The translations under genes were made by a program, and so were the position numbers. From Myxococcales bacterium (lineage in GTDB: Bacteria; Myxococcota_A; Polyangia; Polyangiales; JAFGIB01): a DNA stretch of 64,000 nucleotides. A model generated the notes under the pieces. That model did no database searches. It worked only from the letters and a program-made list of their open reading frames with translations, and had not been told where the DNA came from. Shown one piece after another: positions 1 to 64,000 of this stretch (the first letter of the stretch is position 1; each line of letters begins with the position of its first letter). The stretch lies in the NCBI GenBank assembly GCA_029880325.1, contig JAOUOP010000038.1, positions 1 to 64,000 of the forward strand. Direction: 5' to 3'.

Positions 1-2
1 AT

Positions 3-1103
3 CCCGAGACGGGCAATGTGGAGGCGTCCATCTCGGGCTCCTTCCCCTGGACTGCCGAGGGTCACTTCGGCCTGGCCTACCGCGAGGCCGACGACTCCTT
101 CTACGTGGGCGGCTGGTATGACGGCACCATCTATCACGTCAAGGGCCTGTCTTATCCGGATGCGGGCGCGGTCATCGACCAGTGCAATCCCGCCGACGGC
201 GACATCTCCGGCCTGGCTTGGAACGAGTCCGCTGGCGTGCTGTGGGTCGCCACCAACAGCCCCACCGACACCATCTACGAGTTGACCGAAGACTGCACCG
301 TCCTGGCCACCATCGCCCACCCCAACCCGGGCTACAACGGTGGAGGTCTGTCGATGGACGGAGACGGTAACCTCTGGACTATCTCACAATGGCCAAACAA
401 CGCCTATCTCATCGAGTCGGGCGTACCGGTCATCAGCGATGTGCCCTGGATGACGGTGGAGCCCACTTTCGGCTCGCTGGCGCCCGGCGCCGACCAGGAG
501 ATCGCGGTCACGGTAGACACCACGGGCCTCGAAGCGGGCGTCTACCTCGGCGCGCTCCTGATGCGCACGAACGCACCGCGTTCGAAGTTCCTTCGGATAC
601 CGGTCAGCCTCGTGGTCTCCGGGTACTACCAGAGCGTCAACGCCGGCGGTCCGGACTACCTGGACGTGCAGGGCGAACTCTGGAGTTCCGATCAAGCCCA
701 CCAGAGCGGCAGCTGGGGCTATCTGGAAGGCAAGGCGCTTTCGGACGCGAAGGCCGAGATCGGCGGAACGGATGACGATCCCCTCTACCAAAGCCTGCGC
801 CAGGACGCCTATGCCTACCGCTTCGACAATGTGCCAGACGGCATCTACCAAATCGATCTTCGCTTCGCGGAGCTGAAGAAGAACACCGGCGTGGGCGACC
901 GCCTCGTCGACATCATCGTGGAGGACCAGCTCATGCTGCCCGCCCACGACATCGTCTACGAAGCGGGAACGCTGACCGCAGATGACCACACCTTCTTCGT
1001 CCCCGTCTCCGACGGCCAGCTGGATGTGCGCATCATCGACCGCAAGGGCGGAGGCAAGACCATCATCAACGCGCTACGGGCCGTCCATCGCCCCGATCGC
1101 TAG
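3..1103 (+). CDS. Secreted malectin-domain protein, 3' part only
   Basis: The reading frame is open from base 3, so the gene starts before the window; the GTG at 18 is only the first internal start-like codon. The first 130 or so residues read like propeller blades (GLAYREADDSFYVGGW, GLAWNESAGVLWVATNS). They are followed by a beta-sandwich anchor-type segment (PWMTVEPTFGSLAPGADQ, then a Thr/Val-rich stretch) and a C-terminal malectin-like carbohydrate-binding domain (VNAGGPDYLDVQGELWSSD, DVRIIDRKGGGKTIINALR). In known proteins this tail follows subtilase or other secreted enzyme domains; any catalytic part would lie upstream and is not seen. A strong terminator follows. Secreted location and glycan binding are inferred from the domains. 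Confidence 0.8.
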   Translation, partial: PETGNVEASISGSFPWTAEGHFGLAYREADDSFYVGGWYDGTIYHVKGLSYPDAGAVIDQCNPADGDISGLAWNESAGVLWVATNSPTDTIYELTEDCTVLATIAHPNPGYNGGGLSMDGDGNLWTISQWPNNAYLIESGVPVISDVPWMTVEPTFGSLAPGADQEIAVTVDTTGLEAGVYLGALLMRTNAPRSKFLRIPVSLVVSGYYQSVNAGGPDYLDVQGELWSSDQAHQSGSWGYLEGKALSDAKAEIGGTDDDPLYQSLRQDAYAYRFDNVPDGIYQIDLRFAELKKNTGVGDRLVDIIVEDQLMLPAHDIVYEAGTLTADDHTFFVPVSDGQLDVRIIDRKGGGKTIINALRAVHRPDR

Positions 1104-1118
1104 TGCGAGCGGATGAAT

Positions 1119-1172
1119 GCCCCGTCCGGGCTGCGCCAGTATGTGGCGGTTCGGGCGGGGCTCTTTTTTTTT
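1119..1172 (+). terminator. Rho-independent terminator of the malectin-domain gene
   Basis: Arms 1119-1131 and 1149-1161 pair over 13 bp, counting three G-U pairs, around a 17-nt loop. A run of nine T follows at 1164-1172. It sits 16 bases after the stop codon. This is the clearest intrinsic terminator in the window. Confidence 0.9.
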
Positions 1173-1224
1173 GCGCCCTGCACAGCTGATGTGAGCGCCC
1201 GAATCGGCACCCACGGCAGGTGCG

Positions 1225-1944
1225 TCAGTCGGCCGCCGAAGCGACGCCCTCCCCCTTCTTCAAGGCGCCCTGCTCGCGCAGTTGCTTCTGCTCGCTGTAG
1301 CGGGTGGTCAGCACATCGCTTCGGCCGCGCAACAGCAGCGTGAAGCGGAAGAGTTCTTCAAGCACGTCGACGACCCTGTCACGGTAATCGGAGGGGCGCA
1401 TGCGCCCGTCGTCGTCGAATTCCTGCCAGGCCTTGGCGACCGAACTCTGATTGGGAATCGTGAACATGCGCATCCAGCGCCCGAGCAACCGCAGCTGATT
1501 GACAGCATTGAACGACTGCGAACCACCGGAAACCTCCATCACCGCCAGGGTGCGGCCCTGGGAAGGACGCACGGCACCGTCAGAGAGCGGAATCCAATCG
1601 ATCTGATTCTTGAAGGCCGCAGTCATGCCCCCGTGCTGCTCGGGCGAGATCCACACCTGCCCCTCCGACCAAAGGCTGGCCGCACGCAGCGCCTGGACCT
1701 TAGGATGATCGACCGCGCTGCGGTCGAAGACCGGTAGCCCATGGGGGTGGAAGACTTGTACTTCGGCCCCGAAGGCCGCAAGCACGCGCTCGCACTCCAG
1801 CGCGAGCTTACGACTGTAGCTGATCTCCCTGAGGGAGCCGTACAGAACGACAATACGCGGGGGATGGGCCGGTCCCTGCAGTCCCAGGCTCTCCAGCGTA
1901 CGCCTGACCGAATGGGGCGGAAGGTCATCGTCGATGTGCGTCAC
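1225..1944 (-). CDS. arsH: ArsH-type NADPH-dependent FMN reductase
   Basis: A 239-residue flavodoxin-fold protein close to the whole length of ArsH. The FMN phosphate-binding motif [11 protein letters not shown] lies near residues 35-45. Family signatures [20 protein letters not shown] and [20 protein letters not shown] follow. ArsH proteins are NADPH:FMN oxidoreductases that oxidise trivalent organoarsenicals and can act as quinone or azo reductases. The start is GTG at 1944 with AAGG upstream. It lies 113 bp downstream of leuA on the same strand. No arsR, arsB, arsC or arsM is visible nearby, so a dedicated arsenic operon is not supported; a general redox role is possible. Confidence 0.92.
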
Positions 1945-2057
1945 GGCGCCCTTCTACACTATCTTGGCCAGTACCGCCGCCACACCGGGACGCACCGCCG
2001 CATGCCCCGCCGGTGAGTAGGTCATGGCCGCGCGCCCCCCCTTCCGCGACCACGGTA

Positions 2058-3791
2058 TTACTGCGCGGCGTCGAGCCCGACGGCATCCTGCGCAGCCAAG
2101 CGACCGAGCGCCGTGAGCACCGCCTGCAGCGCCGCGCGCGTGGCGTCCTCGGCGAACGCCACACCGATGGCGCTGCAGGCTTCCGCGCGCACCTGCACGC
2201 AAGCCATGGCGGTCGCGCCCGTACCGCCGCCGAGGGCGTACTCGTCGAAGGCCTCGACCACGCCGAGCGGCCCGCCGCCGCGGCGCAGGGCGTCACAGAG
2301 CGCTTCGACCGCACCCTGCCCCTTGCCCGCGCGGCTGACACCGTCGAGGGACAACTCGATACCGACCTGCTGCTGCGCGCGTCGCAGCGTGTAGTCGCCC
2401 AACAGGTGGCCCTCGGGCGCCGTCACGTAGGCGTCGTCGAAGAGGCGCCGTACCGCGCCCGCTCGAATCTCACCCCCAGTCAGTTCCGCGTGCTCTTGCA
2501 CCACGCGCGAGAACGCGATCTGCAGCCAACGGGGCAAGGTGATGCCAAAATCGCGTTCGAGCACATGCAACACCCCGCCCTTACCTGACTGGCTGTTGAT
2601 ACGCACGACCTCCTGATAGTGGCGCCCGAGATCGCCCGGATCGATCGGCAGGTAGGCCACCTGCCACGGCGGCCTGCCTGGCCCCGGACCGGTCGCCGCC
2701 CCTCCCTGCTCACGGGCGGCCTCGAAGTACTGGCGTTCCGCTTCGCGCTGCTTGGCCAGGGACTTGCGGATGGCGTCCTGGTGACTTCCGCTGAATGCCG
2801 TGTACACGAGCTCGCCGGCATAGGCGTGGCGCGGATGGGTCTTGATCTCGGTGCAGTACTCGACCGTCTCGATGATGCGTCGCATGTCCGACAGGTCGAG
2901 CTCGGGGTCGATGCCCTGGGAGTAGAGGTTCATCGCCATCGTGACCAGGCACATATTGCCCGTGCGCTCGCCGTTGCCGAGCAGCGTGCCCTCGATGCGG
3001 TCGGCCCCCGCGAGTACCCCGAGTTCGGCAGCCGCCACGCCACAACCGCGGTCGTTGTGGGTGTGCAAGCTGACGCTGATCGCGTCGCGATGGTCCAGGT
3101 GATCGCACATATGTTCGATCATGTCGGCGTACACGTTGGGCGTGCTCATCTCGACCGTCGCCGGCAGGTTGATGACCACCTTCTGCCCCATGTCGGGCCG
3201 CCACACATCGAGGACCGCATTGCAGACCTCGACCGCGTAATCCAGTTCGGTGCCGGTAAAGCTCTCGGGCGAATACTGGAAGGTCCAGTCGGTCTCGGGC
3301 GCCTGGGCCGCGTGCTCCATCACCGAGCGCGCGCCGTCGACAGCAATGCGCTTGACGCCATCGCGATCGAGCTCGAAGACGCGCTCCCGCTGCACCGTGG
3401 AGGTCGAATTGTAGAGGTGCATGATCGCGCGCCTGGCACCCCGCAGCGACTCGAAACTCGTCGCGATCAGCTCGGGCCGCGCCTGCGTGAGCACCTGGAT
3501 GGTCACGTCCTGGGGCACGAGCCCGTCCTCGATCAGCACGCGCACGAAGTCGAAGTCCGGTTGCGACGCCGCCGGAAAGCCGACCTCGATCTGCTTGAGC
3601 CCGAGGTCGCACAGCAGCAGAAACAACCGCGTCTTCTGCTCGACGGTCATGGGTTTGACCAGCGCCTGATTTCCGTCGCGCAGGTCGACGGCGCAGAAGG
3701 CCGGGGCACGCTCGATCACGCGGTCGGGCCAGCGACGCTGGGGCCGGTGCACGCGAGGAAACGGGCTGTATTTACGATGGTCGTAAGTCAT
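2058..3791 (-). CDS. leuA: 2-isopropylmalate synthase
   Basis: 577 residues. It condenses acetyl-CoA with 2-oxoisovalerate, the first committed step of leucine synthesis. The HMGL-like TIM barrel includes CAVDLRDGNQAL (around residues 35-46) and SLHTHNDRGCGVAAAELG with the metal-binding HxH. The C-terminal LeuA dimer/regulatory domain (YTLRRAQQQVGIELSLDG, then GGTGATAMACVQV) binds leucine in the family. Start ATG 3791 gives the familiar N-terminus MTYDHRKYSPFPRV; the longer frame to 3896 adds a low-quality hydrophobic leader across the operator and is rejected. No clear Shine-Dalgarno sequence is visible. The gene diverges from an Lrp/AsnC regulator, which probably controls it. Other leu genes are absent from the window. 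Confidence 0.95.
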   Translation of the reverse strand: MTYDHRKYSPFPRVHRPQRRWPDRVIERAPAFCAVDLRDGNQALVKPMTVEQKTRLFLLLCDLGLKQIEVGFPAASQPDFDFVRVLIEDGLVPQDVTIQVLTQARPELIATSFESLRGARRAIMHLYNSTSTVQRERVFELDRDGVKRIAVDGARSVMEHAAQAPETDWTFQYSPESFTGTELDYAVEVCNAVLDVWRPDMGQKVVINLPATVEMSTPNVYADMIEHMCDHLDHRDAISVSLHTHNDRGCGVAAAELGVLAGADRIEGTLLGNGERTGNMCLVTMAMNLYSQGIDPELDLSDMRRIIETVEYCTEIKTHPRHAYAGELVYTAFSGSHQDAIRKSLAKQREAERQYFEAAREQGGAATGPGPGRPPWQVAYLPIDPGDLGRHYQEVVRINSQSGKGGVLHVLERDFGITLPRWLQIAFSRVVQEHAELTGGEIRAGAVRRLFDDAYVTAPEGHLLGDYTLRRAQQQVGIELSLDGVSRAGKGQGAVEALCDALRRGGGPLGVVEAFDEYALGGGTGATAMACVQVRAEACSAIGVAFAEDATRAALQAVLTALGRLAAQDAVGLDAAQ

Positions 3792-3867
3792 GGGGAGCCG
3801 GAAGATAGCCAAGCTCGCGCGCAATATGCTTGCGAACAACGGGAAACCCGGGAGTGAATTCAAAAAT

Positions 3868-3899
3868 AAATTGCTCAAAATCAAAAATTCGAGCAATTT
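3868..3899. promoter_or_regulatory. Palindromic operator between leuA and the Lrp-type gene
   Basis: The perfect 9-bp inverted repeat AAATTGCTC (3868-3876) and GAGCAATTT (3891-3899) surrounds a 14-nt A/T-rich spacer. It lies in a strikingly AT-rich pocket of a high-GC region, between leuA (start 3791) and the regulator (start 3906). Lrp-family proteins bind partly palindromic AT-rich sites, so this is the likely autoregulatory and leuA control site. Its right arm ends six bases before the regulator's ATG. Confidence 0.65.
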
Positions 3900-3905
3900 T
3901 TATCC

Positions 3906-4415
3906 ATGTCCCAGCCAGCGCTGCATCCGCTCGACGCCCTGGACCACAAGCTCCTTGCCGCCTTGCAGCAAGACGCGAGCCTCACCAACCAGGAGCTGGC
4001 CGCGCGCGTGGGCCTATCCCCCTCGCCATGCCTCAGGCGGGTCAAGGCCCTGGAAGCGGCGGGCATCATCCTGCGTCGAGTCGCCCTGCTCGACCCCAAG
4101 AAGCTCGGACTTTCGCTGATGGCGCTGGTCCAAATCTCCATGGACCGGCACACGCCCGAGCGCTTCGAGCGCTTCGAAGCCACCGTGAAACAGTACCCCG
4201 AGGTGCGAACCTGTTACCTGATCACAGGCCAGCAGTCCGACTACCTGCTCGAGATCCTGGTGCCGACCATGGACGACTACCAGGCCTTCCTGCTCGAAAA
4301 AATCACCCGCATCGAAGGCGTTTCGGGCGTGCACTCGAGCTTCGTCATGCGGCGCGTGGTGGAAACGACCGCACTACCGCTCCAATACCTGGAACGGCAG
4401 CTCCCGTCGGATTGA
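3906..4415 (+). CDS. Lrp/AsnC-family transcriptional regulator
   Basis: 169 residues, the usual size for the family. The N-terminal helix-turn-helix is clear: LDHKLLAALQQDASLTNQEL and then RVGLSPSPCLRRVKALEAAG. A RAM/AsnC effector-binding domain follows (MALVQISMDRHTPERFERFE, VRTCYLITGQQSDYLLEILV). Divergent placement next to leuA with a palindrome between them suggests control of leucine synthesis and of itself, with leucine or another amino acid as effector. The effector cannot be read from the sequence. Confidence 0.93.
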   Translation: MSQPALHPLDALDHKLLAALQQDASLTNQELAARVGLSPSPCLRRVKALEAAGIILRRVALLDPKKLGLSLMALVQISMDRHTPERFERFEATVKQYPEVRTCYLITGQQSDYLLEILVPTMDDYQAFLLEKITRIEGVSGVHSSFVMRRVVETTALPLQYLERQLPSD

Positions 4416-4524
4416 GCGCGGCGAGGCAGCTCGAAACTCGGTCATGCCCCGGGGTCACCATCGATGTTCGCGCGTAGCCCGGGACTCGGGCTCGTGCTGT
4501 AATGGACTCGTGTTCATCGCGCCC

Positions 4525-5511
4525 ATGAACCCGCAGGTGCTCAGCGACGCCGACTGGTCCGCCTGCCACGCGCTGCACAGCGCGGCCCACGCCGAACGCG
4601 GAACGGTACCAGCCACGCTCGAGGCCTACCGCGGCCAACACAACCGTGCGCTACGCGCCGGCGAGCAGCTCTACTGGCTCGCGCGCGAAGGCGACTCCAT
4701 CATCGGCAAGGCGGACCTATACTTTCGCGATCCCAAAGCGCGCACCCAGGGCAGCTTCGCAATCTACGTGGCGGCCGACCACCGCCGCAAGGGCGCCGCG
4801 ACCGCCCTGCTGCGCCAGGTCTTCGACGCCGCGCTATCGCGCAGCTGCGATCGCCTGGACGTGGGCACCGACAGCGACGCAGGACGCGCCCTCTGCGAGC
4901 AAGCGGGCGGCGAACTGCAGCAGGAACTCACCCAGCGCGTGCTCGAGCTGGAGGCGCTGGACTGGGCGCTCGTCGACCGCTGGATCAGCGAAGGCGAGGC
5001 ACGGGCCCAGGGCGCATCGATCGAAGTCATCGGGGAACTGCCCGAGGCCGAGGCCGACAACTTCGTCCGACTGTGGTCTGCCGTCAGCGCCGACGTGCCA
5101 CAACCTCCGGGCACACCGCGCACCCCGATCGACCTGCAATACCGCCGCAGCAAGGAAGCCATCGTCAGTTCGCTAGGCTGGAAGTTGATCACGCTTGTCG
5201 TGCGCGAAGCGGACGGAACGCTCAGCGCCCTGGGCGACATCATGCACGACCCGAGAGCGCCCGACCTGGTGCGCCAGGATCTCACCGGCGTTCACCCCGA
5301 CTACCGCGGCCGCGGTCGGGCCCGCTGGCTGAAGGCATCACTGCTGCGCAGACTCGCCGAGCTGTGTCCGGGCGCCAGGCGCGTCACCACCAACAACGCC
5401 GACACCAACGCCGCCATGGTCGCCATCAACCGGCGCCTCGGCTACGTCGACACCGTACGGCAGAGCATCTACCGGTTCGATACCGAGAGCTTCAGGGCGC
5501 GCCTGGGCTGA
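4525..5511 (+). CDS. Tandem GNAT N-acetyltransferase
   Basis: 328 residues from ATG 4525 (an alternative GTG lies just upstream). It holds two GNAT folds. The first has an acetyl-CoA loop near IYVAADHRRKGAATALLRQV; the second has LTGVHPDYRGRGRARWLKAS near residues 250-270, then NNADTNAAMVAINRRLGYV, which is the usual GNAT C-terminal motif. Double-GNAT proteins include mycothiol synthase-like enzymes and many uncharacterised acetyltransferases. The substrate is unknown. It is convergent with the kinase gene, with a short tandem repeat between them. Confidence 0.85.
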   Translation: MNPQVLSDADWSACHALHSAAHAERGTVPATLEAYRGQHNRALRAGEQLYWLAREGDSIIGKADLYFRDPKARTQGSFAIYVAADHRRKGAATALLRQVFDAALSRSCDRLDVGTDSDAGRALCEQAGGELQQELTQRVLELEALDWALVDRWISEGEARAQGASIEVIGELPEAEADNFVRLWSAVSADVPQPPGTPRTPIDLQYRRSKEAIVSSLGWKLITLVVREADGTLSALGDIMHDPRAPDLVRQDLTGVHPDYRGRGRARWLKASLLRRLAELCPGARRVTTNNADTNAAMVAINRRLGYVDTVRQSIYRFDTESFRARLG

Positions 5512-5540
5512 GCGGGGACGACAGCCCAGCACCGCGAGAC

Positions 5541-5578
5541 GGGCCACCAAGGGCCACCAAGGGTCACCAAGGGCCACC
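5541..5578. repeat. Short tandem repeat, 10-bp unit
   Basis: 3.8 copies of GGGCCACCAA lie between the convergent GNAT and kinase genes; the third unit carries one change (GGGTCACCAA). The last copy ends exactly at the kinase stop codon. It is a possible slipped-strand site; no function is evident. Confidence 0.85.
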
Positions 5579-6814
5579 TCAGCGCAAAAGCATCGCCAGC
5601 GCCGAGCCCAACACCACGATCGCGACCGCCGAGCCCAGCAACATCGGCAGCCGCCGCGACAGCTCCGAGCGCGGCACCGACAGCGAGTTGCCCCCTCCCC
5701 CGCCACGCCCCTGATGGCGAACGCGCTCGGTATTGTCTTCGTCGCGCCGCGGACGCCCCTCGCTGGCGGGCGCGGCCACCGACGCCGGCAGCGCGGCGGG
5801 CGGCGTGGCCGCCTCCAGTGCCGTCTGCAGCTCCTTTTGGTCACGCGACGCCCAGGCCTCGCAACCAGCATCCAGCCCGAAGGCCGCAAAAAGCGCGTCG
5901 ATCAGCTCGACCGGCGCCGCGAAGCGTTCTTCCTTTTCCTTGGCCAGTGCGCGCAAAACCACCGAATCGATTCCGGCAGGAAGCGCCGAATCGATCTGCG
6001 TGGGAGGTATGGGAGTCTCGTTCATGATCCGCATCAGAATCTTGGCCAACGACGGCGCATCGAATGCGATGCAGCCGGTCAGCGCCTCGTAGACGATAGC
6101 GCCGAGCGCGAAGACATCGGTGCGCTGGTCCACGTCGGCCTTGCCCATGGCCTGTTCGGGCGACATGTAGAAGGGCGAGCCGATGGTCGTGCCGATGGCG
6201 GTCAACTTCTGCCCCAGGTCCATCTGCAGCTTCACCGATCCGAAGTCGAGAATGCGCACATCGTCGCCGGCCTCCGAGTCGCACAGAAAGATATTGTCCG
6301 GCTTCAGGTCGCGATGGATGAAGCCGAAGGAGTGCGCATAGCGCAAGCCGAGGGCCACCTGGGCTAGCGCCCGCAGCGCACGGGCGACGGGCAGCGCCTG
6401 TCCGCCGGTCAACGCCCGCCCCAGCTCCTCGCCGACCAGATACTCCATGGTCATGAAGTACGAGCCATCGTCGGTGTCGCCGAACTCCAGCACATGCACC
6501 ACATGGGGATGCCGCATCTCGGTCGAGGTTTCGAACTCCCGTTTGAAGCGCTCGACCGCCACCGCGTCCTGCAGCACCTCCCGGTGCAGCACCTTGATCG
6601 CCACCCGGGCGCGCGTCTCGGGATGGCGCCCCTCGTAGACCCGCCCCATGGCCCCGTCCGCCACACGTGCGACCACGATGTAGCCCCCGAGTCGCTTGCC
6701 GAGCCGGGGATCGAAATCCTCAGGCGTCTGGACCTGAACCGTGATCGTGCCGTCCTCGCCGCAGAAGAAAACGGCGTCGGGGTACTCCCGCTGGCAGCTG
6801 GGGCACGAGCGCAT
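5579..6814 (-). CDS. Membrane-anchored Ser/Thr protein kinase (PknB-like)
   Basis: 411 residues from ATG 6814. A short Cys-rich ribbon starts the protein (CPSCQREYPDAVFFCGEDG, three Cys), a common prefix of myxobacterial Hanks-type kinases. The kinase domain shows a glycine loop variant (VADGAMGRVYEG), VAIK with Lys74, HRDLKPDN with Asp169, DFG at 190-192 and a SPEQ activation-segment end. A linker rich in Pro/Ala and a Gly run precede a single C-terminal membrane segment (LPMLLGSAVAIVVLGSALAM) with almost nothing after it. The kinase is therefore cytoplasmic and tail-anchored without an external sensor. Substrates are unknown. Confidence 0.93.
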   Translation of the reverse strand: MRSCPSCQREYPDAVFFCGEDGTITVQVQTPEDFDPRLGKRLGGYIVVARVADGAMGRVYEGRHPETRARVAIKVLHREVLQDAVAVERFKREFETSTEMRHPHVVHVLEFGDTDDGSYFMTMEYLVGEELGRALTGGQALPVARALRALAQVALGLRYAHSFGFIHRDLKPDNIFLCDSEAGDDVRILDFGSVKLQMDLGQKLTAIGTTIGSPFYMSPEQAMGKADVDQRTDVFALGAIVYEALTGCIAFDAPSLAKILMRIMNETPIPPTQIDSALPAGIDSVVLRALAKEKEERFAAPVELIDALFAAFGLDAGCEAWASRDQKELQTALEAATPPAALPASVAAPASEGRPRRDEDNTERVRHQGRGGGGGNSLSVPRSELSRRLPMLLGSAVAIVVLGSALAMLLR

Positions 6815-6838
6815 CGTCCCCAAAATTCTATCGAAACG

Positions 6839-6873
6839 GCACCGATCATTCACGATTTCGTGCAGCGATCGTG
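6839..6873. promoter_or_regulatory. Nested dyad in the kinase/DUF1992 divergent promoter region
   Basis: A 12-bp palindrome CACGATTTCGTG (6851-6862) lies inside an imperfect outer dyad with repeated CGATC motifs. It is 25-60 bp upstream of the kinase start and within the intergenic space shared with the gene at 7008. This may be an operator; no regulator can be assigned. Confidence 0.3.
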
Positions 6874-7007
6874 CAAACCATCGGATTGATTCATGTTTTT
6901 CCCGATGCCACGGTCGCGGGCTGGCCGATTCTCCGCAACGGACCTAGCTTTCGAATGCGTCGCCGTCAGCCCTTGGCCACCCGCGGACGGCGCAACGGGG
7001 AGGTACC

Positions 7008-7313
7008 ATGACCTTGAAATCAGTCGAGCAGCAGATCCAGCAAGCCCGGGCCCGGGGCGAGTTCGACAATCTCAAAAACCGGGGCAAGCCGCTCGACCAC
7101 GAGGCCTACTTCCGGGCGCCGGAAGACATGCGCGTCGCCTACCACCTGCTCGGCAACGCCGGCTTCGTGCCCCGCGAAGTCGAGCTACAGCGCGAAATCG
7201 GCGAGCTGCGCGACGCCCTCGGGCAGAGCACCGACCCCGAAACCAGGCAGCGACTGCGGCGCGAAATCGAACGCAGGCGCATCCAGGTCGAACAGCTGCT
7301 GCACTCCCGCTGA
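7008..7313 (+). CDS. DUF1992 (DnaJ-homologue C28 conserved domain) protein
   Basis: 101 residues from ATG 7008, preceded by a GGGGAGG-like Shine-Dalgarno sequence. The signature VEQQIQQARARGEFDNLKNR followed by GKPLD is typical of the small bacterial DUF1992 proteins, which carry the domain found beside J-domains in eukaryotic DNAJC28. The C-terminal half (QREIGELRDALG onward) is highly charged and helical. Function is not established. It is convergent with the gene at 7647, with a repeat element between them. Confidence 0.88.
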   Translation: MTLKSVEQQIQQARARGEFDNLKNRGKPLDHEAYFRAPEDMRVAYHLLGNAGFVPREVELQREIGELRDALGQSTDPETRQRLRREIERRRIQVEQLLHSR

Positions 7314-7408
7314 GCCGCGGCCGCTGCGGGGCGCAAAAATCGGCACTACCCCGGGCGAGCGGCTATTCGACTCCCCCGGGCGAACTGCAAAACGGGGTCC
7401 AAAACTTC

Positions 7409-7576
7409 CTAGATGTGCTCGGCGGGAGTCATGATCCGCTCTCGGGACCGCTACGGCGCCAGCTGCGGCGTCCGGCCCCCTTGAAATACACGGAGTATTC
7501 CGGCGGAGGCCGTCCTTGCATCTGGCATCGTATCGACCCCGATCATCGGCTCAGCACTCCCGCCGAGCACATCTAG
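7409..7576. repeat. 168-bp inverted-repeat element (MITE- or REP-like)
   Basis: Arms 7409-7429 and 7556-7576 are perfect 21-bp reverse complements, beginning CTAGATGTGCTC. The 126-bp interior has no credible gene and no transposase. The left arm recurs, plus one further matching base, at 50569-50590. It sits between convergent genes in a 333-bp non-coding gap (7314-7646); nothing else was seen in that gap. No target duplication is evident. Confidence 0.85.
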
Positions 7577-7646
7577 GCGCGACCAACGCCTGCTGGTAGC
7601 TCGGCCAGTCAATCCAGTGGCTGCCCCACGTCGCCCCGCACCCAAC

Positions 7647-8297
7647 TCAAGGCCGGATCAGCCAACCGTCCCGCCCCGGGTCGTGCACCAGTGTCAGCTC
7701 GTGGCCGTCTTCGACGCAGACGCGAAAGCAGACCAGCTCGTCCCCTTCGATGCCGCCGGGCTCGATCCAGCGTCCTAGCACGGCGGAAACGGTGACGGTG
7801 CGGTCGCCATCCTCGAAGGCCACCGGAGCGTAATCCCAGCCGACCGCCTCGCGAACGATGACCTTCAGCGTGCCAGAAGGCTCCCAGCTGGGAGGCGGCA
7901 GCCCGGCCTCCCTGCGCAGGGCCACACTCGTCTCGGCGATCAGCCGATCGAGACGTTCCTCGTTGACCTCGGGAGCGGCCAGCACCACCAGCAGATATTC
8001 GTCGGCAATGCGATGGGCCCACAACAGGCGTTCGCTGGCGCGGATGCGCAGAAAAAAAGGCGTCCGCAATCCCAACTTCTGCTGGCGCGCCACGAACTCC
8101 GCCATGACGACATGCACGTGGGCGCCGGCCACCTTGGCCTCGAAGGGATCGAGCGCCGAGGCGTAGTCCACGCACTCCCCCTCGAGGTCGACAAATGCCA
8201 CCGCCAGGACCGCCGGTTCTTCCCGGCGTACGCGGCGCAGGATCGGGGTAAACGACGAGTCAAGCTCCTCTCGGTCGGCTTCGTCGTGGGCGCTCAT
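7647..8297 (-). CDS. Roadblock/LC7-like hypothetical protein
   Basis: 216 residues. The first two thirds look like a roadblock/longin-type fold (AVLAVAFVDLEGECVDYASA, then EFVARQQKLGLRTPFFLRIR and DEYLLVVLAAPE), a family that regulates small GTPases such as MglA in myxobacteria. The last 60 residues form a separate beta-rich part ending GWLIRP. The start ATG overlaps the stop of the PpiC-like gene by four bases (ATGA), so the two are translationally coupled. The family call is by pattern only and no partner GTPase lies in the window. Confidence 0.55.
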   Translation of the reverse strand: MSAHDEADREELDSSFTPILRRVRREEPAVLAVAFVDLEGECVDYASALDPFEAKVAGAHVHVVMAEFVARQQKLGLRTPFFLRIRASERLLWAHRIADEYLLVVLAAPEVNEERLDRLIAETSVALRREAGLPPPSWEPSGTLKVIVREAVGWDYAPVAFEDGDRTVTVSAVLGRWIEPGGIEGDELVCFRVCVEDGHELTLVHDPGRDGWLIRP

Positions 8298-9211
8298 CGG
8301 AGCTCGAGCTCTCCGAGCGCTTCCCTTGCCCCCGCTGCGACCTCCACCCCATGAGTGCGCGTGAGTTCCGCGATCAGGGCCTCGATGCGTTCTTCGCGCT
8401 TCTTCAGCAACAACTCCTGGCGCAGCGTCCCGGCCACCTTGGAAAGCGGCTCATCGACGGCCGCCACGATCTCGACCACGCCGATCCCGTGAATGCCGAA
8501 ACTCGTCTCCACCGGGCGCGGCACCACGCCTACTTGTTCCGATTCGAAGAGCGCTTCCATGAAAGGCTTGACGAAGGCGCCACTGCCCTTGGCGGCCATC
8601 GGCAGGGCCTCGCCGAGCACTTCGAAGTGGGCGGTCTTCGTCCTCTGTGTTCCGGTGACGTAGGCTACGGGGTCGTCGGCCTGACGCAGCTCCTCGAGGC
8701 GCTGCTCGATGAAGGCACGCGCCGCCGACCGCGCCCCTTCGTCCGCATCGGCCGGCAGCTTCGCCAGCACGTGAACCGCCCGACGCCGCTCCGGTATCAC
8801 GAAGCGATTGCGCTGCCTGTCGTACGCTTCGGCCAGTTCCTCATCGCTCACCTGGACGGCGGCCGCTTCCTCGTCCAACAGGGCGTGGATGGCTGCCTGC
8901 TCGGTCGCCAGCGTCACCTCCGCCCGCCCGGCATAGCCACGCCGAGAGGCTTCCAGCATCAGCGCGCGCTCGGCCTGCAGCCGCGACAGGGCCTCGGCAG
9001 GAGATAGCGTCGCCGCCCGCACCAGGCCCCGCAGTTCGTCGTCGGTGACGGGATGGCCATCCACCGTGCTCACCACCTCCGCCTTCTTCGAAACCTCCCA
9101 CCGCTGCTCCGAGGCCCCCTCGGGCAACAGGGGCCCGCCGCCACAGGCCGCCAGCGCGAGTGCCGCGGCGGCCTGCCAGCCAACTGCATGTGGTAGGCCC
9201 ACGCCGCTCAC
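8294..9211 (-). CDS. PpiC/parvulin-type peptidyl-prolyl isomerase lipoprotein
   Basis: 305 residues from GTG 9211, which overlaps the stop of the upstream small gene (GTGA). The N-terminus is a lipoprotein signal ending ALALAAC with Cys at about residue 23. A SurA-like helical region (VDGHPVTDDELRGLVRAA, then EEAAAVQVSDEELAEAYDR) precedes a parvulin-like domain (RRRAVHVLAKL near residues 140-150, to RPVETSFGIHGIGVVEIV). This matches periplasmic folding chaperones of the PrsA/SurA type. The three genes 9393 to 7647 form one overlapping transcription unit. Confidence 0.82.
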   Translation of the reverse strand: MSGVGLPHAVGWQAAAALALAACGGGPLLPEGASEQRWEVSKKAEVVSTVDGHPVTDDELRGLVRAATLSPAEALSRLQAERALMLEASRRGYAGRAEVTLATEQAAIHALLDEEAAAVQVSDEELAEAYDRQRNRFVIPERRRAVHVLAKLPADADEGARSAARAFIEQRLEELRQADDPVAYVTGTQRTKTAHFEVLGEALPMAAKGSGAFVKPFMEALFESEQVGVVPRPVETSFGIHGIGVVEIVAAVDEPLSKVAGTLRQELLLKKREERIEALIAELTRTHGVEVAAGAREALGELELR

Positions 9212-9393
9212 TCCCCCACCGAAAGCCGCAGTAAATCGGCCCCCGCCCCCATCATCGACAGCCCGGTCAACACCAGGATGATGGCGCCCAAGTGGTCCTT
9301 GTCCCGCAGCTGTCCAATGGCCAGCCCGAGGATGCCCAGCGCACCGAGTACCAAAACCACGGCGGAGCCCTCTCGAAGGAGGCGTCCCATCAC
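9208..9393 (-). CDS. Small two-helix membrane protein
   Basis: 61 residues with two hydrophobic segments (SAVVLVLGALGILGLAIG and LGAIILVLTGLSMMGAGA) joined by a short charged loop. AGGA precedes the tandem ATG pair at suitable spacing. The stop overlaps the GTG of the PpiC-like gene, which supports it as a real coding sequence. It matches no family I recognise; it may anchor or assist the chaperone encoded next. Confidence 0.65.
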   Translation of the reverse strand: MMGRLLREGSAVVLVLGALGILGLAIGQLRDKDHLGAIILVLTGLSMMGAGADLLRLSVGE

Positions 9394-9473
9394 ATCCTAT
9401 GTTAGCCGCAGCCGCGCCCAGCGTCATCTTCGCCGGGCGATTGCCGGCCCCGGTGCCCCCGGGGCTGGAGGGC

Positions 9474-11144
9474 TCAGCCGCCCGTGCGGGTCACCAAGCG
9501 CGAGCGGGTCGGAAGCGCCTCGCGCGAGAAATTCGTCCAGATCGAGCGGCCCTCTTCCTTGGCCTGCAGCTCGTCGATCTTCGCGACGGCGTCCTTGCTG
9601 CCCTTGACCGCCAGATGGTCGATGGCACTCAGCGCCTCGTTGCGCACCTCGAGGTCGCCGTGCTCGAGCAGCTCCAACAGCCCCTTGATCGCCGCGTCCG
9701 ACTCGCCGCCACCGATGCGGGCCAGCATGCTCGAGGCCTTGCGCAGAATGATCTTGTCCTTGTCCTTGAGCTTTCCAACCCAGCACTTGACGTTGCGGTC
9801 GCACTCCTCGGCGACCTTGATCACCACCTCGTAGTCCTTGATCTGCGGCTTGATCAGCTCTTCCTTTTCGAGGATGGGCGGTAGGTTCTTGGACTCGGCC
9901 TTGTCGGCGAGCAGCGCGTAGCTGACGAAGCCGTACATCTGCACCGGCGGCAGCTCGGTCTCGGTGGTCTTGGCCACCTCATGCAGGAACTCCATCACGT
10001 CGTCGCTGTAGAGGTGGCGGAAGGCGACCAGCAGCTGCGGACGGGCCTGCTTGTCCGACTTCTCGTAGACCTCCTTCATCACCTCCACGACCTTGGCGGT
10101 GTCCTCGGGCGTGCGGTTGATGCTGGTCATGGCCAAAGCAGCGGTCGCGCGCCGGTCGGGATGCTCGTTCCTGGCCTCCTCCATCAGCAGTTCGAGGCTC
10201 TCGCGAAAGCCCAGGCGCCCCAGGGTGAGCACCGCCTCACGGGCGACCAGGGCATCCTTGTTCATGGAGTTGGCCAGGTCCTGGTCCTTGCGGCGGAAGG
10301 ACTCGATCGACAGCTCCACGAGCTTGTTGACCTCTTTGTTCTCACCGCGGGCGGCCTTCATCAGCGGCTCGAGCGCGGGCTTGCCGACCGACACCAGCAC
10401 CGACTCGGCGTCCTCCATCATGCGCATCGCAGGCATCTGCAGGTCGAACATGTACAGGGCCTTGACCATCGGCTCGACCGCGGCCGGGTCCTGGATCTTC
10501 GCCAGCTGCTGGGCCGCGAGCTTGTTGAAGAGGAAGTTCTGGGACTCGCTCTGGTTCAGGGCGATCTCCACCAGCGTCTCGGTGGCGCGCTTGTCGCCGA
10601 GCTTGCCGAGCACCTCGATAAACGACTTGCGCATGCGGTTGTCGACGCCGCGCGCCCCGTCGACCCGCTTGAGCGCGTCGCAGATCTTTTTGACGATTTC
10701 ACCCTTCTTGTCGTCGGCGACCGGGATCTCGGTCAGCGTGCGCGCGGCCATGACCGCGTGGTCCTCGGTGACCTCGGCCTGCCACTCCAGGGCCTTGAGC
10801 AATGCCGGCAGCGTGCGCTCATCTCGCATCTCGGCCATCAGCTGAAGGATGCGCAGGCCGTTCTGGGCATCCTCCGGATGCTCGATGTAGACCTTGGTCA
10901 TGTTGTCGTGGGCGACGTCGTTGAACTCCTTGATCTTCGCGTCGTTGCGATCGCCCTTGGCCTCCGCCAGGCGCGCTCCGAAGATCGAGTGCAAGCGTCC
11001 CACCGCATGCTCTCGGCGGACCGGATCGGAGAGTTCCTCCGCCTGGCCCTTGGGGTCGTTCAGATCCGCGTGGCAGGCCCAAAGCGGCATGCTGAGCGCA
11101 AACAACAGCGCGGCGGCGAGTCGAGGTAGCGCGAGCCTTCCCAT
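9474..11144 (-). CDS. HEAT-repeat lipoprotein
   Basis: 556 residues from ATG 11144, with GGGAGG at good spacing. The signal ends ALSMPLWAC, giving a lipidated Cys at about residue 24. The rest is an alpha-solenoid of HEAT-like units, for example NGLRILQLMAEMRDERTLPA, RKSFIEVLGKLGDKRATETL and AREAVLTLGRLGFRESLELL. Such solenoids are protein-binding scaffolds, here predicted on the periplasmic side of a membrane. A second HEAT-repeat envelope protein (14547-16925) lies close by and shares style, suggesting related roles. Partners are unknown. Confidence 0.8.
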   Translation of the reverse strand: MGRLALPRLAAALLFALSMPLWACHADLNDPKGQAEELSDPVRREHAVGRLHSIFGARLAEAKGDRNDAKIKEFNDVAHDNMTKVYIEHPEDAQNGLRILQLMAEMRDERTLPALLKALEWQAEVTEDHAVMAARTLTEIPVADDKKGEIVKKICDALKRVDGARGVDNRMRKSFIEVLGKLGDKRATETLVEIALNQSESQNFLFNKLAAQQLAKIQDPAAVEPMVKALYMFDLQMPAMRMMEDAESVLVSVGKPALEPLMKAARGENKEVNKLVELSIESFRRKDQDLANSMNKDALVAREAVLTLGRLGFRESLELLMEEARNEHPDRRATAALAMTSINRTPEDTAKVVEVMKEVYEKSDKQARPQLLVAFRHLYSDDVMEFLHEVAKTTETELPPVQMYGFVSYALLADKAESKNLPPILEKEELIKPQIKDYEVVIKVAEECDRNVKCWVGKLKDKDKIILRKASSMLARIGGGESDAAIKGLLELLEHGDLEVRNEALSAIDHLAVKGSKDAVAKIDELQAKEEGRSIWTNFSREALPTRSRLVTRTGG

Positions 11145-11436
11145 GTCGAACCTCCCGTCGAGCGGTCTGCGTTCTGGAGCGGGCCGCCGGCGATTTCCAA
11201 AATTCACTGTCGAAACAGGCACTTAGGCCTTGGTCGATGGCCCGGCACTATAGCCACGACGGGATCACCATGTCAACGCGTGGACACTTGCGCCCTGTAA
11301 CGGTAGCCGGCCGCCACCGCCCCATGCCCGATGGCTCGCGCCGCCGCGCCGCTTGCCAGCGCCCGGCGTCGAGACTATCTGCCGATGCACAGAGCCCCGA
11401 GCCGCCCGGCGGCGCCCCAACGATCGGGACCCCACC

Positions 11437-12807
11437 TTGGACCAACACGACCACAGCAGCGACCCCATCGGCGATCTCGAGGACTTGCTCAGCCCCTTTC
11501 GGGCCGCCATCACGCCACGTGCGCAGTTCCGGGTCGGCACCGAAGCCGAGAAATTCGGGCTGCTATCCGACTCGCTCGAGCCGCTGCCCTACGAGGGCCC
11601 ACGCAGCGTGCTGGCGGTGCTGGCGGCGTTGGTGGCCGACCACGGCTGGTCCGAATACCGCGAATACGACGCCGGCGCGCTGATCTCCCTCAAGCGCGAG
11701 GCCACCTCGGTCACGCTCGAGCCCGCCGGCCAGCTCGAACTGTCGGGCTCACCCTTCGCCACCGTGCATGAGGCCTGCGCCGAGTTCTCCGCCCACCTCG
11801 AGGAGCTGCGCCGGGTGTCGGAGCCGCTGGGCGTGGTCTGGCTGAGCCTGGGCTTCCATCCCTTCGCCCGCGACGCCGACCTGCCGCGCGTCCCCAAGCT
11901 TCGCTACGGCATCATGGAGCGCTACATGCCCACCCGCGGCCCGCGCTCGGCCGACATGATGCGGCGCACTTGCACAGTGCAGGCCAACCTGGACTACGAG
12001 AGCGAGGACGAGGCCATGCGCAAGCTGCGTGTGGCCCTGGCCCTGCAGCCGGTGGCGACCGCGGCCTTCGCCAACAGTCCCCTCTACGAGGGGCGCGTGG
12101 GCCAATACCTCAGCGAGCGCGCCGCCGTGTGGCTGCAGATGGATGTCGACCGCAGTGGCATCCTGCCCTTTGCCTGGCAAAAGGATCAGTCCCTGCGGAG
12201 CTACGTGGAGTGGGCCCTCGACGTGCCGATGTTCCTGGTCAAGCGCGGCGCCCGGATCATCGAAAACACGGGGCAGAGCTTCCGCAGCTTCCTGCGCGAC
12301 GGCGCTTCCGGCGCGCGCGCCACCTTCGAGGACTGGGAGACCCACCTGAACAGTCTTTTTCCCGAGGCCCGGCTCAAAAAGACCCTCGAAGTGCGCGGCG
12401 CCGACGCCCAGCCGAGCGATCTGGTGTGCGCCGTGCCGGCCCTGTGGAAGGGCCTGCTCTACGACCCCACGGCGCTCGCCCAGGCCGAGTCGCTCATCCG
12501 CGACCTCGACGCCACCACCGTGGAACAGAGCCGCCCCGAGATCGCGCGGCGGGCACTGCAGGCCCGGCTCCTGGAACACCCCCTTCTATGGTGGGCCGAG
12601 CAGATGGTCGACATCGCGCGCGGGGGCCTCGAGCGGCTCGGGCATCGCAACGCGGCCGGCCGCGACGAAAGCATCCACCTGGCCCCCCTCGAGCGGCGGC
12701 TGGAGCGCGGTATCACCCCCGCCGAGGAGCTGCTAGCCGCCATCAAAGCCGACGGCGGCGGGTCCTCGGCGCTCCCGGCGGCGATCGTGGCGCACGCCCG
12801 GGTCTGA
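11437..12807 (+). CDS. gshA: Glutamate-cysteine ligase, GCS2 type
   Basis: About 456 residues. It forms gamma-glutamylcysteine from Glu, Cys and ATP. Signatures include the N-terminal GTEAEKFGL motif, LEPAGQLELSGSP, and VQANLDYESEDEAMRKLRVA with WLQMDVDRSGILPF, typical of the plant/proteobacterial GCS2 family. The start is uncertain: no ATG or GTG precedes the conserved region, and TTG 11437 (DQHDHSSDPI) is the most reasonable choice. Another in-frame TTG lies at 11353. No gshB is seen, so glutathione synthetase must be elsewhere or another thiol is made. It is convergent with the IHF gene, 21 bp apart. Confidence 0.88.
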   Translation: MDQHDHSSDPIGDLEDLLSPFRAAITPRAQFRVGTEAEKFGLLSDSLEPLPYEGPRSVLAVLAALVADHGWSEYREYDAGALISLKREATSVTLEPAGQLELSGSPFATVHEACAEFSAHLEELRRVSEPLGVVWLSLGFHPFARDADLPRVPKLRYGIMERYMPTRGPRSADMMRRTCTVQANLDYESEDEAMRKLRVALALQPVATAAFANSPLYEGRVGQYLSERAAVWLQMDVDRSGILPFAWQKDQSLRSYVEWALDVPMFLVKRGARIIENTGQSFRSFLRDGASGARATFEDWETHLNSLFPEARLKKTLEVRGADAQPSDLVCAVPALWKGLLYDPTALAQAESLIRDLDATTVEQSRPEIARRALQARLLEHPLLWWAEQMVDIARGGLERLGHRNAAGRDESIHLAPLERRLERGITPAEELLAAIKADGGGSSALPAAIVAHARV

Positions 12808-12828
12808 TGGTTCGCGCAGCTGCCCGCC

Positions 12829-13131
12829 CTACTCCCCGCTCGCTGCGGGAGGCTCCTCGTCGTTGACCAGGGCCTTGAGTTCCTTGCCCACCTTGAAGAA
12901 GGGCAAGCGTTTCTCCGGAACCGATACCGCCTTGCCCGTGCGCGGATTGCGCCCGTCATAGGCCTGGTAGTGGCGTACCGTAAACGATCCGTAGCCGCGG
13001 ATCTCGATGCCATCCCCGCGCTCCAGGGCCGACGTCATGGCGTCGAATACGCAGTTGACAACCAACTCGGCGCGGCTCTTTGTGATGTTGCTTCGCTCGG
13101 CAACCGCCTCGATCAGCTCCGACTTGGTCAT
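12829..13131 (-). CDS. ihfB: Integration host factor / HU-family DNA-binding protein
   Basis: 100 residues from ATG 13131, with AGAGGGG upstream. It follows the IHF/HU fold: MTKSELIEAVAER at the start, DGIEIRGYGSFTVRHY, then the DNA-intercalating arm GRNPRTGKAVSVPEKRLPFF. IHF-beta is the closest by pattern (MTKSELIE, short acidic tail). It bends DNA in promoters and recombination sites. The longer frame to 13335 is rejected because the extra residues are low-complexity. Confidence 0.9.
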   Translation of the reverse strand: MTKSELIEAVAERSNITKSRAELVVNCVFDAMTSALERGDGIEIRGYGSFTVRHYQAYDGRNPRTGKAVSVPEKRLPFFKVGKELKALVNDEEPPAASGE

Positions 13132-13174
13132 GACACCCCTCTGGTTGCGCTTCGCATCGGCCTCATTGCCCTCG

Positions 13175-14428
13175 TTGGTAAGGATTCCGCGTAGTTGCGC
13201 AATCATAGGGGCATTCGCCGGCAGTTCCAAGCGGGCCGGAGGCAGGCGCCAGCGCGCGCTGCCGACCGCGGTACGCGGGCTGCTGCTCGGCCTCGTCCTG
13301 CAGGGCTGCGGCAGCGGCGACGACGGCACGGCCACCCCGGCTGGACGCGCGACCGCCCCGGCCCATCAGCCACAGGCCAGGGCCCCTGACGCGCCACTGC
13401 CAGCGCTGCCGAAGTTCGACGTTCACCTTCATGTAAGCCCTGGATTTGCTGCCGATACCATCAAAATCCTTCAAGAATCTGGAATCATAGGAGGTCTCAA
13501 CGCATCCGGCGGCAGCCCCGGCCCCGGGCTCGACCACAGCGCCCAGGTGGCCGCCCAAAGCGGAGGCCGGCTGCTGCCCCTGTGCAACCTCAGGCTCGCA
13601 CCGCTGCTGGGCGAGGCCGGGGCGAGCTACGCCGAGCAGGCCCTGCAGCAGTGCAAGCTCGGCGGCGCCCGGGGACTGAAAATCTCGAAGTACCTGGGGC
13701 TGGGCCTGGTCGACGCGGGCGGCGAGCTGGTGGCCGTCGACGACCCGCGGCTCGACCCCCTCTTCGAGGCCGCCGGCGCCCTGGGCCTGCCGGTGCTGCT
13801 CCACAGCGGCGACCCCAGGGCCTTCTTCGAGCCCGCCACCCCCGACAACGAGCGCTTCGACGAACTGCGCGCCCACCCCGGCTGGAGCTTCCACGGCCTG
13901 GGCCCCCACGGCCGCCCCTGGCCCAGCTGGCAGCAGCTGCTCGAGCAACACGAGCGAAGGGTCGCGCGCCACCCGGCCACCACCTTCGTCGGCGCCCACT
14001 TCGGCAACGCCGCCGAAGACCCCGCTCGCGTCGGTCGCATGCTCGAGCGCTACCCCAACTACTTCATCGACACCGCCGCCCGTATCCCCGAATTTGGACG
14101 CCACAGCGCCGAGCGCATGCACCGCTTTTTCGTCCGGCACCAGGACCGCATCCTGTTTGGCAGCGACATGGGCATCGGCCGCTTCGGGCTCACCCTGGGC
14201 TCAAGCGGTGAGCACCCCGATACCCGCGCCCAGGCACCGGCCTTCTTCGCCAGCCACTTCCGCTACTTCGAGACCCGCGCCCGCGGCATGGCCCATCCGA
14301 CCCCGATCCAGGGCCGCTGGACCGTCGACGGCATCGGGCTGCCGCGACCGGTGCTCGAAAAGCTCTACTATCGCAACGCCCTGCGCGTCTTCGCCATCGA
14401 ACTGCCCGCCCTGTTCGCGCCGCCCTGA
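13175..14428 (+). CDS. Amidohydrolase-2 family lipoprotein
   Basis: About 417 residues. The TIM-barrel metal-dependent hydrolase shows FDVHLHV (metal HxH), VLLHSGDP, FVGAHFGNAAEDPARVGRML, and RILFGSDMGIGRFG with the terminal catalytic Asp. A lipoprotein signal (GLLLGLVLQGC) precedes it, which is unusual because most members are cytoplasmic. The start is unclear: TTG 13175 gives a long 44-residue leader, and a CTG at 13259 after GGAGG would give a more normal signal. The substrate is unknown; decarboxylases and lactonases are the common activities. It diverges from the IHF gene. Confidence 0.78.
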   Translation: MVRIPRSCAIIGAFAGSSKRAGGRRQRALPTAVRGLLLGLVLQGCGSGDDGTATPAGRATAPAHQPQARAPDAPLPALPKFDVHLHVSPGFAADTIKILQESGIIGGLNASGGSPGPGLDHSAQVAAQSGGRLLPLCNLRLAPLLGEAGASYAEQALQQCKLGGARGLKISKYLGLGLVDAGGELVAVDDPRLDPLFEAAGALGLPVLLHSGDPRAFFEPATPDNERFDELRAHPGWSFHGLGPHGRPWPSWQQLLEQHERRVARHPATTFVGAHFGNAAEDPARVGRMLERYPNYFIDTAARIPEFGRHSAERMHRFFVRHQDRILFGSDMGIGRFGLTLGSSGEHPDTRAQAPAFFASHFRYFETRARGMAHPTPIQGRWTVDGIGLPRPVLEKLYYRNALRVFAIELPALFAPP

Positions 14429-14546
14429 ACTCGGCGGAAAAACCGGACAGTACCGCACAAAAATTGCACACCTTTGCGCAGTTGTGCGTTGCCGCCGCAC
14501 CCGTTCCTTGGGTATCGTCGGCGCACCCGTTTTCTGGAGGACCCCG

Positions 14547-16925
14547 ATGCCCAAGGGCGAAGATTTCACGTCGATACCCATTTTCGAACCGAGTCCGTCG
14601 CTCATCGCCTCGGCCTATCCAGATGACATTGGCGACCTCGCCGCTGGCATGAGCGACGAGCAAGCGATCAAGAAGATCGGTCAGCGCTCGAGCACCAGCG
14701 GCAAGATCATCACGTTCCTGATGGTCGCCGGTGCCGCAGCCATGGTCTATTTCTACATGCAGAGTTCAGCGGCCTACGAGTCGCGCATGGACGGCGTACT
14801 GGCCGCCGGCGAACTCGAAGGCGAGGCAATGCTCGCGGCATTGCGCGCCGAGGTCGACAAGAGCGAATACGACGACGTTCAGGTGCGCGCGATTCGCAAC
14901 CTCTCGCACTTCAAGGATCAGCAGTCGGTCCCGCAGTTCATCAAGGCCCTCGACAAGCCGGGCATCGTGCGCCGCGCCGCTGCGTTGGCCCTGGCCAACG
15001 TGGGTTCGCCCGCCGCCGACAGCGCCAAGCCCAAGCTGCTGCAGGTGCTGCCCGATACCGACGCCAAGGATCGCCCCCAGGTGGTCTGGGCGCTGGCCGT
15101 GCTCAAGGAGCAGCAGGCCACCGACGCCATCCTCGAGCTCTTCACCGGCGGTTTGCTTCAGAACCAGCCGGGCTTCGACCCCAAGATCCTCACCGAAGCC
15201 ATCGGCATCGCCAAGCTCAGCTCGCCCGAGCTGACCGGCCACGACAAGAAGCCGGTCCGCGCGCTGGTGGCCATGGCGCTGTCGGAAGCCGCATCGCCCC
15301 AGGTCGTGCCGCCCTTGGTACGCATGATCGGCCGCGACGACGAGGACGGCGAAGTCGTGCGCGCCGCGGTGGCCGGTCTCGGTCGCGCCGGCGATCCGGC
15401 CGCCGGTGGCCCGCTCTTCGACCTGATGCAGAAGCGTCCGGAAATGCGCCAGAGCGTCATCGACGCGCTGGCCAAGTCCACCGCGGCGCCGCAGCTGGCG
15501 ACGCTGCTGGGCACCGCCAAGGACGCCGCCGGCAAGCGCGACCTGGTTCGCCTCTTGCGCAAGACCTACGACCCGCGCTCCGCCGACGCCCTGGCGGGTC
15601 TGGTGAACGACCAGGACGCCGACACCAAGGAAGAGGCCGTCATGGGCCTGGCCGATCTCGGCGACTCGCGCGCCGTGCCCGCCCTGATCGAGATGGCCAA
15701 GAGCGAGGATGACGACGTGGCCAACGACGCCGTCGACGCCCTGCGCCGCCTGGCCAACCCCGAGGCCGCCCCCGCCCTGCTCGCCCTCTTCGACGAGTTC
15801 CCCTACCGCAAGGCCGCCATCATGCGCGCCCTGGGCACCACCGGCGCCGAGCAGGCCTGCCCCAATCTGGTCAAGGAAATCGAAGGCGACGACATCGGTG
15901 CCGCCACCAAGGCCATCGGTCAGCTGCCCTGCGAGAAGGCCTACGGCACCCTCGTCGGTCTGCTTCCGCGCAGCAAGTACAAGGACATCGACTTCTCGCG
16001 CCCGAGCGTGCCCAGCGAGATGGCCTACCGCAATCGCTACGAATCGCTGCAGGGCCTGTCCTACTTCGGTCGCCCCGACCCCAAGGCGGTCAAAGAGATC
16101 GCCCTCATCATGGAAGATCCCGAGGATGACTTCCGCCTCGCCGCCGCCGCCGGCGCCACGCTCGGCCAAATCGCCGACGACGAAGTGCTGAAGATGATCG
16201 CGGCCAAGGTGCTCGACGCCAACTTGGAGGAGCGCATCCGCGTCAACTACGCCCAGGCCCTGTGGAAGCGCCCCAACGCCGAGCTCTCCACCCAGCTTCT
16301 CCCGCTGCTCGAGGGTGAGACGCCGACCCCGATCAAGAACGCCGCGGCCCTGGCCATCGGCTACGCTGCAAACCCGGCCAACGACGCAAAGTTGGTCGCG
16401 CTGCTCGACAACCCACAGACCCGTCGCTTCGCGGCGGTGGCGATCGCGCTGGGCGGCAGCGAAGAAGGCGCGCGCAAGCTCGTCGAGGTGCTGCCCAGCG
16501 ACCGCGACGCCTCCGAAATCCTGCGCATGATGGTGACCAGCAACGAAGACGACAACTTCAACCTGATCACCAAGCCCATGTTCGAGTCCGGTCAGATCTT
16601 CCGCCGCCTGCGCGTGGCCGAGATCCTCAAGGAGGGCAAGGGCGACGTCACCTACAGCTACGCCTGGCAGCACCTGACCACGCGCCTGCGCTCCGGTTGG
16701 GGTGGCCCGGGAGGCATGGCCGATCGCGAGATCCGCGACATCTTCTTCAAGGAGCTCAACGGCCAAAACCCCGAGCGCCGTCGTCTGATGGCCAACACGC
16801 TCGCCTCCATGAACCTGCGCGGCCTGTTGCTCGCCGCCCGCGACGCCAAGGTCGAAGAGGCGCGCCAAATGCTCCTGGAGATGGAGCGCCCGCGCCAGGA
16901 CAACCAGGCACCTGCTGCGCAGTAA
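14547..16925 (+). CDS. Large HEAT-repeat protein with one membrane anchor
   Basis: 792 residues from ATG 14547, with TGGAGG six bases upstream. A short cytoplasmic N-terminus precedes one membrane helix (IITFLMVAGAAAMVYFYM, near residues 53-70). The rest is a long HEAT/PBS-lyase-like solenoid; units such as VRAAVAGLGRAGDPAAGGPL, EEAVMGLADLGDSRAVPALI and NDAVDALRRLANPEAAPALL repeat about every 30 residues. Topology puts the solenoid in the periplasm. It is probably a scaffold like the HEAT lipoprotein at 9474-11144. A terminator-like hairpin follows. Confidence 0.82.
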   Translation: MPKGEDFTSIPIFEPSPSLIASAYPDDIGDLAAGMSDEQAIKKIGQRSSTSGKIITFLMVAGAAAMVYFYMQSSAAYESRMDGVLAAGELEGEAMLAALRAEVDKSEYDDVQVRAIRNLSHFKDQQSVPQFIKALDKPGIVRRAAALALANVGSPAADSAKPKLLQVLPDTDAKDRPQVVWALAVLKEQQATDAILELFTGGLLQNQPGFDPKILTEAIGIAKLSSPELTGHDKKPVRALVAMALSEAASPQVVPPLVRMIGRDDEDGEVVRAAVAGLGRAGDPAAGGPLFDLMQKRPEMRQSVIDALAKSTAAPQLATLLGTAKDAAGKRDLVRLLRKTYDPRSADALAGLVNDQDADTKEEAVMGLADLGDSRAVPALIEMAKSEDDDVANDAVDALRRLANPEAAPALLALFDEFPYRKAAIMRALGTTGAEQACPNLVKEIEGDDIGAATKAIGQLPCEKAYGTLVGLLPRSKYKDIDFSRPSVPSEMAYRNRYESLQGLSYFGRPDPKAVKEIALIMEDPEDDFRLAAAAGATLGQIADDEVLKMIAAKVLDANLEERIRVNYAQALWKRPNAELSTQLLPLLEGETPTPIKNAAALAIGYAANPANDAKLVALLDNPQTRRFAAVAIALGGSEEGARKLVEVLPSDRDASEILRMMVTSNEDDNFNLITKPMFESGQIFRRLRVAEILKEGKGDVTYSYAWQHLTTRLRSGWGGPGGMADREIRDIFFKELNGQNPERRRLMANTLASMNLRGLLLAARDAKVEEARQMLLEMERPRQDNQAPAAQ

Positions 16926-16947
16926 CTCACACCTCTCGATGTGACCG

Positions 16948-16974
16948 ACGGCCGCCCCTCACCCGGGCGGCCGT
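16948..16974. terminator. GC-rich hairpin between convergent genes
   Basis: ACGGCCGCCC (16948-16957) pairs perfectly with GGGCGGCCGT (16965-16974) over a 7-nt loop. It lies 23 bases after the HEAT-repeat gene stop and before the convergent PLP-enzyme gene. The T-tract after it is weak, so termination strength is uncertain; it could serve both strands. Confidence 0.6.
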
Positions 16975-17015
16975 TGACGTTCTTCCCGAGCCCCTCTTCC
17001 CGAGAGCCCCTACCC

Positions 17016-18200
17016 TCAGCTCACCGCGCCGAGCGCCTGCATCAAGTCCGCGATCAACTCGTCGGGCTCCTCGATGCCCACCGCGTAACGCACCAGGCTG
17101 TCCTTGATGCCCACGGCCTCGCGCGCCTCGGTGGTCAGCTCGAAGTAGCTCATCAGCGCCGGCTGCTCCACCAGGCTCTCCACTCCGCCCAGGCTGGGGG
17201 CGATGCGTGGGATGCGCAGCCTGTCGACGAACGCCGAGGTCGCCGCCATGTCGCCGTCGAGTTCGAAGGTGACAACGCCACCGAAGCCGCGCATCAAGCG
17301 CGTGGCGACCGTATGGGAGGGGTGCGACGCCAGCGACGGATACCAGACGCGTCGAATGCGCGGGTGGCCCTCCAGGGCCTCGGCGATCGCCGTGGCCGAG
17401 ATATTGTGCTGGGCCACGCGCAACGCCAGGGTCTTGATGCCCCGCAACACCAGGAACGCCGCATGGGGATCGCAGACGGCGCCCATCATGTGGCGCACAT
17501 CGCGGATCAGCGACACCAGCCCCGCCTTGCCCGCGATCACGCCGGCCAGCACGTCGTTGTGGCCGCTGAGGTACTTGGTGGCGCTGTGGAGGATCAGATC
17601 GATGCCGTGGTCGACCGGGTTGAGGTTGATGGGCGTGGCGAAAGTGGCGTCGATCAGCGTGCGAATGCGGCGCGGCCGACACAGGGCGCTGACGGCGGGC
17701 AAATCCACCACCGTCAAATAGGGATTGGTCGGCGCCTCGCTGACCACCAGCTTGGTCTCGGGCCTGAGCGCCGCCTCCAGCGCCGCCACATCGGCCGGCG
17801 GCACCAACGTGTGCTCCACACCGAAACGCCCGAGAAAGGTGGTGACGAACTGGCGCGTGCGCCGATAACAATCGGAGAAGAGCACCACATGATCGCCGGC
17901 CTTGGTCAGCGCCAGGATCGCGCTGGTGACCGCGGCCATGCCGCTGCTAAACGCCACCGCATCCTCGGCGCCCTCGAGCATCGCCACGCGATCCTCGAGC
18001 AGGCGCACCGTCGGATTGCCGTAGCGCCCGTACTCCTCGCGCTCCTCGCGCCCTTCCATGTAGGCGACCAGCGCGGCGGTATCGCGAAAGGTATAGGTTG
18101 CCGTCTGCACGATGGGCGCGGTCAGCGCATCGTGGGCGTAACTCTCGGGCTCGGCCCCACGCACAGGTGGAGTGAGCGAGGGCCTCTTATGCTCAGGCAT
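17016..18200 (-). CDS. Cys/Met metabolism PLP-dependent enzyme
   Basis: 394 residues from ATG 18200. It has the fold of cystathionine gamma-synthase, gamma-lyase and methionine gamma-lyase. The PLP lysine is in LILHSATKYLSGHNDV; REEYGRYGNPTVRLLEDRVA and AFSSGMAAVTSAILAL are family motifs, and SLGGVESLVEQPALMSY near the end is the substrate-site signature. Sequence pattern alone does not separate synthase from lyase. It diverges from the AGCS symporter gene, so sulfur amino-acid handling and uptake may be linked. Confidence 0.9.
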   Translation of the reverse strand: MPEHKRPSLTPPVRGAEPESYAHDALTAPIVQTATYTFRDTAALVAYMEGREEREEYGRYGNPTVRLLEDRVAMLEGAEDAVAFSSGMAAVTSAILALTKAGDHVVLFSDCYRRTRQFVTTFLGRFGVEHTLVPPADVAALEAALRPETKLVVSEAPTNPYLTVVDLPAVSALCRPRRIRTLIDATFATPINLNPVDHGIDLILHSATKYLSGHNDVLAGVIAGKAGLVSLIRDVRHMMGAVCDPHAAFLVLRGIKTLALRVAQHNISATAIAEALEGHPRIRRVWYPSLASHPSHTVATRLMRGFGGVVTFELDGDMAATSAFVDRLRIPRIAPSLGGVESLVEQPALMSYFELTTEAREAVGIKDSLVRYAVGIEEPDELIADLMQALGAVS

Positions 18201-18300
18201 GGCGGCGCAGGGTAGCAGACCGCCCTGGACCCGCAAATGCGCCGCTCGCAAGCTATCAATGGGAGTCCGAAGCTCCGCGCTTGGGGTATCCTCCGCCCCG

Positions 18301-19923
18301 ATGCTACCTACGAAGGCCCCGCTCGCAGCGCTCGCGGCGCTGGTGTTGGCAACCTCCAGCATCGGCGCCGGGACAGTCGCCGCCCAGGACGCCGCAGGCG
18401 CCGAAGCAGCAGCTCCGTCCGTAGCGCCGGCCGAAAAGCCCGAAGCGCCAGCGGCTCCCACCGGCCTGCAGGCGTCGATCGACGCCGCCTTCGGCGCCTA
18501 CGTGGTCGACCCGATCGCCGGCTGGCTCTTCTGGGACATCATGTTCTGGGACAACGGCAGCGAAACCGACGCCCAGCTCCCCATCATCGTCGCCTGGCTG
18601 GTGCTGGGAGCCATCTTCTTCACCCTGCGCATGCAGTTCATCAACCTGCGCGGCTTTCGCCACGCCATCGACGTCACCCGCGGTCGCTACGATCACCCCG
18701 ATGACCCCGGCGAGGTCAGCCACTTCCAGGCCCTGGCCTCGGCGCTATCGGCCACGGTCGGGCTCGGCAACATCGCGGGCGTGGCCATCGCCGTGGCCAC
18801 CGGCGGCCCCGGTGCCGTCTTCTGGATGGTCGTCGCCGGCTTTCTCGGCATGAGCTCGAAGTTCACCGAGTGCACCCTGGGTCAGGTCTACCGCGTCGTC
18901 GACACGGACGGCCACGTCTCGGGCGGCCCCATGCGCTACCTCTCGGCGGGCCTGGCCGAACTCGGCATGGCCAGATTCGGGCGCTTTCTGGCATTCGTAT
19001 TCGCCCTGCTCTGCGTTGGCGGCAGCTTTGGCGGCGGCAACATGTTCCAGAGCAACCAAAGCTTCGCCCTGGTGAGCAACGCCGTGCCCGCGCTCAAGTC
19101 CCTGGGCTGGCTCTATGGCCTGGCCATGGCGGTGCTGGTCGGTCTGGTCATCATCGGCGGCATCAAACGCATCGGCAGCGTCGCCGGCTACATCGTACCG
19201 TTGATGTGCGGCATCTACGTGCTGGCCGGCCTCTTCATTCTCGTGGTCAACGCCGCGCGCGTGCCCGAGGCCCTGGGCACCATCGTCGGCCAGGCCTTCA
19301 ATCCCGAAGCCCAATTCGGCGGCCTGCTCGGCGTGCTCGTCACCGGCTTCAAGCGCGCCGCCTTCTCCAACGAGGCCGGCATCGGCTCGGCCTCCATCGC
19401 CCACTCGGCCGCGGCCACCGACGAACCGGTGCGCGAGGGCATCGTGGCCCTGCTCGAGCCCTTCATCGACACCATCGTCGTCTGCACCATGACGGGGCTG
19501 GTCGTGGTGGTCACCGGCGCCTACGCGGGCGGCCACGCCGACGGCGCGGCGATGACCGCCGCGGCGTTCGCATCGGTGATTCCCTGGTTTCCGAACCTGC
19601 TGGCTGTGGCCGTCTTCTTCTTCGCCTTCTCCACCATGATCTCGTGGAGCTACTACGGCGAGCGCTGCTGGACGACCCTTTTCGGAGCCAACAGCTCCCT
19701 GGTTTACAAGGTGCTGTTTTTGTTCTGCACCATGATGGGCCCGATCCTGCAGCTCGGTAACGTACTGACGTTCTCCGACCTGATGATCCTGGGCATGGCG
19801 CTACCGAACATCACCGGCCTGGTGCTCCTCGCGCCCAAGGTCAAGACGCTGCTCGACGACTACATGCTGCGTCTGCAAAGCGGCAAAATGCCACCGGTGG
19901 CGGCCGGCACGACGCCCAAGTAG
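18301..19923 (+). CDS. Sodium:alanine/glycine symporter (AGCS family)
   Basis: 540 residues from ATG 18301. An unusual cleavable-looking signal (LAALAALVLATSSIGAGTVA) and an Ala/Pro-rich linker precede the transporter core, so the protein carries an extra exported N-terminus of about 70 residues. The core has roughly ten membrane helices and the AGCS signature SATVGLGNIAGVAIAVATGG, followed by GGPMRYLSAGL and FSNEAGIGSASIAHSAAATD. The family imports small neutral amino acids with Na+. An upstream ATG at 18259 is possible but adds no conserved sequence. Confidence 0.9.
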   Translation: MLPTKAPLAALAALVLATSSIGAGTVAAQDAAGAEAAAPSVAPAEKPEAPAAPTGLQASIDAAFGAYVVDPIAGWLFWDIMFWDNGSETDAQLPIIVAWLVLGAIFFTLRMQFINLRGFRHAIDVTRGRYDHPDDPGEVSHFQALASALSATVGLGNIAGVAIAVATGGPGAVFWMVVAGFLGMSSKFTECTLGQVYRVVDTDGHVSGGPMRYLSAGLAELGMARFGRFLAFVFALLCVGGSFGGGNMFQSNQSFALVSNAVPALKSLGWLYGLAMAVLVGLVIIGGIKRIGSVAGYIVPLMCGIYVLAGLFILVVNAARVPEALGTIVGQAFNPEAQFGGLLGVLVTGFKRAAFSNEAGIGSASIAHSAAATDEPVREGIVALLEPFIDTIVVCTMTGLVVVVTGAYAGGHADGAAMTAAAFASVIPWFPNLLAVAVFFFAFSTMISWSYYGERCWTTLFGANSSLVYKVLFLFCTMMGPILQLGNVLTFSDLMILGMALPNITGLVLLAPKVKTLLDDYMLRLQSGKMPPVAAGTTPK

Positions 19924-19924
19924 C

Positions 19925-21127
19925 TCAGCAAAAGCGCGCAGGCAGCGTACGCGGGCCGCGCACCAAAAACGACGGCTGGCGTTCGAGGCGTCCGTGGTCG
20001 ACGGCAAACGCCGGCAAGCGTGTGAAAACCGCAGTCAGCGCAGTGATCGCCTCCAACCGCGCCAGCGAGGCGCCCAGGCAGTAGTGGTTACCGAAACCGA
20101 AGGCCAAGTGCGCGCTGCTGTCGCGCTCCATGTCGAAGCGATCGGGCTCGGCGAAGCGCTCGGGATCGCGATTGGCCGCGCCCAGCATGGCCATCACGAA
20201 AGAGCCCTTGGTGATGGTCTCGCCGTGCAGCTCCACATCTTGCTTGGCCATGCGGTTGACCAGCTGCACCGGCGGGTCGTAGCGCAGGGTCTCCTCGACG
20301 AAGTCGCGGATGCGCTCGGGCTGCTCGCGCACGGCCGCCAGCGCCTCGGGGTGGGCCTCGGCGGCCAGCACAGCATTGCCGATCAGGTTCGTGGTGGTCT
20401 CTGCGCCAGCGATGAGCAGCAGCGTGGCGAAGGCGAAGACCTGGTCGGCGCTCAGGATGCCGTCTTCTTCTTCGGCGTGGATGAGCAAGCTGATCAGATC
20501 CTCGCCGGGCGCCTTTCGACGCGCCTCGATCTGCTCGAGGATATGGTCGCGAAACTCCACGATGTTTTGGCGATCCTGATCGCTGCGCCGGAAGCCACCG
20601 CCGGTCGAGCCGATCACCATGGTATCGGCCCAGCGCTTGAAGTCATGGCGCCGCGACGGATCGAGCCCCAGCAGCTCCGCGATCACCGTCACCGGCAGGG
20701 GCACCGCCAGGTCGGCGATCAAATCGAACTCGGCCTTGGCTTCGAGCTTGGCCTCGATGGCCGCTACCAACTCGTCGGTCAAGCGCTGAATGCTGGGCTC
20801 GAGCCGCGCCACCATACGCGGCGTGAAACCGCGGCTGATGATGCGCCGCTGCTCGGTATGAACCGGCGGGTCCTGGGAGATCAGCGAGCCGGCGCCGGGA
20901 ATCGGATTGCCCTGGCGGTCGCTGCGCGGTGCCGCCCCACCCATGGCCTCCGACGAGAAAAGCTCGGGGCTACGCAAGACGAATTGCACGTCCTGGTGCC
21001 GGCTCACCGCCACAAAGCCCATCGGATGGCGAAAGACCGGCGCCTCGGTGCGCAGCCGGGCGTAGGTCGGATAGGGATTTTCGCGCATCTCGCTGGAGAG
21101 CAGGTTCAGCTCGAGCTTCTCGGTCAT
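19925..21127 (-). CDS. Cytochrome P450
   Basis: 400 residues, the usual size of a soluble bacterial P450. The I-helix oxygen-binding motif is LLIAGAETTTNL, the K-helix ExxR is in ETLRYDPP, and the haem loop FGFGNHYCLGASLAR places the thiolate ligand at Cys350. AAGGG precedes the ATG. It monooxygenates an unknown hydrophobic substrate and needs ferredoxin partners not encoded here. It lies 31 bp after the LDLa lipoprotein gene on the same strand, possibly co-transcribed; no biosynthetic cluster is evident. Confidence 0.95.
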   Translation of the reverse strand: MTEKLELNLLSSEMRENPYPTYARLRTEAPVFRHPMGFVAVSRHQDVQFVLRSPELFSSEAMGGAAPRSDRQGNPIPGAGSLISQDPPVHTEQRRIISRGFTPRMVARLEPSIQRLTDELVAAIEAKLEAKAEFDLIADLAVPLPVTVIAELLGLDPSRRHDFKRWADTMVIGSTGGGFRRSDQDRQNIVEFRDHILEQIEARRKAPGEDLISLLIHAEEEDGILSADQVFAFATLLLIAGAETTTNLIGNAVLAAEAHPEALAAVREQPERIRDFVEETLRYDPPVQLVNRMAKQDVELHGETITKGSFVMAMLGAANRDPERFAEPDRFDMERDSSAHLAFGFGNHYCLGASLARLEAITALTAVFTRLPAFAVDHGRLERQPSFLVRGPRTLPARFC

Positions 21128-21158
21128 GGCCCTTTTTTACCACCGCCAGGACCAGATG

Positions 21159-21935
21159 CTATAGGCCGGGGCATAGGGGCTCAGCACAGCCGTTCTCGTC
21201 GCCTGCGTCAGCGCAATCAGACTCGCCGTCGCACTGCCAGTTGGCCGGGATCTCCACACCATCGGAACATACGTAGCGGGTCAGCTCTGGACAGCCGATC
21301 TCATCGGAGCCGTCCTCGCAGTCCAGTTCACCGTCGCACTGCCAGCTGAGCGGAACCTGCTCACCGGAAGCGCAGGCAAACCCCTCCTCGCCGCAGTCCA
21401 GCTCGTCGCTGAGATCGTCGCAGTCGGGAACACCGTCGCAGCGCCAGCCCGCGAGAATCGTGGAGCCGTCGCCACAGACGAAGTCTTCGCCCTCACAGGC
21501 GGCCAGGCAGTCGATGACCTGAAGATCGAGCAACGCCGGTGGAAGCGGCTCGAAGGTCTGGGTGCAAAGCAGAAACTCCAGGTCTCCGCACGGAGCCGAA
21601 GAGGCACAGCTGGCCTCGCATCGCTCGCGCTCGTTGACGGGCTCCTCGCAGGGAAAGGTACCTTCGGTGATCAGACCGCAGCCGCTCAGGGTCGAGACAA
21701 AGTCGCGGCAGAAGGAACCGCCGGTACCGGCGGAACCGCCGGTGCCGGCCCCCGACGACACGGAACCCACCCCCAAACTGGCCCCGGTCGACGCAGGCGA
21801 CGGGCCGCTCGAACCCGACGCCGAGGGTCCGGACGTCGCCGAGGGACCGCCCTCCCCGCCGCCGCTGGTATTGAGGCAGCCACTGATCACGAGCGCGAAG
21901 GCCACAAGCGAAGGAAAACCAATTTGGGCGGGCAT
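21159..21935 (-). CDS. Lipoprotein with three LDL-receptor class A modules
   Basis: 258 residues from ATG 21935 with GGAG at good spacing. The lipoprotein signal ends ALVISGC. A long Gly/Ser/Pro linker follows, then a Cys-rich region (FCRDFVSTLSGCGLI to CLAACEG), then three LDLa modules of about 38 residues: FVCGDGSTILAGWRCDGVPD, FACASGEQVPLSWQCDGELD and YVCSDGVEIPANWQCDGESD. Each ends with the calcium-binding acidic pattern (CDDLSDELDC, CEDGSDEIGC, CADAGDENGC). The modules bind Ca2+ and protein ligands in animals; they are rare in bacteria. A surface adhesion role is inferred. Confidence 0.88.
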   Translation of the reverse strand: MPAQIGFPSLVAFALVISGCLNTSGGGEGGPSATSGPSASGSSGPSPASTGASLGVGSVSSGAGTGGSAGTGGSFCRDFVSTLSGCGLITEGTFPCEEPVNERERCEASCASSAPCGDLEFLLCTQTFEPLPPALLDLQVIDCLAACEGEDFVCGDGSTILAGWRCDGVPDCDDLSDELDCGEEGFACASGEQVPLSWQCDGELDCEDGSDEIGCPELTRYVCSDGVEIPANWQCDGESDCADAGDENGCAEPLCPGL

Positions 21936-22030
21936 CTGGAACTCCGATTCCGCCGCCGGAGCGAGTCCGCCCGGGCGACTGCACATTCCATGGCACACGC
22001 GCAAGGCCGCCCTGTCAAGCCGACGCCGGC

Positions 22031-23239
22031 TCACTGCGCCTGCCGCAGCGCACCGCTCTTCACGGCGACCACCGGCTTGAGCAGCAGCATGAAGAGCAGG
22101 CCACCGGCACACCAGATACCGAGGCTGAGCACCACCTCGACCGGCTTGGGCACATATTCCACGATCTCGCCCAGGGGGCTCGGGATGAAACCGGGGATCA
22201 CCAACCCCATGCCCTTTTCGATCCACACCCCGATCACGGTCATGCCGCAGGCCACGAGCAGCGGCCCCGTGCGACGAGCCAGGGGCGGCAACATCAGCAC
22301 CGCCACCGCCAAAAGCTCCAGCGAAAGCGCCGTGTAGAACCAGGGCACGAGCGCGCGCGCTTCGCCGAGCCCCAGGAAGAGATAGCGGGCCGAAAGCGAG
22401 TGATGGGTGGGCCGGTAGAGTTCGGTGAAGACCTCCGCCCCCAGCATGATCAGATTCACCTGCAACGCGGCGGTCACGATGCGCGTGAGCAGCGTGCGCA
22501 CCTCGGGCGCCAGCGAAAGGCTGGTGCGGTGGTCGACCAGGTGCAAAATGCCCAACAGCAGCGCCGGACCCGACGCGAACGCCGACGCCAAAAAGCGCGG
22601 CGCCAGGAGCGCACTGTGCCAGAAGGGCCGCGCCACATCGGCCACGAAGAGAAAAGCCGTGACCACGTGCAGCGCGATGGCCCACAGAATCGCCAGCCCG
22701 ATGGCGGGCCCTATCACCCGCGGCGCCGCCTCGCGCTGCCGGTATTCGCGATAGAGTACGTAGCCAGGGATAGCCAAATTAATCGCGGCATAGCCCGGCA
22801 CGACGATCACATCCCAGGCCAGGAGCGAACCCGGAAAGTTCAAGCTGCCCAGAAGCGGCAGCATCAACAGCATGCGATCGGGGCGCCCCAGATCCACGAT
22901 CACGAAGAGCAGCGCCGCAAAGCAGGCCGCCACCGCCAGCACCTCCGCCACCAGCACGATGCGCTTGCTGGGGTCGTGGTGGAAGACATAGACCGGAATG
23001 ATCACCATCACCGCGGCCGCCGCGACGCCGACCAGGAACGTGAAGTTGGCGATGTAGGCGCCCCAGGCCACGTGATCGCACATCCCCGTCACGATCAGCC
23101 CCTCGCGCAGTTGCTCCAGATAGGCGAAGAAGCCCGCGACGACACCGGCGCCGAGCAGCGCCAACCCCGCCCAGTAGACGGGCCCACCGCGCTTCATCTC
23201 ACGCAGGCAGGCGACGCAGAATCGAAAAAACTCACCCAT
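22031..23239 (-). CDS. NrfD/PsrC-family membrane subunit
   Basis: 402 residues with about ten membrane helices. Features include CDHVAWGAYIANFTFLVGVA, LGRPDRMLLMLPLLGSLNFP and WIEKGMGLVIPGFIPSPLGE, typical of quinone-interacting NrfD/PsrC/DsrP/HmcC subunits. It starts three bases after the stop of the Fe-S gene. Together with the Fe-S protein, tetraheme lipoprotein and cytochrome c it would pass electrons between the quinone pool and periplasmic cytochromes. No molybdopterin or other catalytic subunit is encoded beside it. Confidence 0.92.
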   Translation of the reverse strand: MGEFFRFCVACLREMKRGGPVYWAGLALLGAGVVAGFFAYLEQLREGLIVTGMCDHVAWGAYIANFTFLVGVAAAAVMVIIPVYVFHHDPSKRIVLVAEVLAVAACFAALLFVIVDLGRPDRMLLMLPLLGSLNFPGSLLAWDVIVVPGYAAINLAIPGYVLYREYRQREAAPRVIGPAIGLAILWAIALHVVTAFLFVADVARPFWHSALLAPRFLASAFASGPALLLGILHLVDHRTSLSLAPEVRTLLTRIVTAALQVNLIMLGAEVFTELYRPTHHSLSARYLFLGLGEARALVPWFYTALSLELLAVAVLMLPPLARRTGPLLVACGMTVIGVWIEKGMGLVIPGFIPSPLGEIVEYVPKPVEVVLSLGIWCAGGLLFMLLLKPVVAVKSGALRQAQ

Positions 23240-23242
23240 GGC

Positions 23243-24184
23243 TCAGCCCGCGAAATACCAAAATTTGGGTTCGGTCCCGAGCTCCTCCTTGAGCCGGAAG
23301 ACCGTCTTGTTTTCGAGCACGTAGCGAATCGGACTGTCCGGATCGAGCAGATTGCCGAAAACTCGCGCACCCGTGGGGCAGGCCTGCTGACAGGCCGGCA
23401 GCTCGCCCTTGCGCGTGCGTTGAATGCAGAAACTGCACTTTTCGACCACCCCCCGGGGACGCGGCCGATTGCCCAGGTAGTGGGTCTGACGGTTGAGTTC
23501 CTCGGCCGGCACCGACGGCGACTTCCAGTTGAAGCGCCGGGCCCAGTAGGGGCAGGCGGTCATGCAATAGCGGCAGCCGATGCAGTGGTCGTAATCGATG
23601 ACCACGATGCCGTCGGGCTCCATCCAGGTGGCGTCCACGGGACAGGCCTGTACGCAGGGCGGATCGTCGCATTGAAAACACTGCACCGGCAGATAGCGCT
23701 TGCCGGGCTGGGGCACCTGCTCGGGGTCGTAATCGCTGACGCCGGCGCTCAGCTTGACTTCGTTGCCCTCGATCTCGAGCACGCGGATATACTGGATCTC
23801 CGGATCGCGCCCCAGGTTGTTCTCGCGCGCGCAGGCGTGCACACAGTCGCGATAGCCGCGGCAGCGATCGAGGCTGAGCGCATAACCAAAGACCACCCCC
23901 TCGGGGGCCGGCGTGGTCTCGACCGTCACCTCGCCGCCGTATTGCCGACCGTACTTGCGCTCAAGGCGCGCCACCATGGCACTGACCTCGGCGCGACTCA
24001 TCTCGCGGTAGTGCTCTCGAAAGAGCGACCAAAAGCCGGGGCTATCGCTGGCTTCGGCCGCCTCTCCCAGGGCCTTGGCCGCGCTCAGCGCAACGCCACC
24101 GGCGCCGGCCACGGCCCCCGCCCCCAGCACCTTCAGCAGATCGCGGCGCGAATGGCGCGGCCCATCGGCGTTCCTGTCGCTCAT
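23243..24184 (-). CDS. Tat-exported 4Fe-4S ferredoxin-type subunit
   Basis: 313 residues from ATG 24184, overlapping the previous stop (ATGA). A Tat signal (SRRDLLKVLGAGAVAGAGG) starts it. Iron-sulfur ligand sets are CFQCDDPPCVQACP, CIGCRYCMTACP and CSFC with a later CQQACP, each complete. The first set reads CRGYRDCVHAC, where Tyr stands in place of the second Cys, so that cluster may be [3Fe-4S] or absent. The protein resembles DsrO/NrfC/PsrB electron-transfer subunits and must pair with the NrfD protein that follows. Confidence 0.92.
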   Translation of the reverse strand: MSDRNADGPRHSRRDLLKVLGAGAVAGAGGVALSAAKALGEAAEASDSPGFWSLFREHYREMSRAEVSAMVARLERKYGRQYGGEVTVETTPAPEGVVFGYALSLDRCRGYRDCVHACARENNLGRDPEIQYIRVLEIEGNEVKLSAGVSDYDPEQVPQPGKRYLPVQCFQCDDPPCVQACPVDATWMEPDGIVVIDYDHCIGCRYCMTACPYWARRFNWKSPSVPAEELNRQTHYLGNRPRPRGVVEKCSFCIQRTRKGELPACQQACPTGARVFGNLLDPDSPIRYVLENKTVFRLKEELGTEPKFWYFAG

Positions 24185-24852
24185 GGTTTGCGCTCCTGCG
24201 CGCGGCGATGGCCGGCGCCGTGGGATAGTGCGCGCTGCAACATGATCGGCGCTGGCAGGTCCGCCCGCGGTCGTGGCGGCGCCGCCGGCCTGCGCCCCAT
24301 CAGCCCCGGAGCATGGGCGCGATGGCAGGCCAGACAGCTGAGCAAGCGCCCCTCCCCGCGGTAACTGCCCAGACGCTTGCCATGCACCCCGAAGGCCGCA
24401 TCGCGCGCCACATCCATATGACAGCGCCCGCACAGCCGCTCCGGCTCGGTCCCATCGATACTCTCACCGCGGCCGCCCGCGAAGCGGTCGCGCTGGCGGG
24501 CGTCATGGCAGTCGAGACACCACAGGCCACCGGCACCATGGCCCAGCGCGAGCGTCTCGTGGGCATCCTCCAGGCGCCGGGGCTCGAGATTCAGCTCCTC
24601 TTCGGGATCGTGGCAATCGCTGCAGGGAAACTCGGCGCTCTGGGGCAGGCCGGCATCGGGGCTGATGAAGCGATGCGGCGGCGGCTTGCGGCGCCGGTGG
24701 CGCATCCGGGGGGCGCCGGCGTCGACCACCTGCGAGTGCGAGCGCAACGCGCCACGCCCCTGCGCGGTCTCGGCCGATGATTCAGCGGGCGCGCAGCCGG
24801 GCCCCGCGAGCAGCGCCCAGGCGACAAGAGCTACTTGAGAGAAGCCAACCAG
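24181..24852 (-). CDS. Tetraheme cytochrome c lipoprotein
   Basis: About 223 residues. Four CxxCH haem sites are visible: CSDCH, CLDCH, CGRCH and CLACH, with additional His residues for axial ligation. A lipoprotein signal (VALVAWALLAGPGC) overlaps the end of the cytochrome c gene in another frame. No ATG, GTG or close TTG precedes that signal; a CTG at 24852 is used here and a TTG further upstream is possible, so the start is weak. The C-terminus overlaps the Fe-S gene by four bases. It is likely the periplasmic electron wire of the NrfD module, comparable in place to DsrJ. Confidence 0.82.
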   Translation of the reverse strand: MVGFSQVALVAWALLAGPGCAPAESSAETAQGRGALRSHSQVVDAGAPRMRHRRRKPPPHRFISPDAGLPQSAEFPCSDCHDPEEELNLEPRRLEDAHETLALGHGAGGLWCLDCHDARQRDRFAGGRGESIDGTEPERLCGRCHMDVARDAAFGVHGKRLGSYRGEGRLLSCLACHRAHAPGLMGRRPAAPPRPRADLPAPIMLQRALSHGAGHRRAQERKP

Positions 24853-25166
24853 GCGGCCACGGCCTTCAGCTCCGCGTCGCTGCCACCGAACTTCTTCTTG
24901 TGCTTCTTGCCGTCGAGCTCCTTCTTCTTCTGCAGATAGCCCTCGATCCAAGCACCATCGTGACGCTTGCCCACCCCGGCCAGATCCTTCTTGCCCCCCT
25001 TCACCCCGGGCGCCGAGTGGCACTTGGTGCACTTCTGATCCTGGAAGACCTGCTTGCCATCGCCCTTGTCCTCGGCCGCGGCGGCCGCGGGCACGGCCAG
25101 CGCGAAGCTGAAGAGCAACGCCGAACGCAGTGTACGGTTGGAACAATGATGGGCAATCGCGGTCAT
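24831..25166 (-). CDS. Monoheme cytochrome c
   Basis: 111 residues from ATG 25166 with AAGGAG at good spacing. The Sec signal (TLRSALLFSFALAVPAAAAA) precedes a class I cytochrome c domain with CTKCHSAPG and a Lys-rich middle. No obvious methionine follows the haem site, so the sixth ligand is not clear. It is the first gene of the redox operon (25166 down to 22031) and probably shuttles electrons to or from the tetraheme protein. Confidence 0.88.
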   Translation of the reverse strand: MTAIAHHCSNRTLRSALLFSFALAVPAAAAAEDKGDGKQVFQDQKCTKCHSAPGVKGGKKDLAGVGKRHDGAWIEGYLQKKKELDGKKHKKKFGGSDAELKAVAAWLASLK

Positions 25167-25652
25167 GGTCGTGCTCCTTGGACGGCACCGTACCGAAACT
25201 ATTCCCGCCCCCGGGCGGATTTGCGTGGCACCCGGGAGGCGCCGGTAAAGAGAGCTGGAGCATATCAAGAAGGCGCTGGGGACAAAGAAAGCCGGCAAGC
25301 GGTGGCGTGGCCGCGCAACGTTCAGGTACGCACCGGGCGGGGCTCCGCCAGAAGTGCGGAGCCTCGCTCAGGTCGCCGGGCAGCGGGCGGCGGGCTCCGG
25401 TTTCACGCTCCAGACGCACCGGCCATACCCGAGGTTTTGCCAGTCAAATCAACAATTTAGTGGCCACTCCCCAATCGCTTCGAGAGCCGCAGCCCGCCCG
25501 GCGCCGCCCGACGCCACAAAACACCCACAGCCACCTACCTTTCGCTCAACGGCTGTGTTAAGACCACCACCAAGGGACGCGAGCTCCCGGTAAATCGATT
25601 TTTTTTTCGATTTGCCGAAACCGGCGGGGGGCTGCGGCCGATAACAGCCCAC
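25167..25652. other. 486-bp non-coding divergent region
   Basis: It separates the redox operon (minus) from the PEGA-led operon (plus) and should hold both promoters. The visible features are an AT-rich pocket around 25441-25465, an interrupted inverted repeat CACAGCC/GGCTGTG (25526-25557), and the T-loop hairpin at 25589-25616. No gene is supported. Confidence 0.6.
25589..25616. promoter_or_regulatory. Hairpin with an all-T loop upstream of the PEGA operon
   Basis: GGTAAATCGA (25589-25598) pairs with TCGATTTGCC (25607-25616), nine of ten positions Watson-Crick and one G-T. The loop is eight T. It lies 37-64 bases before the GTG at 25653. It could be an operator or an element of the 5' leader; the loop position argues against an ordinary terminator. 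Confidence 0.35.
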
Positions 25653-27476
25653 GTGACGCTCGAAGCTCGCCATGACCTACCGCGGTGGGTGGCCGCATCC
25701 GCCGCCCCGCTCCTCCTGCTCGGCAGCCTGTTGCTGCCTGCGCGGGTGGCCCGTGCCGAAATGTGGAGCGTCGTACCGGCCGTGATCGGCGACGGCGAAG
25801 GCGCCCAGCTCTCGGCCGCCCGGGCCCGCGACGCCGTCCACGAAGCCCTGGGCAGCGGCACCGACGCCATGCCCCCGGCGCGCGCCCGCGAACGCTTCGA
25901 ATCCCGCGGCTCCTCGCAGCCGGTCGCGGCCACCCACTCCGACCTCGACGCCATCGCCGACCACGCCCAAAAAGCCCTCTACCACACCGCCTCGGGCCTG
26001 GTCAGCCGCGCCAGCCAGGACGTCGAGCGCCTGATGGAGCACGCCGAGGGCGCCCTCGAATCCCTCAACCGCGAGACCCAGGCTGCGCGCCAGCTACTGG
26101 ACGCCTGCATGTTCTCGGTGCGGGGCCTGTTGGAAAACGACGAACCCGATCGCGCCCGGGCCCAGGCCCTCGAATGCCGCCGCCTGGTGCCCGACCTGGA
26201 GCCCTCGGCCGACATGCACCCGCCGCACGTCATCGGCGAATACGCCGCCGCCGGCGCCGCCCTGGAAATGCAGAAGCCCGGTTCCCTGCGCATCACCTCC
26301 GACCCCACCGGCTGCCCGGTCTTCGTCCAGGGCCGCAAACTCGGCAAGACCCCGCTGGACCTGCCCCAACTCAGCCACGGCGACTATCGAATTCAAGTGG
26401 AGTGCATCCCGGGTGAGTTCGCCCGCGTCCACCGCGTCGCCGTCGGCCAAAGCCACATCGCCGTCCACGTCGACAGCCGCTTCGACGCCGCGGTGCGCTC
26501 CAGCGACGGCGTCTCCCTGCGCTACGGCCTCACCCGGGCGCGCCGGGAGCTGGCCCTGGGCCACGCCAGCCAGATCGGCCGCATCCTCGGCACCAGCCAC
26601 GTGCTCTTGCTGGCCCCCGACGACGGCGGGCCCGGCTGGGTGCGCGCCTGGGCCTTGGAGACGCGCACCGGCGAAGTCAAAGCCCAGGGGCTCTTGCAGG
26701 TCGACGAAAAAGGCCAGGTCCCGCATGCGCGGGCGGTGATCTTTGCCCTGCGCGAAGGCCGCTCGCTCGATGGTACGGGCACCGAGCCGCGGGAGCTGGC
26801 CCAGCTCGAGCCGGTTGTGGTGGCGCGGGCGGCGGTAGAGGCCGACAGTGGGCCGGGCGCGGCGGACCCGGACGACGCGGCATCGGCCTCGCAGCTCCTG
26901 TGGGACGGCGACAGCGGGCAGAGCGACCACGGCGACGCCCTGGCCTGGACCGCCGGCGGCATCGGCCTGGCCGGCCACCTGGCGGGCTGGGCCCTCTACG
27001 GCCGTCTACTCAGCCTGGAGGACGACTACCGCAAGGTGCGCGAGCTCAGCGACGCCTCCGAAGCCCAGCGCCGCATGGCCCGCATTGAGAGCTTTGAGCT
27101 CGTCCCGCTGGCGGTCGCCGGTGGCGGCACGCTGATAATGACCGTGAGTTTACCCTTCCTGCTGCCCTCGGCAGAGCCGGGCAGCGCGATTCCGACCTGG
27201 AGCATCGTAGTCGGCGCTAGCGGCCTGGCCGCCGCGGGCGTGGGCACGGCGTTATTGGTACAGGGCGCAGACTGTAGCAACTTCGACGCCCTGGGACGCT
27301 GCGACGACAAGGTCACCACCACGCGGCTGGGCGCCCTGATCATCAGCACGGGGGTGCCGCTGTTGGCGCTGCCGATCATCTACGGACTGCGCGGCCTGTC
27401 GGGAGACGACAGCCAGCACATCGCCATCGGGGCCTCCCCGGATGGCTTCAACGTGACATGGGGATCGAGTTTATGA
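25653..27476 (+). CDS. PEGA-domain envelope protein
   Basis: 607 residues from GTG 25653. A signal peptide (APLLLLGSLLLPARVARA) leads to a helical region (residues about 90-200), then a PEGA domain (PGSLRITSDPTGCPVFVQGR to QLSHGDYRIQVEC, residues about 213-250). The C-terminal third has several hydrophobic segments (GGIGLAGHLAGWALYG, VVGASGLAAAGVGTALLV, LIISTGVPLLALPIIYGL), so it is membrane-associated. PEGA domains fold as small beta-sandwiches in bacterial surface proteins. Its stop overlaps the next start (ATGA), the first of two such couplings. Confidence 0.78.
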   Translation: MTLEARHDLPRWVAASAAPLLLLGSLLLPARVARAEMWSVVPAVIGDGEGAQLSAARARDAVHEALGSGTDAMPPARARERFESRGSSQPVAATHSDLDAIADHAQKALYHTASGLVSRASQDVERLMEHAEGALESLNRETQAARQLLDACMFSVRGLLENDEPDRARAQALECRRLVPDLEPSADMHPPHVIGEYAAAGAALEMQKPGSLRITSDPTGCPVFVQGRKLGKTPLDLPQLSHGDYRIQVECIPGEFARVHRVAVGQSHIAVHVDSRFDAAVRSSDGVSLRYGLTRARRELALGHASQIGRILGTSHVLLLAPDDGGPGWVRAWALETRTGEVKAQGLLQVDEKGQVPHARAVIFALREGRSLDGTGTEPRELAQLEPVVVARAAVEADSGPGAADPDDAASASQLLWDGDSGQSDHGDALAWTAGGIGLAGHLAGWALYGRLLSLEDDYRKVRELSDASEAQRRMARIESFELVPLAVAGGGTLIMTVSLPFLLPSAEPGSAIPTWSIVVGASGLAAAGVGTALLVQGADCSNFDALGRCDDKVTTTRLGALIISTGVPLLALPIIYGLRGLSGDDSQHIAIGASPDGFNVTWGSSL

Positions 27477-29356
27477 ACACGCGAGCATACCGAACGACGA
27501 CCTGGCCCATCGGCCCGAGCCTGGCACTGGCATCGCTGCTGGCCATGGCGGCCGCCTGCACCGACAGCCCGTGTCCGGCGGGGAGTGAAGAGGTGGATGG
27601 GATTTGCCAGGAGAGGCGGGACTCGGCCGTAGCGAACGTCGATGCCGGAAGGCGTGCCGAAGATGCCAGCAAGTCGGAGCCGAATGACGGCATGGAGGCT
27701 CGAGACACAAGCCGTATTCCAGTGCCCGACGAGCGCGACGAAGACGCTGGCTACGAGCAAAAAGAGGCAGCACCGGCCGAGCAAGCCGATGCGGCCGTTG
27801 CTGCACCACAGGACGCAGGGCGGGACAACGTCGATCCCTGCGCGGCCCTTTCCTGCGGCGACCACGGCAGCTGCGAGGTAGTCGACGGCGGCGCGATTTG
27901 CATCTGCGACGCTGGCTACGATGGAGACGGCCAGAGCTGTGAAGACATCGACGAATGCAGCGGCAGCAGCCACGACTGCCATGACGATGCCAGCTGCGAA
28001 AACACCGACGGCGGCTTCACCTGTAGCTGCGACGTGGGCTATGAGGGCGACGGAAAGAGCTGCAACGCAAATCCTTGCGAGCCCCGTGCCAACCCATGCG
28101 ATGCAGCGACAACCACCTGCCGCAACGATAGCGGCACGGCAGTCTGCGACTGCCTGCCGGGGCGAGGCCGCTGCGACGCTGCCCCCTACAGCTGCAGCAC
28201 GAACCTCAGCAATGACGCCGACCACTGTGGCTCTTGCGGACTCGCTTGCGCTGGAGACCTGGGCTGTGACGGATCAAGCTGTGAACTACCCATAACCAAA
28301 CTCTTTGTTGGAGCCCACCACAGCTGCGCATATCGACCCGATGGTGAGGTCGTTTGCTGGGGCTCTAACAGCAGCATGGAGCTAGGGCGTGCAGACGAGA
28401 ACCTCGCCGGCTACATTCCCGGGCTTATCGCGTACCCGACGCCCAAGCTCTTCTCCGCGGGCCTAGCCATGAGCTGCGCAGTGCGCAACAACAACGCCTT
28501 CACGTGCTGGGGCAACAATTCCCACGGCCGCGTTAGCCCTTCGGGATCCGGCTCCGGCGTTTTCGAGCTCGGAACCAACATCACGACTCTCGACGTGATT
28601 GCACCGGGCGATCAAAGCACTTGCGTCCTAGAAGGGGACGCGGTTCGCTGCTGGGGCAACAATGCCAGCGGCACCCTCGCTCTGAGCGAGCCGACGGCGA
28701 CACGAGCATTCGACTTGCGCGCAACGGTTGTATTACCGCCAGTCACAAGTGTAACGACCGGGTACCGCATTGCCTGCGCCACCACAAAAGCGGGCGAAGT
28801 CCACTGCTGGGGCAGCGATACCGGCTTCGACCCAGTCGTACGCAAGGTCACGGATGGTTCGGACATTACAGTCTCAAACGCAATCGCAGTCGACACCCTC
28901 TACTCAACCTACTGCGCGCTCTTGAGCAGCGGACGAATCATGTGCTGGGGCAGCAACAGCTACGGTCAACTGGGCAACAGAAACGTAGGCACCACCAGCT
29001 CCAACAAGGCGGTAGTTGTGATGGACGGATCGGACAACGCCTTGAGTGATGCGGTCCAGGTTGCCGTAGGCCACGAACACGCCTGCGCCCGCCGGCAGAA
29101 CGGAACAATCGTGTGCTGGGGCAAAGCGTCCCTTCTCGGCAGCGGAAGCAGCGAAAACACCGCGCAACCCGGATACAGCACCGTCGCCGGCATAGACGAC
29201 GCCATCGATTTGGGCGCGGGCTATCAGCACACATGCGCGCTGCGCAGCAACGGCCAGGTTGTGTGCTGGGGCACCAACAGCGCCGGGCAGTGCGGAACCA
29301 ACCCAGCATTCGCAGCGAGCCACACCACGCCGGCCAACGTCATCGGGTTACCATGA
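27473..29356 (+). CDS. Lipoprotein with EGF-like modules and a seven-repeat RCC1 propeller
   Basis: 627 residues from ATG 27473. The lipoprotein signal ends LLAMAAAC. An acidic linker is followed by EGF-like modules, including a calcium-binding type (DIDECSGSSHDCHDDASC, then FTCSCDVGYEGDG). The C-terminal 350 residues hold seven RCC1-type repeats, each with a Cys-x(n)-CWG core: HSCAYRPDGEVVCWGSN, MSCAVRNNNAFTCWGNN, STCVLEGDAVRCWGNN, IACATTKAGEVHCWGSD, TYCALLSSGRIMCWGSN, HACARRQNGTIVCWGKA and HTCALRSNGQVVCWGTN. Seven repeats fit one closed propeller, with a disulfide possible in each blade. It lies between two PEGA genes with overlapping stops and starts. Confidence 0.88.
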   Translation: MNTRAYRTTTWPIGPSLALASLLAMAAACTDSPCPAGSEEVDGICQERRDSAVANVDAGRRAEDASKSEPNDGMEARDTSRIPVPDERDEDAGYEQKEAAPAEQADAAVAAPQDAGRDNVDPCAALSCGDHGSCEVVDGGAICICDAGYDGDGQSCEDIDECSGSSHDCHDDASCENTDGGFTCSCDVGYEGDGKSCNANPCEPRANPCDAATTTCRNDSGTAVCDCLPGRGRCDAAPYSCSTNLSNDADHCGSCGLACAGDLGCDGSSCELPITKLFVGAHHSCAYRPDGEVVCWGSNSSMELGRADENLAGYIPGLIAYPTPKLFSAGLAMSCAVRNNNAFTCWGNNSHGRVSPSGSGSGVFELGTNITTLDVIAPGDQSTCVLEGDAVRCWGNNASGTLALSEPTATRAFDLRATVVLPPVTSVTTGYRIACATTKAGEVHCWGSDTGFDPVVRKVTDGSDITVSNAIAVDTLYSTYCALLSSGRIMCWGSNSYGQLGNRNVGTTSSNKAVVVMDGSDNALSDAVQVAVGHEHACARRQNGTIVCWGKASLLGSGSSENTAQPGYSTVAGIDDAIDLGAGYQHTCALRSNGQVVCWGTNSAGQCGTNPAFAASHTTPANVIGLP

Positions 29357-30333
29357 AGCCTGTGCTGCTTGCTCTGGCTCTCTTTATACCTGCCAGCCTT
29401 GCGCTGGCCGAGCAGACGCTCGTGCTGAATCCGCAGGTTGAGCCCAAACTAGGAAACGAAGAGCGTGCGTCACTCGAATATTCCCTACAAGCGGCCGTCG
29501 CCGCCGAAGGCGCCGAGGTCGTCATTCCCGACGAGCCTGGTTGCGAGAGCGACTCCTGCGCGTTTGCTGAGCTGCAGCGATCGAACGCAGACCATGCGCT
29601 GCGGCTGACCGTCTGGAAAGGTCCGCACGGGGAGGCAAGTGGCGTCAGCGTTAGCCTCATCGACAGGTCGTCACAGCGATACGTGGAAGGAGTTCAGCTC
29701 AGCGCCAAGCTTTCCCTGCTTGACGCCGTGACCCACACCACTCGAGGGGCCTACGCTCGCTTGCGGCGGGGCCCGGGGCCGTGGCTCGAAGTCAGTGGCG
29801 AACCACCAGGCGCCACCGTCGCGATCGACGGACAGGTCGTCGGCAAGCTACCCCAGCTACTCAAGGTGCCCAGTGGCCTCCATCACCTGGTGATAGATAA
29901 GGAAGGCTACGAGCCCCACGAAACCACCGTCACCATGCCGCGCAACGCCGATGCACTCCATCACTTGGAAGTAGTACTCGACCCGCGGATCGAGAACGTA
30001 GAGCGCAAGGGCCTGCTCACAAGCGATCTCGACACCCCAGACGCCCCCCTGACGCGTCCCTCGGCGCTAAATTACACACTGGCCGCCGTGGGGGTTTCGG
30101 CCGGTGCATTTCTGGCAATCGGACCGGTGCGAACACTTATCGACGACGGTGAGTGCGGGCGCATCAAAGACGAACGTTGCACGCACGTCGTCGACTTCGA
30201 CCTTGGACAGGCCATACAGCTCAGCGGTGCGACCCTCCTAGCGGCGACCGGCATTGCACTCGTGCTCTGGTCACCATTTCGAGTCCGAGTCAGCGACGAA
30301 GAGTTCCAGCTCAACTTTAACTCAAGCTTCTAA
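29353..30333 (+). CDS. PEGA-domain protein with two C-terminal membrane segments
   Basis: 326 residues from ATG 29353, overlapping the previous stop (ATGA). A Sec signal (LALALFIPASLALA) precedes a domain with one Cys pair (GCESDSCAF). The PEGA domain is near residues 150-200 (GPWLEVSGEPPGATVAIDGQ, then GLHHLVIDKEGYEPHE). Two hydrophobic segments follow (LAAVGVSAGAFLAI and LSGATLLAATGIALVLW). Its organisation repeats that of the 607-residue protein two genes upstream, so the two may act together with the propeller lipoprotein. Confidence 0.8.
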   Translation: MKPVLLALALFIPASLALAEQTLVLNPQVEPKLGNEERASLEYSLQAAVAAEGAEVVIPDEPGCESDSCAFAELQRSNADHALRLTVWKGPHGEASGVSVSLIDRSSQRYVEGVQLSAKLSLLDAVTHTTRGAYARLRRGPGPWLEVSGEPPGATVAIDGQVVGKLPQLLKVPSGLHHLVIDKEGYEPHETTVTMPRNADALHHLEVVLDPRIENVERKGLLTSDLDTPDAPLTRPSALNYTLAAVGVSAGAFLAIGPVRTLIDDGECGRIKDERCTHVVDFDLGQAIQLSGATLLAATGIALVLWSPFRVRVSDEEFQLNFNSSF

Positions 30334-30345
30334 AAGGGCGGTTCC

Positions 30346-31506
30346 ATGCTCCTCAGGCACCAACCAACGCACCTCACCATCGCACTCCTGGCATTGCCGA
30401 CATTCGGCGCCGCCGCCTGCGGCGTCACGGACCGAAACACGACCCAGTGTACCGACGACTGCCCAACCACCCGCGACGCGGACGGCGTCAACATCCGCGA
30501 CGACTCGGGCACTGGGATGGACGGATCAAGCTTGGACGGCTCGGACGCGCGCGCGGTCGATCCCGATGCGGCACGCGACACCCAAGCGATCGTCGACGCT
30601 CAGCCCGAGGCATCGGTAGCGAACGATGCGGGGGATGCCGGGGACGCAGGCGACGCGGGCGATGCAGGTGACGGCGCCATCGACTGCAGCGCCTGCAAGA
30701 CCGCCGAGCGCCCCCACTGCACCCCGGAAGGAAGCTGCGGCGAATGCCTCGAGGACCAGCATTGCGCGCCGGAAGTGTGCATCGGCTACCTTTGCTACGA
30801 ATGCCGCGACAACAGCCTCTGCAACAGCGCCGAAGCCTCGCGCTGCAGTTCCCTGCACTCCTGCGCCCCCTGCCTGAGCGACGCCGACTGCGCCCACATC
30901 GAGGGCAAAAACGTCTGCTCTGCCGGCACGTGTGTGCAGTGCGACGGCGATGACTACGACGCTTGCGGCAAGCAAGACGGCACCGATGCCATCCTCGTCT
31001 GCGAGAGCCTGAACAACACCTGCTCGACCACCGCAACCCAGGCAAGCGCCGGGCTGTGCCAGCCCTGCGTCTCGGACGCCCAGTGCGAACCGGGAATGCT
31101 CTGCGTGCAGCAGCTGCGCGGGGACGTCGAGGTGGGGTGGTTTTGCTTGTGGCAGGAGGGCAGTGGACTCGGAGGCGCTCCTGATGACTGCTTCGCCACG
31201 GGACGCCCTTACATCAAGCGTGCTCTAGACTCGCAGAGCATTGATGGGACGAGTGCCACAGTTTGCGAACTTCGTGTCACGACCTGCCCTGGGCTCGTCG
31301 ACTTCAGCAGCAAGGATTGCAAGTCCGACAACCTGCCCAACGATGGACTGTGCGGGCACCCAGATGTCGAGGACGCAAAGTGCATCGAATCGAGTCCGAC
31401 CACCTACCGCTGCACGACCCGCTGCAGCAGTGATGATGACTGTCGAAGCGGGCACAACTGTGACACCACGAGCGAACCCCCCGCTTGCGACCTGCAGATC
31501 GAGTAG
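30346..31506 (+). CDS. Cys-rich lipoprotein, tandem copy 1
   Basis: 386 residues from ATG 30346. The signal ends FGAAAC. A Asp/Ala-rich spacer with GDA repeats is followed by a dense Cys region (CSACKTAERPHC, CGECLEDQHC, CLSDADCAHIEGKNVC, CQPCVSDAQCEPGMLC). Such spaced Cys-x-x-Cys units are common in secreted myxobacterial proteins and have no known function. Bases 30541-31181 are nearly identical to 31730-32361 in the next gene while both ends differ, indicating recent gene conversion. It is twelve bases after the PEGA gene, in the same operon. Confidence 0.85.
   Translation: MLLRHQPTHLTIALLALPTFGAAACGVTDRNTTQCTDDCPTTRDADGVNIRDDSGTGMDGSSLDGSDARAVDPDAARDTQAIVDAQPEASVANDAGDAGDAGDAGDAGDGAIDCSACKTAERPHCTPEGSCGECLEDQHCAPEVCIGYLCYECRDNSLCNSAEASRCSSLHSCAPCLSDADCAHIEGKNVCSAGTCVQCDGDDYDACGKQDGTDAILVCESLNNTCSTTATQASAGLCQPCVSDAQCEPGMLCVQQLRGDVEVGWFCLWQEGSGLGGAPDDCFATGRPYIKRALDSQSIDGTSATVCELRVTTCPGLVDFSSKDCKSDNLPNDGLCGHPDVEDAKCIESSPTTYRCTTRCSSDDDCRSGHNCDTTSEPPACDLQIE
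30541..31181 (+). repeat. Near-identical direct repeat, copy 1
   Basis: It matches 31730-32361 with five base changes and one 9-base deletion that removes a GDA unit. By contrast the gene segments before and after the block differ at many codons. Confidence 0.9.
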
Positions 31507-31537
31507 CGAAAGCAACAACCGCAGCCCGGCTGATGCA

Positions 31538-32683
31538 ATGCCATTCCACAGCCACAAACACTACCAACTCGCGACTGGCGCACCGCAGCTGCTCATCAGC
31601 CTCGCCCTGCTGGCCTGCGTGCCCAACGCTGGCGTTGACGATGCCGATGCCGCAGCAGCGGTCACGACCGGCACCCACGCCGCGCCGGACACCAGGCCCG
31701 CCGACGTCGACGCGGCGAGCCCCGACCCATCGGACGCGCGCGCGGTCGATCCCGATGCGGCGGGCGACACCCAAACGATCGTCGACGCTCAGCCCGAGGC
31801 ATCGGTCGCGAACGATGCGGGGGACGCAGGCGACGCGGGCGATGCAGGTGACGGCGCCATCGACTGCAGCGCCTGCAAGACCGCCGAGCGCCCCCACTGC
31901 ACCCCGGAAGGAAGCTGCGGCGAATGCCTCGAGGACCAGCATTGCGCGCCGGAAGTGTGCATCGGCTACCTTTGCTACGAATGCCGCGACAACAGCCTCT
32001 GCAACAGCGCCGAAGCCTCGCGCTGCAGTTCCCTGCACTCCTGCGCCCCCTGCCTGAGCGACGCCGACTGCGCCCACATCGAGGGCAAAAACGTCTGCTC
32101 TGCCGGCACGTGTGTGCAGTGCGACGGCGATGACTACGACGCTTGCGGCAAGCAAGACGGCACCGATGCCATCCTCGTCTGCGAGAGCCTGAACAACACC
32201 TGCTCGACCACCGCAACCCAGGCAAGCGCCGGGCTGTGCCAGCCCTGCGTCTCGGACGCCCAGTGCGAACCGGGAATGCTCTGCGTGCAGCAGCTGCGCG
32301 GGGAGGTCGAGGTGGGGTGGTTTTGCTTGTGGCAGGAGGGCAGTGGACTCGGAGGCGCTCCCGGCGATTGCGAAACCCAGGGGCGCCCCTATGTCCAGCC
32401 TCGCACCGGCCGCAAAAGCATTGATGGAACCGGCGTAGATTTTTGCGATCTCGCTCTAACCACCTGCCCGGGCCTCGCTGACTTCAGCAACCAGGACTGC
32501 GCGCAGTCCGGAACCCCGGAGGACACCGACTGCGGACATCCAGACATCGAAGACTCCAAGTGCGTCCCCTATGGCGAAGGCTTCCGCTGCACGACCCGCT
32601 GCAGCAGTGATGATGACTGCAAAGTCGGCCACGCCTGCGAGCCCGATGGTGGTGGAGACATCTGCAGCCTAAGCGCCGGCTAA
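31538..32683 (+). CDS. Cys-rich lipoprotein, tandem copy 2
   Basis: 381 residues from ATG 31538; a longer frame runs upstream through the previous gene and is not used. The lipoprotein signal ends LALLAC. The Asp/Ala linker, GDA repeats and Cys-rich core are copies of those in the preceding gene. The last 110 residues align with the neighbour but with many substitutions (for example GRPYVQPRTGRKSIDGTG versus GRPYIKRALDSQSIDGTS), and both share CTTRCSSDDDC. No strong Shine-Dalgarno sequence is seen. Function is unknown. Confidence 0.83.
   Translation: MPFHSHKHYQLATGAPQLLISLALLACVPNAGVDDADAAAAVTTGTHAAPDTRPADVDAASPDPSDARAVDPDAAGDTQTIVDAQPEASVANDAGDAGDAGDAGDGAIDCSACKTAERPHCTPEGSCGECLEDQHCAPEVCIGYLCYECRDNSLCNSAEASRCSSLHSCAPCLSDADCAHIEGKNVCSAGTCVQCDGDDYDACGKQDGTDAILVCESLNNTCSTTATQASAGLCQPCVSDAQCEPGMLCVQQLRGEVEVGWFCLWQEGSGLGGAPGDCETQGRPYVQPRTGRKSIDGTGVDFCDLALTTCPGLADFSNQDCAQSGTPEDTDCGHPDIEDSKCVPYGEGFRCTTRCSSDDDCKVGHACEPDGGGDICSLSAG
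31730..32361 (+). repeat. Near-identical direct repeat, copy 2
   Basis: Partner of 30541-31181. The offset is 1,189 bases at the left end and 1,180 after the 9-base deletion. Confidence 0.9.
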
Positions 32684-32753
32684 GCCCGACGGTTCCTAGG
32701 CCATGCCCCACCAAGGAAGCCGGCACGACCCCAATACCATTGGTGCGGTGACA

Positions 32754-32885
32754 ATGCTCATCTGCATCGCGCTGCTTGCCTGCATACCGAAAGACGACAC
32801 GCAAAAAACCGATGCCGGCATCCCGACCGTTCCCGACGGCCGCGGTTTAGCGGGCCCAGCGCACCGCAACGGCGCCTCGAAGTAG
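32754..32885 (+). pseudogene. Remnant or truncated third lipoprotein of the Cys-rich set
   Basis: A 43-residue frame from ATG 32754 (or 60 residues from 32703) starts with a lipoprotein signal (MLICIALLACIPKDD) resembling that of copy 2 (LISLALLACVPN). It has a short Asp/Lys linker and stops before any Cys-rich region. It is placed exactly where a third tandem member would be. It could also be a genuine tiny lipoprotein. Confidence 0.5.
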
Positions 32886-33017
32886 CTCGGCTACGACTTC
32901 GGCACCGTAACGGCACGCTGCACCCGCTCTCCCTCGCGAATTTGCGGCGATTTCAAACCGGTCGCCGCTCTGGGCAATCACCCTTGCATTCCGAGGCGTT
33001 CACCCCCAAGAACGCAG

Positions 33018-33167
33018 AGTCACCTGTGTCGGTAGTTCTGGGCAGAACTCGACGGCCCTCGCCGCGTCGACCGCCCTTCGGGCGACATATCTCCTCGAAT
33101 ATACTCTATATGTGCTTCGGCGATTCGCCTCGCCGAGTTTGACCCAGAACTTCCGACACAGGTGACT
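33018..33167. mobile_element. 150-bp MITE-like element
   Basis: Terminal inverted repeats 33018-33050 and 33135-33167 match at 29 of 33 positions and begin AGTCACCTGTGTCGG. The 84-bp interior has no gene but holds AT-rich TATACT and TATATG motifs (33100-33112). The right end stops two bases before the pepF ATG. A 2-bp AG flanks both ends, too short to prove target duplication. No transposase with matching ends is in the window. The bases 32886-33017 before it hold only a weak 7-bp hairpin (32944-32968). Confidence 0.85.
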
Positions 33168-33169
33168 AG

Positions 33170-34969
33170 ATGGATGGCGCACAGCCCGATTGGGATATGG
33201 AGGCCTTTTTTCCGGGCGTGGAGAGCGGGGAGTTTTTGGGCTTTCGAGATGGGCTTCGGCGGGAGCTTGCCGAGCTTTTGGAGCGATTGCGGGCTTTGCC
33301 GGCTTTGACGGCTGCGAGTCTCGAGGACTGGACGCAGGCTCTGCTGGCGCTGGAAGCCCTGGGGCAACGCGCCGGGCATTTGCAGACGTACTTGAGCTGC
33401 CGGCGTGCGGCCGATTCCAGCGACTCGGCGGTGGCGCGCGAGACTGCCGCCATGGGCAAGCCGCTGTCGCTGCTGCAGAAGATGAGTGTGACGGTGCAGC
33501 AGGCGCTGGCCCGGGCCTCCGAGGCCGAGTTCAAAGCGCTGGCGAATGCCCCCGAGCTGCGCGATGTGCGGTATTTTCTGGAACGCGCTCGCACGCGGGC
33601 GGGCTTCAGTATGGAGCAGGCGTTGGAGGATTTGGCCGCGGAGCTGGCGGTCGATGGGATCAATGCCTGGGGCCGGCTCTATGGGCAGCTGTCGGGGGTT
33701 TTGGAGTTCGAGCTGAACGTGGCCGGCCAGCCGCCGCGGCGGGTGCCGGTGTCCATGGCCCGCACGCTGATGGAGGATCCCGATCGGGCGGTGCGAGAGG
33801 CGGCGTTCGAGGGTAGCAATGGGGCCTGGCGCGGCGCGGCCGATACCGTGGCCGCTTGTCTCAATGCCATCAGCGGTACGCGCCTGAGCCTGTATCCGCG
33901 CCGCGGGGTGGTGCACTTTCTCGATCCCGCGCTCTTCGATGCCTGTATCGAACGCCGCACCCTGGAGACGCTGCTCGATGTGGTGCGTAGCCGCCAGGAG
34001 TTGGCCCGTCGCTATCTGCGGCGCAAGGCGGAGTTGCTCGGGCTCGAGCGGCTGGCGTTCTATGATGTGAGCGCACCGCTGCCGGGCACCCAGGGAGCGC
34101 GCATCGACTGGGGTCAGGCCCGCGAGCGCGTGTCGCGCGCTTTCGGTGACTTTCATCCCGAGTTGGGCGCCCTTTCCGAGAGTGCTTTCACAGAGCGTTG
34201 GATCGACCATCAGCCGCGCGCCTCCAAGCGTCCGGGCGGCTTTTGCGCCAGCGCGCCGCTGCTGGGGCAGTCGCGCATTTTCATGACCTTCAATGGCGCC
34301 GAGGGCGATCTGTCGACCCTGGCCCACGAGCTCGGCCACGCCTTCCATGGCCGCGTGATGGACGACATGCGCCCCTGGCAGCGCCGCTATCCGATGACGC
34401 TGGCCGAGACCGCTTCGACCTTCGCCGAGCAGGTGGTGACCGAGGCGGCTCTGGCGGCGCCGGGGCTGGATGCAAACGGCCGGCGCGCCATCCTCGACCA
34501 GCGCCTTGCCGCCGCCGCGACCTTTCTCTGCAATATCCCCATGCGCTTCGATTTCGAGCACGCGCTCTACGAACGCAGGGCTGCCGGCGAGCTGACGGTG
34601 GATGAGCTGCAGACGCTGGTACTCGAGGCCCAGCGCAAGAATTACGGCGATGCCCTCGACCCCGAGGGGCTCGATCCGATGTTCTGGGCCTCGAAGCTGC
34701 ACTTCTATATCACGTCGCTGAGCTTCTATAACTTCCCCTACACTTTTGGTTATCTCTTCAGCCTCGGCATCTTCGCCCGCGCACGCCGCGAAGGGGCCGG
34801 CTTTTTTCCGATCTACCAGGAGCTGCTGCGCAAGACCGGCAGCGGCAGCGCCGAGGAGGTGGCCGCTTCGGTGCTGGGCGTCGACCTGCAAGAGCCGGAG
34901 TTCTGGAATCAGAGCATCGATCTGATCGAGGCCGACCTGGAGCGCTTCGTCGCGCTCGCCGAGGAGTGA
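33170..34969 (+). CDS. pepF: M3-family oligoendopeptidase (PepF type)
   Basis: 599 residues from ATG 33170. It is a cytoplasmic zinc metallopeptidase that cuts oligopeptides. The zinc site HELGH is at His386-His390 (TLAHELGHAFHG), and the third ligand is probably the Glu in LAETASTFAEQVV. The length and the ending (GSGSAEEVAASVLGVDL) fit PepF. The start is set by conserved sequence beginning soon after. Its only Shine-Dalgarno-like sequence, AGGTGA at 33160-33165, is inside the right terminal repeat of the MITE-like element. The HAD gene follows after seven bases. Confidence 0.93.
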   Translation: MDGAQPDWDMEAFFPGVESGEFLGFRDGLRRELAELLERLRALPALTAASLEDWTQALLALEALGQRAGHLQTYLSCRRAADSSDSAVARETAAMGKPLSLLQKMSVTVQQALARASEAEFKALANAPELRDVRYFLERARTRAGFSMEQALEDLAAELAVDGINAWGRLYGQLSGVLEFELNVAGQPPRRVPVSMARTLMEDPDRAVREAAFEGSNGAWRGAADTVAACLNAISGTRLSLYPRRGVVHFLDPALFDACIERRTLETLLDVVRSRQELARRYLRRKAELLGLERLAFYDVSAPLPGTQGARIDWGQARERVSRAFGDFHPELGALSESAFTERWIDHQPRASKRPGGFCASAPLLGQSRIFMTFNGAEGDLSTLAHELGHAFHGRVMDDMRPWQRRYPMTLAETASTFAEQVVTEAALAAPGLDANGRRAILDQRLAAAATFLCNIPMRFDFEHALYERRAAGELTVDELQTLVLEAQRKNYGDALDPEGLDPMFWASKLHFYITSLSFYNFPYTFGYLFSLGIFARARREGAGFFPIYQELLRKTGSGSAEEVAASVLGVDLQEPEFWNQSIDLIEADLERFVALAEE

Positions 34970-34976
34970 GGCCCCG

Positions 34977-35693
34977 ATGCTCCGCGCCACCGCCCTGCCG
35001 CCCGTCGTGCTGCTCGATCTGGACGACACCATCGTGCATTTCACGGTGGGTCGCCCAAACTTCTGGCTGCAAGCGTTTGCAACCCACCACCGGCCAGGCC
35101 TGCCAAGTCCCGAGCGTCTCACACAGGCGGTGGATGCGGTGTCGGGGCCCTACTGGGCCGACGCCAAGCGCGCTTCCGAACGTCGCCTGGCCCTGCGCCA
35201 GGCCCGCCGCGAGGTGGCCGAGCTGGCGTTTACCGCACTGGGCCTGGAGGACCGGTCGCTGGCCCATCGCGTGGCCGACGACTTCACCGACAACAAAGAA
35301 GACGCCGTGGCCCCCTTTGAAGGCGCCATCGAGGCGCTCACGGCCCTGCAGGGGCGTGGCACCCGCCTGGGCCTGATCACCAACGGTCACCCCCGGCTGC
35401 AGCGCCGCAAGCTCAAGCGCTACGATCTCGAGCGCCACTTCGAGGCCGTGCTGATCGAGGGTGAGTGGGGCGTCGGCAAGCCCCACGCGAGTATCTTTGC
35501 CGAGGCGCTGTCACAGATGCGCTGCAAGCCCGAGGATGCCTGGATGGTGGGCGACAATCTCGTCGCCGACATCGCCGGCGCCCAGGCCCTGGGCATCACC
35601 GCCGTGTGGGTCGATCACGCCGGCGACGGACCACCGGCGGCCAGCAAGCCCGACCGCATCATCCGCGCGCTGTCGGACCTGCTGGAGCCCTGA
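34977..35693 (+). CDS. HAD-superfamily hydrolase (YjjG/HAD-IA type)
   Basis: 238 residues. Motif I is VVLLDLDDTIVHF (nucleophile Asp), motif II LGLITNGHPR, motif III Lys in WGVGKPHASIF, and motif IV AWMVGDNLVADIAGAQ. A helical cap lies between motifs I and II. It is likely a phosphatase acting on nucleotides or sugar phosphates; the substrate is not readable. It lies seven bases after pepF, so the two are probably co-transcribed. Confidence 0.92.
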   Translation: MLRATALPPVVLLDLDDTIVHFTVGRPNFWLQAFATHHRPGLPSPERLTQAVDAVSGPYWADAKRASERRLALRQARREVAELAFTALGLEDRSLAHRVADDFTDNKEDAVAPFEGAIEALTALQGRGTRLGLITNGHPRLQRRKLKRYDLERHFEAVLIEGEWGVGKPHASIFAEALSQMRCKPEDAWMVGDNLVADIAGAQALGITAVWVDHAGDGPPAASKPDRIIRALSDLLEP

Positions 35694-35696
35694 GCC

Positions 35697-37187
35697 TTAC
35701 TCGAGCGGAGGCGGCTCCTTGAAGCCCGCCTGCTGCAGACCAAAGCCAGTCATGTCCGAGTAGGAGTAGGCGCCCTCGAGGCCGTCGTAGGAGGCCACCT
35801 CGCGCGTGAGCGGGTTGAAGCGCCAGGCCAGATTGCCAGGACCGCTCATGTCGGCGCCCGGTGAACTCACGCCCCAGACGTTGCCGTCGATGTCGATGCT
35901 GACGCCCTTGACGCGCATCTGGTTGCCCTGGTCGTCGGTGTTGACCTGATCGACCAGCTGCAGGCTCTCGGTGCTGATGCCGAAGAGGCCGATCTGGCCC
36001 TGGTCGGAACCACCGCCGACCCAGAGCGTGCCCATGCCGTCGGTCATGCAGCCGTTGTAGCCGAGGTCGACGGTCGCGCCGGCCTCCCAGGTGCTGTACC
36101 AGCTCTCCGTGGGCGGATCGAAGCGAGAGACGCCCAGCGTGCCGCACACGAAGATGCGACCCTGGGAGTCGATGGTGATGCCGTAGCCGTTGCCCATGGG
36201 CGTCGTCCAGCTGCGCCACTGCAGCGTGACGGCGTCGATGCGGATCAGGTGGGTGGTGTTGGAGTTGAAGATCCAGAAGTTGCCGCCGGCGTCGGCGACG
36301 CCGCCGTAGGGGCCGTAGTTGAGGATCAGGGTCGATGGCGGCAGCAGGCCGATGAGCAGACCCGCCGGGCCGAGCATGGTGGGATCGATGCCGCCAGCTG
36401 TGATCATGTCCACGCCGGTCAGCCCCGCAATCGACACCGTGTCCTTGATAGCGCCGGTGACGCCGTCGAGGCGGAAGGCGTCAAAGCTGCAGCCGCCGAA
36501 GTCGCAGGTGGTGGCGCCGGCGGTCCAAACGTCGGCCGGGGCGTCGGGAGCCGGCGCCGGGGCCCACTGCACGGGGCGGTTGCTGAAGTGGTTGATCGGC
36601 GTGTACCAGGCCACGCACTCTTCCTGGCCCCAGGGCAGAACATCGCCGGCTCCGGTCGAGGTCTCGATGGTGCCGTTGCCGTTCTTGTCCTCGCAGTTGG
36701 CGACGTCGGCGTAGATCTTGGTCACTCCGCCACCGTCCGGGGGGTTCGGCATCTGGGCGGTCGCGTTGCCGCGGTTGGCGACCGCCACGTCGCCCGAGTC
36801 GGAAACCGAGGTGCGCGATGGCAGGCCGGTGCCGTTGGGGCTCGTGAGATAACGCCCCAGCTCGGTCATGGTGCGCGTGTCGAGTTTGGAGACGGTTCCC
36901 TGGGCCGAATTCGCGATCCAGATGAACGACGCCTCCACCGTCACCGGCGGCTGCGTGAACACCGGCGTCGTGCCGGTATCGCCTCCCGCCGTGTTGCCAC
37001 CGGAATTGCCGAAACCACCAGCCGCCGGGTCGGTGCCATCGCTCGAGGTGCCGTCAGTCGCGTTGCCGAAGCCACCGCCGTTTGTGAGGTTGCCACGGCT
37101 ACCATCGGTACCACTGTTATCGGCGGAACAACCCGCGACCATGGCCGCGGCCAACGCCACGACTCCCAACCAGCTCAACCCACGCAT
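35697..37187 (-). CDS. Beta-propeller lipoprotein
   Basis: 496 residues from ATG 37187 with GGGAGG well placed. The signal ends AAAMVAGC. A Gly/Asn/Thr-rich linker follows. The main part has propeller-like strands (ASFIWIANSAQGTVSKLDTR, NYGPYGGVADAGGNFWIFN, GYGITIDSQGRIFVCGT, DGMGTLWVGGGSDQG, VKGVSIDIDGNVWGVS), like virginiamycin B lyase or NHL-type repeats. No catalytic residues can be assigned. It is convergent with the HAD gene and related in style to the lipoprotein at 52215. Confidence 0.8.
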   Translation of the reverse strand: MRGLSWLGVVALAAAMVAGCSADNSGTDGSRGNLTNGGGFGNATDGTSSDGTDPAAGGFGNSGGNTAGGDTGTTPVFTQPPVTVEASFIWIANSAQGTVSKLDTRTMTELGRYLTSPNGTGLPSRTSVSDSGDVAVANRGNATAQMPNPPDGGGVTKIYADVANCEDKNGNGTIETSTGAGDVLPWGQEECVAWYTPINHFSNRPVQWAPAPAPDAPADVWTAGATTCDFGGCSFDAFRLDGVTGAIKDTVSIAGLTGVDMITAGGIDPTMLGPAGLLIGLLPPSTLILNYGPYGGVADAGGNFWIFNSNTTHLIRIDAVTLQWRSWTTPMGNGYGITIDSQGRIFVCGTLGVSRFDPPTESWYSTWEAGATVDLGYNGCMTDGMGTLWVGGGSDQGQIGLFGISTESLQLVDQVNTDDQGNQMRVKGVSIDIDGNVWGVSSPGADMSGPGNLAWRFNPLTREVASYDGLEGAYSYSDMTGFGLQQAGFKEPPPLE

Positions 37188-37261
37188 CCAGCACCTCCCG
37201 GCCCACACAGCCGGCACCACATGTGCACTACCAAGCGGACCCATGCGGCCCGGTCGATGTG

Positions 37262-37307
37262 CACTTGAATCCAAGTGAAACTTCCGTACACCCGCGAACT
37301 TAGCGGG
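37262..37307. promoter_or_regulatory. Two small hairpins upstream of the propeller lipoprotein gene
   Basis: CACTTG/CAAGTG (37262-37277) with a four-base loop, and CCCGC/GCGGG (37291-37307) with a seven-base loop, lie 75-120 bases before the start at 37187. They may be leader structure, an operator, or the end of the PF10118 transcript. The evidence is structural only. Confidence 0.25.
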
Positions 37308-37402
37308 ATTCTGTCTCTCTGTCTATCACAGGGGGGCGGACCAGGCCGGCCAAAATCGACGCCCCAAAGCTGTGGTAGCGGGAATCGGGGACGACCCCCC
37401 CA

Positions 37403-38275
37403 TCAAGCCGCCGCGAAACCGGAGACCGGCACGGCGCCCGCGCCCCCCTGAACATAGTGGCGGTTGTCGGCCTTCCAACGCTCGATCAGGGCCGAGTTGT
37501 CGATCTGCCAGGGGTGGAAGCTGGGGCGGTAGTAGCGCAGATAGTCCGGCAGCAGCCGGCGCAGAAAACCGGGCCGGCCCCAGAGGTAGTTGAGGCCGAT
37601 GGCGCTGTCGAAGCGACTGCGCGGGCTGGGATCGCGGCCGAGCAGGTCGGCCTGGATGCGGTGCAGGATCGACAGGAAGGGCACGGTGAGCTTGGCCAAG
37701 AGCCCGGCGCGGGTGCGGTAGTCGCCGCCCATGCGCTGGTAGACGTCGAAGGCGACCGCCTTGTGCTCGGTCTCCTCGACCGCATGCCAGCTCCACAGCG
37801 GTGCCACCCGGGGGTCGGCCCCCTCGAGCAGCTCCGGATGGCGCAGCAGCTGGTCGCCGAGCATGGCCGTGAAGTGCTCGATGGCGGCGGTGAAGGCCAG
37901 CTGCTGCAGGGGCGAGTAGTTGGCCCGTATCCAGTTGAAAACGCCGGCAAGGGCCTGGTCGTAGCTCTTCATGGGGAAGCCCTGGCGCTCGACCAGGTCG
38001 TTGAGCAGCCGGTGCTGGTAGGTGTGGTGGCCCTCTTGGCGCGAAAATTCACGGATCTGGTCGCGTAGGAGGGGATCGTCGATGCGAGGCTCGAAGTGGC
38101 GCACCGAGTCGATGAAGAACTTCTCGCCCTCGGGGAAGACCGAGCTCATGGCGTTGAAGAAGTGGGTCAGAAACGCATTGCCCCTGAACCAGTGGACGGG
38201 GACGCTGTCATCGAGCTCGAAGCGCATGCGGCGCATTTTGACTTCGACGCCTGCGGGCATGGGTTTCACTGCCAT
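37403..38275 (-). CDS. PF10118 metal-dependent hydrolase-like (ferritin-like) protein
   Basis: 290 residues from ATG 38275 with AGGAAG upstream. Conserved acidic and His residues (FSRQEGHHTYQHRLLN, AIEHFTAMLGDQLL, WSWHAVEETEHKAVAFDVY) form the expected di-metal helical site of the PF10118 family. The family is called a metal-dependent hydrolase but has little biochemistry and resembles ferritin-like oxygenases. The substrate is unknown. It is flanked by lipoprotein and sulfatase genes on the same strand. Confidence 0.87.
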   Translation of the reverse strand: MAVKPMPAGVEVKMRRMRFELDDSVPVHWFRGNAFLTHFFNAMSSVFPEGEKFFIDSVRHFEPRIDDPLLRDQIREFSRQEGHHTYQHRLLNDLVERQGFPMKSYDQALAGVFNWIRANYSPLQQLAFTAAIEHFTAMLGDQLLRHPELLEGADPRVAPLWSWHAVEETEHKAVAFDVYQRMGGDYRTRAGLLAKLTVPFLSILHRIQADLLGRDPSPRSRFDSAIGLNYLWGRPGFLRRLLPDYLRYYRPSFHPWQIDNSALIERWKADNRHYVQGGAGAVPVSGFAAA

Positions 38276-38417
38276 CGGGGTCTTCCTGTCGGGGCGGGCG
38301 GCGCTGCTGTTTTTTCACTTACAGCCGCGTAGGTAGAGGCAGCATAGCCCCCGCCTGGGACGCGGCAAGGGCGCGGGCGCCGGGGTCGTGATTTGGCTGG
38401 CGTTTGGCCTCAATTGC

Positions 38418-39875
38418 CTATTTTTCGTAGCCATGGCGGGCGATCAAGCGCTCGGCGAAGGCCGCGCGGCCGGTGGCGCGCAGGCGCTCGAGGTAGGCCG
38501 GAAGCTGGCCGCGAACGTGGGAGGGGCCGCCCTCGGCCAGCACGGTCTGCAGCGGGTCGTGGCCACCGGGGGTGTGGGCCATGACCTCGTCGTGCCAGCG
38601 CTGGAGCAGGCCGCGGGCTTCGGCGACGCGCGCCGGCTGTGCGGCGGCCAGGTCGTGCTGCTGGTGGGGGTCTGTGCCGAGGTCGAAGAGCATGTCCTCG
38701 GGGAAGTCGTGGTAGCCGTCGTGCAGCGTGTGCAGGTAGAGGAGCTGCCCCCAGCGCACACTGCGCTGGCAGGTCCAGGCTCCCTGGGTGATCACCAGGG
38801 CCGGGCGGCCGTCGTCACGCCCCTCGCGCAGGGCCGGGGCGAAGCTGCGACCGTCCCAGTTGTCGGCGGGCTTTCCGCCGAGCAGCTCGAGCAGGGTGGC
38901 CGCCAGGTCGATCTGGTAGTGCAGGCCGCGGTCGACGCGGGACGGCAGGCCCGGCCAGCGCAGGATGGCCGGCAGGCGCGCGGTGGGCTCGTCGGCCGTG
39001 TGGTGGTCACAGTAGATGTTGAGTTCGCCCAGGTTTTCGCCGTGGTCGGCGCTTACCAGGATGGCGGTCTCGTCGGCCACGCCGAGCGTTTCGAGCAGCT
39101 CGAGCAGGCGGCCAACGTAGTGGTCGGCATAGCGCACGCCGGCGTCGTAGCCGTCGAACATGCGCCGCACCTGGGCCATGCTGTCGATGGCACGGGGCTG
39201 GCGTGGGTAGTCGCCCCAGGGGTAGGCGTCGGAGAAGCCCACCGCCTCGAGCGCCGAATGGGGGCCGCCGCCCCGGGCGTGGCCGGCGCGCACGCGCTCG
39301 TCGAGCCAGGCCGGCAGCGGAGCGGCGGCGAAGGGATCACCGAAGGCTGCGGGAGCGCGGTAGGGGGTGTGCGGATCCCACAGGTGCACGTGCAAGAACC
39401 AGTCGGGCTCGCGGCCGCGCCGCTCCAGCCACTCGGCGGCCAGCTCGTAGACCTCGTCGGCGTTTTCCAGGCCGCGCTTGCCCACGGTGGTCGCGTCCTG
39501 GAAGCCGGCCAGGTAGTGGTAGGCGCTGTGGCGCTCGGCAAAGGAGCTGACCGTAGCCGTGCGCAGCCCCAGCTTGCGCAAAAGGGCCGGGAAGCTGGTC
39601 TTGCCGAAGGACGAGAAGAAGCCGCGCGTGGGGCCGTCGATGATGGGGTCTGCGGCGCTGCCACCGTGGCCGACGACGCCGGTGCGGGTGCCGAAGCGGC
39701 CGCAGAAAAAGGCGGTGCGGCTGGGCAGGCAGGGTACGTCGGAGGCGTAGCAGGCGTCGAAGCGCACGCCCTGGGCGGCGATGCGGTCGATGTTGGGGCT
39801 GCTGTCGCGGTGGTAGCCGTAGCAGCCGAGGTGGTCGGCGCGCAGGGTGTCGATGTCGATGTAGAGCAGGCGCAT
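38418..39875 (-). CDS. Type I sulfatase / alkaline-phosphatase superfamily hydrolase
   Basis: 485 residues from ATG 39875. The start [19 protein letters not shown] is classic for sulfatases. The active-site motif is C49-L-P-S-R53, which fits formylglycine generation (CxPSR). Metal and substrate residues follow in [14 protein letters not shown]. No signal peptide is present, so it is predicted cytoplasmic, or its location is unresolved. No sulfatase-modifying enzyme is in the window. It diverges from the first SGNH gene and may act on the same surface glycan. Confidence 0.92.
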
Positions 39876-39965
39876 CGAGGGGCAGAGTAGCGAAACGCGA
39901 AGCGCATGGCGGGCGACCGGGGTGCGAAATTTGCGTGCAGAGGCCCCGGTTGCCACATTCAAGCG

Positions 39966-41396
39966 ATGCGCGCTCCCTGCGCCTGGACGCTGCCCGCGGC
40001 CCTGCTCTCGACGCTGAGCTGGGCCTTTCCCGCCTGCAGCGGTGACGTGGCCCGCAGCCAACACGCCGAAGCGACGGCCGTGGCCCTGCGCGAGCCGATC
40101 GCGCGCGCGCGGCCGGGACCGGTGAGCCGCGACCACGAAGCGCCTCCCGCCCCCGAGGCGGCAGGCGATGCGCCCGCGGATGAGGAACCGAGCGCTGGGG
40201 ATGGGCCGGGTGAGGGAAAGCCCCTGGGCGGCGCCGTCCCCATCGAGGATGCCCGCGGCGGGGCGCTTTCGGGCTTTCACGCCGCACTGGGACGCGCCGA
40301 GCGCGGCGAGGGCCAGGCACGCATCGCATTTTATGGCGCCTCGCACGTGGCCAGCGACATGTTCACGGGGCTACTCAGGCAGCGGCTGCAGGCGCGCTTC
40401 GGCGAGGCTGGGCCGGGCTTCGTGCTACCGGCCAAGCCCTGGCGCTGGTACCGGCATGGGGGCATCAAGATCGAGCGCAGCCGCTTCTTCGAGGGCGCGC
40501 GGGTGCGGGCGCGCGCGCCCAAGGACGATCGCTACGGGCTCGCCGGCGTGGCCCTGGACGCGGCCGCCGACAAGTACGCGCGCGGTCTCATCTCGACGCG
40601 CGCCAGCGGCGGGCTCGAGGGCACCGCCAGCCACTTCGAACTCTATTATATGATGCAGCCCGAGGGCGGTACCTTCAGCGTCTTCATCGACGGAAAGCGC
40701 GAGAAGAACCTGCGCACCAAGGCCGACGAGATGCGACCGGCCTACGTGGAGTTCGAGGTGGCCGAGGGGCACCATAGCTTTGAGTTGAGAACCCACGGCA
40801 ATGGGCCGGTGCGCGTCTACGGCGTGGCCATCGAGCGCAAGCGCCCGGGGGTGATCCTCGATACCTTGGGCATCCCCGGCTCGCGCGCCCGCTACCACCT
40901 GCACTGGGACGACGCGGTCTACCGGGAGCAGTTGGCGCGGCGGCGCCCGGACCTGGTGGTGCTGGCCTACGGCACCAACGAGTCGGGCGACGACGATGTG
41001 CCCATCGAGCGCTACGAAGCGCGCCTGCGCAGCGTGCTACAGCGCATCGGGGAGGTGGTGCCCGAGGCTTCGTGCCTGCTGGTCGGACCGTCGGATCGGC
41101 CCGTGCGCGGCGATGACGGCAGCGTGGAGCGGCGCCCGCGCACCGGGCAGCTGGTGGAGAGCCAGCGCAAGCTCGCCACCGAGATGGGGTGCGGCTTCTT
41201 CGATTTGGTGGAGTTCATGGGTGGCGAGATGTCGATGCTGCGCTGGATCGCCGCCAAGCCCCCGCTGGGCGCCCCCGACCACGTGCACTTTACACGCCGC
41301 GGTTATGAACGGCTGGGCGAGGTGCTCTACGGCGCCCTGATGGCGGGTTATGATGGCGACGGCGAGGCGCCAGCGGAGACCGTGGCCCGGCCTTGA
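39966..41396 (+). CDS. SGNH/GDSL-type esterase-like protein, paralogue A
   Basis: 476 residues from ATG 39966. A signal sequence with a possible lipobox (AFPAC) and an acidic Pro/Ala linker precede the catalytic-type domain. Block I reads [10 protein letters not shown] (GAS rather than GDS), block III YGTNES, and block [11 protein letters not shown] with the Asp-x-x-His pair. A beta-sandwich insert lies between blocks I and III ([20 protein letters not shown]). It shares this whole architecture with paralogue B, which lies tail to tail 41 bp away. Acetyl transfer or removal on a surface polymer is inferred. Confidence 0.82.
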
Positions 41397-41437
41397 TGAG
41401 GTGTGGGGCGCGCACTGCCGCCTGGACGCCCTGGCGG

Positions 41438-43006
41438 TCAGCGTGACTTGAGATGGGTGGCGAAGGCCTCGAGCATGGCCTTGTAATAGAGATTACCGAT
41501 GACCTCGTAGCCCTCGGGGGTGGCGTGGCGCAGGTCACTGGTGGCCAGGCGTGGCCGGCTCTTGCGCCAGCGGGCCATGGAACCCTCCCCTCCCATGGCC
41601 GTGAAGGTATCGAAGAAGGCGCAGCCCAGGCGCTTGGCGACGCGACGCTGGACCTCGACGATCTGCGGTAACGTCTCCACCGTCACGACCTTACCGCGCT
41701 TGTCGTGTTCGCCCTGATCGAGCGGCGCAAACAGCAGGCAGGCCATCTTGGGCTTGCCGGCGCGCATGTGCTTGACGACCTGCACCAGCTCTTGCTCGTA
41801 GCGCTCCATGTTGAGCCAGGAGTTGGCCGACTCGTTGCCGCCAAAGCCGAGCACCAGCAGGTCGGGATCGCGGTGGGCGATTTGGCGCTTGATGTGCGCC
41901 GCCTTGAGATTGAGCAGGCGTTGGGCACGGCCGCCGACCAGGCCCAGCGAATCGTAGACCACGCCCGGTTCGTCGCGCTCCAGCACCACGCCATAGAGCC
42001 GACTCTCACCGCCGCCCACGGCACGCAGCGACAGGGTGTGGGGCCCGTCGGGCAGGTCGTAGCGCTCGAAGGCGTCCTCGCGCGTGTCGGCGCGCGTGTC
42101 GATGGGCTCGCGCGCCTCGCCGTCGATCTTCACCTGCAGGTGCCCGCCGCGCTTGTGGCGCTGATAGAAGAGCTCGAAGCGCGAGACGCGGGTTCCGATG
42201 GGCCCCTCCTTGACGGTGCCGATGAGGGCACTCTCGCCGGCGCGGCCGCGCAGCTGGACGCCGCCGTAGCCGTACCAGGCCTCGCCGATGCTCTTCTGCA
42301 CGGCGGACTCGGCCGACCAGCCCTTGCTGGTGCGGTGCAGGACGTCCTTGTGGGCGTAGTGCATGTTGCCGCGGGAGATCAGGATGAAGCCGTGGCCGGC
42401 GTCGCCGAAGCGCTTCTGGAAGCGGCGGCGCGCGGTGGAAGCGATGGCGTCGGCGGCGACGGCCGAGTCGCCGTAGTGGGCGATGCGCGTGATGGCGCCG
42501 GGCTTGTCCATGGCGCTGCGCTCGAGGGCGGTGAAGAACGGGCGCAGGTTCTGGGCAAACTCGATGCTTCGCGGGATGTCGGCGTACTCCTCCGGGGCGA
42601 TGCGCAGGGCGGGGCCGGAGCTGGGGCCCGTGGCATCGGGGCCCTGGCCGGCAGCGCCTCGGACATCTCGGGCGTCTTGGGGCGGGGTGTCCCGGGCCTC
42701 GCCGAGATTACTGGCCACGTGGGCGCCCAGGGTCTTGGCCAGCTGCTGCTCACTGACACCGGCGCGCGTAATCAGGCCGGCCTCGGCGAAGCCGGGCAGC
42801 TCGCTCTCTTGGCTGCCCTTGAACATGCGCACAATGGGCAGCCCCTCGTCGGCCAACAGGGGACGGAAGCGGGTCAGGAAGGGCAGCGCGTAGCTGAGCA
42901 GGAAGATCGCGGCCATGGAGCCGACGACCCACGCCAGATGTCGCAGCTCGCCCGCGTGGGCCTGGCTTGTGTCTTGGGCGCTGAACTCGGCGGTGGCGGA
43001 CTTCAC
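41438..43006 (-). CDS. Membrane-anchored SGNH protein, paralogue B
   Basis: 522 residues from GTG 43006, with AGGA upstream; a longer frame into the MBOAT gene is not used. One membrane helix (LAWVVGSMAAIFLLSYALPF) places the rest in the periplasm. Block I is HYGDSAVAAD, block III FGGNES, block V DLRHATPEGY. The sandwich insert (FELFYQRHKRGGHLQVKIDG) matches paralogue A. Position 50 bp after an AlgI-like MBOAT suggests the AlgJ/AlgX/PatB role: accepting an acyl group and placing it on a polysaccharide. Confidence 0.84.
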   Translation of the reverse strand: MKSATAEFSAQDTSQAHAGELRHLAWVVGSMAAIFLLSYALPFLTRFRPLLADEGLPIVRMFKGSQESELPGFAEAGLITRAGVSEQQLAKTLGAHVASNLGEARDTPPQDARDVRGAAGQGPDATGPSSGPALRIAPEEYADIPRSIEFAQNLRPFFTALERSAMDKPGAITRIAHYGDSAVAADAIASTARRRFQKRFGDAGHGFILISRGNMHYAHKDVLHRTSKGWSAESAVQKSIGEAWYGYGGVQLRGRAGESALIGTVKEGPIGTRVSRFELFYQRHKRGGHLQVKIDGEAREPIDTRADTREDAFERYDLPDGPHTLSLRAVGGGESRLYGVVLERDEPGVVYDSLGLVGGRAQRLLNLKAAHIKRQIAHRDPDLLVLGFGGNESANSWLNMERYEQELVQVVKHMRAGKPKMACLLFAPLDQGEHDKRGKVVTVETLPQIVEVQRRVAKRLGCAFFDTFTAMGGEGSMARWRKSRPRLATSDLRHATPEGYEVIGNLYYKAMLEAFATHLKSR

Positions 43007-43056
43007 GCGGGCGTCCTGGGCGGTGTTGGGGGGCGCGCGATCATGGGCGGCGGGCG

Positions 43057-44487
43057 TCAGAACTGGAAGTAGATGTAGGGTACAACATCCTGCGATACCA
43101 CCAGCATCAGGCACGCGCCCACCACCGCCAGGCAGGCGCCCTGGGCAGGGGCCGGTAGTGCGACGAAGCGGCGGCGGATTTCTTCAAACCAGTGGCGGGG
43201 GGTGTAGTGGGCCAGGTAACCCACGGCGAGCACGGCCAGCACCTGACCGGGCACGTGACCGATGGAAACGCCCCCCTGCAGCAGCTGGGCGCTGACCTCC
43301 AGGGCGTTGTCGACCGAGCTGCCGCGGAAGAAGACCCGCGAGAGCACGGCGAAGTGCAGCGTGCCGGCGATCTTGAGGGCGTGCAGCCACAGGGGGTCGG
43401 CCTGGTCGGCGCTACGCCCCGCGCGGCGGTAGGCGTAGCGGTGCACCAGCATGGCGCAGGCCTGGAGCAGCCCGTAGATCACGAAGGTCCAGTCGGCGCC
43501 GTGCCACAGGCCGATCAGGAACATGGTCAGGCCGAGGTTCATGTAGGCGCGCAAGGGGGCCGCCCGTGAGCCACCCAGGGGGAAGTAGAGGTAGTCGCGC
43601 AGCCAGGTCGACAGCGTCATGTGCCAGCGGCGCCAGAACTCGGCCGGACTCGTGGCCTGGTAGGGGCGGTCGAAGTTCTCCGGCAGCTGCAGACCGAAGA
43701 GCATGGCCGAGCCCCGGGCCACGTCGGTGTAGCCGGAGAAGTCGCAGTAGATCTGCATGGTGTAGCCGTATAGGGCCAGCATCACCTCGGCGCCGGTGAA
43801 GGCCGAGGGGTCGTCGAAGACGCGGTCGTTGAGGTTGACGGCCAGGTAGTCGGCGAAGGCGACCTTTTTGATCATGCCGACGGCGATCAGGAAGAGGGCC
43901 GAGGAGACGGTGCCGGCCTGCAGGCGCGGACGCTGCTCGAGCTGGGGCAATAGCTCCGAGGCGCGCACGATGGGACCGGCCACAAGCTGCGGGAAGAAGG
44001 TCACGAAGCAGGCGAAGCGCAGGAAGCTGCGCGTGGGCGCGAGGCGGCCCCGGTAGATGTCGATGGTGTAACTTAAAGTTTGAAAGGTATAGAATGAGAT
44101 GCCCACCGGCAGCAGCACATCGAGGCGGGCCGGAGCGACCTCGATGCCGACGAGGGCCAGGGTTTGGGCTGTGGCGTCGGCAAAAAAATTGTAGTACTTG
44201 AAGACGCCTAGGAGCCCCAGGTTGCCCAGCAGACTCAAGAGGAGCCAGGCGCGTTTGGCGCGTTGCTCGTCTTTCTCTGCAGCGGCGGCGATTCGAAGGC
44301 CGACCGTGTAGTCCAGCACGGTGGAGGTCAGGATCAGCGCGATGTAAGTGGGGTTCCACGCCATGTAAAAGGCGCAGGAGGCGGCGAAGACGAAAGCCAG
44401 CCGCAGCAGGCCATGGGCGGCGAGCAGCCAGTAGAGCGAGAGCGCAAGGACCAGGAAGGTCAGGTAGTCGAGGGAGTGAAAGTGCAT
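43057..44487 (-). CDS. MBOAT-family O-acyltransferase (AlgI-like)
   Basis: 476 residues with about ten or more membrane helices. Signatures are FWRRWHMTLSTWLRDYLYFP and LWHGADWTFVIYGLLQA, the latter with the catalytic His. It begins FHSLDYLTFLVLALSLYWLL from ATG 44487. AlgI, DltB and PatA move acyl groups across the membrane to partner SGNH proteins. Here the likely partner is encoded directly downstream. The polymer is unknown; a flippase and UDP-sugar enzyme elsewhere in the window are too far to assign. A GC-rich 7-bp hairpin (44525-44547) lies in the gap to the MFS gene. Confidence 0.94.
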   Translation of the reverse strand: MHFHSLDYLTFLVLALSLYWLLAAHGLLRLAFVFAASCAFYMAWNPTYIALILTSTVLDYTVGLRIAAAAEKDEQRAKRAWLLLSLLGNLGLLGVFKYYNFFADATAQTLALVGIEVAPARLDVLLPVGISFYTFQTLSYTIDIYRGRLAPTRSFLRFACFVTFFPQLVAGPIVRASELLPQLEQRPRLQAGTVSSALFLIAVGMIKKVAFADYLAVNLNDRVFDDPSAFTGAEVMLALYGYTMQIYCDFSGYTDVARGSAMLFGLQLPENFDRPYQATSPAEFWRRWHMTLSTWLRDYLYFPLGGSRAAPLRAYMNLGLTMFLIGLWHGADWTFVIYGLLQACAMLVHRYAYRRAGRSADQADPLWLHALKIAGTLHFAVLSRVFFRGSSVDNALEVSAQLLQGGVSIGHVPGQVLAVLAVGYLAHYTPRHWFEEIRRRFVALPAPAQGACLAVVGACLMLVVSQDVVPYIYFQF

Positions 44488-44582
44488 TCGAGGTACGCGG
44501 CGGTCGCGTCGCCTGCGCCGATGCGGCCCGGTTGTAGCCGCCGGGCCTTTCGGGAGCAACGCGGGTCGGGGTGCGAACCGTG

Positions 44583-45929
44583 ATGGCGCGGGGTGACGAG
44601 GCGGCCGCTGGGGCTGGCGGCGACGGCAACGACGACGGCGAGGCTTCGGCCGAGTCCTTGGCGCAGGCGCAGGCGGAAACCCGCTTCCAGTCCGAGGTCG
44701 AGACCAACCTACGGCGCAATTTTGCCGTGCACGTGATGCATGGGCTGCTGGGGCAGACCGGCTTTCGGATCATCCAGGCGCCCACGTTTCTGCCGGCCTA
44801 CGTCTTCTTCCTTTCGGGCTCGACGTCGCTGGTGGGATTGGCCCGGTCGTGTCAGGCGCTGGGTATGTTCCTGACGCCGATTCTGGGGGCGACGCTGATC
44901 GAGCATCGTCGCCGCGTGATGCCCATGGTCTTCGCCACCGGCGCCGGCATGCGGCTGCAGGTGCTGGGGCTTTCCCTGTGTGGATTCTTCCTCGGCGCCG
45001 AGGCCAACATGATCGCCGTGTGTGCGCTGCTGGGGCTCTTCGGCTTCTTCACGGGCATGCAGAGCGTGACCTTCTCGGTGCTGGTGTCGAAGGTGATCCC
45101 GGTGGAACGGCGTGGATCGCTCGTGGGTCTGCGCAACTCGCTGGCGGGACTGACGGCGGCGGTGGTGGGAGTCATCGGCGGCGTGCTGGTGGACAAGGAG
45201 GTCTTCGGCAACGGTTATGCGAGCGTCTTCCTGGTGTCGTTCATCTTGACCGCCAGTGGACTGTTGTCGCTGCTGCTGATGCGGGAGCCCGAGTCACCGA
45301 CGGTCAAACGCCAATCGGGCCTCGGGGCACGGCTGCGGGAGCTGCCGGCGCTGCTTTCCAGCGACGGAGACTTCCGGGCCTACATGCTGGCGCGGGCGCT
45401 CGGCGCCAGCGGGCGCATGGCCATGCCCTATTACGTCTTGTATGCCAGTGCCGAGGGGGGCGTAGATGGCTCGCGTCTGGGTTGGTTGACGGGGGCGTTT
45501 TTGATTTCGCAGACCGGTAGCAACCTGCTGTGGGGCCTGATCGCCGACCGCCAGGGCTTCCGCAATGTGCTGGCGATGTCGCTCGTGGCGTGGATCGGGG
45601 CCACGCTCGTGATCCTCTTCAGTCCGAGTTTCGAAGGCACCGTGGTGGCATTCGTGGGGCTTGGCACGGGGCTCGGCGGCTTCATGCTGGCGTGCACGAA
45701 TTTGGTGCTCGAGTTCGGCAAACGCGAGGACGTGCCCATGCGCATCGCCATGGCGCAGAGCGCGGAGCAGGCGGTGTCGGTCGTCGCACCCTTGCTCGGA
45801 GGGGTGCTGGCAGCGAGCGTCGGCTACCCGCCGCTCTTTTGGACCGCCGCTTCGCTGCAAACAATCGCGTTGGTGGTCACCGTGACGCGTGTGGCAGAGC
45901 CACGGCGACGCCCCCTGAACGCTGCCTGA
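44583..45929 (+). CDS. Major facilitator superfamily transporter
   Basis: 448 residues, ATG 44583 (GTG codons at 44571 and 44580 are alternatives). An acidic N-terminal tail of 35-40 residues precedes about twelve membrane helices. The helix 2-3 loop reads LIEHRRRVMP and the second half has WGLIADRQGFRNVLAMSLVA, the usual MFS loop signature. Substrate is unknown. It diverges from the MBOAT gene, so export or recycling linked to surface acylation is possible but not shown. Confidence 0.88.
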   Translation: MARGDEAAAGAGGDGNDDGEASAESLAQAQAETRFQSEVETNLRRNFAVHVMHGLLGQTGFRIIQAPTFLPAYVFFLSGSTSLVGLARSCQALGMFLTPILGATLIEHRRRVMPMVFATGAGMRLQVLGLSLCGFFLGAEANMIAVCALLGLFGFFTGMQSVTFSVLVSKVIPVERRGSLVGLRNSLAGLTAAVVGVIGGVLVDKEVFGNGYASVFLVSFILTASGLLSLLLMREPESPTVKRQSGLGARLRELPALLSSDGDFRAYMLARALGASGRMAMPYYVLYASAEGGVDGSRLGWLTGAFLISQTGSNLLWGLIADRQGFRNVLAMSLVAWIGATLVILFSPSFEGTVVAFVGLGTGLGGFMLACTNLVLEFGKREDVPMRIAMAQSAEQAVSVVAPLLGGVLAASVGYPPLFWTAASLQTIALVVTVTRVAEPRRRPLNAA

Positions 45930-46081
45930 GCGCTTCCCAGCTTGTTGGGGGAGTTTGGGGAGCATGGCCCCCGGAAAAATTCGGGATGCAGCACCCGGAC
46001 CACGGTTTGAACGCATCGCTTGCGGCGATCGTCTAGAATTGGCAGCGCGCCCTATCGCAGGCGTCTGTTGGAGGTCGAGTC

Positions 46082-46927
46082 ATGAGCAACGTTCCGTCGA
46101 AGTATCTGGTGCTGTGCGGACTGCTTGGATCCCTAATCGGTGCTCCTGGCTGTTCAAGCAGCGATGGTGTCGGCAGCGGGCAAAGCTGCGGCCGCTTCCG
46201 CGAGCAATGCCCCTTTGGGTGCAGCCCCGGTTACGGCTGCCTACAGTGTGCGCGCGACACCGACTGCGACGGCAACCGACCGATCTGCGTGCAGGGTCGC
46301 TGCGAGGAGTGCGGTAGCAACACAGATTGCCGCACGGGCCAGGCGTGCTACCCGCGGGACTTCAAGTGCGAGGCGCAGTGCAGCAGCAGCGGCGACTGCG
46401 ACAACAACGAACCGATCTGCGAAGCATCCAGCGGGCGCTGCATCGGCTGCGTCGACAGCGCCGACTGCGGCGGCGACCGACCCGTCTGCGACCTGGAGCG
46501 TTCCCAGTGCAGCGAGTGCGCGGGCGACCGCGACTGCAGCGCGGCGCGACCGGCCTGCGACTTGCGGGACGGCCGCTGCCGGCAGTGCCTGGTCGATTCG
46601 CACTGCGCGCCAGATGAAATCTGCCAGGGCGACGAGTGCCGTGAGGCCTGTCGCGACGATGGAGACTGCGGCGGCGACCGACGCATCTGCCAGGTCGTCA
46701 GCGGACGCTGCGTCGAGTGCGGCGAGTCGCTTGATTGCAATTTCAACGAGGACGAACCGGTATGCGGTGTGGACGGGCGCTGCCGGGAATGCCGCGAGGA
46801 CCGCGAGTGCCCCAACCCGGATCTCGCGCGTTGCGACGGCGATGGGCGCTGCGTGGCCTGTTTGGGCGACAACGATTGTCCGGCAGCGGCGCCCAGCTGC
46901 GCGGACGGGCGCTGCGTGGCGCGCTGA
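46082..46927 (+). CDS. Cys-rich repeat lipoprotein
   Basis: 281 residues from ATG 46082, with GGAGGT nine bases before. The signal ends SLIGAPGC. About nine Cys-rich units of 25-30 residues follow, each similar to CARDTDCDGNRPICVQGRC or CVDSADCGGDRPVCDLERSQ. The pattern resembles the Cys-rich lipoproteins at 30346-32683 and many secreted myxobacterial proteins. The repeats probably form disulfide-linked rods. Function is unknown. Confidence 0.88.
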   Translation: MSNVPSKYLVLCGLLGSLIGAPGCSSSDGVGSGQSCGRFREQCPFGCSPGYGCLQCARDTDCDGNRPICVQGRCEECGSNTDCRTGQACYPRDFKCEAQCSSSGDCDNNEPICEASSGRCIGCVDSADCGGDRPVCDLERSQCSECAGDRDCSAARPACDLRDGRCRQCLVDSHCAPDEICQGDECREACRDDGDCGGDRRICQVVSGRCVECGESLDCNFNEDEPVCGVDGRCRECREDRECPNPDLARCDGDGRCVACLGDNDCPAAAPSCADGRCVAR

Positions 46928-47126
46928 GGCGGCGAGCGCGCGGCCGTAGCACGGGTGCCGGAGCGCAAGGTGGCGGCCGCCCCCATGCGTAGCGCAATAG
47001 CCCGAAATTGCTGCGCCCGAACGTGGGCACGGCGCTTGAACCCTGCGGTAGCATGGCCAGCCCGCGACGCGTTGTCCCGGGTGCACACCGACGCTCGCGC
47101 ACCGTTGCAGGCACCGGGGCCCAGCA

Positions 47127-47161
47127 CTGGAAGTCGATCGGTTGCAGCGAAGGACTTCCAG
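47127..47161. promoter_or_regulatory. Inverted repeat upstream of the RpiB-like gene
   Basis: CTGGAAGTC (47127-47135) and GACTTCCAG (47153-47161) are perfect 9-bp reverse complements with a 17-nt spacer, 27 bases before the GTG. The spacing suits a dimeric regulator. Nothing else is recognised in the 260-bp gap 46928-47187. Confidence 0.4.
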
Positions 47162-47187
47162 ACCCAGGTGGTGGTATCGTTGGCCGG

Positions 47188-47643
47188 GTGCGGATCGCGA
47201 TTGCCAGTGACGAACCCTACCCGGTCGTCGAGCACGTGCGCGCTCGGGTGCAGGCGCGGGGGCATGAGGTGATCGCGGTAGGGGCCCTGCGCGATGGGGC
47301 GGAACAGCCGTGGGCCACGGTGGCCGAGGCGGCGGCGGAGCTGGTGGCCCGGGGCACATGCGACGAGGGCATCTTTTTCTGTTGGTCCGGGACGGGCATC
47401 AGCATCGCCGCCAACAAGGTGCGCGGGATCCGAGCCGCGCTCTGCGCCGACCCCGGAGCCGCACGGGCGGCGCGGGTGTGGAATCATGCCAATGTGCTGT
47501 GCCTGAGCAATCGCACGCTCGCCAACGATGTGGCCGACGAGATTCTGCAGGCCTGGTTCGAGACGCCCGCCGACGATCAGGGCGACGCGGGGGTGGCGCT
47601 GCTGCTGCAGGTCGAGGCGCGCCAACACGACAAGGCGGAATGA
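47188..47643 (+). CDS. RpiB/LacAB-family sugar-phosphate isomerase-like protein
   Basis: 151 residues from GTG 47188 (MRIAIASDEPYP). The family signature with the catalytic-type Cys is GIFFCWSGTGISIAANKVRG, followed by NHANVLCLSNRTL, which corresponds to the phosphate-binding region. RpiB interconverts ribose 5-phosphate and ribulose 5-phosphate. Trp in place of the usual Gly after the Cys may alter the substrate. The stop is four bases before that of the convergent gene. Confidence 0.85.
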   Translation: MRIAIASDEPYPVVEHVRARVQARGHEVIAVGALRDGAEQPWATVAEAAAELVARGTCDEGIFFCWSGTGISIAANKVRGIRAALCADPGAARAARVWNHANVLCLSNRTLANDVADEILQAWFETPADDQGDAGVALLLQVEARQHDKAE

Positions 47644-47647
47644 AGGG

Positions 47648-48928
47648 CTACTGCGTGTACTGGTCGGGTTTGGTGTTGGACCAGTAGGCGGCGCGACGCG
47701 GGGAGGACATGCGGTCGCCCCAGGCCTGGCGGCGCCACCAGTAGCGCTCTTCGAGCGGGAAGGGAGCGAGGCCGCGCCCGGGGCCGTTCATGCCGACGCG
47801 CACGGTGCTGTAGTTGGAGGCCGGGTGCCAGAAGAGGAAGCCATCGGCACCGCCGTAGCGGGCGCCGCGGACTTGTTCGGCGATGAACTCGCCGGTGTAG
47901 TAGTCGGCGCCTTGGGGGAAGGCCTGGATGAAGGGGCGGATCACGGGACCGTGACCGAGACGACGGCGCAGGTTCTTGACCGCCGCGTTGATCAGGCGCA
48001 TCGCCCTTCCCTGTCCGGTATCGCGCACCCAGTGGGTCATGCCGTTGATGTAGAGCATGGGCGTGAAGACCTCGATGTGGCGCGCCCAGTCCTCCAGAGA
48101 CTGCCCCAACCCCGCCGGATCGCCGGTGCGAAAGGCTGTGAGCCCGAACACATCAACTCCCAGTGGGATAGTTATGGCCTCGTCGATGCGCTTGAGCAGC
48201 CCCAGCAGCACTTCGCGACGCGGGGTTTCGACCTGGGCGGGGAAAACCGCGAAGCGGGTGGCCTCGTCGACCGGAAAGCGAATGTAATCGAGCTGGACTT
48301 CGTCGAGCCCCACAGCCTGCGCCTCACGCGCCATCTCGACGATCAGGTCGTGGTTCTTCCGGTTGTAGGGATCCAACCATGGGTTACGATGCCCCGTGGT
48401 TGCCCAGACCTGCCCCTTGCGCTTGGGGTGGTTGTCGAGGACCGCGCGATCGGGGTGGTTACGTGGCAGTTTGGGATCGGTGAAGCAGACGATGCGTCCG
48501 ATGGTGTAGATGCCAGCGGCCTTGAGCTTTGCGATCAGGCCCGGCAGGTCCTTGACGAAGGAGCGCTTTTGCGGCTGCAGGACGTCGATCTTCGAGTCCC
48601 ACATCACCCGCCCCTGGCCGTCTTTCAGATCCAGGACGACGGCGTCGAGGTTGGCCCCCTTGACCGCCCGAATGATGCCCCGGGCGCCCATCCGCCGCTG
48701 CATGGGGCCGTTGAAGTACAGCCCCCGCGCCTGCTGACCCTGCTGGGAGACCGGGTCGACCAACCGGTCGTCACCCCAGAGTTCGCGCAGGAGCTTTTCG
48801 ACGTTGTGGCTATGGCTGCGCAGGCCGGCCGTGCCCTCCGCGCGGCCGCTGGGCGGCGCCATCAGCGCCACACAAATTACAATGACACCGTAAAACGAAA
48901 ACTTCCAGGCGCGTCCTTTTTGCAGCAT
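47648..48928 (-). CDS. DUF4015 putative glycoside hydrolase
   Basis: 426 residues from ATG 48928. A Sec signal (FYGVIVICVALMAPPSGRA) precedes a TIM-barrel-like domain: NLDAVVLDLKDGQGRVMWDS, AAGIYTIGRIVCFTDPKLPR, VGLDEVQLDYIRFPVDEATR, FTPMLYINGMTHW and GADGFLFWHPASNYS. This is the PF13200 family, thought to be glycosidases. The Asp residues of LDYIRFP are likely catalytic. It is exported and may trim an extracellular polysaccharide. Confidence 0.88.
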   Translation of the reverse strand: MLQKGRAWKFSFYGVIVICVALMAPPSGRAEGTAGLRSHSHNVEKLLRELWGDDRLVDPVSQQGQQARGLYFNGPMQRRMGARGIIRAVKGANLDAVVLDLKDGQGRVMWDSKIDVLQPQKRSFVKDLPGLIAKLKAAGIYTIGRIVCFTDPKLPRNHPDRAVLDNHPKRKGQVWATTGHRNPWLDPYNRKNHDLIVEMAREAQAVGLDEVQLDYIRFPVDEATRFAVFPAQVETPRREVLLGLLKRIDEAITIPLGVDVFGLTAFRTGDPAGLGQSLEDWARHIEVFTPMLYINGMTHWVRDTGQGRAMRLINAAVKNLRRRLGHGPVIRPFIQAFPQGADYYTGEFIAEQVRGARYGGADGFLFWHPASNYSTVRVGMNGPGRGLAPFPLEERYWWRRQAWGDRMSSPRRAAYWSNTKPDQYTQ

Positions 48929-49144
48929 CAATCTCGGGGTTCCCCTCTGACTGAAATAGTCTGCCAAAGCCCCGTTTCGATCGCAAGTTACTGATTCTAC
49001 TTCGGTTCTAGCCCAAGGCACTGTGCCTCCGAAGCCTGCTCATGGTTTCAGTCACCAAGAACCTGCAACCTCGTACACGGCCCGCCGCCACCCACCTCGC
49101 GGGCGCCGCAACACCCGCAGCGGAATTCCGCGACGCGGTGTAGA

Positions 49145-49855
49145 GTGCCCACCCCGCCCCGGACCACCGTGAACTTCTTCGGACACGCCCACCTCGCCAG
49201 CCTGGAGCTGAAGGACCCGCGCTTCATCCTCGGCGCCACCCTGCCCGACCTGATGACCATGGCCAACCGGCGCCTGTCCGCGATCGACGACCCCCTGATC
49301 GCCCGCGGTGTCGATCACCACCACGACCTGGACCGACGCTTTCACGCCCTGCCCGCGTTCACGGCCCTGTGCTCTGCGGCCCTGGACGAACTGCCGCGCC
49401 AGGGCCTGGGCCGCGGCGCCGCCCGTGCCGTCGGCCACATCGGCAGCGAGTTGCTGCTCGACGGTCTGCTGGCAGCGCAGTCGGGCGCGGTTTCGACCTA
49501 TCGCCGCGCCCTGCGAGCCGCCCTGGACGAGCGCCTCGATGCCCACGTGGTCACCAAAGCGGCCGCCAGGGCGCGCCCGGGTGCCCCCCAATCCGAAGGC
49601 GACGGAGACCTGGGCGCCCTACTCTCGCGGCTTGCCACTGCGCCGATTCCCGAGGCCTACAGCGACCCCGCATTCGTCACCTCGCGGCTACTGCGTATTC
49701 TCGCTCCCCGCCCACGGCTGGCGTTCGACCCCGAGTTTGCGCCCGCCGTGACCGCCTGGCTCCATGGGGCCCAGCGCGTTCTCGAACGCGAGCAAAGCGT
49801 CATCCTTAGCGCCCTCCGCCCCGGCGCCTCCAACCCCCTTGCATATCGCCCGTGA
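49145..49855 (+). CDS. AcpH-like (ACP phosphodiesterase-like) protein
   Basis: 236 residues from GTG 49145; a GTG at 49169 gives the family-like start NFFGHAHLA and may be the real one. The N-terminus (NFFGHAHLASLELKDPRFIL, GATLPDL, then GVDHHHDLDRRFH) matches the His/Asp pattern of acyl-carrier-protein phosphodiesterase, an HD-like fold. The C-terminal half is more diverged. Removal of phosphopantetheine from ACP is possible but not proven. The assignment is at family level. Confidence 0.65.
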   Translation: MPTPPRTTVNFFGHAHLASLELKDPRFILGATLPDLMTMANRRLSAIDDPLIARGVDHHHDLDRRFHALPAFTALCSAALDELPRQGLGRGAARAVGHIGSELLLDGLLAAQSGAVSTYRRALRAALDERLDAHVVTKAAARARPGAPQSEGDGDLGALLSRLATAPIPEAYSDPAFVTSRLLRILAPRPRLAFDPEFAPAVTAWLHGAQRVLEREQSVILSALRPGASNPLAYRP

Positions 49856-49933
49856 AGAAGTCCGCGGGCCAGTTTGGCGTGAATCGGTTAAGCTTGCAGG
49901 CGTCAGAGCAGTTGCAACGACTTGGGGCAAGGC

Positions 49934-50572
49934 ATGAAGGCTCGACTGCAAACGCTATTGTGGGGATTTTCCTTTTTATCCAGCCTGGTCCTGGGCACGG
50001 TTTCGGCCCAGGCCGGTGAGCTGGGCGTTCCCGTCGAGCGTCTGAACGACGGCAATATCGAGACGCGCACCACCCCCCACCCGGGCACGGAGCTACTGGC
50101 CGGCTCGTCGGTGGGCATCGTGGAGGCGCCCTACGAAGAGGTCCTGAAGGTGGTCGAGGACTACGGCCGCTACGCCGACCGCTTCATGCCCCACTTCGAC
50201 AAGTCCAAGGTGCTCTCCCGCCGCGGCTCGGCCGCCCTGGTCTATATCGAGGCGACCATCGCCAAGGGCATGGTGAAGGTGTGGGCTCAGGTCAAGGTGC
50301 GCGGCATGGATCAGGCCGATGGCACGCGCGTGGTCGAAGCGAAGCTGATGAAGGGCAACCTCGCTGTGATGCACGCCCGCTTCCACCTCAAGAAGCTCGA
50401 CGCCGGACGCACCCTGGTCGGCTTCAAGATGATCATGGACCCGGACCTGAAGGTCGTGCCCGACTCGCTGGTCAACGCCGAAAACGAAAAATGGTCCCGC
50501 CGCGTCATCAAGCGCCTGCGCCGAGCGGTGGTGGAACGCCGCGCCGCACCAACCGGTAAAGCAGCGCCCTAG
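49934..50572 (+). CDS. START/SRPBCC-fold exported protein
   Basis: 212 residues from ATG 49934. A Sec signal (LLWGFSFLSSLVLGTVSAQA) leads to a lipid-binding type SRPBCC domain (SSVGIVEAPYEEVLKVVEDY, ALVYIEATIAKGMVKVWAQV, LVGFKMIMDPDLKVVPDSLV). Such domains bind hydrophobic ligands in a deep pocket. The UAG stop is part of the palindromic repeat 50569-50604, so the repeat may have trimmed or reset the C-terminus. The ligand is unknown. Confidence 0.8.
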   Translation: MKARLQTLLWGFSFLSSLVLGTVSAQAGELGVPVERLNDGNIETRTTPHPGTELLAGSSVGIVEAPYEEVLKVVEDYGRYADRFMPHFDKSKVLSRRGSAALVYIEATIAKGMVKVWAQVKVRGMDQADGTRVVEAKLMKGNLAVMHARFHLKKLDAGRTLVGFKMIMDPDLKVVPDSLVNAENEKWSRRVIKRLRRAVVERRAAPTGKAAP

Positions 50573-50604
50573 ATGTGCTCGGCGGGAGTCCTGAGCACAT
50601 CTAG
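50569..50604. repeat. Palindromic copy of the 7409-7576 element
   Basis: CTAGATGTGCTC (50569-50580) and GAGCACATCTAG (50593-50604) are perfect 12-bp reverse complements with a 12-nt spacer. The first 22 bases equal bases 7409-7430 of the larger element. It lies exactly between convergent stops (50572 and 50606) and could act as a two-way terminator, or be a REP-like repeat. Confidence 0.85.
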
Positions 50605-50605
50605 T

Positions 50606-52042
50606 TCACGTCGTCGCCCTGCGCTTGAGCAGGAGCTGCACGGCCTCGCGCTCGGCAAAGAAGACCGTGGACAACGACGTGAGCAATGTGACCACCACGG
50701 CCAGCAGCGACATCCCGACGCTCGGCTCGGCGCCCGCCAAGGCGCGCAGCCCCAGGGCCACCACCGTCGCCGGCAACAGCAACCACATGCCAGCATAGGA
50801 ACCGGCGACGATGCGATACCAGGACAGCTGCAACGCGCGGGCGCCGAAGAAAAAGAGCAGCGACGCCAGGAACGGATAGCCCACGATCCAGGCGCCGACC
50901 ACCCCCTCGATGCCGAACTGGGAGCCCACCAGGAAGAGCAGGGGCATCACCGCCGCCGTGGCGGTGGAGTAGAAGAAGTTATCCCGGGCCTGACCGTTGG
51001 CGTTGAGCAGCTGCGGCACCAGCGGCGAGACGCAGCGCACCACGCCGATGATCGCAAAGGCGTGCACGAAGGGCACCGCCGGCAGCCACTGCTCGTAGCC
51101 CCCAAGTCGCAGCCCCCAGTCGACGAAAACCGCGACCGTCAGCAGCAGCGTGCCCACCAACAGCAGGCTGGTACGCGCCATGGTGAAGTAGTAGCGCCGC
51201 AGCCGCGGCAGCTCCTCGCGCAGCCGCGCAAGGGCCGGAAAGACCACCTGGTTGATGGCGCCGGTCACCGCCCGCAGGGGGTCAAAAACAATGCGGTAGG
51301 CCGCGGCATAGATGCCCATCACCTCGGGCCCGAAGACCTTGCCCACGATCAGGTAGTCGGCGTTCACATAGAGGTTGTAAAGCAGGCGCGAGCCGGTGGT
51401 GTAGGCACCAAAATTCACCAGCTCACCCACGCCGCCGAGCCCGCTGAGCCGCGGCAGATGCGGACGCAGGAGCTGGCACAGGAGCGCGCGACCGCCGCGG
51501 TTGGCCACATCGGCCGCCACGATGGCCCAGGGCCCGAGCCCGCGCTGGGCGAAGTACACCATCAGGGCCGCCGACAGCGTCAACGAGAGGTTATCGATCA
51601 GCACAAGGCGCCCAAAGGAGAGCTCGCGCGTCAGCTGCGCCCGCGGCACCAGCTCGATGCCCGAGGCCATCAGCACCGCCGAGTGCACGCGCAGGATGGG
51701 CGTTAGTTCGGGCTGGCCGTAGAAGTCTGCGATCAGGGGCGCCCCGAGGCAGAGCACCAAAAAGGTCGCAGTGGCCACTGCGGTACCGAGCCACATCAGA
51801 CTGTCGATCTGTCCGCGGCTCGGGTCCTTGGCCTGCACCAGCGCCCGCGACAGCCCCAGGTCCGCCACGCCCGTCAGGACACCGATCAGCGCCAGGCTCA
51901 CGCTGGCCAGGCCGAAGTCGGCGGGCGTGACCAGCTTCAGAGTCCAGGTGAGCCCCACCAGGAAGATGACCCGACTGAGGGCGTTGCCGAGCCCCGAGTA
52001 GAGCAACGAACGGGCGACCTGGCTGGCGAAGGACTGACTCAT
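50606..52042 (-). CDS. Polysaccharide flippase (MOP/Wzx-like)
   Basis: 478 residues, start ATG 52042 (SQSFASQVARSLLYSGLGNA). About fourteen membrane helices are visible. The N-terminal segment (VIFLVGLTWTLKLVTPADFG, then LIGVLTGVADLGLSRALVQA) is typical of the WzxC/oligosaccharide flippase family. It would move lipid-linked glycans across the inner membrane. No glycosyltransferases are next to it. The gene is divergent from the lipoprotein at 52215. Confidence 0.93.
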   Translation of the reverse strand: MSQSFASQVARSLLYSGLGNALSRVIFLVGLTWTLKLVTPADFGLASVSLALIGVLTGVADLGLSRALVQAKDPSRGQIDSLMWLGTAVATATFLVLCLGAPLIADFYGQPELTPILRVHSAVLMASGIELVPRAQLTRELSFGRLVLIDNLSLTLSAALMVYFAQRGLGPWAIVAADVANRGGRALLCQLLRPHLPRLSGLGGVGELVNFGAYTTGSRLLYNLYVNADYLIVGKVFGPEVMGIYAAAYRIVFDPLRAVTGAINQVVFPALARLREELPRLRRYYFTMARTSLLLVGTLLLTVAVFVDWGLRLGGYEQWLPAVPFVHAFAIIGVVRCVSPLVPQLLNANGQARDNFFYSTATAAVMPLLFLVGSQFGIEGVVGAWIVGYPFLASLLFFFGARALQLSWYRIVAGSYAGMWLLLPATVVALGLRALAGAEPSVGMSLLAVVVTLLTSLSTVFFAEREAVQLLLKRRATT

Positions 52043-52214
52043 GCTTGCGGCCGGGCGGGCGGCCTGGGCGGGATCTACCACAGGCAAAGGCGGCCCAGGC
52101 TGCGCCAGCACCGGAGCGAAATGCCCCAGTTGTGCCAGATTGTGCCGCTCACCACCGGAAGCATCCCAAAATCACGGGCGAATTCGCGGTACGATTCCTG
52201 CATGGTCGGGGAGC

Positions 52215-53948
52215 ATGGGAAGCTCACGGCAATCGCTTGCGCTGTATTTGATGGTCCTCGCCCTGCTCGGCACCGGCGGTTGCAGCAGTGGCGAACACGG
52301 CGGTGAACGCGACGGGCTGCCCATGTTGCCAGCCCCCAATGCAGGGAACTTCGACGGCAGCGATGCGCCCGAGTTCGGCCAAAACGGCAACTTCGGATCT
52401 GGCGGCGCGACCGCCACCGACGCCCCGCTGCCGGCCGAACGAGAGGTCGCCCTCGACTTCGAGCGCCCGCAGGCCTCCGAGCGCTTCGTTTACGCCGTAA
52501 ACCCCGCCGGCGGCACCGTCTCGATCATCGACGCCGAGACCCTGGCCATCCAGACGCTCGAGACCGGCGAGGAGCCCACCTACCTGCAGACCCTGGCCGG
52601 CTCCGACGACGCCATCGTGCTGAACCTGGGCTCCGACGACGCCACCATCATGCGCGATCCGGGCGGCGCCCTGTCGACGGCCACGGTGCCGGTGGTCGAC
52701 GGCGCCAACTCCATCGCCGTGGCGCCCGACGGCAAACACGCGGTGGCCTATTTCGACTCGGAGCGAAGCAGCGCCGCCCACCGCTCGGGCAGCTTCCAGG
52801 ACGTGACCGTCATCCGCCTGGAAAAGGGCGCCGACACCGCCGTCGACATGACCGTGGGTTTCAGGCCCCGCGGTGTCTTCTTCGCGGCCGACTCCTCCAC
52901 CGCCTACGTGGTCACCGAGGACGGCGTCTCGGTGCTGAACTTCGAAACCGTGGAGGCCTCGGGCACCGGCATCGCGAAGCTGGTCTCCCTGGGCGAAGAC
53001 GTGGACCAGCAGTCGCTCGATGTCTCGGTCACGCTCGATGGCCGCTTCGCCCTCACGCGCGAGCCGGGCGCCGGCGTGATCCGCCTGGTCGACCTGGAAA
53101 ACGGCGAGATCCAGAACCTGGACCTCGGGGAGCACATCCCGGCGGCGGCCTTCGAGGCGCTGGGCATCGACGTCGACACTGATGCCGACGCCGGCGTGGC
53201 CTTGCCCACCGTGGCCGTCACCGATCTGGACCTGGCCCCCTCGGGCGATTTCGCCCTCGCCGTGCTGCGGGACTTCTCCACCGTGCTGCGCATTCCCGTG
53301 CCCGGCGCCTTCGAGGACGCCTCCTCCATCAGCGCCCACGTGATCGCCGGTGAACTGGTGGGCTCGGCCACCATCGCGCCCAATGGCGACCGCGCCCTGC
53401 TCTACACCACGGCCGTGCCACTGGAAAAGGTGACCATTTTGCCACTGACCGGCGACGCCGAGCCCCAGACGGTGGCCATTCGCAAGGCCGTGGAGGCCGT
53501 GGCCATCGCCCCCGACGGCGAGACCGCCCTGATCCTTCATACCAAGGCCGACGGCGATCCCAAGGAGCCCGGCATCGATCCCGACGCCCAGATCGATCGC
53601 TCCCACGGCTACAGCGTGCTGCATCTGCTGGGTGGCGACGTCAAACTTCAAGTTACACCCGTGCGCCCCGGCGCCTTTGCGCTGGTTCCGGACGGCTCCC
53701 ACCTCTTCGTGCTGCTACGCGACGACCTCACCGCCCTGCGTTCGGTGCACATGGTCGAAACCAGGAGTTTCCTGGTCGAAAACATCGCCCTGGGCAGCCC
53801 GCCGGTGTCGGTCGGCTCGGTGCCGGCCCGCAAGCGCGTCTTCGTGGGCCAGGAGCACGGCGACGGCCGCATCACCTTCATCGACTGGGAGAGCGGCGAG
53901 CGCGAGACGGTGACCGGCTTCGAGCTCAACAGCCGCATCCGCGATTGA
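52215..53948 (+). CDS. Beta-propeller lipoprotein (YncE-like)
   Basis: 577 residues from ATG 52215. The lipoprotein signal ends ALLGTGGC. The mature part has YncE/cytochrome-d1-type blade motifs: RFVYAVNPAGGTVSIIDAET, SIAVAPDGKHAVAYFDSE, SVTLDGRFALTREPGAGVIR, VAIAPDGETALILHTKADG and AFALVPDGSHLFVLLRDD. No haem-binding motif is present. It probably binds surface ligands. The start is close to a GGGGAG run, which is tighter than usual. Confidence 0.82.
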   Translation: MGSSRQSLALYLMVLALLGTGGCSSGEHGGERDGLPMLPAPNAGNFDGSDAPEFGQNGNFGSGGATATDAPLPAEREVALDFERPQASERFVYAVNPAGGTVSIIDAETLAIQTLETGEEPTYLQTLAGSDDAIVLNLGSDDATIMRDPGGALSTATVPVVDGANSIAVAPDGKHAVAYFDSERSSAAHRSGSFQDVTVIRLEKGADTAVDMTVGFRPRGVFFAADSSTAYVVTEDGVSVLNFETVEASGTGIAKLVSLGEDVDQQSLDVSVTLDGRFALTREPGAGVIRLVDLENGEIQNLDLGEHIPAAAFEALGIDVDTDADAGVALPTVAVTDLDLAPSGDFALAVLRDFSTVLRIPVPGAFEDASSISAHVIAGELVGSATIAPNGDRALLYTTAVPLEKVTILPLTGDAEPQTVAIRKAVEAVAIAPDGETALILHTKADGDPKEPGIDPDAQIDRSHGYSVLHLLGGDVKLQVTPVRPGAFALVPDGSHLFVLLRDDLTALRSVHMVETRSFLVENIALGSPPVSVGSVPARKRVFVGQEHGDGRITFIDWESGERETVTGFELNSRIRD

Positions 53949-53975
53949 AATTCGTGTGCGGACTCGACGCCCTTG

Positions 53976-55166
53976 TCAGCGCCCGTCACGACCGGCGCGG
54001 CAGCGGTAGGGCACGGCGCTGAGCAGGGTCGGCGCGCCGCCCTGCTGGGCGCGCTCGGCGATCAGGATCAGGGCATGGTCACCCACGCAGGCGACGTCGG
54101 CGCCGGTGAAGGCGTGGGCGTCTTCGTAAAATTGCTGCTCGCCGCGGCCGGGCCGCAGCGCCTGGTCGTACCAGTTGATGCCGACGAAGTAGTCGCGGCC
54201 GTAGGAGCGCGGCGTGGCGGCCACCAGCCCGCCCATGCAGGGGCACAACGAGGGGCGCTGCTTGCCGTCGGCGCGTCCGATGCGCACGGCCTCGCCCGGT
54301 TTATCGGCGATGCTCCCGCTGCCCTCGGCGATGGGCGCCACGTAGAGCCCGGCCTTGCGCCCGGCCCGCCGCCGGTCGCGCACGGCCGACCACAGCCGCC
54401 CGCCGAGGGAGAAGAGCTGGGGCATGGCCGCCACGTGGTCGACCTGCAGCAGCGTGCGCGGCTCGGCGCCGGGGCGGGCGATCTGCACGCGGTTTTCGAG
54501 CCCCTCGCCCTGCACCCAATGCTCGACCCAGGTCAGCAGGCTACGGCCCGCGTGCACGGTGATGGACGGCTCGGTCGCCATGCGGCCCGGCGTCGACACG
54601 GCCTGGGCCGGCCCCTCTCCCAGCCGGGCCCACCACACGCGATGGCCCGCCGGTGAAGCGTCCTGCCAGCTGATTTCGAGCCCCCCGTCGACGACCACCG
54701 CATCCACGCCGAAGCTCAGGTCGCCAGCGGGCGAAAGCAGCCACTGGCGCGCCGGGCGCAGGTCCCGGGCCAGCGTGCGCACCACCACCACTCCCGCGTC
54801 GTCGTGCTTGGGCACGGCATTCGGTCCCGGTCGCGGCGAAAGGCAGACCACCACCGGCCCGTCGGCGGCGATGGCGGTGGCCACACCGCCGCGGCAGCGC
54901 GGCCCAAGCCGACGCGCCGCCGCCTGCGGTTTGCCGTCGGCGCCCAGGCGACGCGCGTAGAGGCCCCGGGGCTCGGACCACACCGAGAGCGCCCCTTCGG
55001 AGAGCGCCACCACGGCCAGGTCGTCGAAGCCTTCCGGACTCTCGGCCACCGGCCTTTCGGTGCCCAGCTCGCAAAAACGCTCGACGCGCGCCGCCGGCGT
55101 GCACGCCCCGGCGAGTCCGAGACCCGTCAGCAGCCAAAAAAGCAGGGCGCGGGCGCAAACCATCAT
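53976..55166 (-). CDS. Hypothetical lipoprotein, propeller-like
   Basis: 396 residues from ATG 55166, overlapping the stop of the pyrophosphorylase gene (ATGA). The signal ends LTGLGLAGAC. Repeated strand patterns (LAVVALSEGALSVWSEPRGL, TAIAADGPVVVCLSPRP, WWARLGEGPAQAVSTPGRM, QLFSLGGRLWSAVRDRR, ADVACVGDHALILIAERA) suggest a six- or seven-bladed propeller. I do not recognise a specific family. It is the last gene of a four-gene minus-strand set. Confidence 0.75.
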   Translation of the reverse strand: MMVCARALLFWLLTGLGLAGACTPAARVERFCELGTERPVAESPEGFDDLAVVALSEGALSVWSEPRGLYARRLGADGKPQAAARRLGPRCRGGVATAIAADGPVVVCLSPRPGPNAVPKHDDAGVVVVRTLARDLRPARQWLLSPAGDLSFGVDAVVVDGGLEISWQDASPAGHRVWWARLGEGPAQAVSTPGRMATEPSITVHAGRSLLTWVEHWVQGEGLENRVQIARPGAEPRTLLQVDHVAAMPQLFSLGGRLWSAVRDRRRAGRKAGLYVAPIAEGSGSIADKPGEAVRIGRADGKQRPSLCPCMGGLVAATPRSYGRDYFVGINWYDQALRPGRGEQQFYEDAHAFTGADVACVGDHALILIAERAQQGGAPTLLSAVPYRCRAGRDGR

Positions 55167-56344
55167 CGAGGCGATGGGAGTACGCCCCGCGAGCGCAGGA
55201 TGCTCTCGATCTGGGCTCGTCGCAGGGCGAGCTCGTCCGGATCCTTGGCGGGCTGGAAACGCCCGTCCCCACCGTCGCGCTCCACCTCGATGCAGCCACA
55301 GCCCATGCTCGCCGACAGCTCGCCCACCAGGTGCTCGAACTGGATCGCCGCACGCCCTGCCACCTGCTTGCGCACCAGAAACCAGGTCAGCTCGCGCTCG
55401 CGCTCGAGGGCCGCCGCGTCGATCACGAAGCTGTTGGTGTTGAAGTAGGGGATCGAGTCCAGGTCGAAGCCCTCGGGAAAGCGAAAGTCTTCCACGATCT
55501 GCAGCACGCCATCGATGCGCGCTGGGGCCCCGCCGGGTTCGCCCGGGCGCCGCGCGACGACTTCCACCGTCAGCTCGCGACCATGGGCTTCGGCCTTGTC
55601 CAGGTGGGCGCCGACCAGGGCCGGATCCAGGGTGGCGGCCAGGTTGTCCACGTTCGACATGCACAGCAGCCTTCCCCCGGCCTCGCGAAAGCGAGTCAGC
55701 GCACCGCTCCTCTGCAGCGCGTAGCCCAGGTCGCCGTGGCCGGGCGCGTAGGGCGAAGGCGCGCCGCTGTCGGGGTCGATGAAGAGTTCTCCCTCGGGGG
55801 TGAGCCGCAGCGAGATGAACTGGGCGAACACCTCCACCGAGAGCCCCTCGATGGCGCCGCGGTCCTCCAAGTCCGCAACCCGCTGGCGCAGCGCCGCGTC
55901 GGTGGCGAAGCTGCTCATCAGGTAGACCGGCAAGACTCGGCCGCTGCCCTCGGCCAGCGCCCGCAGCTGGGCGAGCTTGAGCGCGAGGAAGCTCTGACCG
56001 GGCAGCGCCTCGACGCCCGCTTTGACCACGCCGCCGAAGCGCGTGGCCATGCCACCGGCGAGCACCACGGCGCCCACTTCACCCGCGGTGATGGCCTCCA
56101 GGCCGCGCTGCTCCAGGCGCTGCCGCTCGGCGCTGCCCAGGGCGGGCAGCTTTTCGATGTCGCCGGGCCCCGGCAGTGACAGCTCGCCGCGCACGCGGTT
56201 GGCCTCGGCGCTCATCTCGCCCGCGCCCATCCGCGCCCGCAGCCGCTCGAAGCGCGCGCGGTCGAAGCCGAAGCGCTGGAGCAGGTCCGCGGTCGCCGCG
56301 TCGCTGGCCAGGGGCGCCCGCTCGGATGGCTCGTGGTCTTGCAT
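55163..56344 (-). CDS. UDPGP-family UDP-sugar pyrophosphorylase
   Basis: 393 residues from ATG 56344. The nucleotide-binding motif is AVVLAGGMATRFGGVVKAGV, followed by GRVLPVYLMSSFATDAALRQ, PGHGDLGYALQRSGAL, and the uridine/metal region LLCMSNVDNLAATLDPALVG. This is the eukaryotic-like UDPGP family (UTP-glucose or UDP-HexNAc pyrophosphorylases). Which sugar is used is not clear. It would supply UDP-sugar for glycan synthesis. Its neighbours are all exported proteins, an odd setting for a cytoplasmic enzyme. Confidence 0.88.
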   Translation of the reverse strand: MQDHEPSERAPLASDAATADLLQRFGFDRARFERLRARMGAGEMSAEANRVRGELSLPGPGDIEKLPALGSAERQRLEQRGLEAITAGEVGAVVLAGGMATRFGGVVKAGVEALPGQSFLALKLAQLRALAEGSGRVLPVYLMSSFATDAALRQRVADLEDRGAIEGLSVEVFAQFISLRLTPEGELFIDPDSGAPSPYAPGHGDLGYALQRSGALTRFREAGGRLLCMSNVDNLAATLDPALVGAHLDKAEAHGRELTVEVVARRPGEPGGAPARIDGVLQIVEDFRFPEGFDLDSIPYFNTNSFVIDAAALERERELTWFLVRKQVAGRAAIQFEHLVGELSASMGCGCIEVERDGGDGRFQPAKDPDELALRRAQIESILRSRGVLPSPR

Positions 56345-56378
56345 GGCGCTGGAAGGGAGCCGCAAAAGCGCCGGTCGG

Positions 56379-58370
56379 TCAATGACGCACTGACAGCCGT
56401 CCGCCCCGATAGGCGTAGCGGGTGGCGCGATGCTGCCAGGGCAAGAGCAGCGGCTGCACGCCGTCGAGGGACTCGGCCACGAAGGGATAGCTCCCCTGGC
56501 TCCAGCCCTCGGCGCGGCCAGGCTTGATGCGCAGGGCCCAGTGGCGCCCGTCGGGTACCAGCGCCACCACGTTGCCGATGCTGTCGCCACCGCGGGCGCG
56601 CCGCACCTCCACGCGCAAAAGCTCCTGCACACCGCCGTCCGCCGCGTCTTTGCCCATCGTGTAGACGAGCAGGATCTCGCGCTGCACGTCGTCGATGAGC
56701 TGCTTGTAGCGAACGAAGATCTCGCGCCGACCGTCGCCGGTCACGTCACCGGTGAAGACGCGTTGGATGTGGTCCGCCGCGGCCACGGGCAACTGGTAGT
56801 AGAAGTAGCCACTGCCCCCGCGGTAGCCCTTGCCCACCACCAGCAGGTGGTCGCCGAAGAGCATCAGCGACTCCAGGCGGCGGTCCTCGGCCAGATTCAC
56901 GTGGCGCACGAAGCGGGGCTCGAGCCCTTTGGGGATGCCGCGGGCCTTGCGGAAGGCGGCGACCAGGTCGTCGACGCCCACCGGCTTGGCGTGGCTCGCG
57001 GTGCGAAGCACCGACGACTCGCGGCTGCCGCTGGAAGTCGAAGCCGTGGCGTGAGTCGGCGGCTTGTAGTCGGGGTTTTCCTCTTCCTTTTCGAGCGCGA
57101 AGCGGGTGCCATCCCAGCGGTAGACGCGCCCCATGACCTTGCCCCAGGGCAAGATCATGGGCTCGAGCCCCTGGGCCGGCCGCTCGTTGAGGGCCCCGGG
57201 CTCGAGGCCGCTGCTGCTGCCGGCGCGCACCTCGATGCGCGCCCCGCCCTTGGCCCTGCGGCCCGCGGACAGCGAGAGCTTGGCCTCCACGTGACCGCCC
57301 TTGACCTCCTTGCGCAGCTCGACACCGAAGAGGCGCTTGGCCTGGGGCGAGCCCACATCACTAACAGTGAAAATTTCACGGCGCCCGAGTTCGTTCTGCT
57401 GGCGCATGCGCAAGAGCAGCTCGGCCTTGCCGTCGCCCGTCAGGTCGCGCAGCGAAGCCTCGCGCACGTCGGCGGCGGCAGCCACCGGCAAGTCCATGTA
57501 GTGGTAGCCACCGCCGCCCTGGATGTCCGGGCCGACCACCACCGCGAAGCTGCCGGCGAGCACGACGCGCTCGAGGCGTTTGTCGCCGGTGACATCGGCA
57601 ACCAGATCGGAGCGCACGTTGGGCGCGCCCAACCCCTTGCTGCGCAAAAACTCCGCCAGCACCCAGTTGGGGCCACCGTCCACTTCCAGCGGCGGCAGGC
57701 GGGTGCCCGACGCGCTGGCCGACACCCGAGGCGAGGCGCCGGCGCGCCCGTCCACGTCATGCAGCCGCACCGCCCCACGCCCGATCAGGAACTCGCGACC
57801 GCCGGCCACCGCCTTCCACGGAATGCGGGCCTCGAGCACGTAACCCTCGCCCTTTTCGAGCGGCCCCTCGACGATCTCGATGCTGCGCGCGGGCTTGGGT
57901 TTCCCGCCGCCGGAAGCCACCGCGGCCACCGCGCGCGACTTGCCGATGCTGCCCGCAAAGAGCCACACCTCGGTCCTGAGCGGCTTGCCCTTGGCGCGCG
58001 GCATCTCCAGCGCGATCACCACCGCGTCCTCGCGCTTGCTGGGGCGGGCGCCGCGAATGAAGCTGTCGTCGCGCACGCTGGCGCCGAAGTAGAGCGCCTC
58101 GGTGTCGAAACCGAGGGCGAAGCGCAGGCTGCCGTCGGAGGAGTCGCCCAGACGTACGAAGGGGGCGCCGCCCCACTCGCCGATGGCACCATCGACACGG
58201 ATCTGGCCCTTGCCCACCGGCGACAGATGCAGCGCCTGGTCGGCGCGAGCGGTGCCGGCTGAAAGCGACGCAACAAGCAGCGCCGCGCAGCAGGCGGCGG
58301 GAAGCTTCCCCGGGGGCCGAAACCGGGGCGGACGGAGCGAACGAACGGCGATATCGACTCGGGCGACCAT
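56379..58370 (-). CDS. Exported protein with a CBM9-like domain and VCBS-type repeats
   Basis: 663 residues from ATG 58370. A signal (CCAALLVASLSAGTARA) precedes a CBM9/DOMON-like N-terminal domain (RVDGAIGEWGGAPFVRLGDS, ALYFGASVRDDSFIRGA, YVLEARIPWKAVAGG). Two related segments follow, each with a FG-GAP/VCBS calcium motif (RSDLVADVTGDKRLERVVLA and ADHIQRVFTGDVTGDGRREI). It may bind glycans. It is 34 bp before the pyrophosphorylase gene and no Shine-Dalgarno sequence is clear. Confidence 0.75.
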   Translation of the reverse strand: MVARVDIAVRSLRPPRFRPPGKLPAACCAALLVASLSAGTARADQALHLSPVGKGQIRVDGAIGEWGGAPFVRLGDSSDGSLRFALGFDTEALYFGASVRDDSFIRGARPSKREDAVVIALEMPRAKGKPLRTEVWLFAGSIGKSRAVAAVASGGGKPKPARSIEIVEGPLEKGEGYVLEARIPWKAVAGGREFLIGRGAVRLHDVDGRAGASPRVSASASGTRLPPLEVDGGPNWVLAEFLRSKGLGAPNVRSDLVADVTGDKRLERVVLAGSFAVVVGPDIQGGGGYHYMDLPVAAAADVREASLRDLTGDGKAELLLRMRQQNELGRREIFTVSDVGSPQAKRLFGVELRKEVKGGHVEAKLSLSAGRRAKGGARIEVRAGSSSGLEPGALNERPAQGLEPMILPWGKVMGRVYRWDGTRFALEKEEENPDYKPPTHATASTSSGSRESSVLRTASHAKPVGVDDLVAAFRKARGIPKGLEPRFVRHVNLAEDRRLESLMLFGDHLLVVGKGYRGGSGYFYYQLPVAAADHIQRVFTGDVTGDGRREIFVRYKQLIDDVQREILLVYTMGKDAADGGVQELLRVEVRRARGGDSIGNVVALVPDGRHWALRIKPGRAEGWSQGSYPFVAESLDGVQPLLLPWQHRATRYAYRGGRLSVRH

Positions 58371-58432
58371 GGGGCAAAAGGGTAACCGAAGGCCGCGGTC
58401 GCCGAGTGCCCGATGTGCAGGTCTTCACGCGC

Positions 58433-59596
58433 TCAATCGGTGCGCAGCAGCAGGGCCAGGCCTGCGCGCAGGCGCAGACGCCCCAGGTCCGCGAGCTGGT
58501 CACCACGGACGGCAAAGTGCTGGCGCCGCAGCCGCAGCTCGGGCCCCAGCGACAAGCGCAACCACAGGCCGCCGTCGAGCTTGCGTTCCAGCGCCCCGAG
58601 CGCCGCAATCGACGGCACCGCCTCGGTGGCCTGGGCGCGCGCTTCCACCGCCCCAGCCGCAGTCCGCAAGCGCCCCTCGGCCAGCGCCAGGCTGGGGGCG
58701 ACCACCATACCGCCGCCGAACGCCCAGGGACCCCTGCGGCCGGCCAGCAGCAGCGTCAGTGAGGGTGAGAGTTCCGAAAATTCGAGCTGACGGCCTGAGG
58801 TATCAAAAATGATTGATGGTGCGTAGGCGATACCTAGCTCGACGGACAGGCGCAGCGCGGGACTGATGGCGAGCGTCGGCCCCGCACCGAGCGCGATGGC
58901 GAATTGGCCCGCGCCGCGCGAGGGCAGCGTGGCCCACTCGGCGCCCACGCGCCACAGGGCGCCAAAACCGCCGGCCGTGGGCGCTGGAGCCTCGGCCTCC
59001 GCTGGCGGCGGCGGGGGTTGCAGCAGCAGCCCCGCGTCCGGCGCGGCCTCGGCGGCGCGCAGCACCGCGTCGTAGCCCTCGCGCACCTTCAGGGCCAGGC
59101 TGCGCTCCAGGGCGGGGCCGCCGCCGCCGGGCACGCGCACCACCTCGAGCATGGCCCTGCCCTGCTTGCGGCCCACCATGTAGAGCACCGCCTCGGAGTC
59201 GGCCTCCGCGTCCTGCGCCGCATCGACGCTGTCCTCCGGAGCCGCCTCGGCACTTTCGCCCCCCGCCTCCGGGGCGACCGCCGGTGCGGGTGCGGGCGCC
59301 TCCACCCAGACCACGAGCAGCACCTGCTCGCGTTCGGCCAGCGCCCCGGCCGCCTGCACCCGCGCGCTCAGCCCCAGGCCCTCCGGCGCCTGCCGCACCG
59401 AAAGCTCAGCGGCTCCGGCCAGCTGAATGCGCAGGGCGTGAACCAGTCCCGGCCGCGGCTGTTCGGGCGACTGCCACAGCACCACCCCAGAGTCCGGCGC
59501 CTGGGCCGCCACCGGAGTCGTCAGCAAAAGCCCGCACCAGGCGAGCAATTCGACGGCACTGCGGGCACAGGGGCGCTTTTTTTTCAACCTGGGCAT
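58433..59596 (-). CDS. Hypothetical exported protein, outer-membrane barrel-like C-terminus
   Basis: 387 residues from ATG 59596. A signal peptide (LLAWCGLLLTTPVAAQA) is followed by a beta domain, a Pro/Ala/Glu-rich linker, and a second part after residue 190 with a Pro run and alternating strands (LWRVGAEWATLPSRGAGQFA, PTLAISPALRLSVELGIAYA, SPSLTLLLAGRRGPWAFGG, RLRLRAGLALLLRTD), which resembles an outer-membrane beta-barrel. It is first of the four-gene set and only 23 bp from the divergent sigma factor gene, so it may be a target of that factor. Confidence 0.7.
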   Translation of the reverse strand: MPRLKKKRPCARSAVELLAWCGLLLTTPVAAQAPDSGVVLWQSPEQPRPGLVHALRIQLAGAAELSVRQAPEGLGLSARVQAAGALAEREQVLLVVWVEAPAPAPAVAPEAGGESAEAAPEDSVDAAQDAEADSEAVLYMVGRKQGRAMLEVVRVPGGGGPALERSLALKVREGYDAVLRAAEAAPDAGLLLQPPPPPAEAEAPAPTAGGFGALWRVGAEWATLPSRGAGQFAIALGAGPTLAISPALRLSVELGIAYAPSIIFDTSGRQLEFSELSPSLTLLLAGRRGPWAFGGGMVVAPSLALAEGRLRTAAGAVEARAQATEAVPSIAALGALERKLDGGLWLRLSLGPELRLRRQHFAVRGDQLADLGRLRLRAGLALLLRTD

Positions 59597-59619
59597 GGGC
59601 GAGAGTCACAATTGCAAGT

Positions 59620-60246
59620 GTGACGGGCAAGGTCGTCAACCTGCGACCGTCAACCCACCCGGACGATGCGGACTTGGTGGAGGGTTGCCGGCAAGGCGAC
59701 ACGGACGCGCTGCGTACCGTGTTCGCCGCCCATGCGCCCTACCTCGAGCGCCTGCTGATCCGGGTCTGTGGCCCTGGTGCCGATGTGGAAGATGCGCTCC
59801 AAAATACCTTCATCGCCGCGATCCACGCGTTTCCGCGTTTTCGCGGCGAGGCGGCGGTGAGGACCTGGCTCTCGCGCATCGCCATCCGCTGCGCCTACGA
59901 ACCGCGCCGGCGCGCCGAACACCGACTGCGCGGATCGCTACCGGAACTGGAAGCGGTGGGTGACGACGGGCGCCAGGCCATCGAGCGCGAAGACGCCCTC
60001 GATGCGCGCAACCAGCTCGCGCGCGTTTACGACCACCTCGATAAGATCGGCTCAAAAAAACGCGTGGCCTTCGTGCTGCACGTCTTCGAGGGCCACTCGC
60101 TCGAAGAGGTCGCCGCCCTGATGGGTGCCAGCCGCTCGGCCACCAAGTCCCGCGTCTTCTGGGCCCGTCGCGAGCTGCTCAAGCGCGCTGCCCGCGATCC
60201 GGGACTGAAGGCGTTGATCACCGAAAGCGCGGGAGCCGAGCCATGA
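59620..60246 (+). CDS. ECF-type RNA polymerase sigma factor
   Basis: 208 residues from GTG 59620. Region 2 reads DADLVEGCRQGDTDALRTVF and ADVEDALQNTFIAAIHAFPR; region 4 is RVAFVLHVFEGHSLEEVAAL with MGASRSATKSRVFWARREL as the helix-turn-helix. The next gene overlaps it by four bases and encodes a FecR-type protein, its probable anti-sigma factor. The upstream spacing of 23 bp to the divergent gene means the promoter must overlap that gene. Confidence 0.92.
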   Translation: MTGKVVNLRPSTHPDDADLVEGCRQGDTDALRTVFAAHAPYLERLLIRVCGPGADVEDALQNTFIAAIHAFPRFRGEAAVRTWLSRIAIRCAYEPRRRAEHRLRGSLPELEAVGDDGRQAIEREDALDARNQLARVYDHLDKIGSKKRVAFVLHVFEGHSLEEVAALMGASRSATKSRVFWARRELLKRAARDPGLKALITESAGAEP

Positions 60247-61520
60247 GCGGCCTGCGCTGCCTGCGGGCCCAACAGCTGATCGCCCAGCGCACAGCCGGCC
60301 TGGACCTGCCCGAGCGGGTGGAGCTGGAGGAGCACCTCTCCGAATGCAGCCGCTGCACCCAGCAGGCGCGGCTACTCGGCGGCATGCGCGCCCTGGTGGA
60401 GCGGGAGCTCGAGACCGAACTCGAAGCCGGCGCCCGCCAGCGCGCCATCGACGGCGCCCTGCGCACAGCGCGCTGGCAGCACTCCAGCCTGCCACCGGCA
60501 CTGCGGCGGCTGAAAGTGCCACAGCTGGCGGTGGCCGGCGCCATCGTGGCCGCTGCGGCTGCCCTGCTGATCTCCCTGGGTCGGACTGGCGAGCAAGGAA
60601 AAGCGCCGGCCCAGATGGCGCAGGTGCCCAAAGCCACCGCCGCCGTCTCGCCCGCAGCTCCAACGCAGGCACCGCAGCTCGCCACCGTCGAAGCGCTACA
60701 GCTGCGCATCGTGACCGGACGCTTCGAACACGAAGGGCGTCCGCTCGGGGCCGGCGCACATTTTCCCGACAACAGCGTCCTGACCGCCCTGGACGACGGC
60801 ACCCTGGCCCTGTCCGACTCGCGCGTGGAAGCCAGCGCCCGGAGCGTCTTGCGCATCGACGCCGCCGAGCGCGTGCTGGAGCTTGCGGCCGGCGCCATCG
60901 TGGCCGATGTCAGCCCGGGCCCGTCGCCGGCCCTGCGCGTCCAAACGCGGCACTTCCGGGTGGTCGTCATGGGCACGCGCTTCCGGGTCACGCCGGACTC
61001 GGTCGAGGTCTACGAAGGCACGGTGCGGGTCGAGGCCCTCGACGGCGAAGTGCTGGCTGCCGCCCTGCGCGCGGGACACCGCTACAGCGTGGAGGCCGAG
61101 CCGACCGATGAAAGCGCACAGACCGCCCACGGGCGTCTCGATGCCCGCGTCGAGTTGCAGCGCGCCCGCGAGCACCTGGCCGCAGGGCGCGTCGCCCAGG
61201 CCCGGCGCGGCATCGATCGCGTCCTCGCCGCGCGACCCAGCAGCGGCCTGCAGGCCGAAGCCCTCTCGCTGCGCGCCGAAGCGGCATTGCTCGAGGGCGC
61301 GAGCGGGCGCGCCATCCGGGACTACCTGCGGGTGGCGCGACGTTTCGCGCGCCTGCCGGCGGGCGAAAACGCGCTCTTCGCGGCAGCTCGCTTGGAACTC
61401 GACCGGGGCCACACCGCAACCGGTGAAGGGCTCTTGCGGCGCTACTTGAAGCGCTACCCCGATGGCCGCTTCGTACGCGAGGCCCACGCGCGGCTCGGGA
61501 CCGGCCCCGCTGCACCGTGA
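60243..61520 (+). CDS. FecR-type anti-sigma factor with zinc-finger and TPR-like ends
   Basis: 425 residues, ATG 60243 overlapping the sigma factor stop. The N-terminus is an anti-sigma zinc-finger (EEHLSECSRCTQQARLLGG). One membrane helix (LAVAGAIVAAAAALLISLG) divides it from a periplasmic FecR domain (HFPDNSVLTALDDGTLALSD, FRVVVMGTRFRVTPDSVEVY, GTVRVEALDGEVLAA). The last 130 residues are TPR-like helices (LQRAREHLAAGRVAQARRGI to YLKRYPDGRFVREAHARLG). No TonB-dependent receptor is nearby, so the signal is not iron-type by context. Confidence 0.9.
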   Translation: MSGLRCLRAQQLIAQRTAGLDLPERVELEEHLSECSRCTQQARLLGGMRALVERELETELEAGARQRAIDGALRTARWQHSSLPPALRRLKVPQLAVAGAIVAAAAALLISLGRTGEQGKAPAQMAQVPKATAAVSPAAPTQAPQLATVEALQLRIVTGRFEHEGRPLGAGAHFPDNSVLTALDDGTLALSDSRVEASARSVLRIDAAERVLELAAGAIVADVSPGPSPALRVQTRHFRVVVMGTRFRVTPDSVEVYEGTVRVEALDGEVLAAALRAGHRYSVEAEPTDESAQTAHGRLDARVELQRAREHLAAGRVAQARRGIDRVLAARPSSGLQAEALSLRAEAALLEGASGRAIRDYLRVARRFARLPAGENALFAAARLELDRGHTATGEGLLRRYLKRYPDGRFVREAHARLGTGPAAP

Positions 61521-61551
61521 CGGGCCCGGGCGCGCTGCCTCGTGATCGCGG

Positions 61552-62385
61552 GTGGAGCGTGCCACACTGAGGGGCGTGCCCGCTCGCCTGCTCCCGACGC
61601 TGCTCGCCTGGGCAATCGTGGTGCCCGTTGGCGGCTGCGGTGAAGTGACCACCGATCTGCTGCCGCCGATCGCGCGGCTCGACGCTGCGACCGACGCCAC
61701 CGCCAGCGCCCCCATCACACCGCGGCCACCGGTGCTCTGCGGCGATCGCCCCTGCGCCTGCGACGACGGCGTCGACAACGACGACGACGGCCTCATCGAC
61801 GGCTTCGACAGCGAGTGCACCGGCCCCTACGACGACGACGAAGCCAGCTTCGCCACCGGGCAGCTCTCGAGCGACACGGCAGCCTGCCAGGACTGTTTCT
61901 GGGACGGCAACAACCAGAGCGACGACGACGGCTGCCAGGTGCACCTCGACTGCCTCTCGGGCAATAACCCCGCGGAGGGCAGCGTGGGCGACTGCGGAGG
62001 CTGCGGCGTCAGCCAGGACTGCATCAACCTATGCCTGTCGCGCACGCCCAACGGCTGCGACTGCTTCGGCTGCTGCGCCGTCACCACCGGCGATGGCGCC
62101 CAGGTACAGGTGCGGCTCACCGAGCAGTGTTCGGTCAAGGACCTGCGCAACCCCGAACTGTGCCCGCCCTGCGTGCAGCATCCGACCTGCCGCAACGACT
62201 GCGGCACCTGCGAGCTATGCCCGGGTCGCAAGCGCAAGGACCTGCCGGCGATCTGCCGCGGCAAACCCAGCGACCCCGAGCCCCAAAACCGCTGCGACGA
62301 AGGCCAGCCGACCTGCTCCGAGAGTCAACCCTGCGGCAGCGAGTTCTACTGCCAGCTCGGCTGTTGCCTCTTCGTGCCGCAGTGA
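61552..62385 (+). CDS. Cys-rich lipoprotein
   Basis: 277 residues from GTG 61552; GTG 61576 directly before the signal is also possible. The signal ends VVPVGGC. An acidic segment (CACDDGVDNDDDGLIDGFDS) resembles the calcium-binding DGxDND motif of Cys-rich myxobacterial proteins, then CQDCFWDGNNQSDDDGC, CGGCGVSQDC, CFGCCAVTTGDG and CLFVPQ at the end. Function is unknown. It is 31 bp after the anti-sigma gene and may be in the same unit. Confidence 0.82.
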   Translation: MERATLRGVPARLLPTLLAWAIVVPVGGCGEVTTDLLPPIARLDAATDATASAPITPRPPVLCGDRPCACDDGVDNDDDGLIDGFDSECTGPYDDDEASFATGQLSSDTAACQDCFWDGNNQSDDDGCQVHLDCLSGNNPAEGSVGDCGGCGVSQDCINLCLSRTPNGCDCFGCCAVTTGDGAQVQVRLTEQCSVKDLRNPELCPPCVQHPTCRNDCGTCELCPGRKRKDLPAICRGKPSDPEPQNRCDEGQPTCSESQPCGSEFYCQLGCCLFVPQ

Positions 62386-62401
62386 CCGCGCAGGCCTACG
62401 G

Positions 62402-63031
62402 CTACCTGCCCTTGCCGGCCTTGCTCTCGAGCTTGCGCAGCAGCTCGTCGAAGCTGCGGTTGACCAGGAAACGGCTGAACGACTTGCGGTAGTGGTTGAC
62501 CAGGCTCACGCCCTCGATGCTGAAGTCGTGGATGCGGTAGCTGTCGCCGCTTTTGTGCAGGAAGTAGTGGATCGGCACGCGCTCGCGGCTGTGGGTGACC
62601 ACCGTGGTCTCGACGCGGTAGACCTCGCCCTCCTGGTGGGCGTCGTGGACCAGCACGCGCTCATTGCCGCGAAAGCGATTGAGTTCTTCCATGTAGCGGT
62701 CCGCTAACAATTGCTCGAAGAGTTCGACGAAGCGCGCGCGCTGGGCGTCGTCGATGCTGCGCCAGTGGACGCCGAGGCTGCGCCGGGCCATCTCGCGCCA
62801 GTCGAAGAGCGACGCAACGGCCGCGCGCACGCGCTCGAAGCGCTCGTGGCGCTTGTCGGGAGCCTGAAGTGACGGATCGCGCAGTACCGTCAGCGCCCGG
62901 TCGACGGCCTCCTCAACCAGCGTGCGCGGCTGCTTGGCCTGGGCGGCGAGGGTGGCGGGTACGAGCAGGAGCGCGACCGCGATGAGCAAGGCACCGCCCC
63001 TGTGCAATGGTCTATGGCGCCGTGGTGACAT
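62402..63031 (-). CDS. mlaC: MlaC/Ttg2D-type phospholipid-binding protein
   Basis: 209 residues from ATG 63031 with AAGGA upstream. The signal (GGALLIAVALLLVPATLAAQ) gives a periplasmic protein. The family core is FDWREMARRSLGVHWRSIDD with RFVELFEQLLADRYMEELNR, then YRIHDFSIEGVSLVNHYRKS and RSFDELLRKLESKAG. MlaC shuttles phospholipids between the outer and inner membranes. No mlaA, B, D, E or F genes are in the window. The start overlaps the end of the TolC-like gene by 20 bases, indicating co-transcription with it. Confidence 0.9.
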   Translation of the reverse strand: MSPRRHRPLHRGGALLIAVALLLVPATLAAQAKQPRTLVEEAVDRALTVLRDPSLQAPDKRHERFERVRAAVASLFDWREMARRSLGVHWRSIDDAQRARFVELFEQLLADRYMEELNRFRGNERVLVHDAHQEGEVYRVETTVVTHSRERVPIHYFLHKSGDSYRIHDFSIEGVSLVNHYRKSFSRFLVNRSFDELLRKLESKAGKGR

Positions 63032-64000
63032 CTTGGCTTCCTTCGGAGTCGGGGGCCGGGGAGGATGCGGGGCCGGGGTAAAGCCCACCGGCGCCCGCGT
63101 CGAGCGTGCCGGTGGCGGCGGCGAGTTCCGCCATCGCGATGTTGTAGCGGTACTGGGCATCCAAATGTGAGACGCGCATGCCGGCGTAGGCTTCAAGGGC
63201 ATCGACCAGGGCGGCCGAGTGGGCCAGGCCCATGGTGTAGTCCGCCAGCACCATCACCACCCAGCGCTTGGCCACCTCCACCGCTTTGGCGGCCTCGGCG
63301 ATGTCATCGCGGGCGCGGGCGGCCTGCTGATAGGCGCGTTGCACCTCGGCCGGAATGCCGGCCAGGGCCCAGTCGTGGGTGCGCGCCAGTTCGCTGGCCT
63401 CGGCGCGGCGCTCCGAAGCACGTGCCTCGGCCCGGCCCGCCTGCCAGCGCCAGCGCAGGCCCACGAGCACGCCGGGGACAAAGTGCTGCTGGGGATCGAC
63501 GATGTAGCGGCTGCGCACCAGGTCGCGCCCCGGCGTGTAGGCAGCCGACACGAAGCCGAGTGCGAAAAGATCGGGCAAGCCGTCGGCCTGATGGGCCTGG
63601 GCCAGGGCGTCGAGGGCGCTGGCGGCCTCCGACAGCGCGCGCAGCTCGGGACGATGAACGGCGGCCTGGCGCAAGTGCTCGGCCAGATCGCCGGGAGCAC
63701 CGCCGACGGGTGCCAGTTCCTCGTCGGCCAGCTCCAGGGCCGCGTCGTTGTCGGCCAGCCCCAGAAAGGCGCGCAGGCCGGCGCTCGCGCTTTCGCGGGC
63801 CGCACGACTCTGGCTCAGACCCAGGCGCGCTGCGCTCTTGGCGCTCTGCAGCTGCAGAAGCTCCGCCTCGCTCGAATCCGGCTCGCCGCGCGCGAGGCGC
63901 TCCTGGGTGGCGACGATGGTCTCGTCGAGCTGGCGCTCCATATCCTCGAAGAAGAGCGCCGCGTCGCGGGCGAACAGCAACCCCTCGTACATGCGCGCGG
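63012..64000 (-). CDS. TolC-type outer-membrane efflux protein, C-terminal part
   Basis: The frame is open to the window edge, so the N-terminus is missing; the ATG at 63992 is internal. About 329 residues are present. Long alpha-helical heptads (ETIVATQERLARGEPDSSEA, LQLQSAKSAARLGLSQSRAA, AEVQRAYQQAARARDDIAEA) and the strand segment GVLVGLRWRW match OMF/TolC half-repeats. It forms the outer-membrane channel of an export or lipid-linked system. Its stop overlaps the mlaC start, so a trans-envelope lipid route is possible. Confidence 0.85.
   Translation of the reverse strand, partial: ARMYEGLLFARDAALFFEDMERQLDETIVATQERLARGEPDSSEAELLQLQSAKSAARLGLSQSRAARESASAGLRAFLGLADNDAALELADEELAPVGGAPGDLAEHLRQAAVHRPELRALSEAASALDALAQAHQADGLPDLFALGFVSAAYTPGRDLVRSRYIVDPQQHFVPGVLVGLRWRWQAGRAEARASERRAEASELARTHDWALAGIPAEVQRAYQQAARARDDIAEAAKAVEVAKRWVVMVLADYTMGLAHSAALVDALEAYAGMRVSHLDAQYRYNIAMAELAAATGTLDAGAGGLYPGPASSPAPDSEGSQDVTTAP

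Follow-up and report, generated by a model that had tools for sequence, protein, structure and literature searches.

A diverged CTAG-bounded MITE with Shine-Dalgarno-bearing ends at the pepF start codon of a Myxococcales bacterium

In a 64,000-nucleotide stretch of a Myxococcales bacterium genome (contig JAOUOP010000038.1, positions 1 to 64,000; here called the window), a first-pass annotation had noticed an inverted repeat whose right arm holds AGGTGA four bases before the ATG of a pepF-like gene, with no other Shine-Dalgarno (SD) sequence available. We confirmed that this AGGTGA is the sole SD word before pepF and that the right end of the element, AGGTGA-CTAG, abuts the ATG at 33170. The locus thus raises two questions: whether a mobile element provides the ribosome-binding site (RBS) for a peptidase gene, and how an element inserted right at a start codon could be tolerated. 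The reading we favor, with a probability of roughly two in three, is that an old member of a MITE family, named F1 here, supplies the pepF RBS through its SD-bearing ends and that start-codon insertions survive by this means.

Table 1. Features around the pepF start, with their positions in the window.
Feature	Position	Strand	Remark
Second hairpin repeat, tip-like center CGCCTCGAAGTAGCTCGGCTACGACTTCGGC	32873..32903	+	Between the upstream gene and the F1 element
F1-family MITE copy, diverged	33016..33169	+	154 bp; family standard 181 bp
Left terminal inverted repeat (TIR)	33018..33054	+	Outermost CT of CTAG now AG
Conserved hairpin tip	33091..33122	+	CTCCTCGAAT-ATACTCTATAT-GTGCTTCGGCG; consensus CTCCTCGAAT-N4-N3-N4-GTCCTTCGTCG
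Apical stem-loop of tip	33101..33111	+	With 33100 and 33112 spells TATACT and TATATG
Right terminal inverted repeat	33131..33167	+	
AGGTGA SD word, inside right TIR	33160..33165	+	CTAG (4 nt), then ATG
In-frame TAG stop directly 5' of ATG	33167..33169	+	Read from the sequence
pepF-like M3 oligopeptidase, 599 aa	33170..34969	+	
HAD-family hydrolase	34977..35693	+	Starts 7 nt after pepF

The F1 family and its window copy

The feature is a real non-autonomous, CTAG-bounded MITE. Its inverted repeat is far above chance because the 8.16-Mb genome (156 contigs) contains the same 150- to 180-bp sequence about 30 times; these long copies share 74 to 100% identity and are accompanied by half copies and very short palindromic ones. 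F1 copies are short (154 to 182 bp), carry no ORF of their own, and have TIRs that are near-perfect in copies other than that in the window, which bears out the first-pass description of a MITE-like element. The element is missing at the pepF orthologues of a congener and of members of two other families. Standard copies measure 181 bp, have the end CTAGTCACCTGTGTCGG, run from CTAGTCACCTGTGTCGGTAGTT to AACTACCGACACAGGTGACTAG, and are flanked by CTAG on both sides; a 16-base TIR word occurs in 45 exact copies genome-wide. Read outward, both ends of a full copy give ...CAGGTGACTAG, placing an SD word at each end.

The window copy is an old, diverged member of this family. Its arms, 37 nt each with a spacing of 76 nt, are 86% complementary, and our recount over 33 nt gave the same 29 matches as before. 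Compared with the consensus of 17 other copies, it has 9 substitutions, losses of 13 and 21 nt, and a gain of 4 nt, and its left border has decayed from CTAG to AGAG. The element had originally been placed at 33018 to 33172; it does lie there, but with the span given in Table 1, since 33170 to 33172 is already the start codon.

A genome search, as the first pass had proposed, recovered these other copies, but the IS with the same ends that it had also proposed to look for was not found in this assembly, nor does any pair of F1 ends enclose a gene in it, although a repeated IS may drop out at contig breaks. The IS630-type (DDE_3) transposases of this genome belong to elements ending ...CACTGGTTAG; they were rejected as the F1 partner because their ends differ. 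A search of five element loci against Rfam gave no relevant match even at an E value of up to 5, indicating no known RNA family.

At least two other abundant CTAG-bounded families are present in the genome, F2 (CTAGATGTGCTCGGCGGGAGT..., about 40 places, with one complete copy at window positions 7409 to 7576) and F3 (CTAG-GTGGCTGGTGTCAAAC..., some 30 to 40 places). F1 copies are often adjoined by F2 or F3 at a shared CTAG, and the ends of these two families (GCACATCTAG and AGCCACCTAG) contain no SD word.

Several other arrangements were observed. Very short F1 derivatives (L037, L039, L043, and L044; about 50 to 85 bp) have TIRs nearly back to back with CTAG on both sides, one copy (L024, G000 C137:7829-8040) has an arm in which a run of CGACGTCCCT units is expanded, and a truncated copy (L256/L048, G000 C126:3408-4035) is directly adjoined by an IS200-like Y1 transposase whose hairpin end abuts CTAG. 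A solo F2 left end (CTAGATGTGCTCGGCGGGAGT) lies at window position 50569 with no right end nearby. Just upstream of the pepF region, positions 30346 to 32683 encode two tandem, near-identical cysteine-rich proteins with GDAGDAG repeats, one of 386 aa and the other similar.

F1 ends at start codons and the pepF ribosome-binding site

The pepF product matched PF01432 (1.7e-26) and PF08439 (6.3e-08), i.e., Peptidase_M3/PepF, and its gene probably forms one operon with that of the HAD-family hydrolase. By sequence comparison, ATG 33170 was shown to be the correct start codon: the in-frame TAG right before it makes an upstream start impossible, and the orthologues from the congener and two other families (G001, 60% identity; G015, 57%; G034, 40%) begin no more than a few codons away from this position, with the N-termini MKTLEVGQPDWDM, MNTASATQPNWDM, and MDWDL, respectively, against MDGAQPDWDM here. 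The first-pass annotation had named an element conserved upstream of pepF in distant species, or an upstream start in homologues, as evidence against its reading; upstream of these three orthologues there is no element, and none has a far-upstream start.

The AGGTGA stands at the usual SD spacing, the common bacterial anti-SD being assumed for the 16S of this organism, and the genome uses SD words, given that SD 4-mers occur at -4 to -15 in 35% of 107 ORFs compared with about 15% further upstream. We infer that ribosomes use the AGGTGA of the element at pepF. An F1 copy landing a few bases before a start codon would remove the native RBS and bring its own, and such insertions would survive because the end carries an SD word; at pepF, the right end would serve (AGGTGA-CTAG-ATG).

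The arrangement of F1 ends across the genome was scored for the 44 ends that had 600 nt or more of flanking sequence and no abutting element, a gene start being the first ATG in an ORF that looked coding (at least 120 codons, judged by GC at codon positions) within 220 nt. The ATG offsets were 0, 0, 3, 3, 3, 5, 5, 10, 16, 23, 31, 50, 56, 89, 105, 118, 120, and 190. A coding ATG thus lay 0 to 10 nt from 8/44 F1 ends, compared with 1/48 free ends of F2 and 0/34 of F3. For F1 versus F2 and F3 together (1/82), the Fisher P value was 0.0009 per end and 0.011 when only ends having a gene start within 220 nt were counted, in a test of modest numbers from one genome that was designed after the flanks were inspected. 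When ATG, GTG, and TTG were allowed, 11/19 gene-facing ends of F1 fell at 0 to 10 nt, versus 1/13 for F2 and 1/12 for F3. The ATGs that follow CTAG in L002, L016, L019, and L039 were rejected as gene starts, being part of or resembling an abutting F2 element (CTAGATGTGCTCGG).

The eight genes nearest to F1 ends are pepF and a solute-binding protein gene (offset 0), those for LigT, TatD, and an unnamed ORF (3), those for CobS and glutamate dehydrogenase (5), and an epimerase gene (10, i.e., 14 nt from AGGTGA, at the limit of useful SD spacing); seven have Pfam matches. Four lie on the same strand as the tip and four on the opposite strand. Since the gene can be on either flank of the element, the common factor is the symmetric, outward-reading TIR rather than a directional interior or promoter. 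This pattern strengthens the RBS proposal and would extend it, on sequence grounds, to the F1 family as a whole with about seven other genes.

The excess at starts could instead reflect a target preference of F1's own transposase, with the SD word being coincidental. Because the TIRs are not alike between F1, F2, and F3, their enzymes and preferences may differ as well, and AT-richer start regions could favor insertion. However, all three families are bordered by CTAG, so that the core target looks alike, and element-free CTAG sites lie 0 to 10 nt before a coding ATG in only 6/200 cases (P = 0.0008 versus F1). We therefore consider this explanation unlikely, and selection, not target choice, would be the cause of the F1 excess. 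Somewhat more doubtful is a neutral element, i.e., a harmless insertion before a pepF gene translated without any SD word: the G001 and G015 orthologues lack an evident SD, so the gene may be able to do without it, and an SD 4-mer precedes only about a third of the ORFs here, but neutrality predicts SD-less ends at start codons too, and these are hardly found (1/82).

The proposal that appears least probable to us is that the element gives both a promoter and the RBS, with TATACT/TATATG as a -10 sequence. The first-pass annotation had suggested a promoter in the interior from these hexamers, and they do exist; moreover, sigma-70 promoters are known in Correia, MITEAba12, and other MITEs according to a review (PMC10969869), and an internal transcription start would partly free the SD word. 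However, a sigma-70 scan gave no promoter-like site, the genes are found on either side of the element, and the hexamers turned out to be the apical arms of the central hairpin, where other families have ATGC/GCAT, TGGC/GCCA, or GGCC/GGCC instead.

For the F1 end as the pepF RBS, RNA folding adds a qualification. In a predicted RNA spanning the complete element, every base of AGGUGA pairs with the left arm (unpaired probability 0.0), while in one starting inside the element it is partly free (about 0.1 to 0.9 per base). The complete hairpin would therefore hide the SD word, making it usable mainly in mRNAs that begin or are cut inside the element, and pepF translation would depend on the mRNA start position or on hairpin cleavage. 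RNase III cutting of Correia elements, described in the same review, offers a precedent for the latter (PMC10969869). If the proposal holds, SD-bearing MITE ends would explain the survival of insertions directly at a start codon, and F1 ends could retune how housekeeping genes (glutamate dehydrogenase, CobS, TatD, and pepF) are translated in one genome.

A hairpin tip shared by unrelated elements

The most surprising part of the element is its center, earlier read as a promoter. Elements from other families of the order have the F1 center in common but not the ends, and the ends of tip-bearing elements are unrelated (CTAGTGGTGCTCGGCGG, CTAGTGTCCTGTATCC, GGGCTCGCG, ACCTTTAAAT, and others). Aligning 25 tips taken from dissimilar elements gave CTCCTCGAAT, a 4-bp stem with a 3-nt loop, and GTCCTTCGTCG within a variable stem, and covariation was strong, with 63 cells changed on both sides versus 26 in shuffles (0/500); for 77 distinct sequences, in an alignment fitted to the model, the figures were 184 versus 69. 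The covariance model matched the window at 33079 to 33134, and the tip is present in about 29 F1 copies. It was found in 34/379 sampled Myxococcota genomes and in 2/398 from the phylum of the Kiloniellales bin, one being the seed genome. The tip is multicopy in Robiginitomaculum, Kiloniellales, and Muiribacterium bins, and its covariation extends over Myxococcota, Alphaproteobacteria, and Muiribacteriota, in MITEs whose ends are unrelated. Mismatches in its stems comprise 17 G-T and 20 A-C; these similar counts give no sign of RNA-strand selection and are compatible with folded DNA.

Lone pattern matches in Phycisphaerae and Zoogloeaceae genomes look like chance, as the model finds nothing there. 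Four copies in a Woesearchaeota bin were likewise set aside as possibly mis-binned, their ends matching those in the Muiribacterium bin, which has a similar isolate label; AT-rich tip elements with similar ends in these two bins (L119 and L123) may represent transfer or mis-binning. Viral contigs contained no tip, and a literature search for the tip words returned only chance matches in primers and constructs. The center of the F2 copy at 7409 to 7576, CCCCTTGAAATACACGGAGTATTCCGGCGGAG, resembles a diverged version of the same tip. The second hairpin repeat (Table 1) has five further copies in the fetched genome parts, two of them beside other F1 copies.

No shared gene was apparent as an autonomous partner around the tip loci. 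The RAYT/Y1 transposase was rejected for this role: PF01797 was not found in 4/8 genomes carrying the tip, and in the remaining four no tip is close to a Y1 gene except beside one IS200-like gene. Our best guess is that the tip serves as a hairpin recognized by a DNA-processing factor. More broadly, the tip may be a conserved functional module that a widespread trans-acting factor recognizes in folded DNA, and that has passed by recombination between MITE families whose ends are unrelated and into several phyla. It would then define a superfamily of hairpin mobile elements by the tip rather than by the termini, with one family also distributing RBSs; we consider the odds of this to be about even. 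The tip also poses a separate puzzle, in that otherwise unrelated mobile hairpins in several phyla keep one structured center, though non-autonomous elements should need only their ends.

Comparison with known mobile hairpins

The tip invites comparison with short palindromic repeats. The arms of CGTC-tagged REPs reportedly carry the words GAGGAG and GACGAAG, and the strand complementary to the tip, CGACGAAGGAC...ATTCGAGGAG, has the same words in the opposite order. CGTC REPs are palindromes of 20 to 40 bp with 8- to 9-bp stems and a terminal CGTC tag, occur in several phyla, and have no known transposase (Di Nocera 2013, PMC3733652). In contrast, F1 is a TIR-bounded hairpin of about 180 bp with CTAG ends, so only the internal words are similar. 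RAYT-mobilized REPs and REPINs are, like F1, imperfect multicopy hairpins; unlike them, F1 and its tip show no association with a Y1 REP transposase across the eight tip-bearing genomes, apart from the one IS200-like gene.

The flanks of F1 resemble those of IS630/Tc1-mariner elements, which target TA, in fitting C-TA-element-TA-G; IS630 prefers the TA in CTAG, according to the title of a cited work (reference b29 in PMC2170065). A CTAG duplication of the IS5 type fits equally, and with CTAG at both ends of most copies, the two duplications are indistinguishable from a palindromic end. The DDE_3 elements of this genome differ from F1 in their ends. MITEPsy1, an IS5-like MITE, inserts at CTAG (PMC3189936), a target that the F1 borders would fit as well.

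F1 resembles the bacterial MITEs Correia/nemis, MITEPsy1, Chunjie, and QMITE, which are likewise short, multicopy, TIR-bounded, non-coding, close to genes, and strongly hairpin-forming (PMC10969869). A tip common to families with unrelated TIRs is not among the MITE features in the review text consulted, and the words ribosome, RBS, and start codon are absent from the review. The effects on genes that it lists are promoters, IHF sites, RNase cleavage, inactivation, sRNAs, and possible riboswitches or terminators (PMC10969869). To the known contributions of MITEs, such as promoters and RNase sites, F1 would add ends that are themselves ribosome-binding sites.
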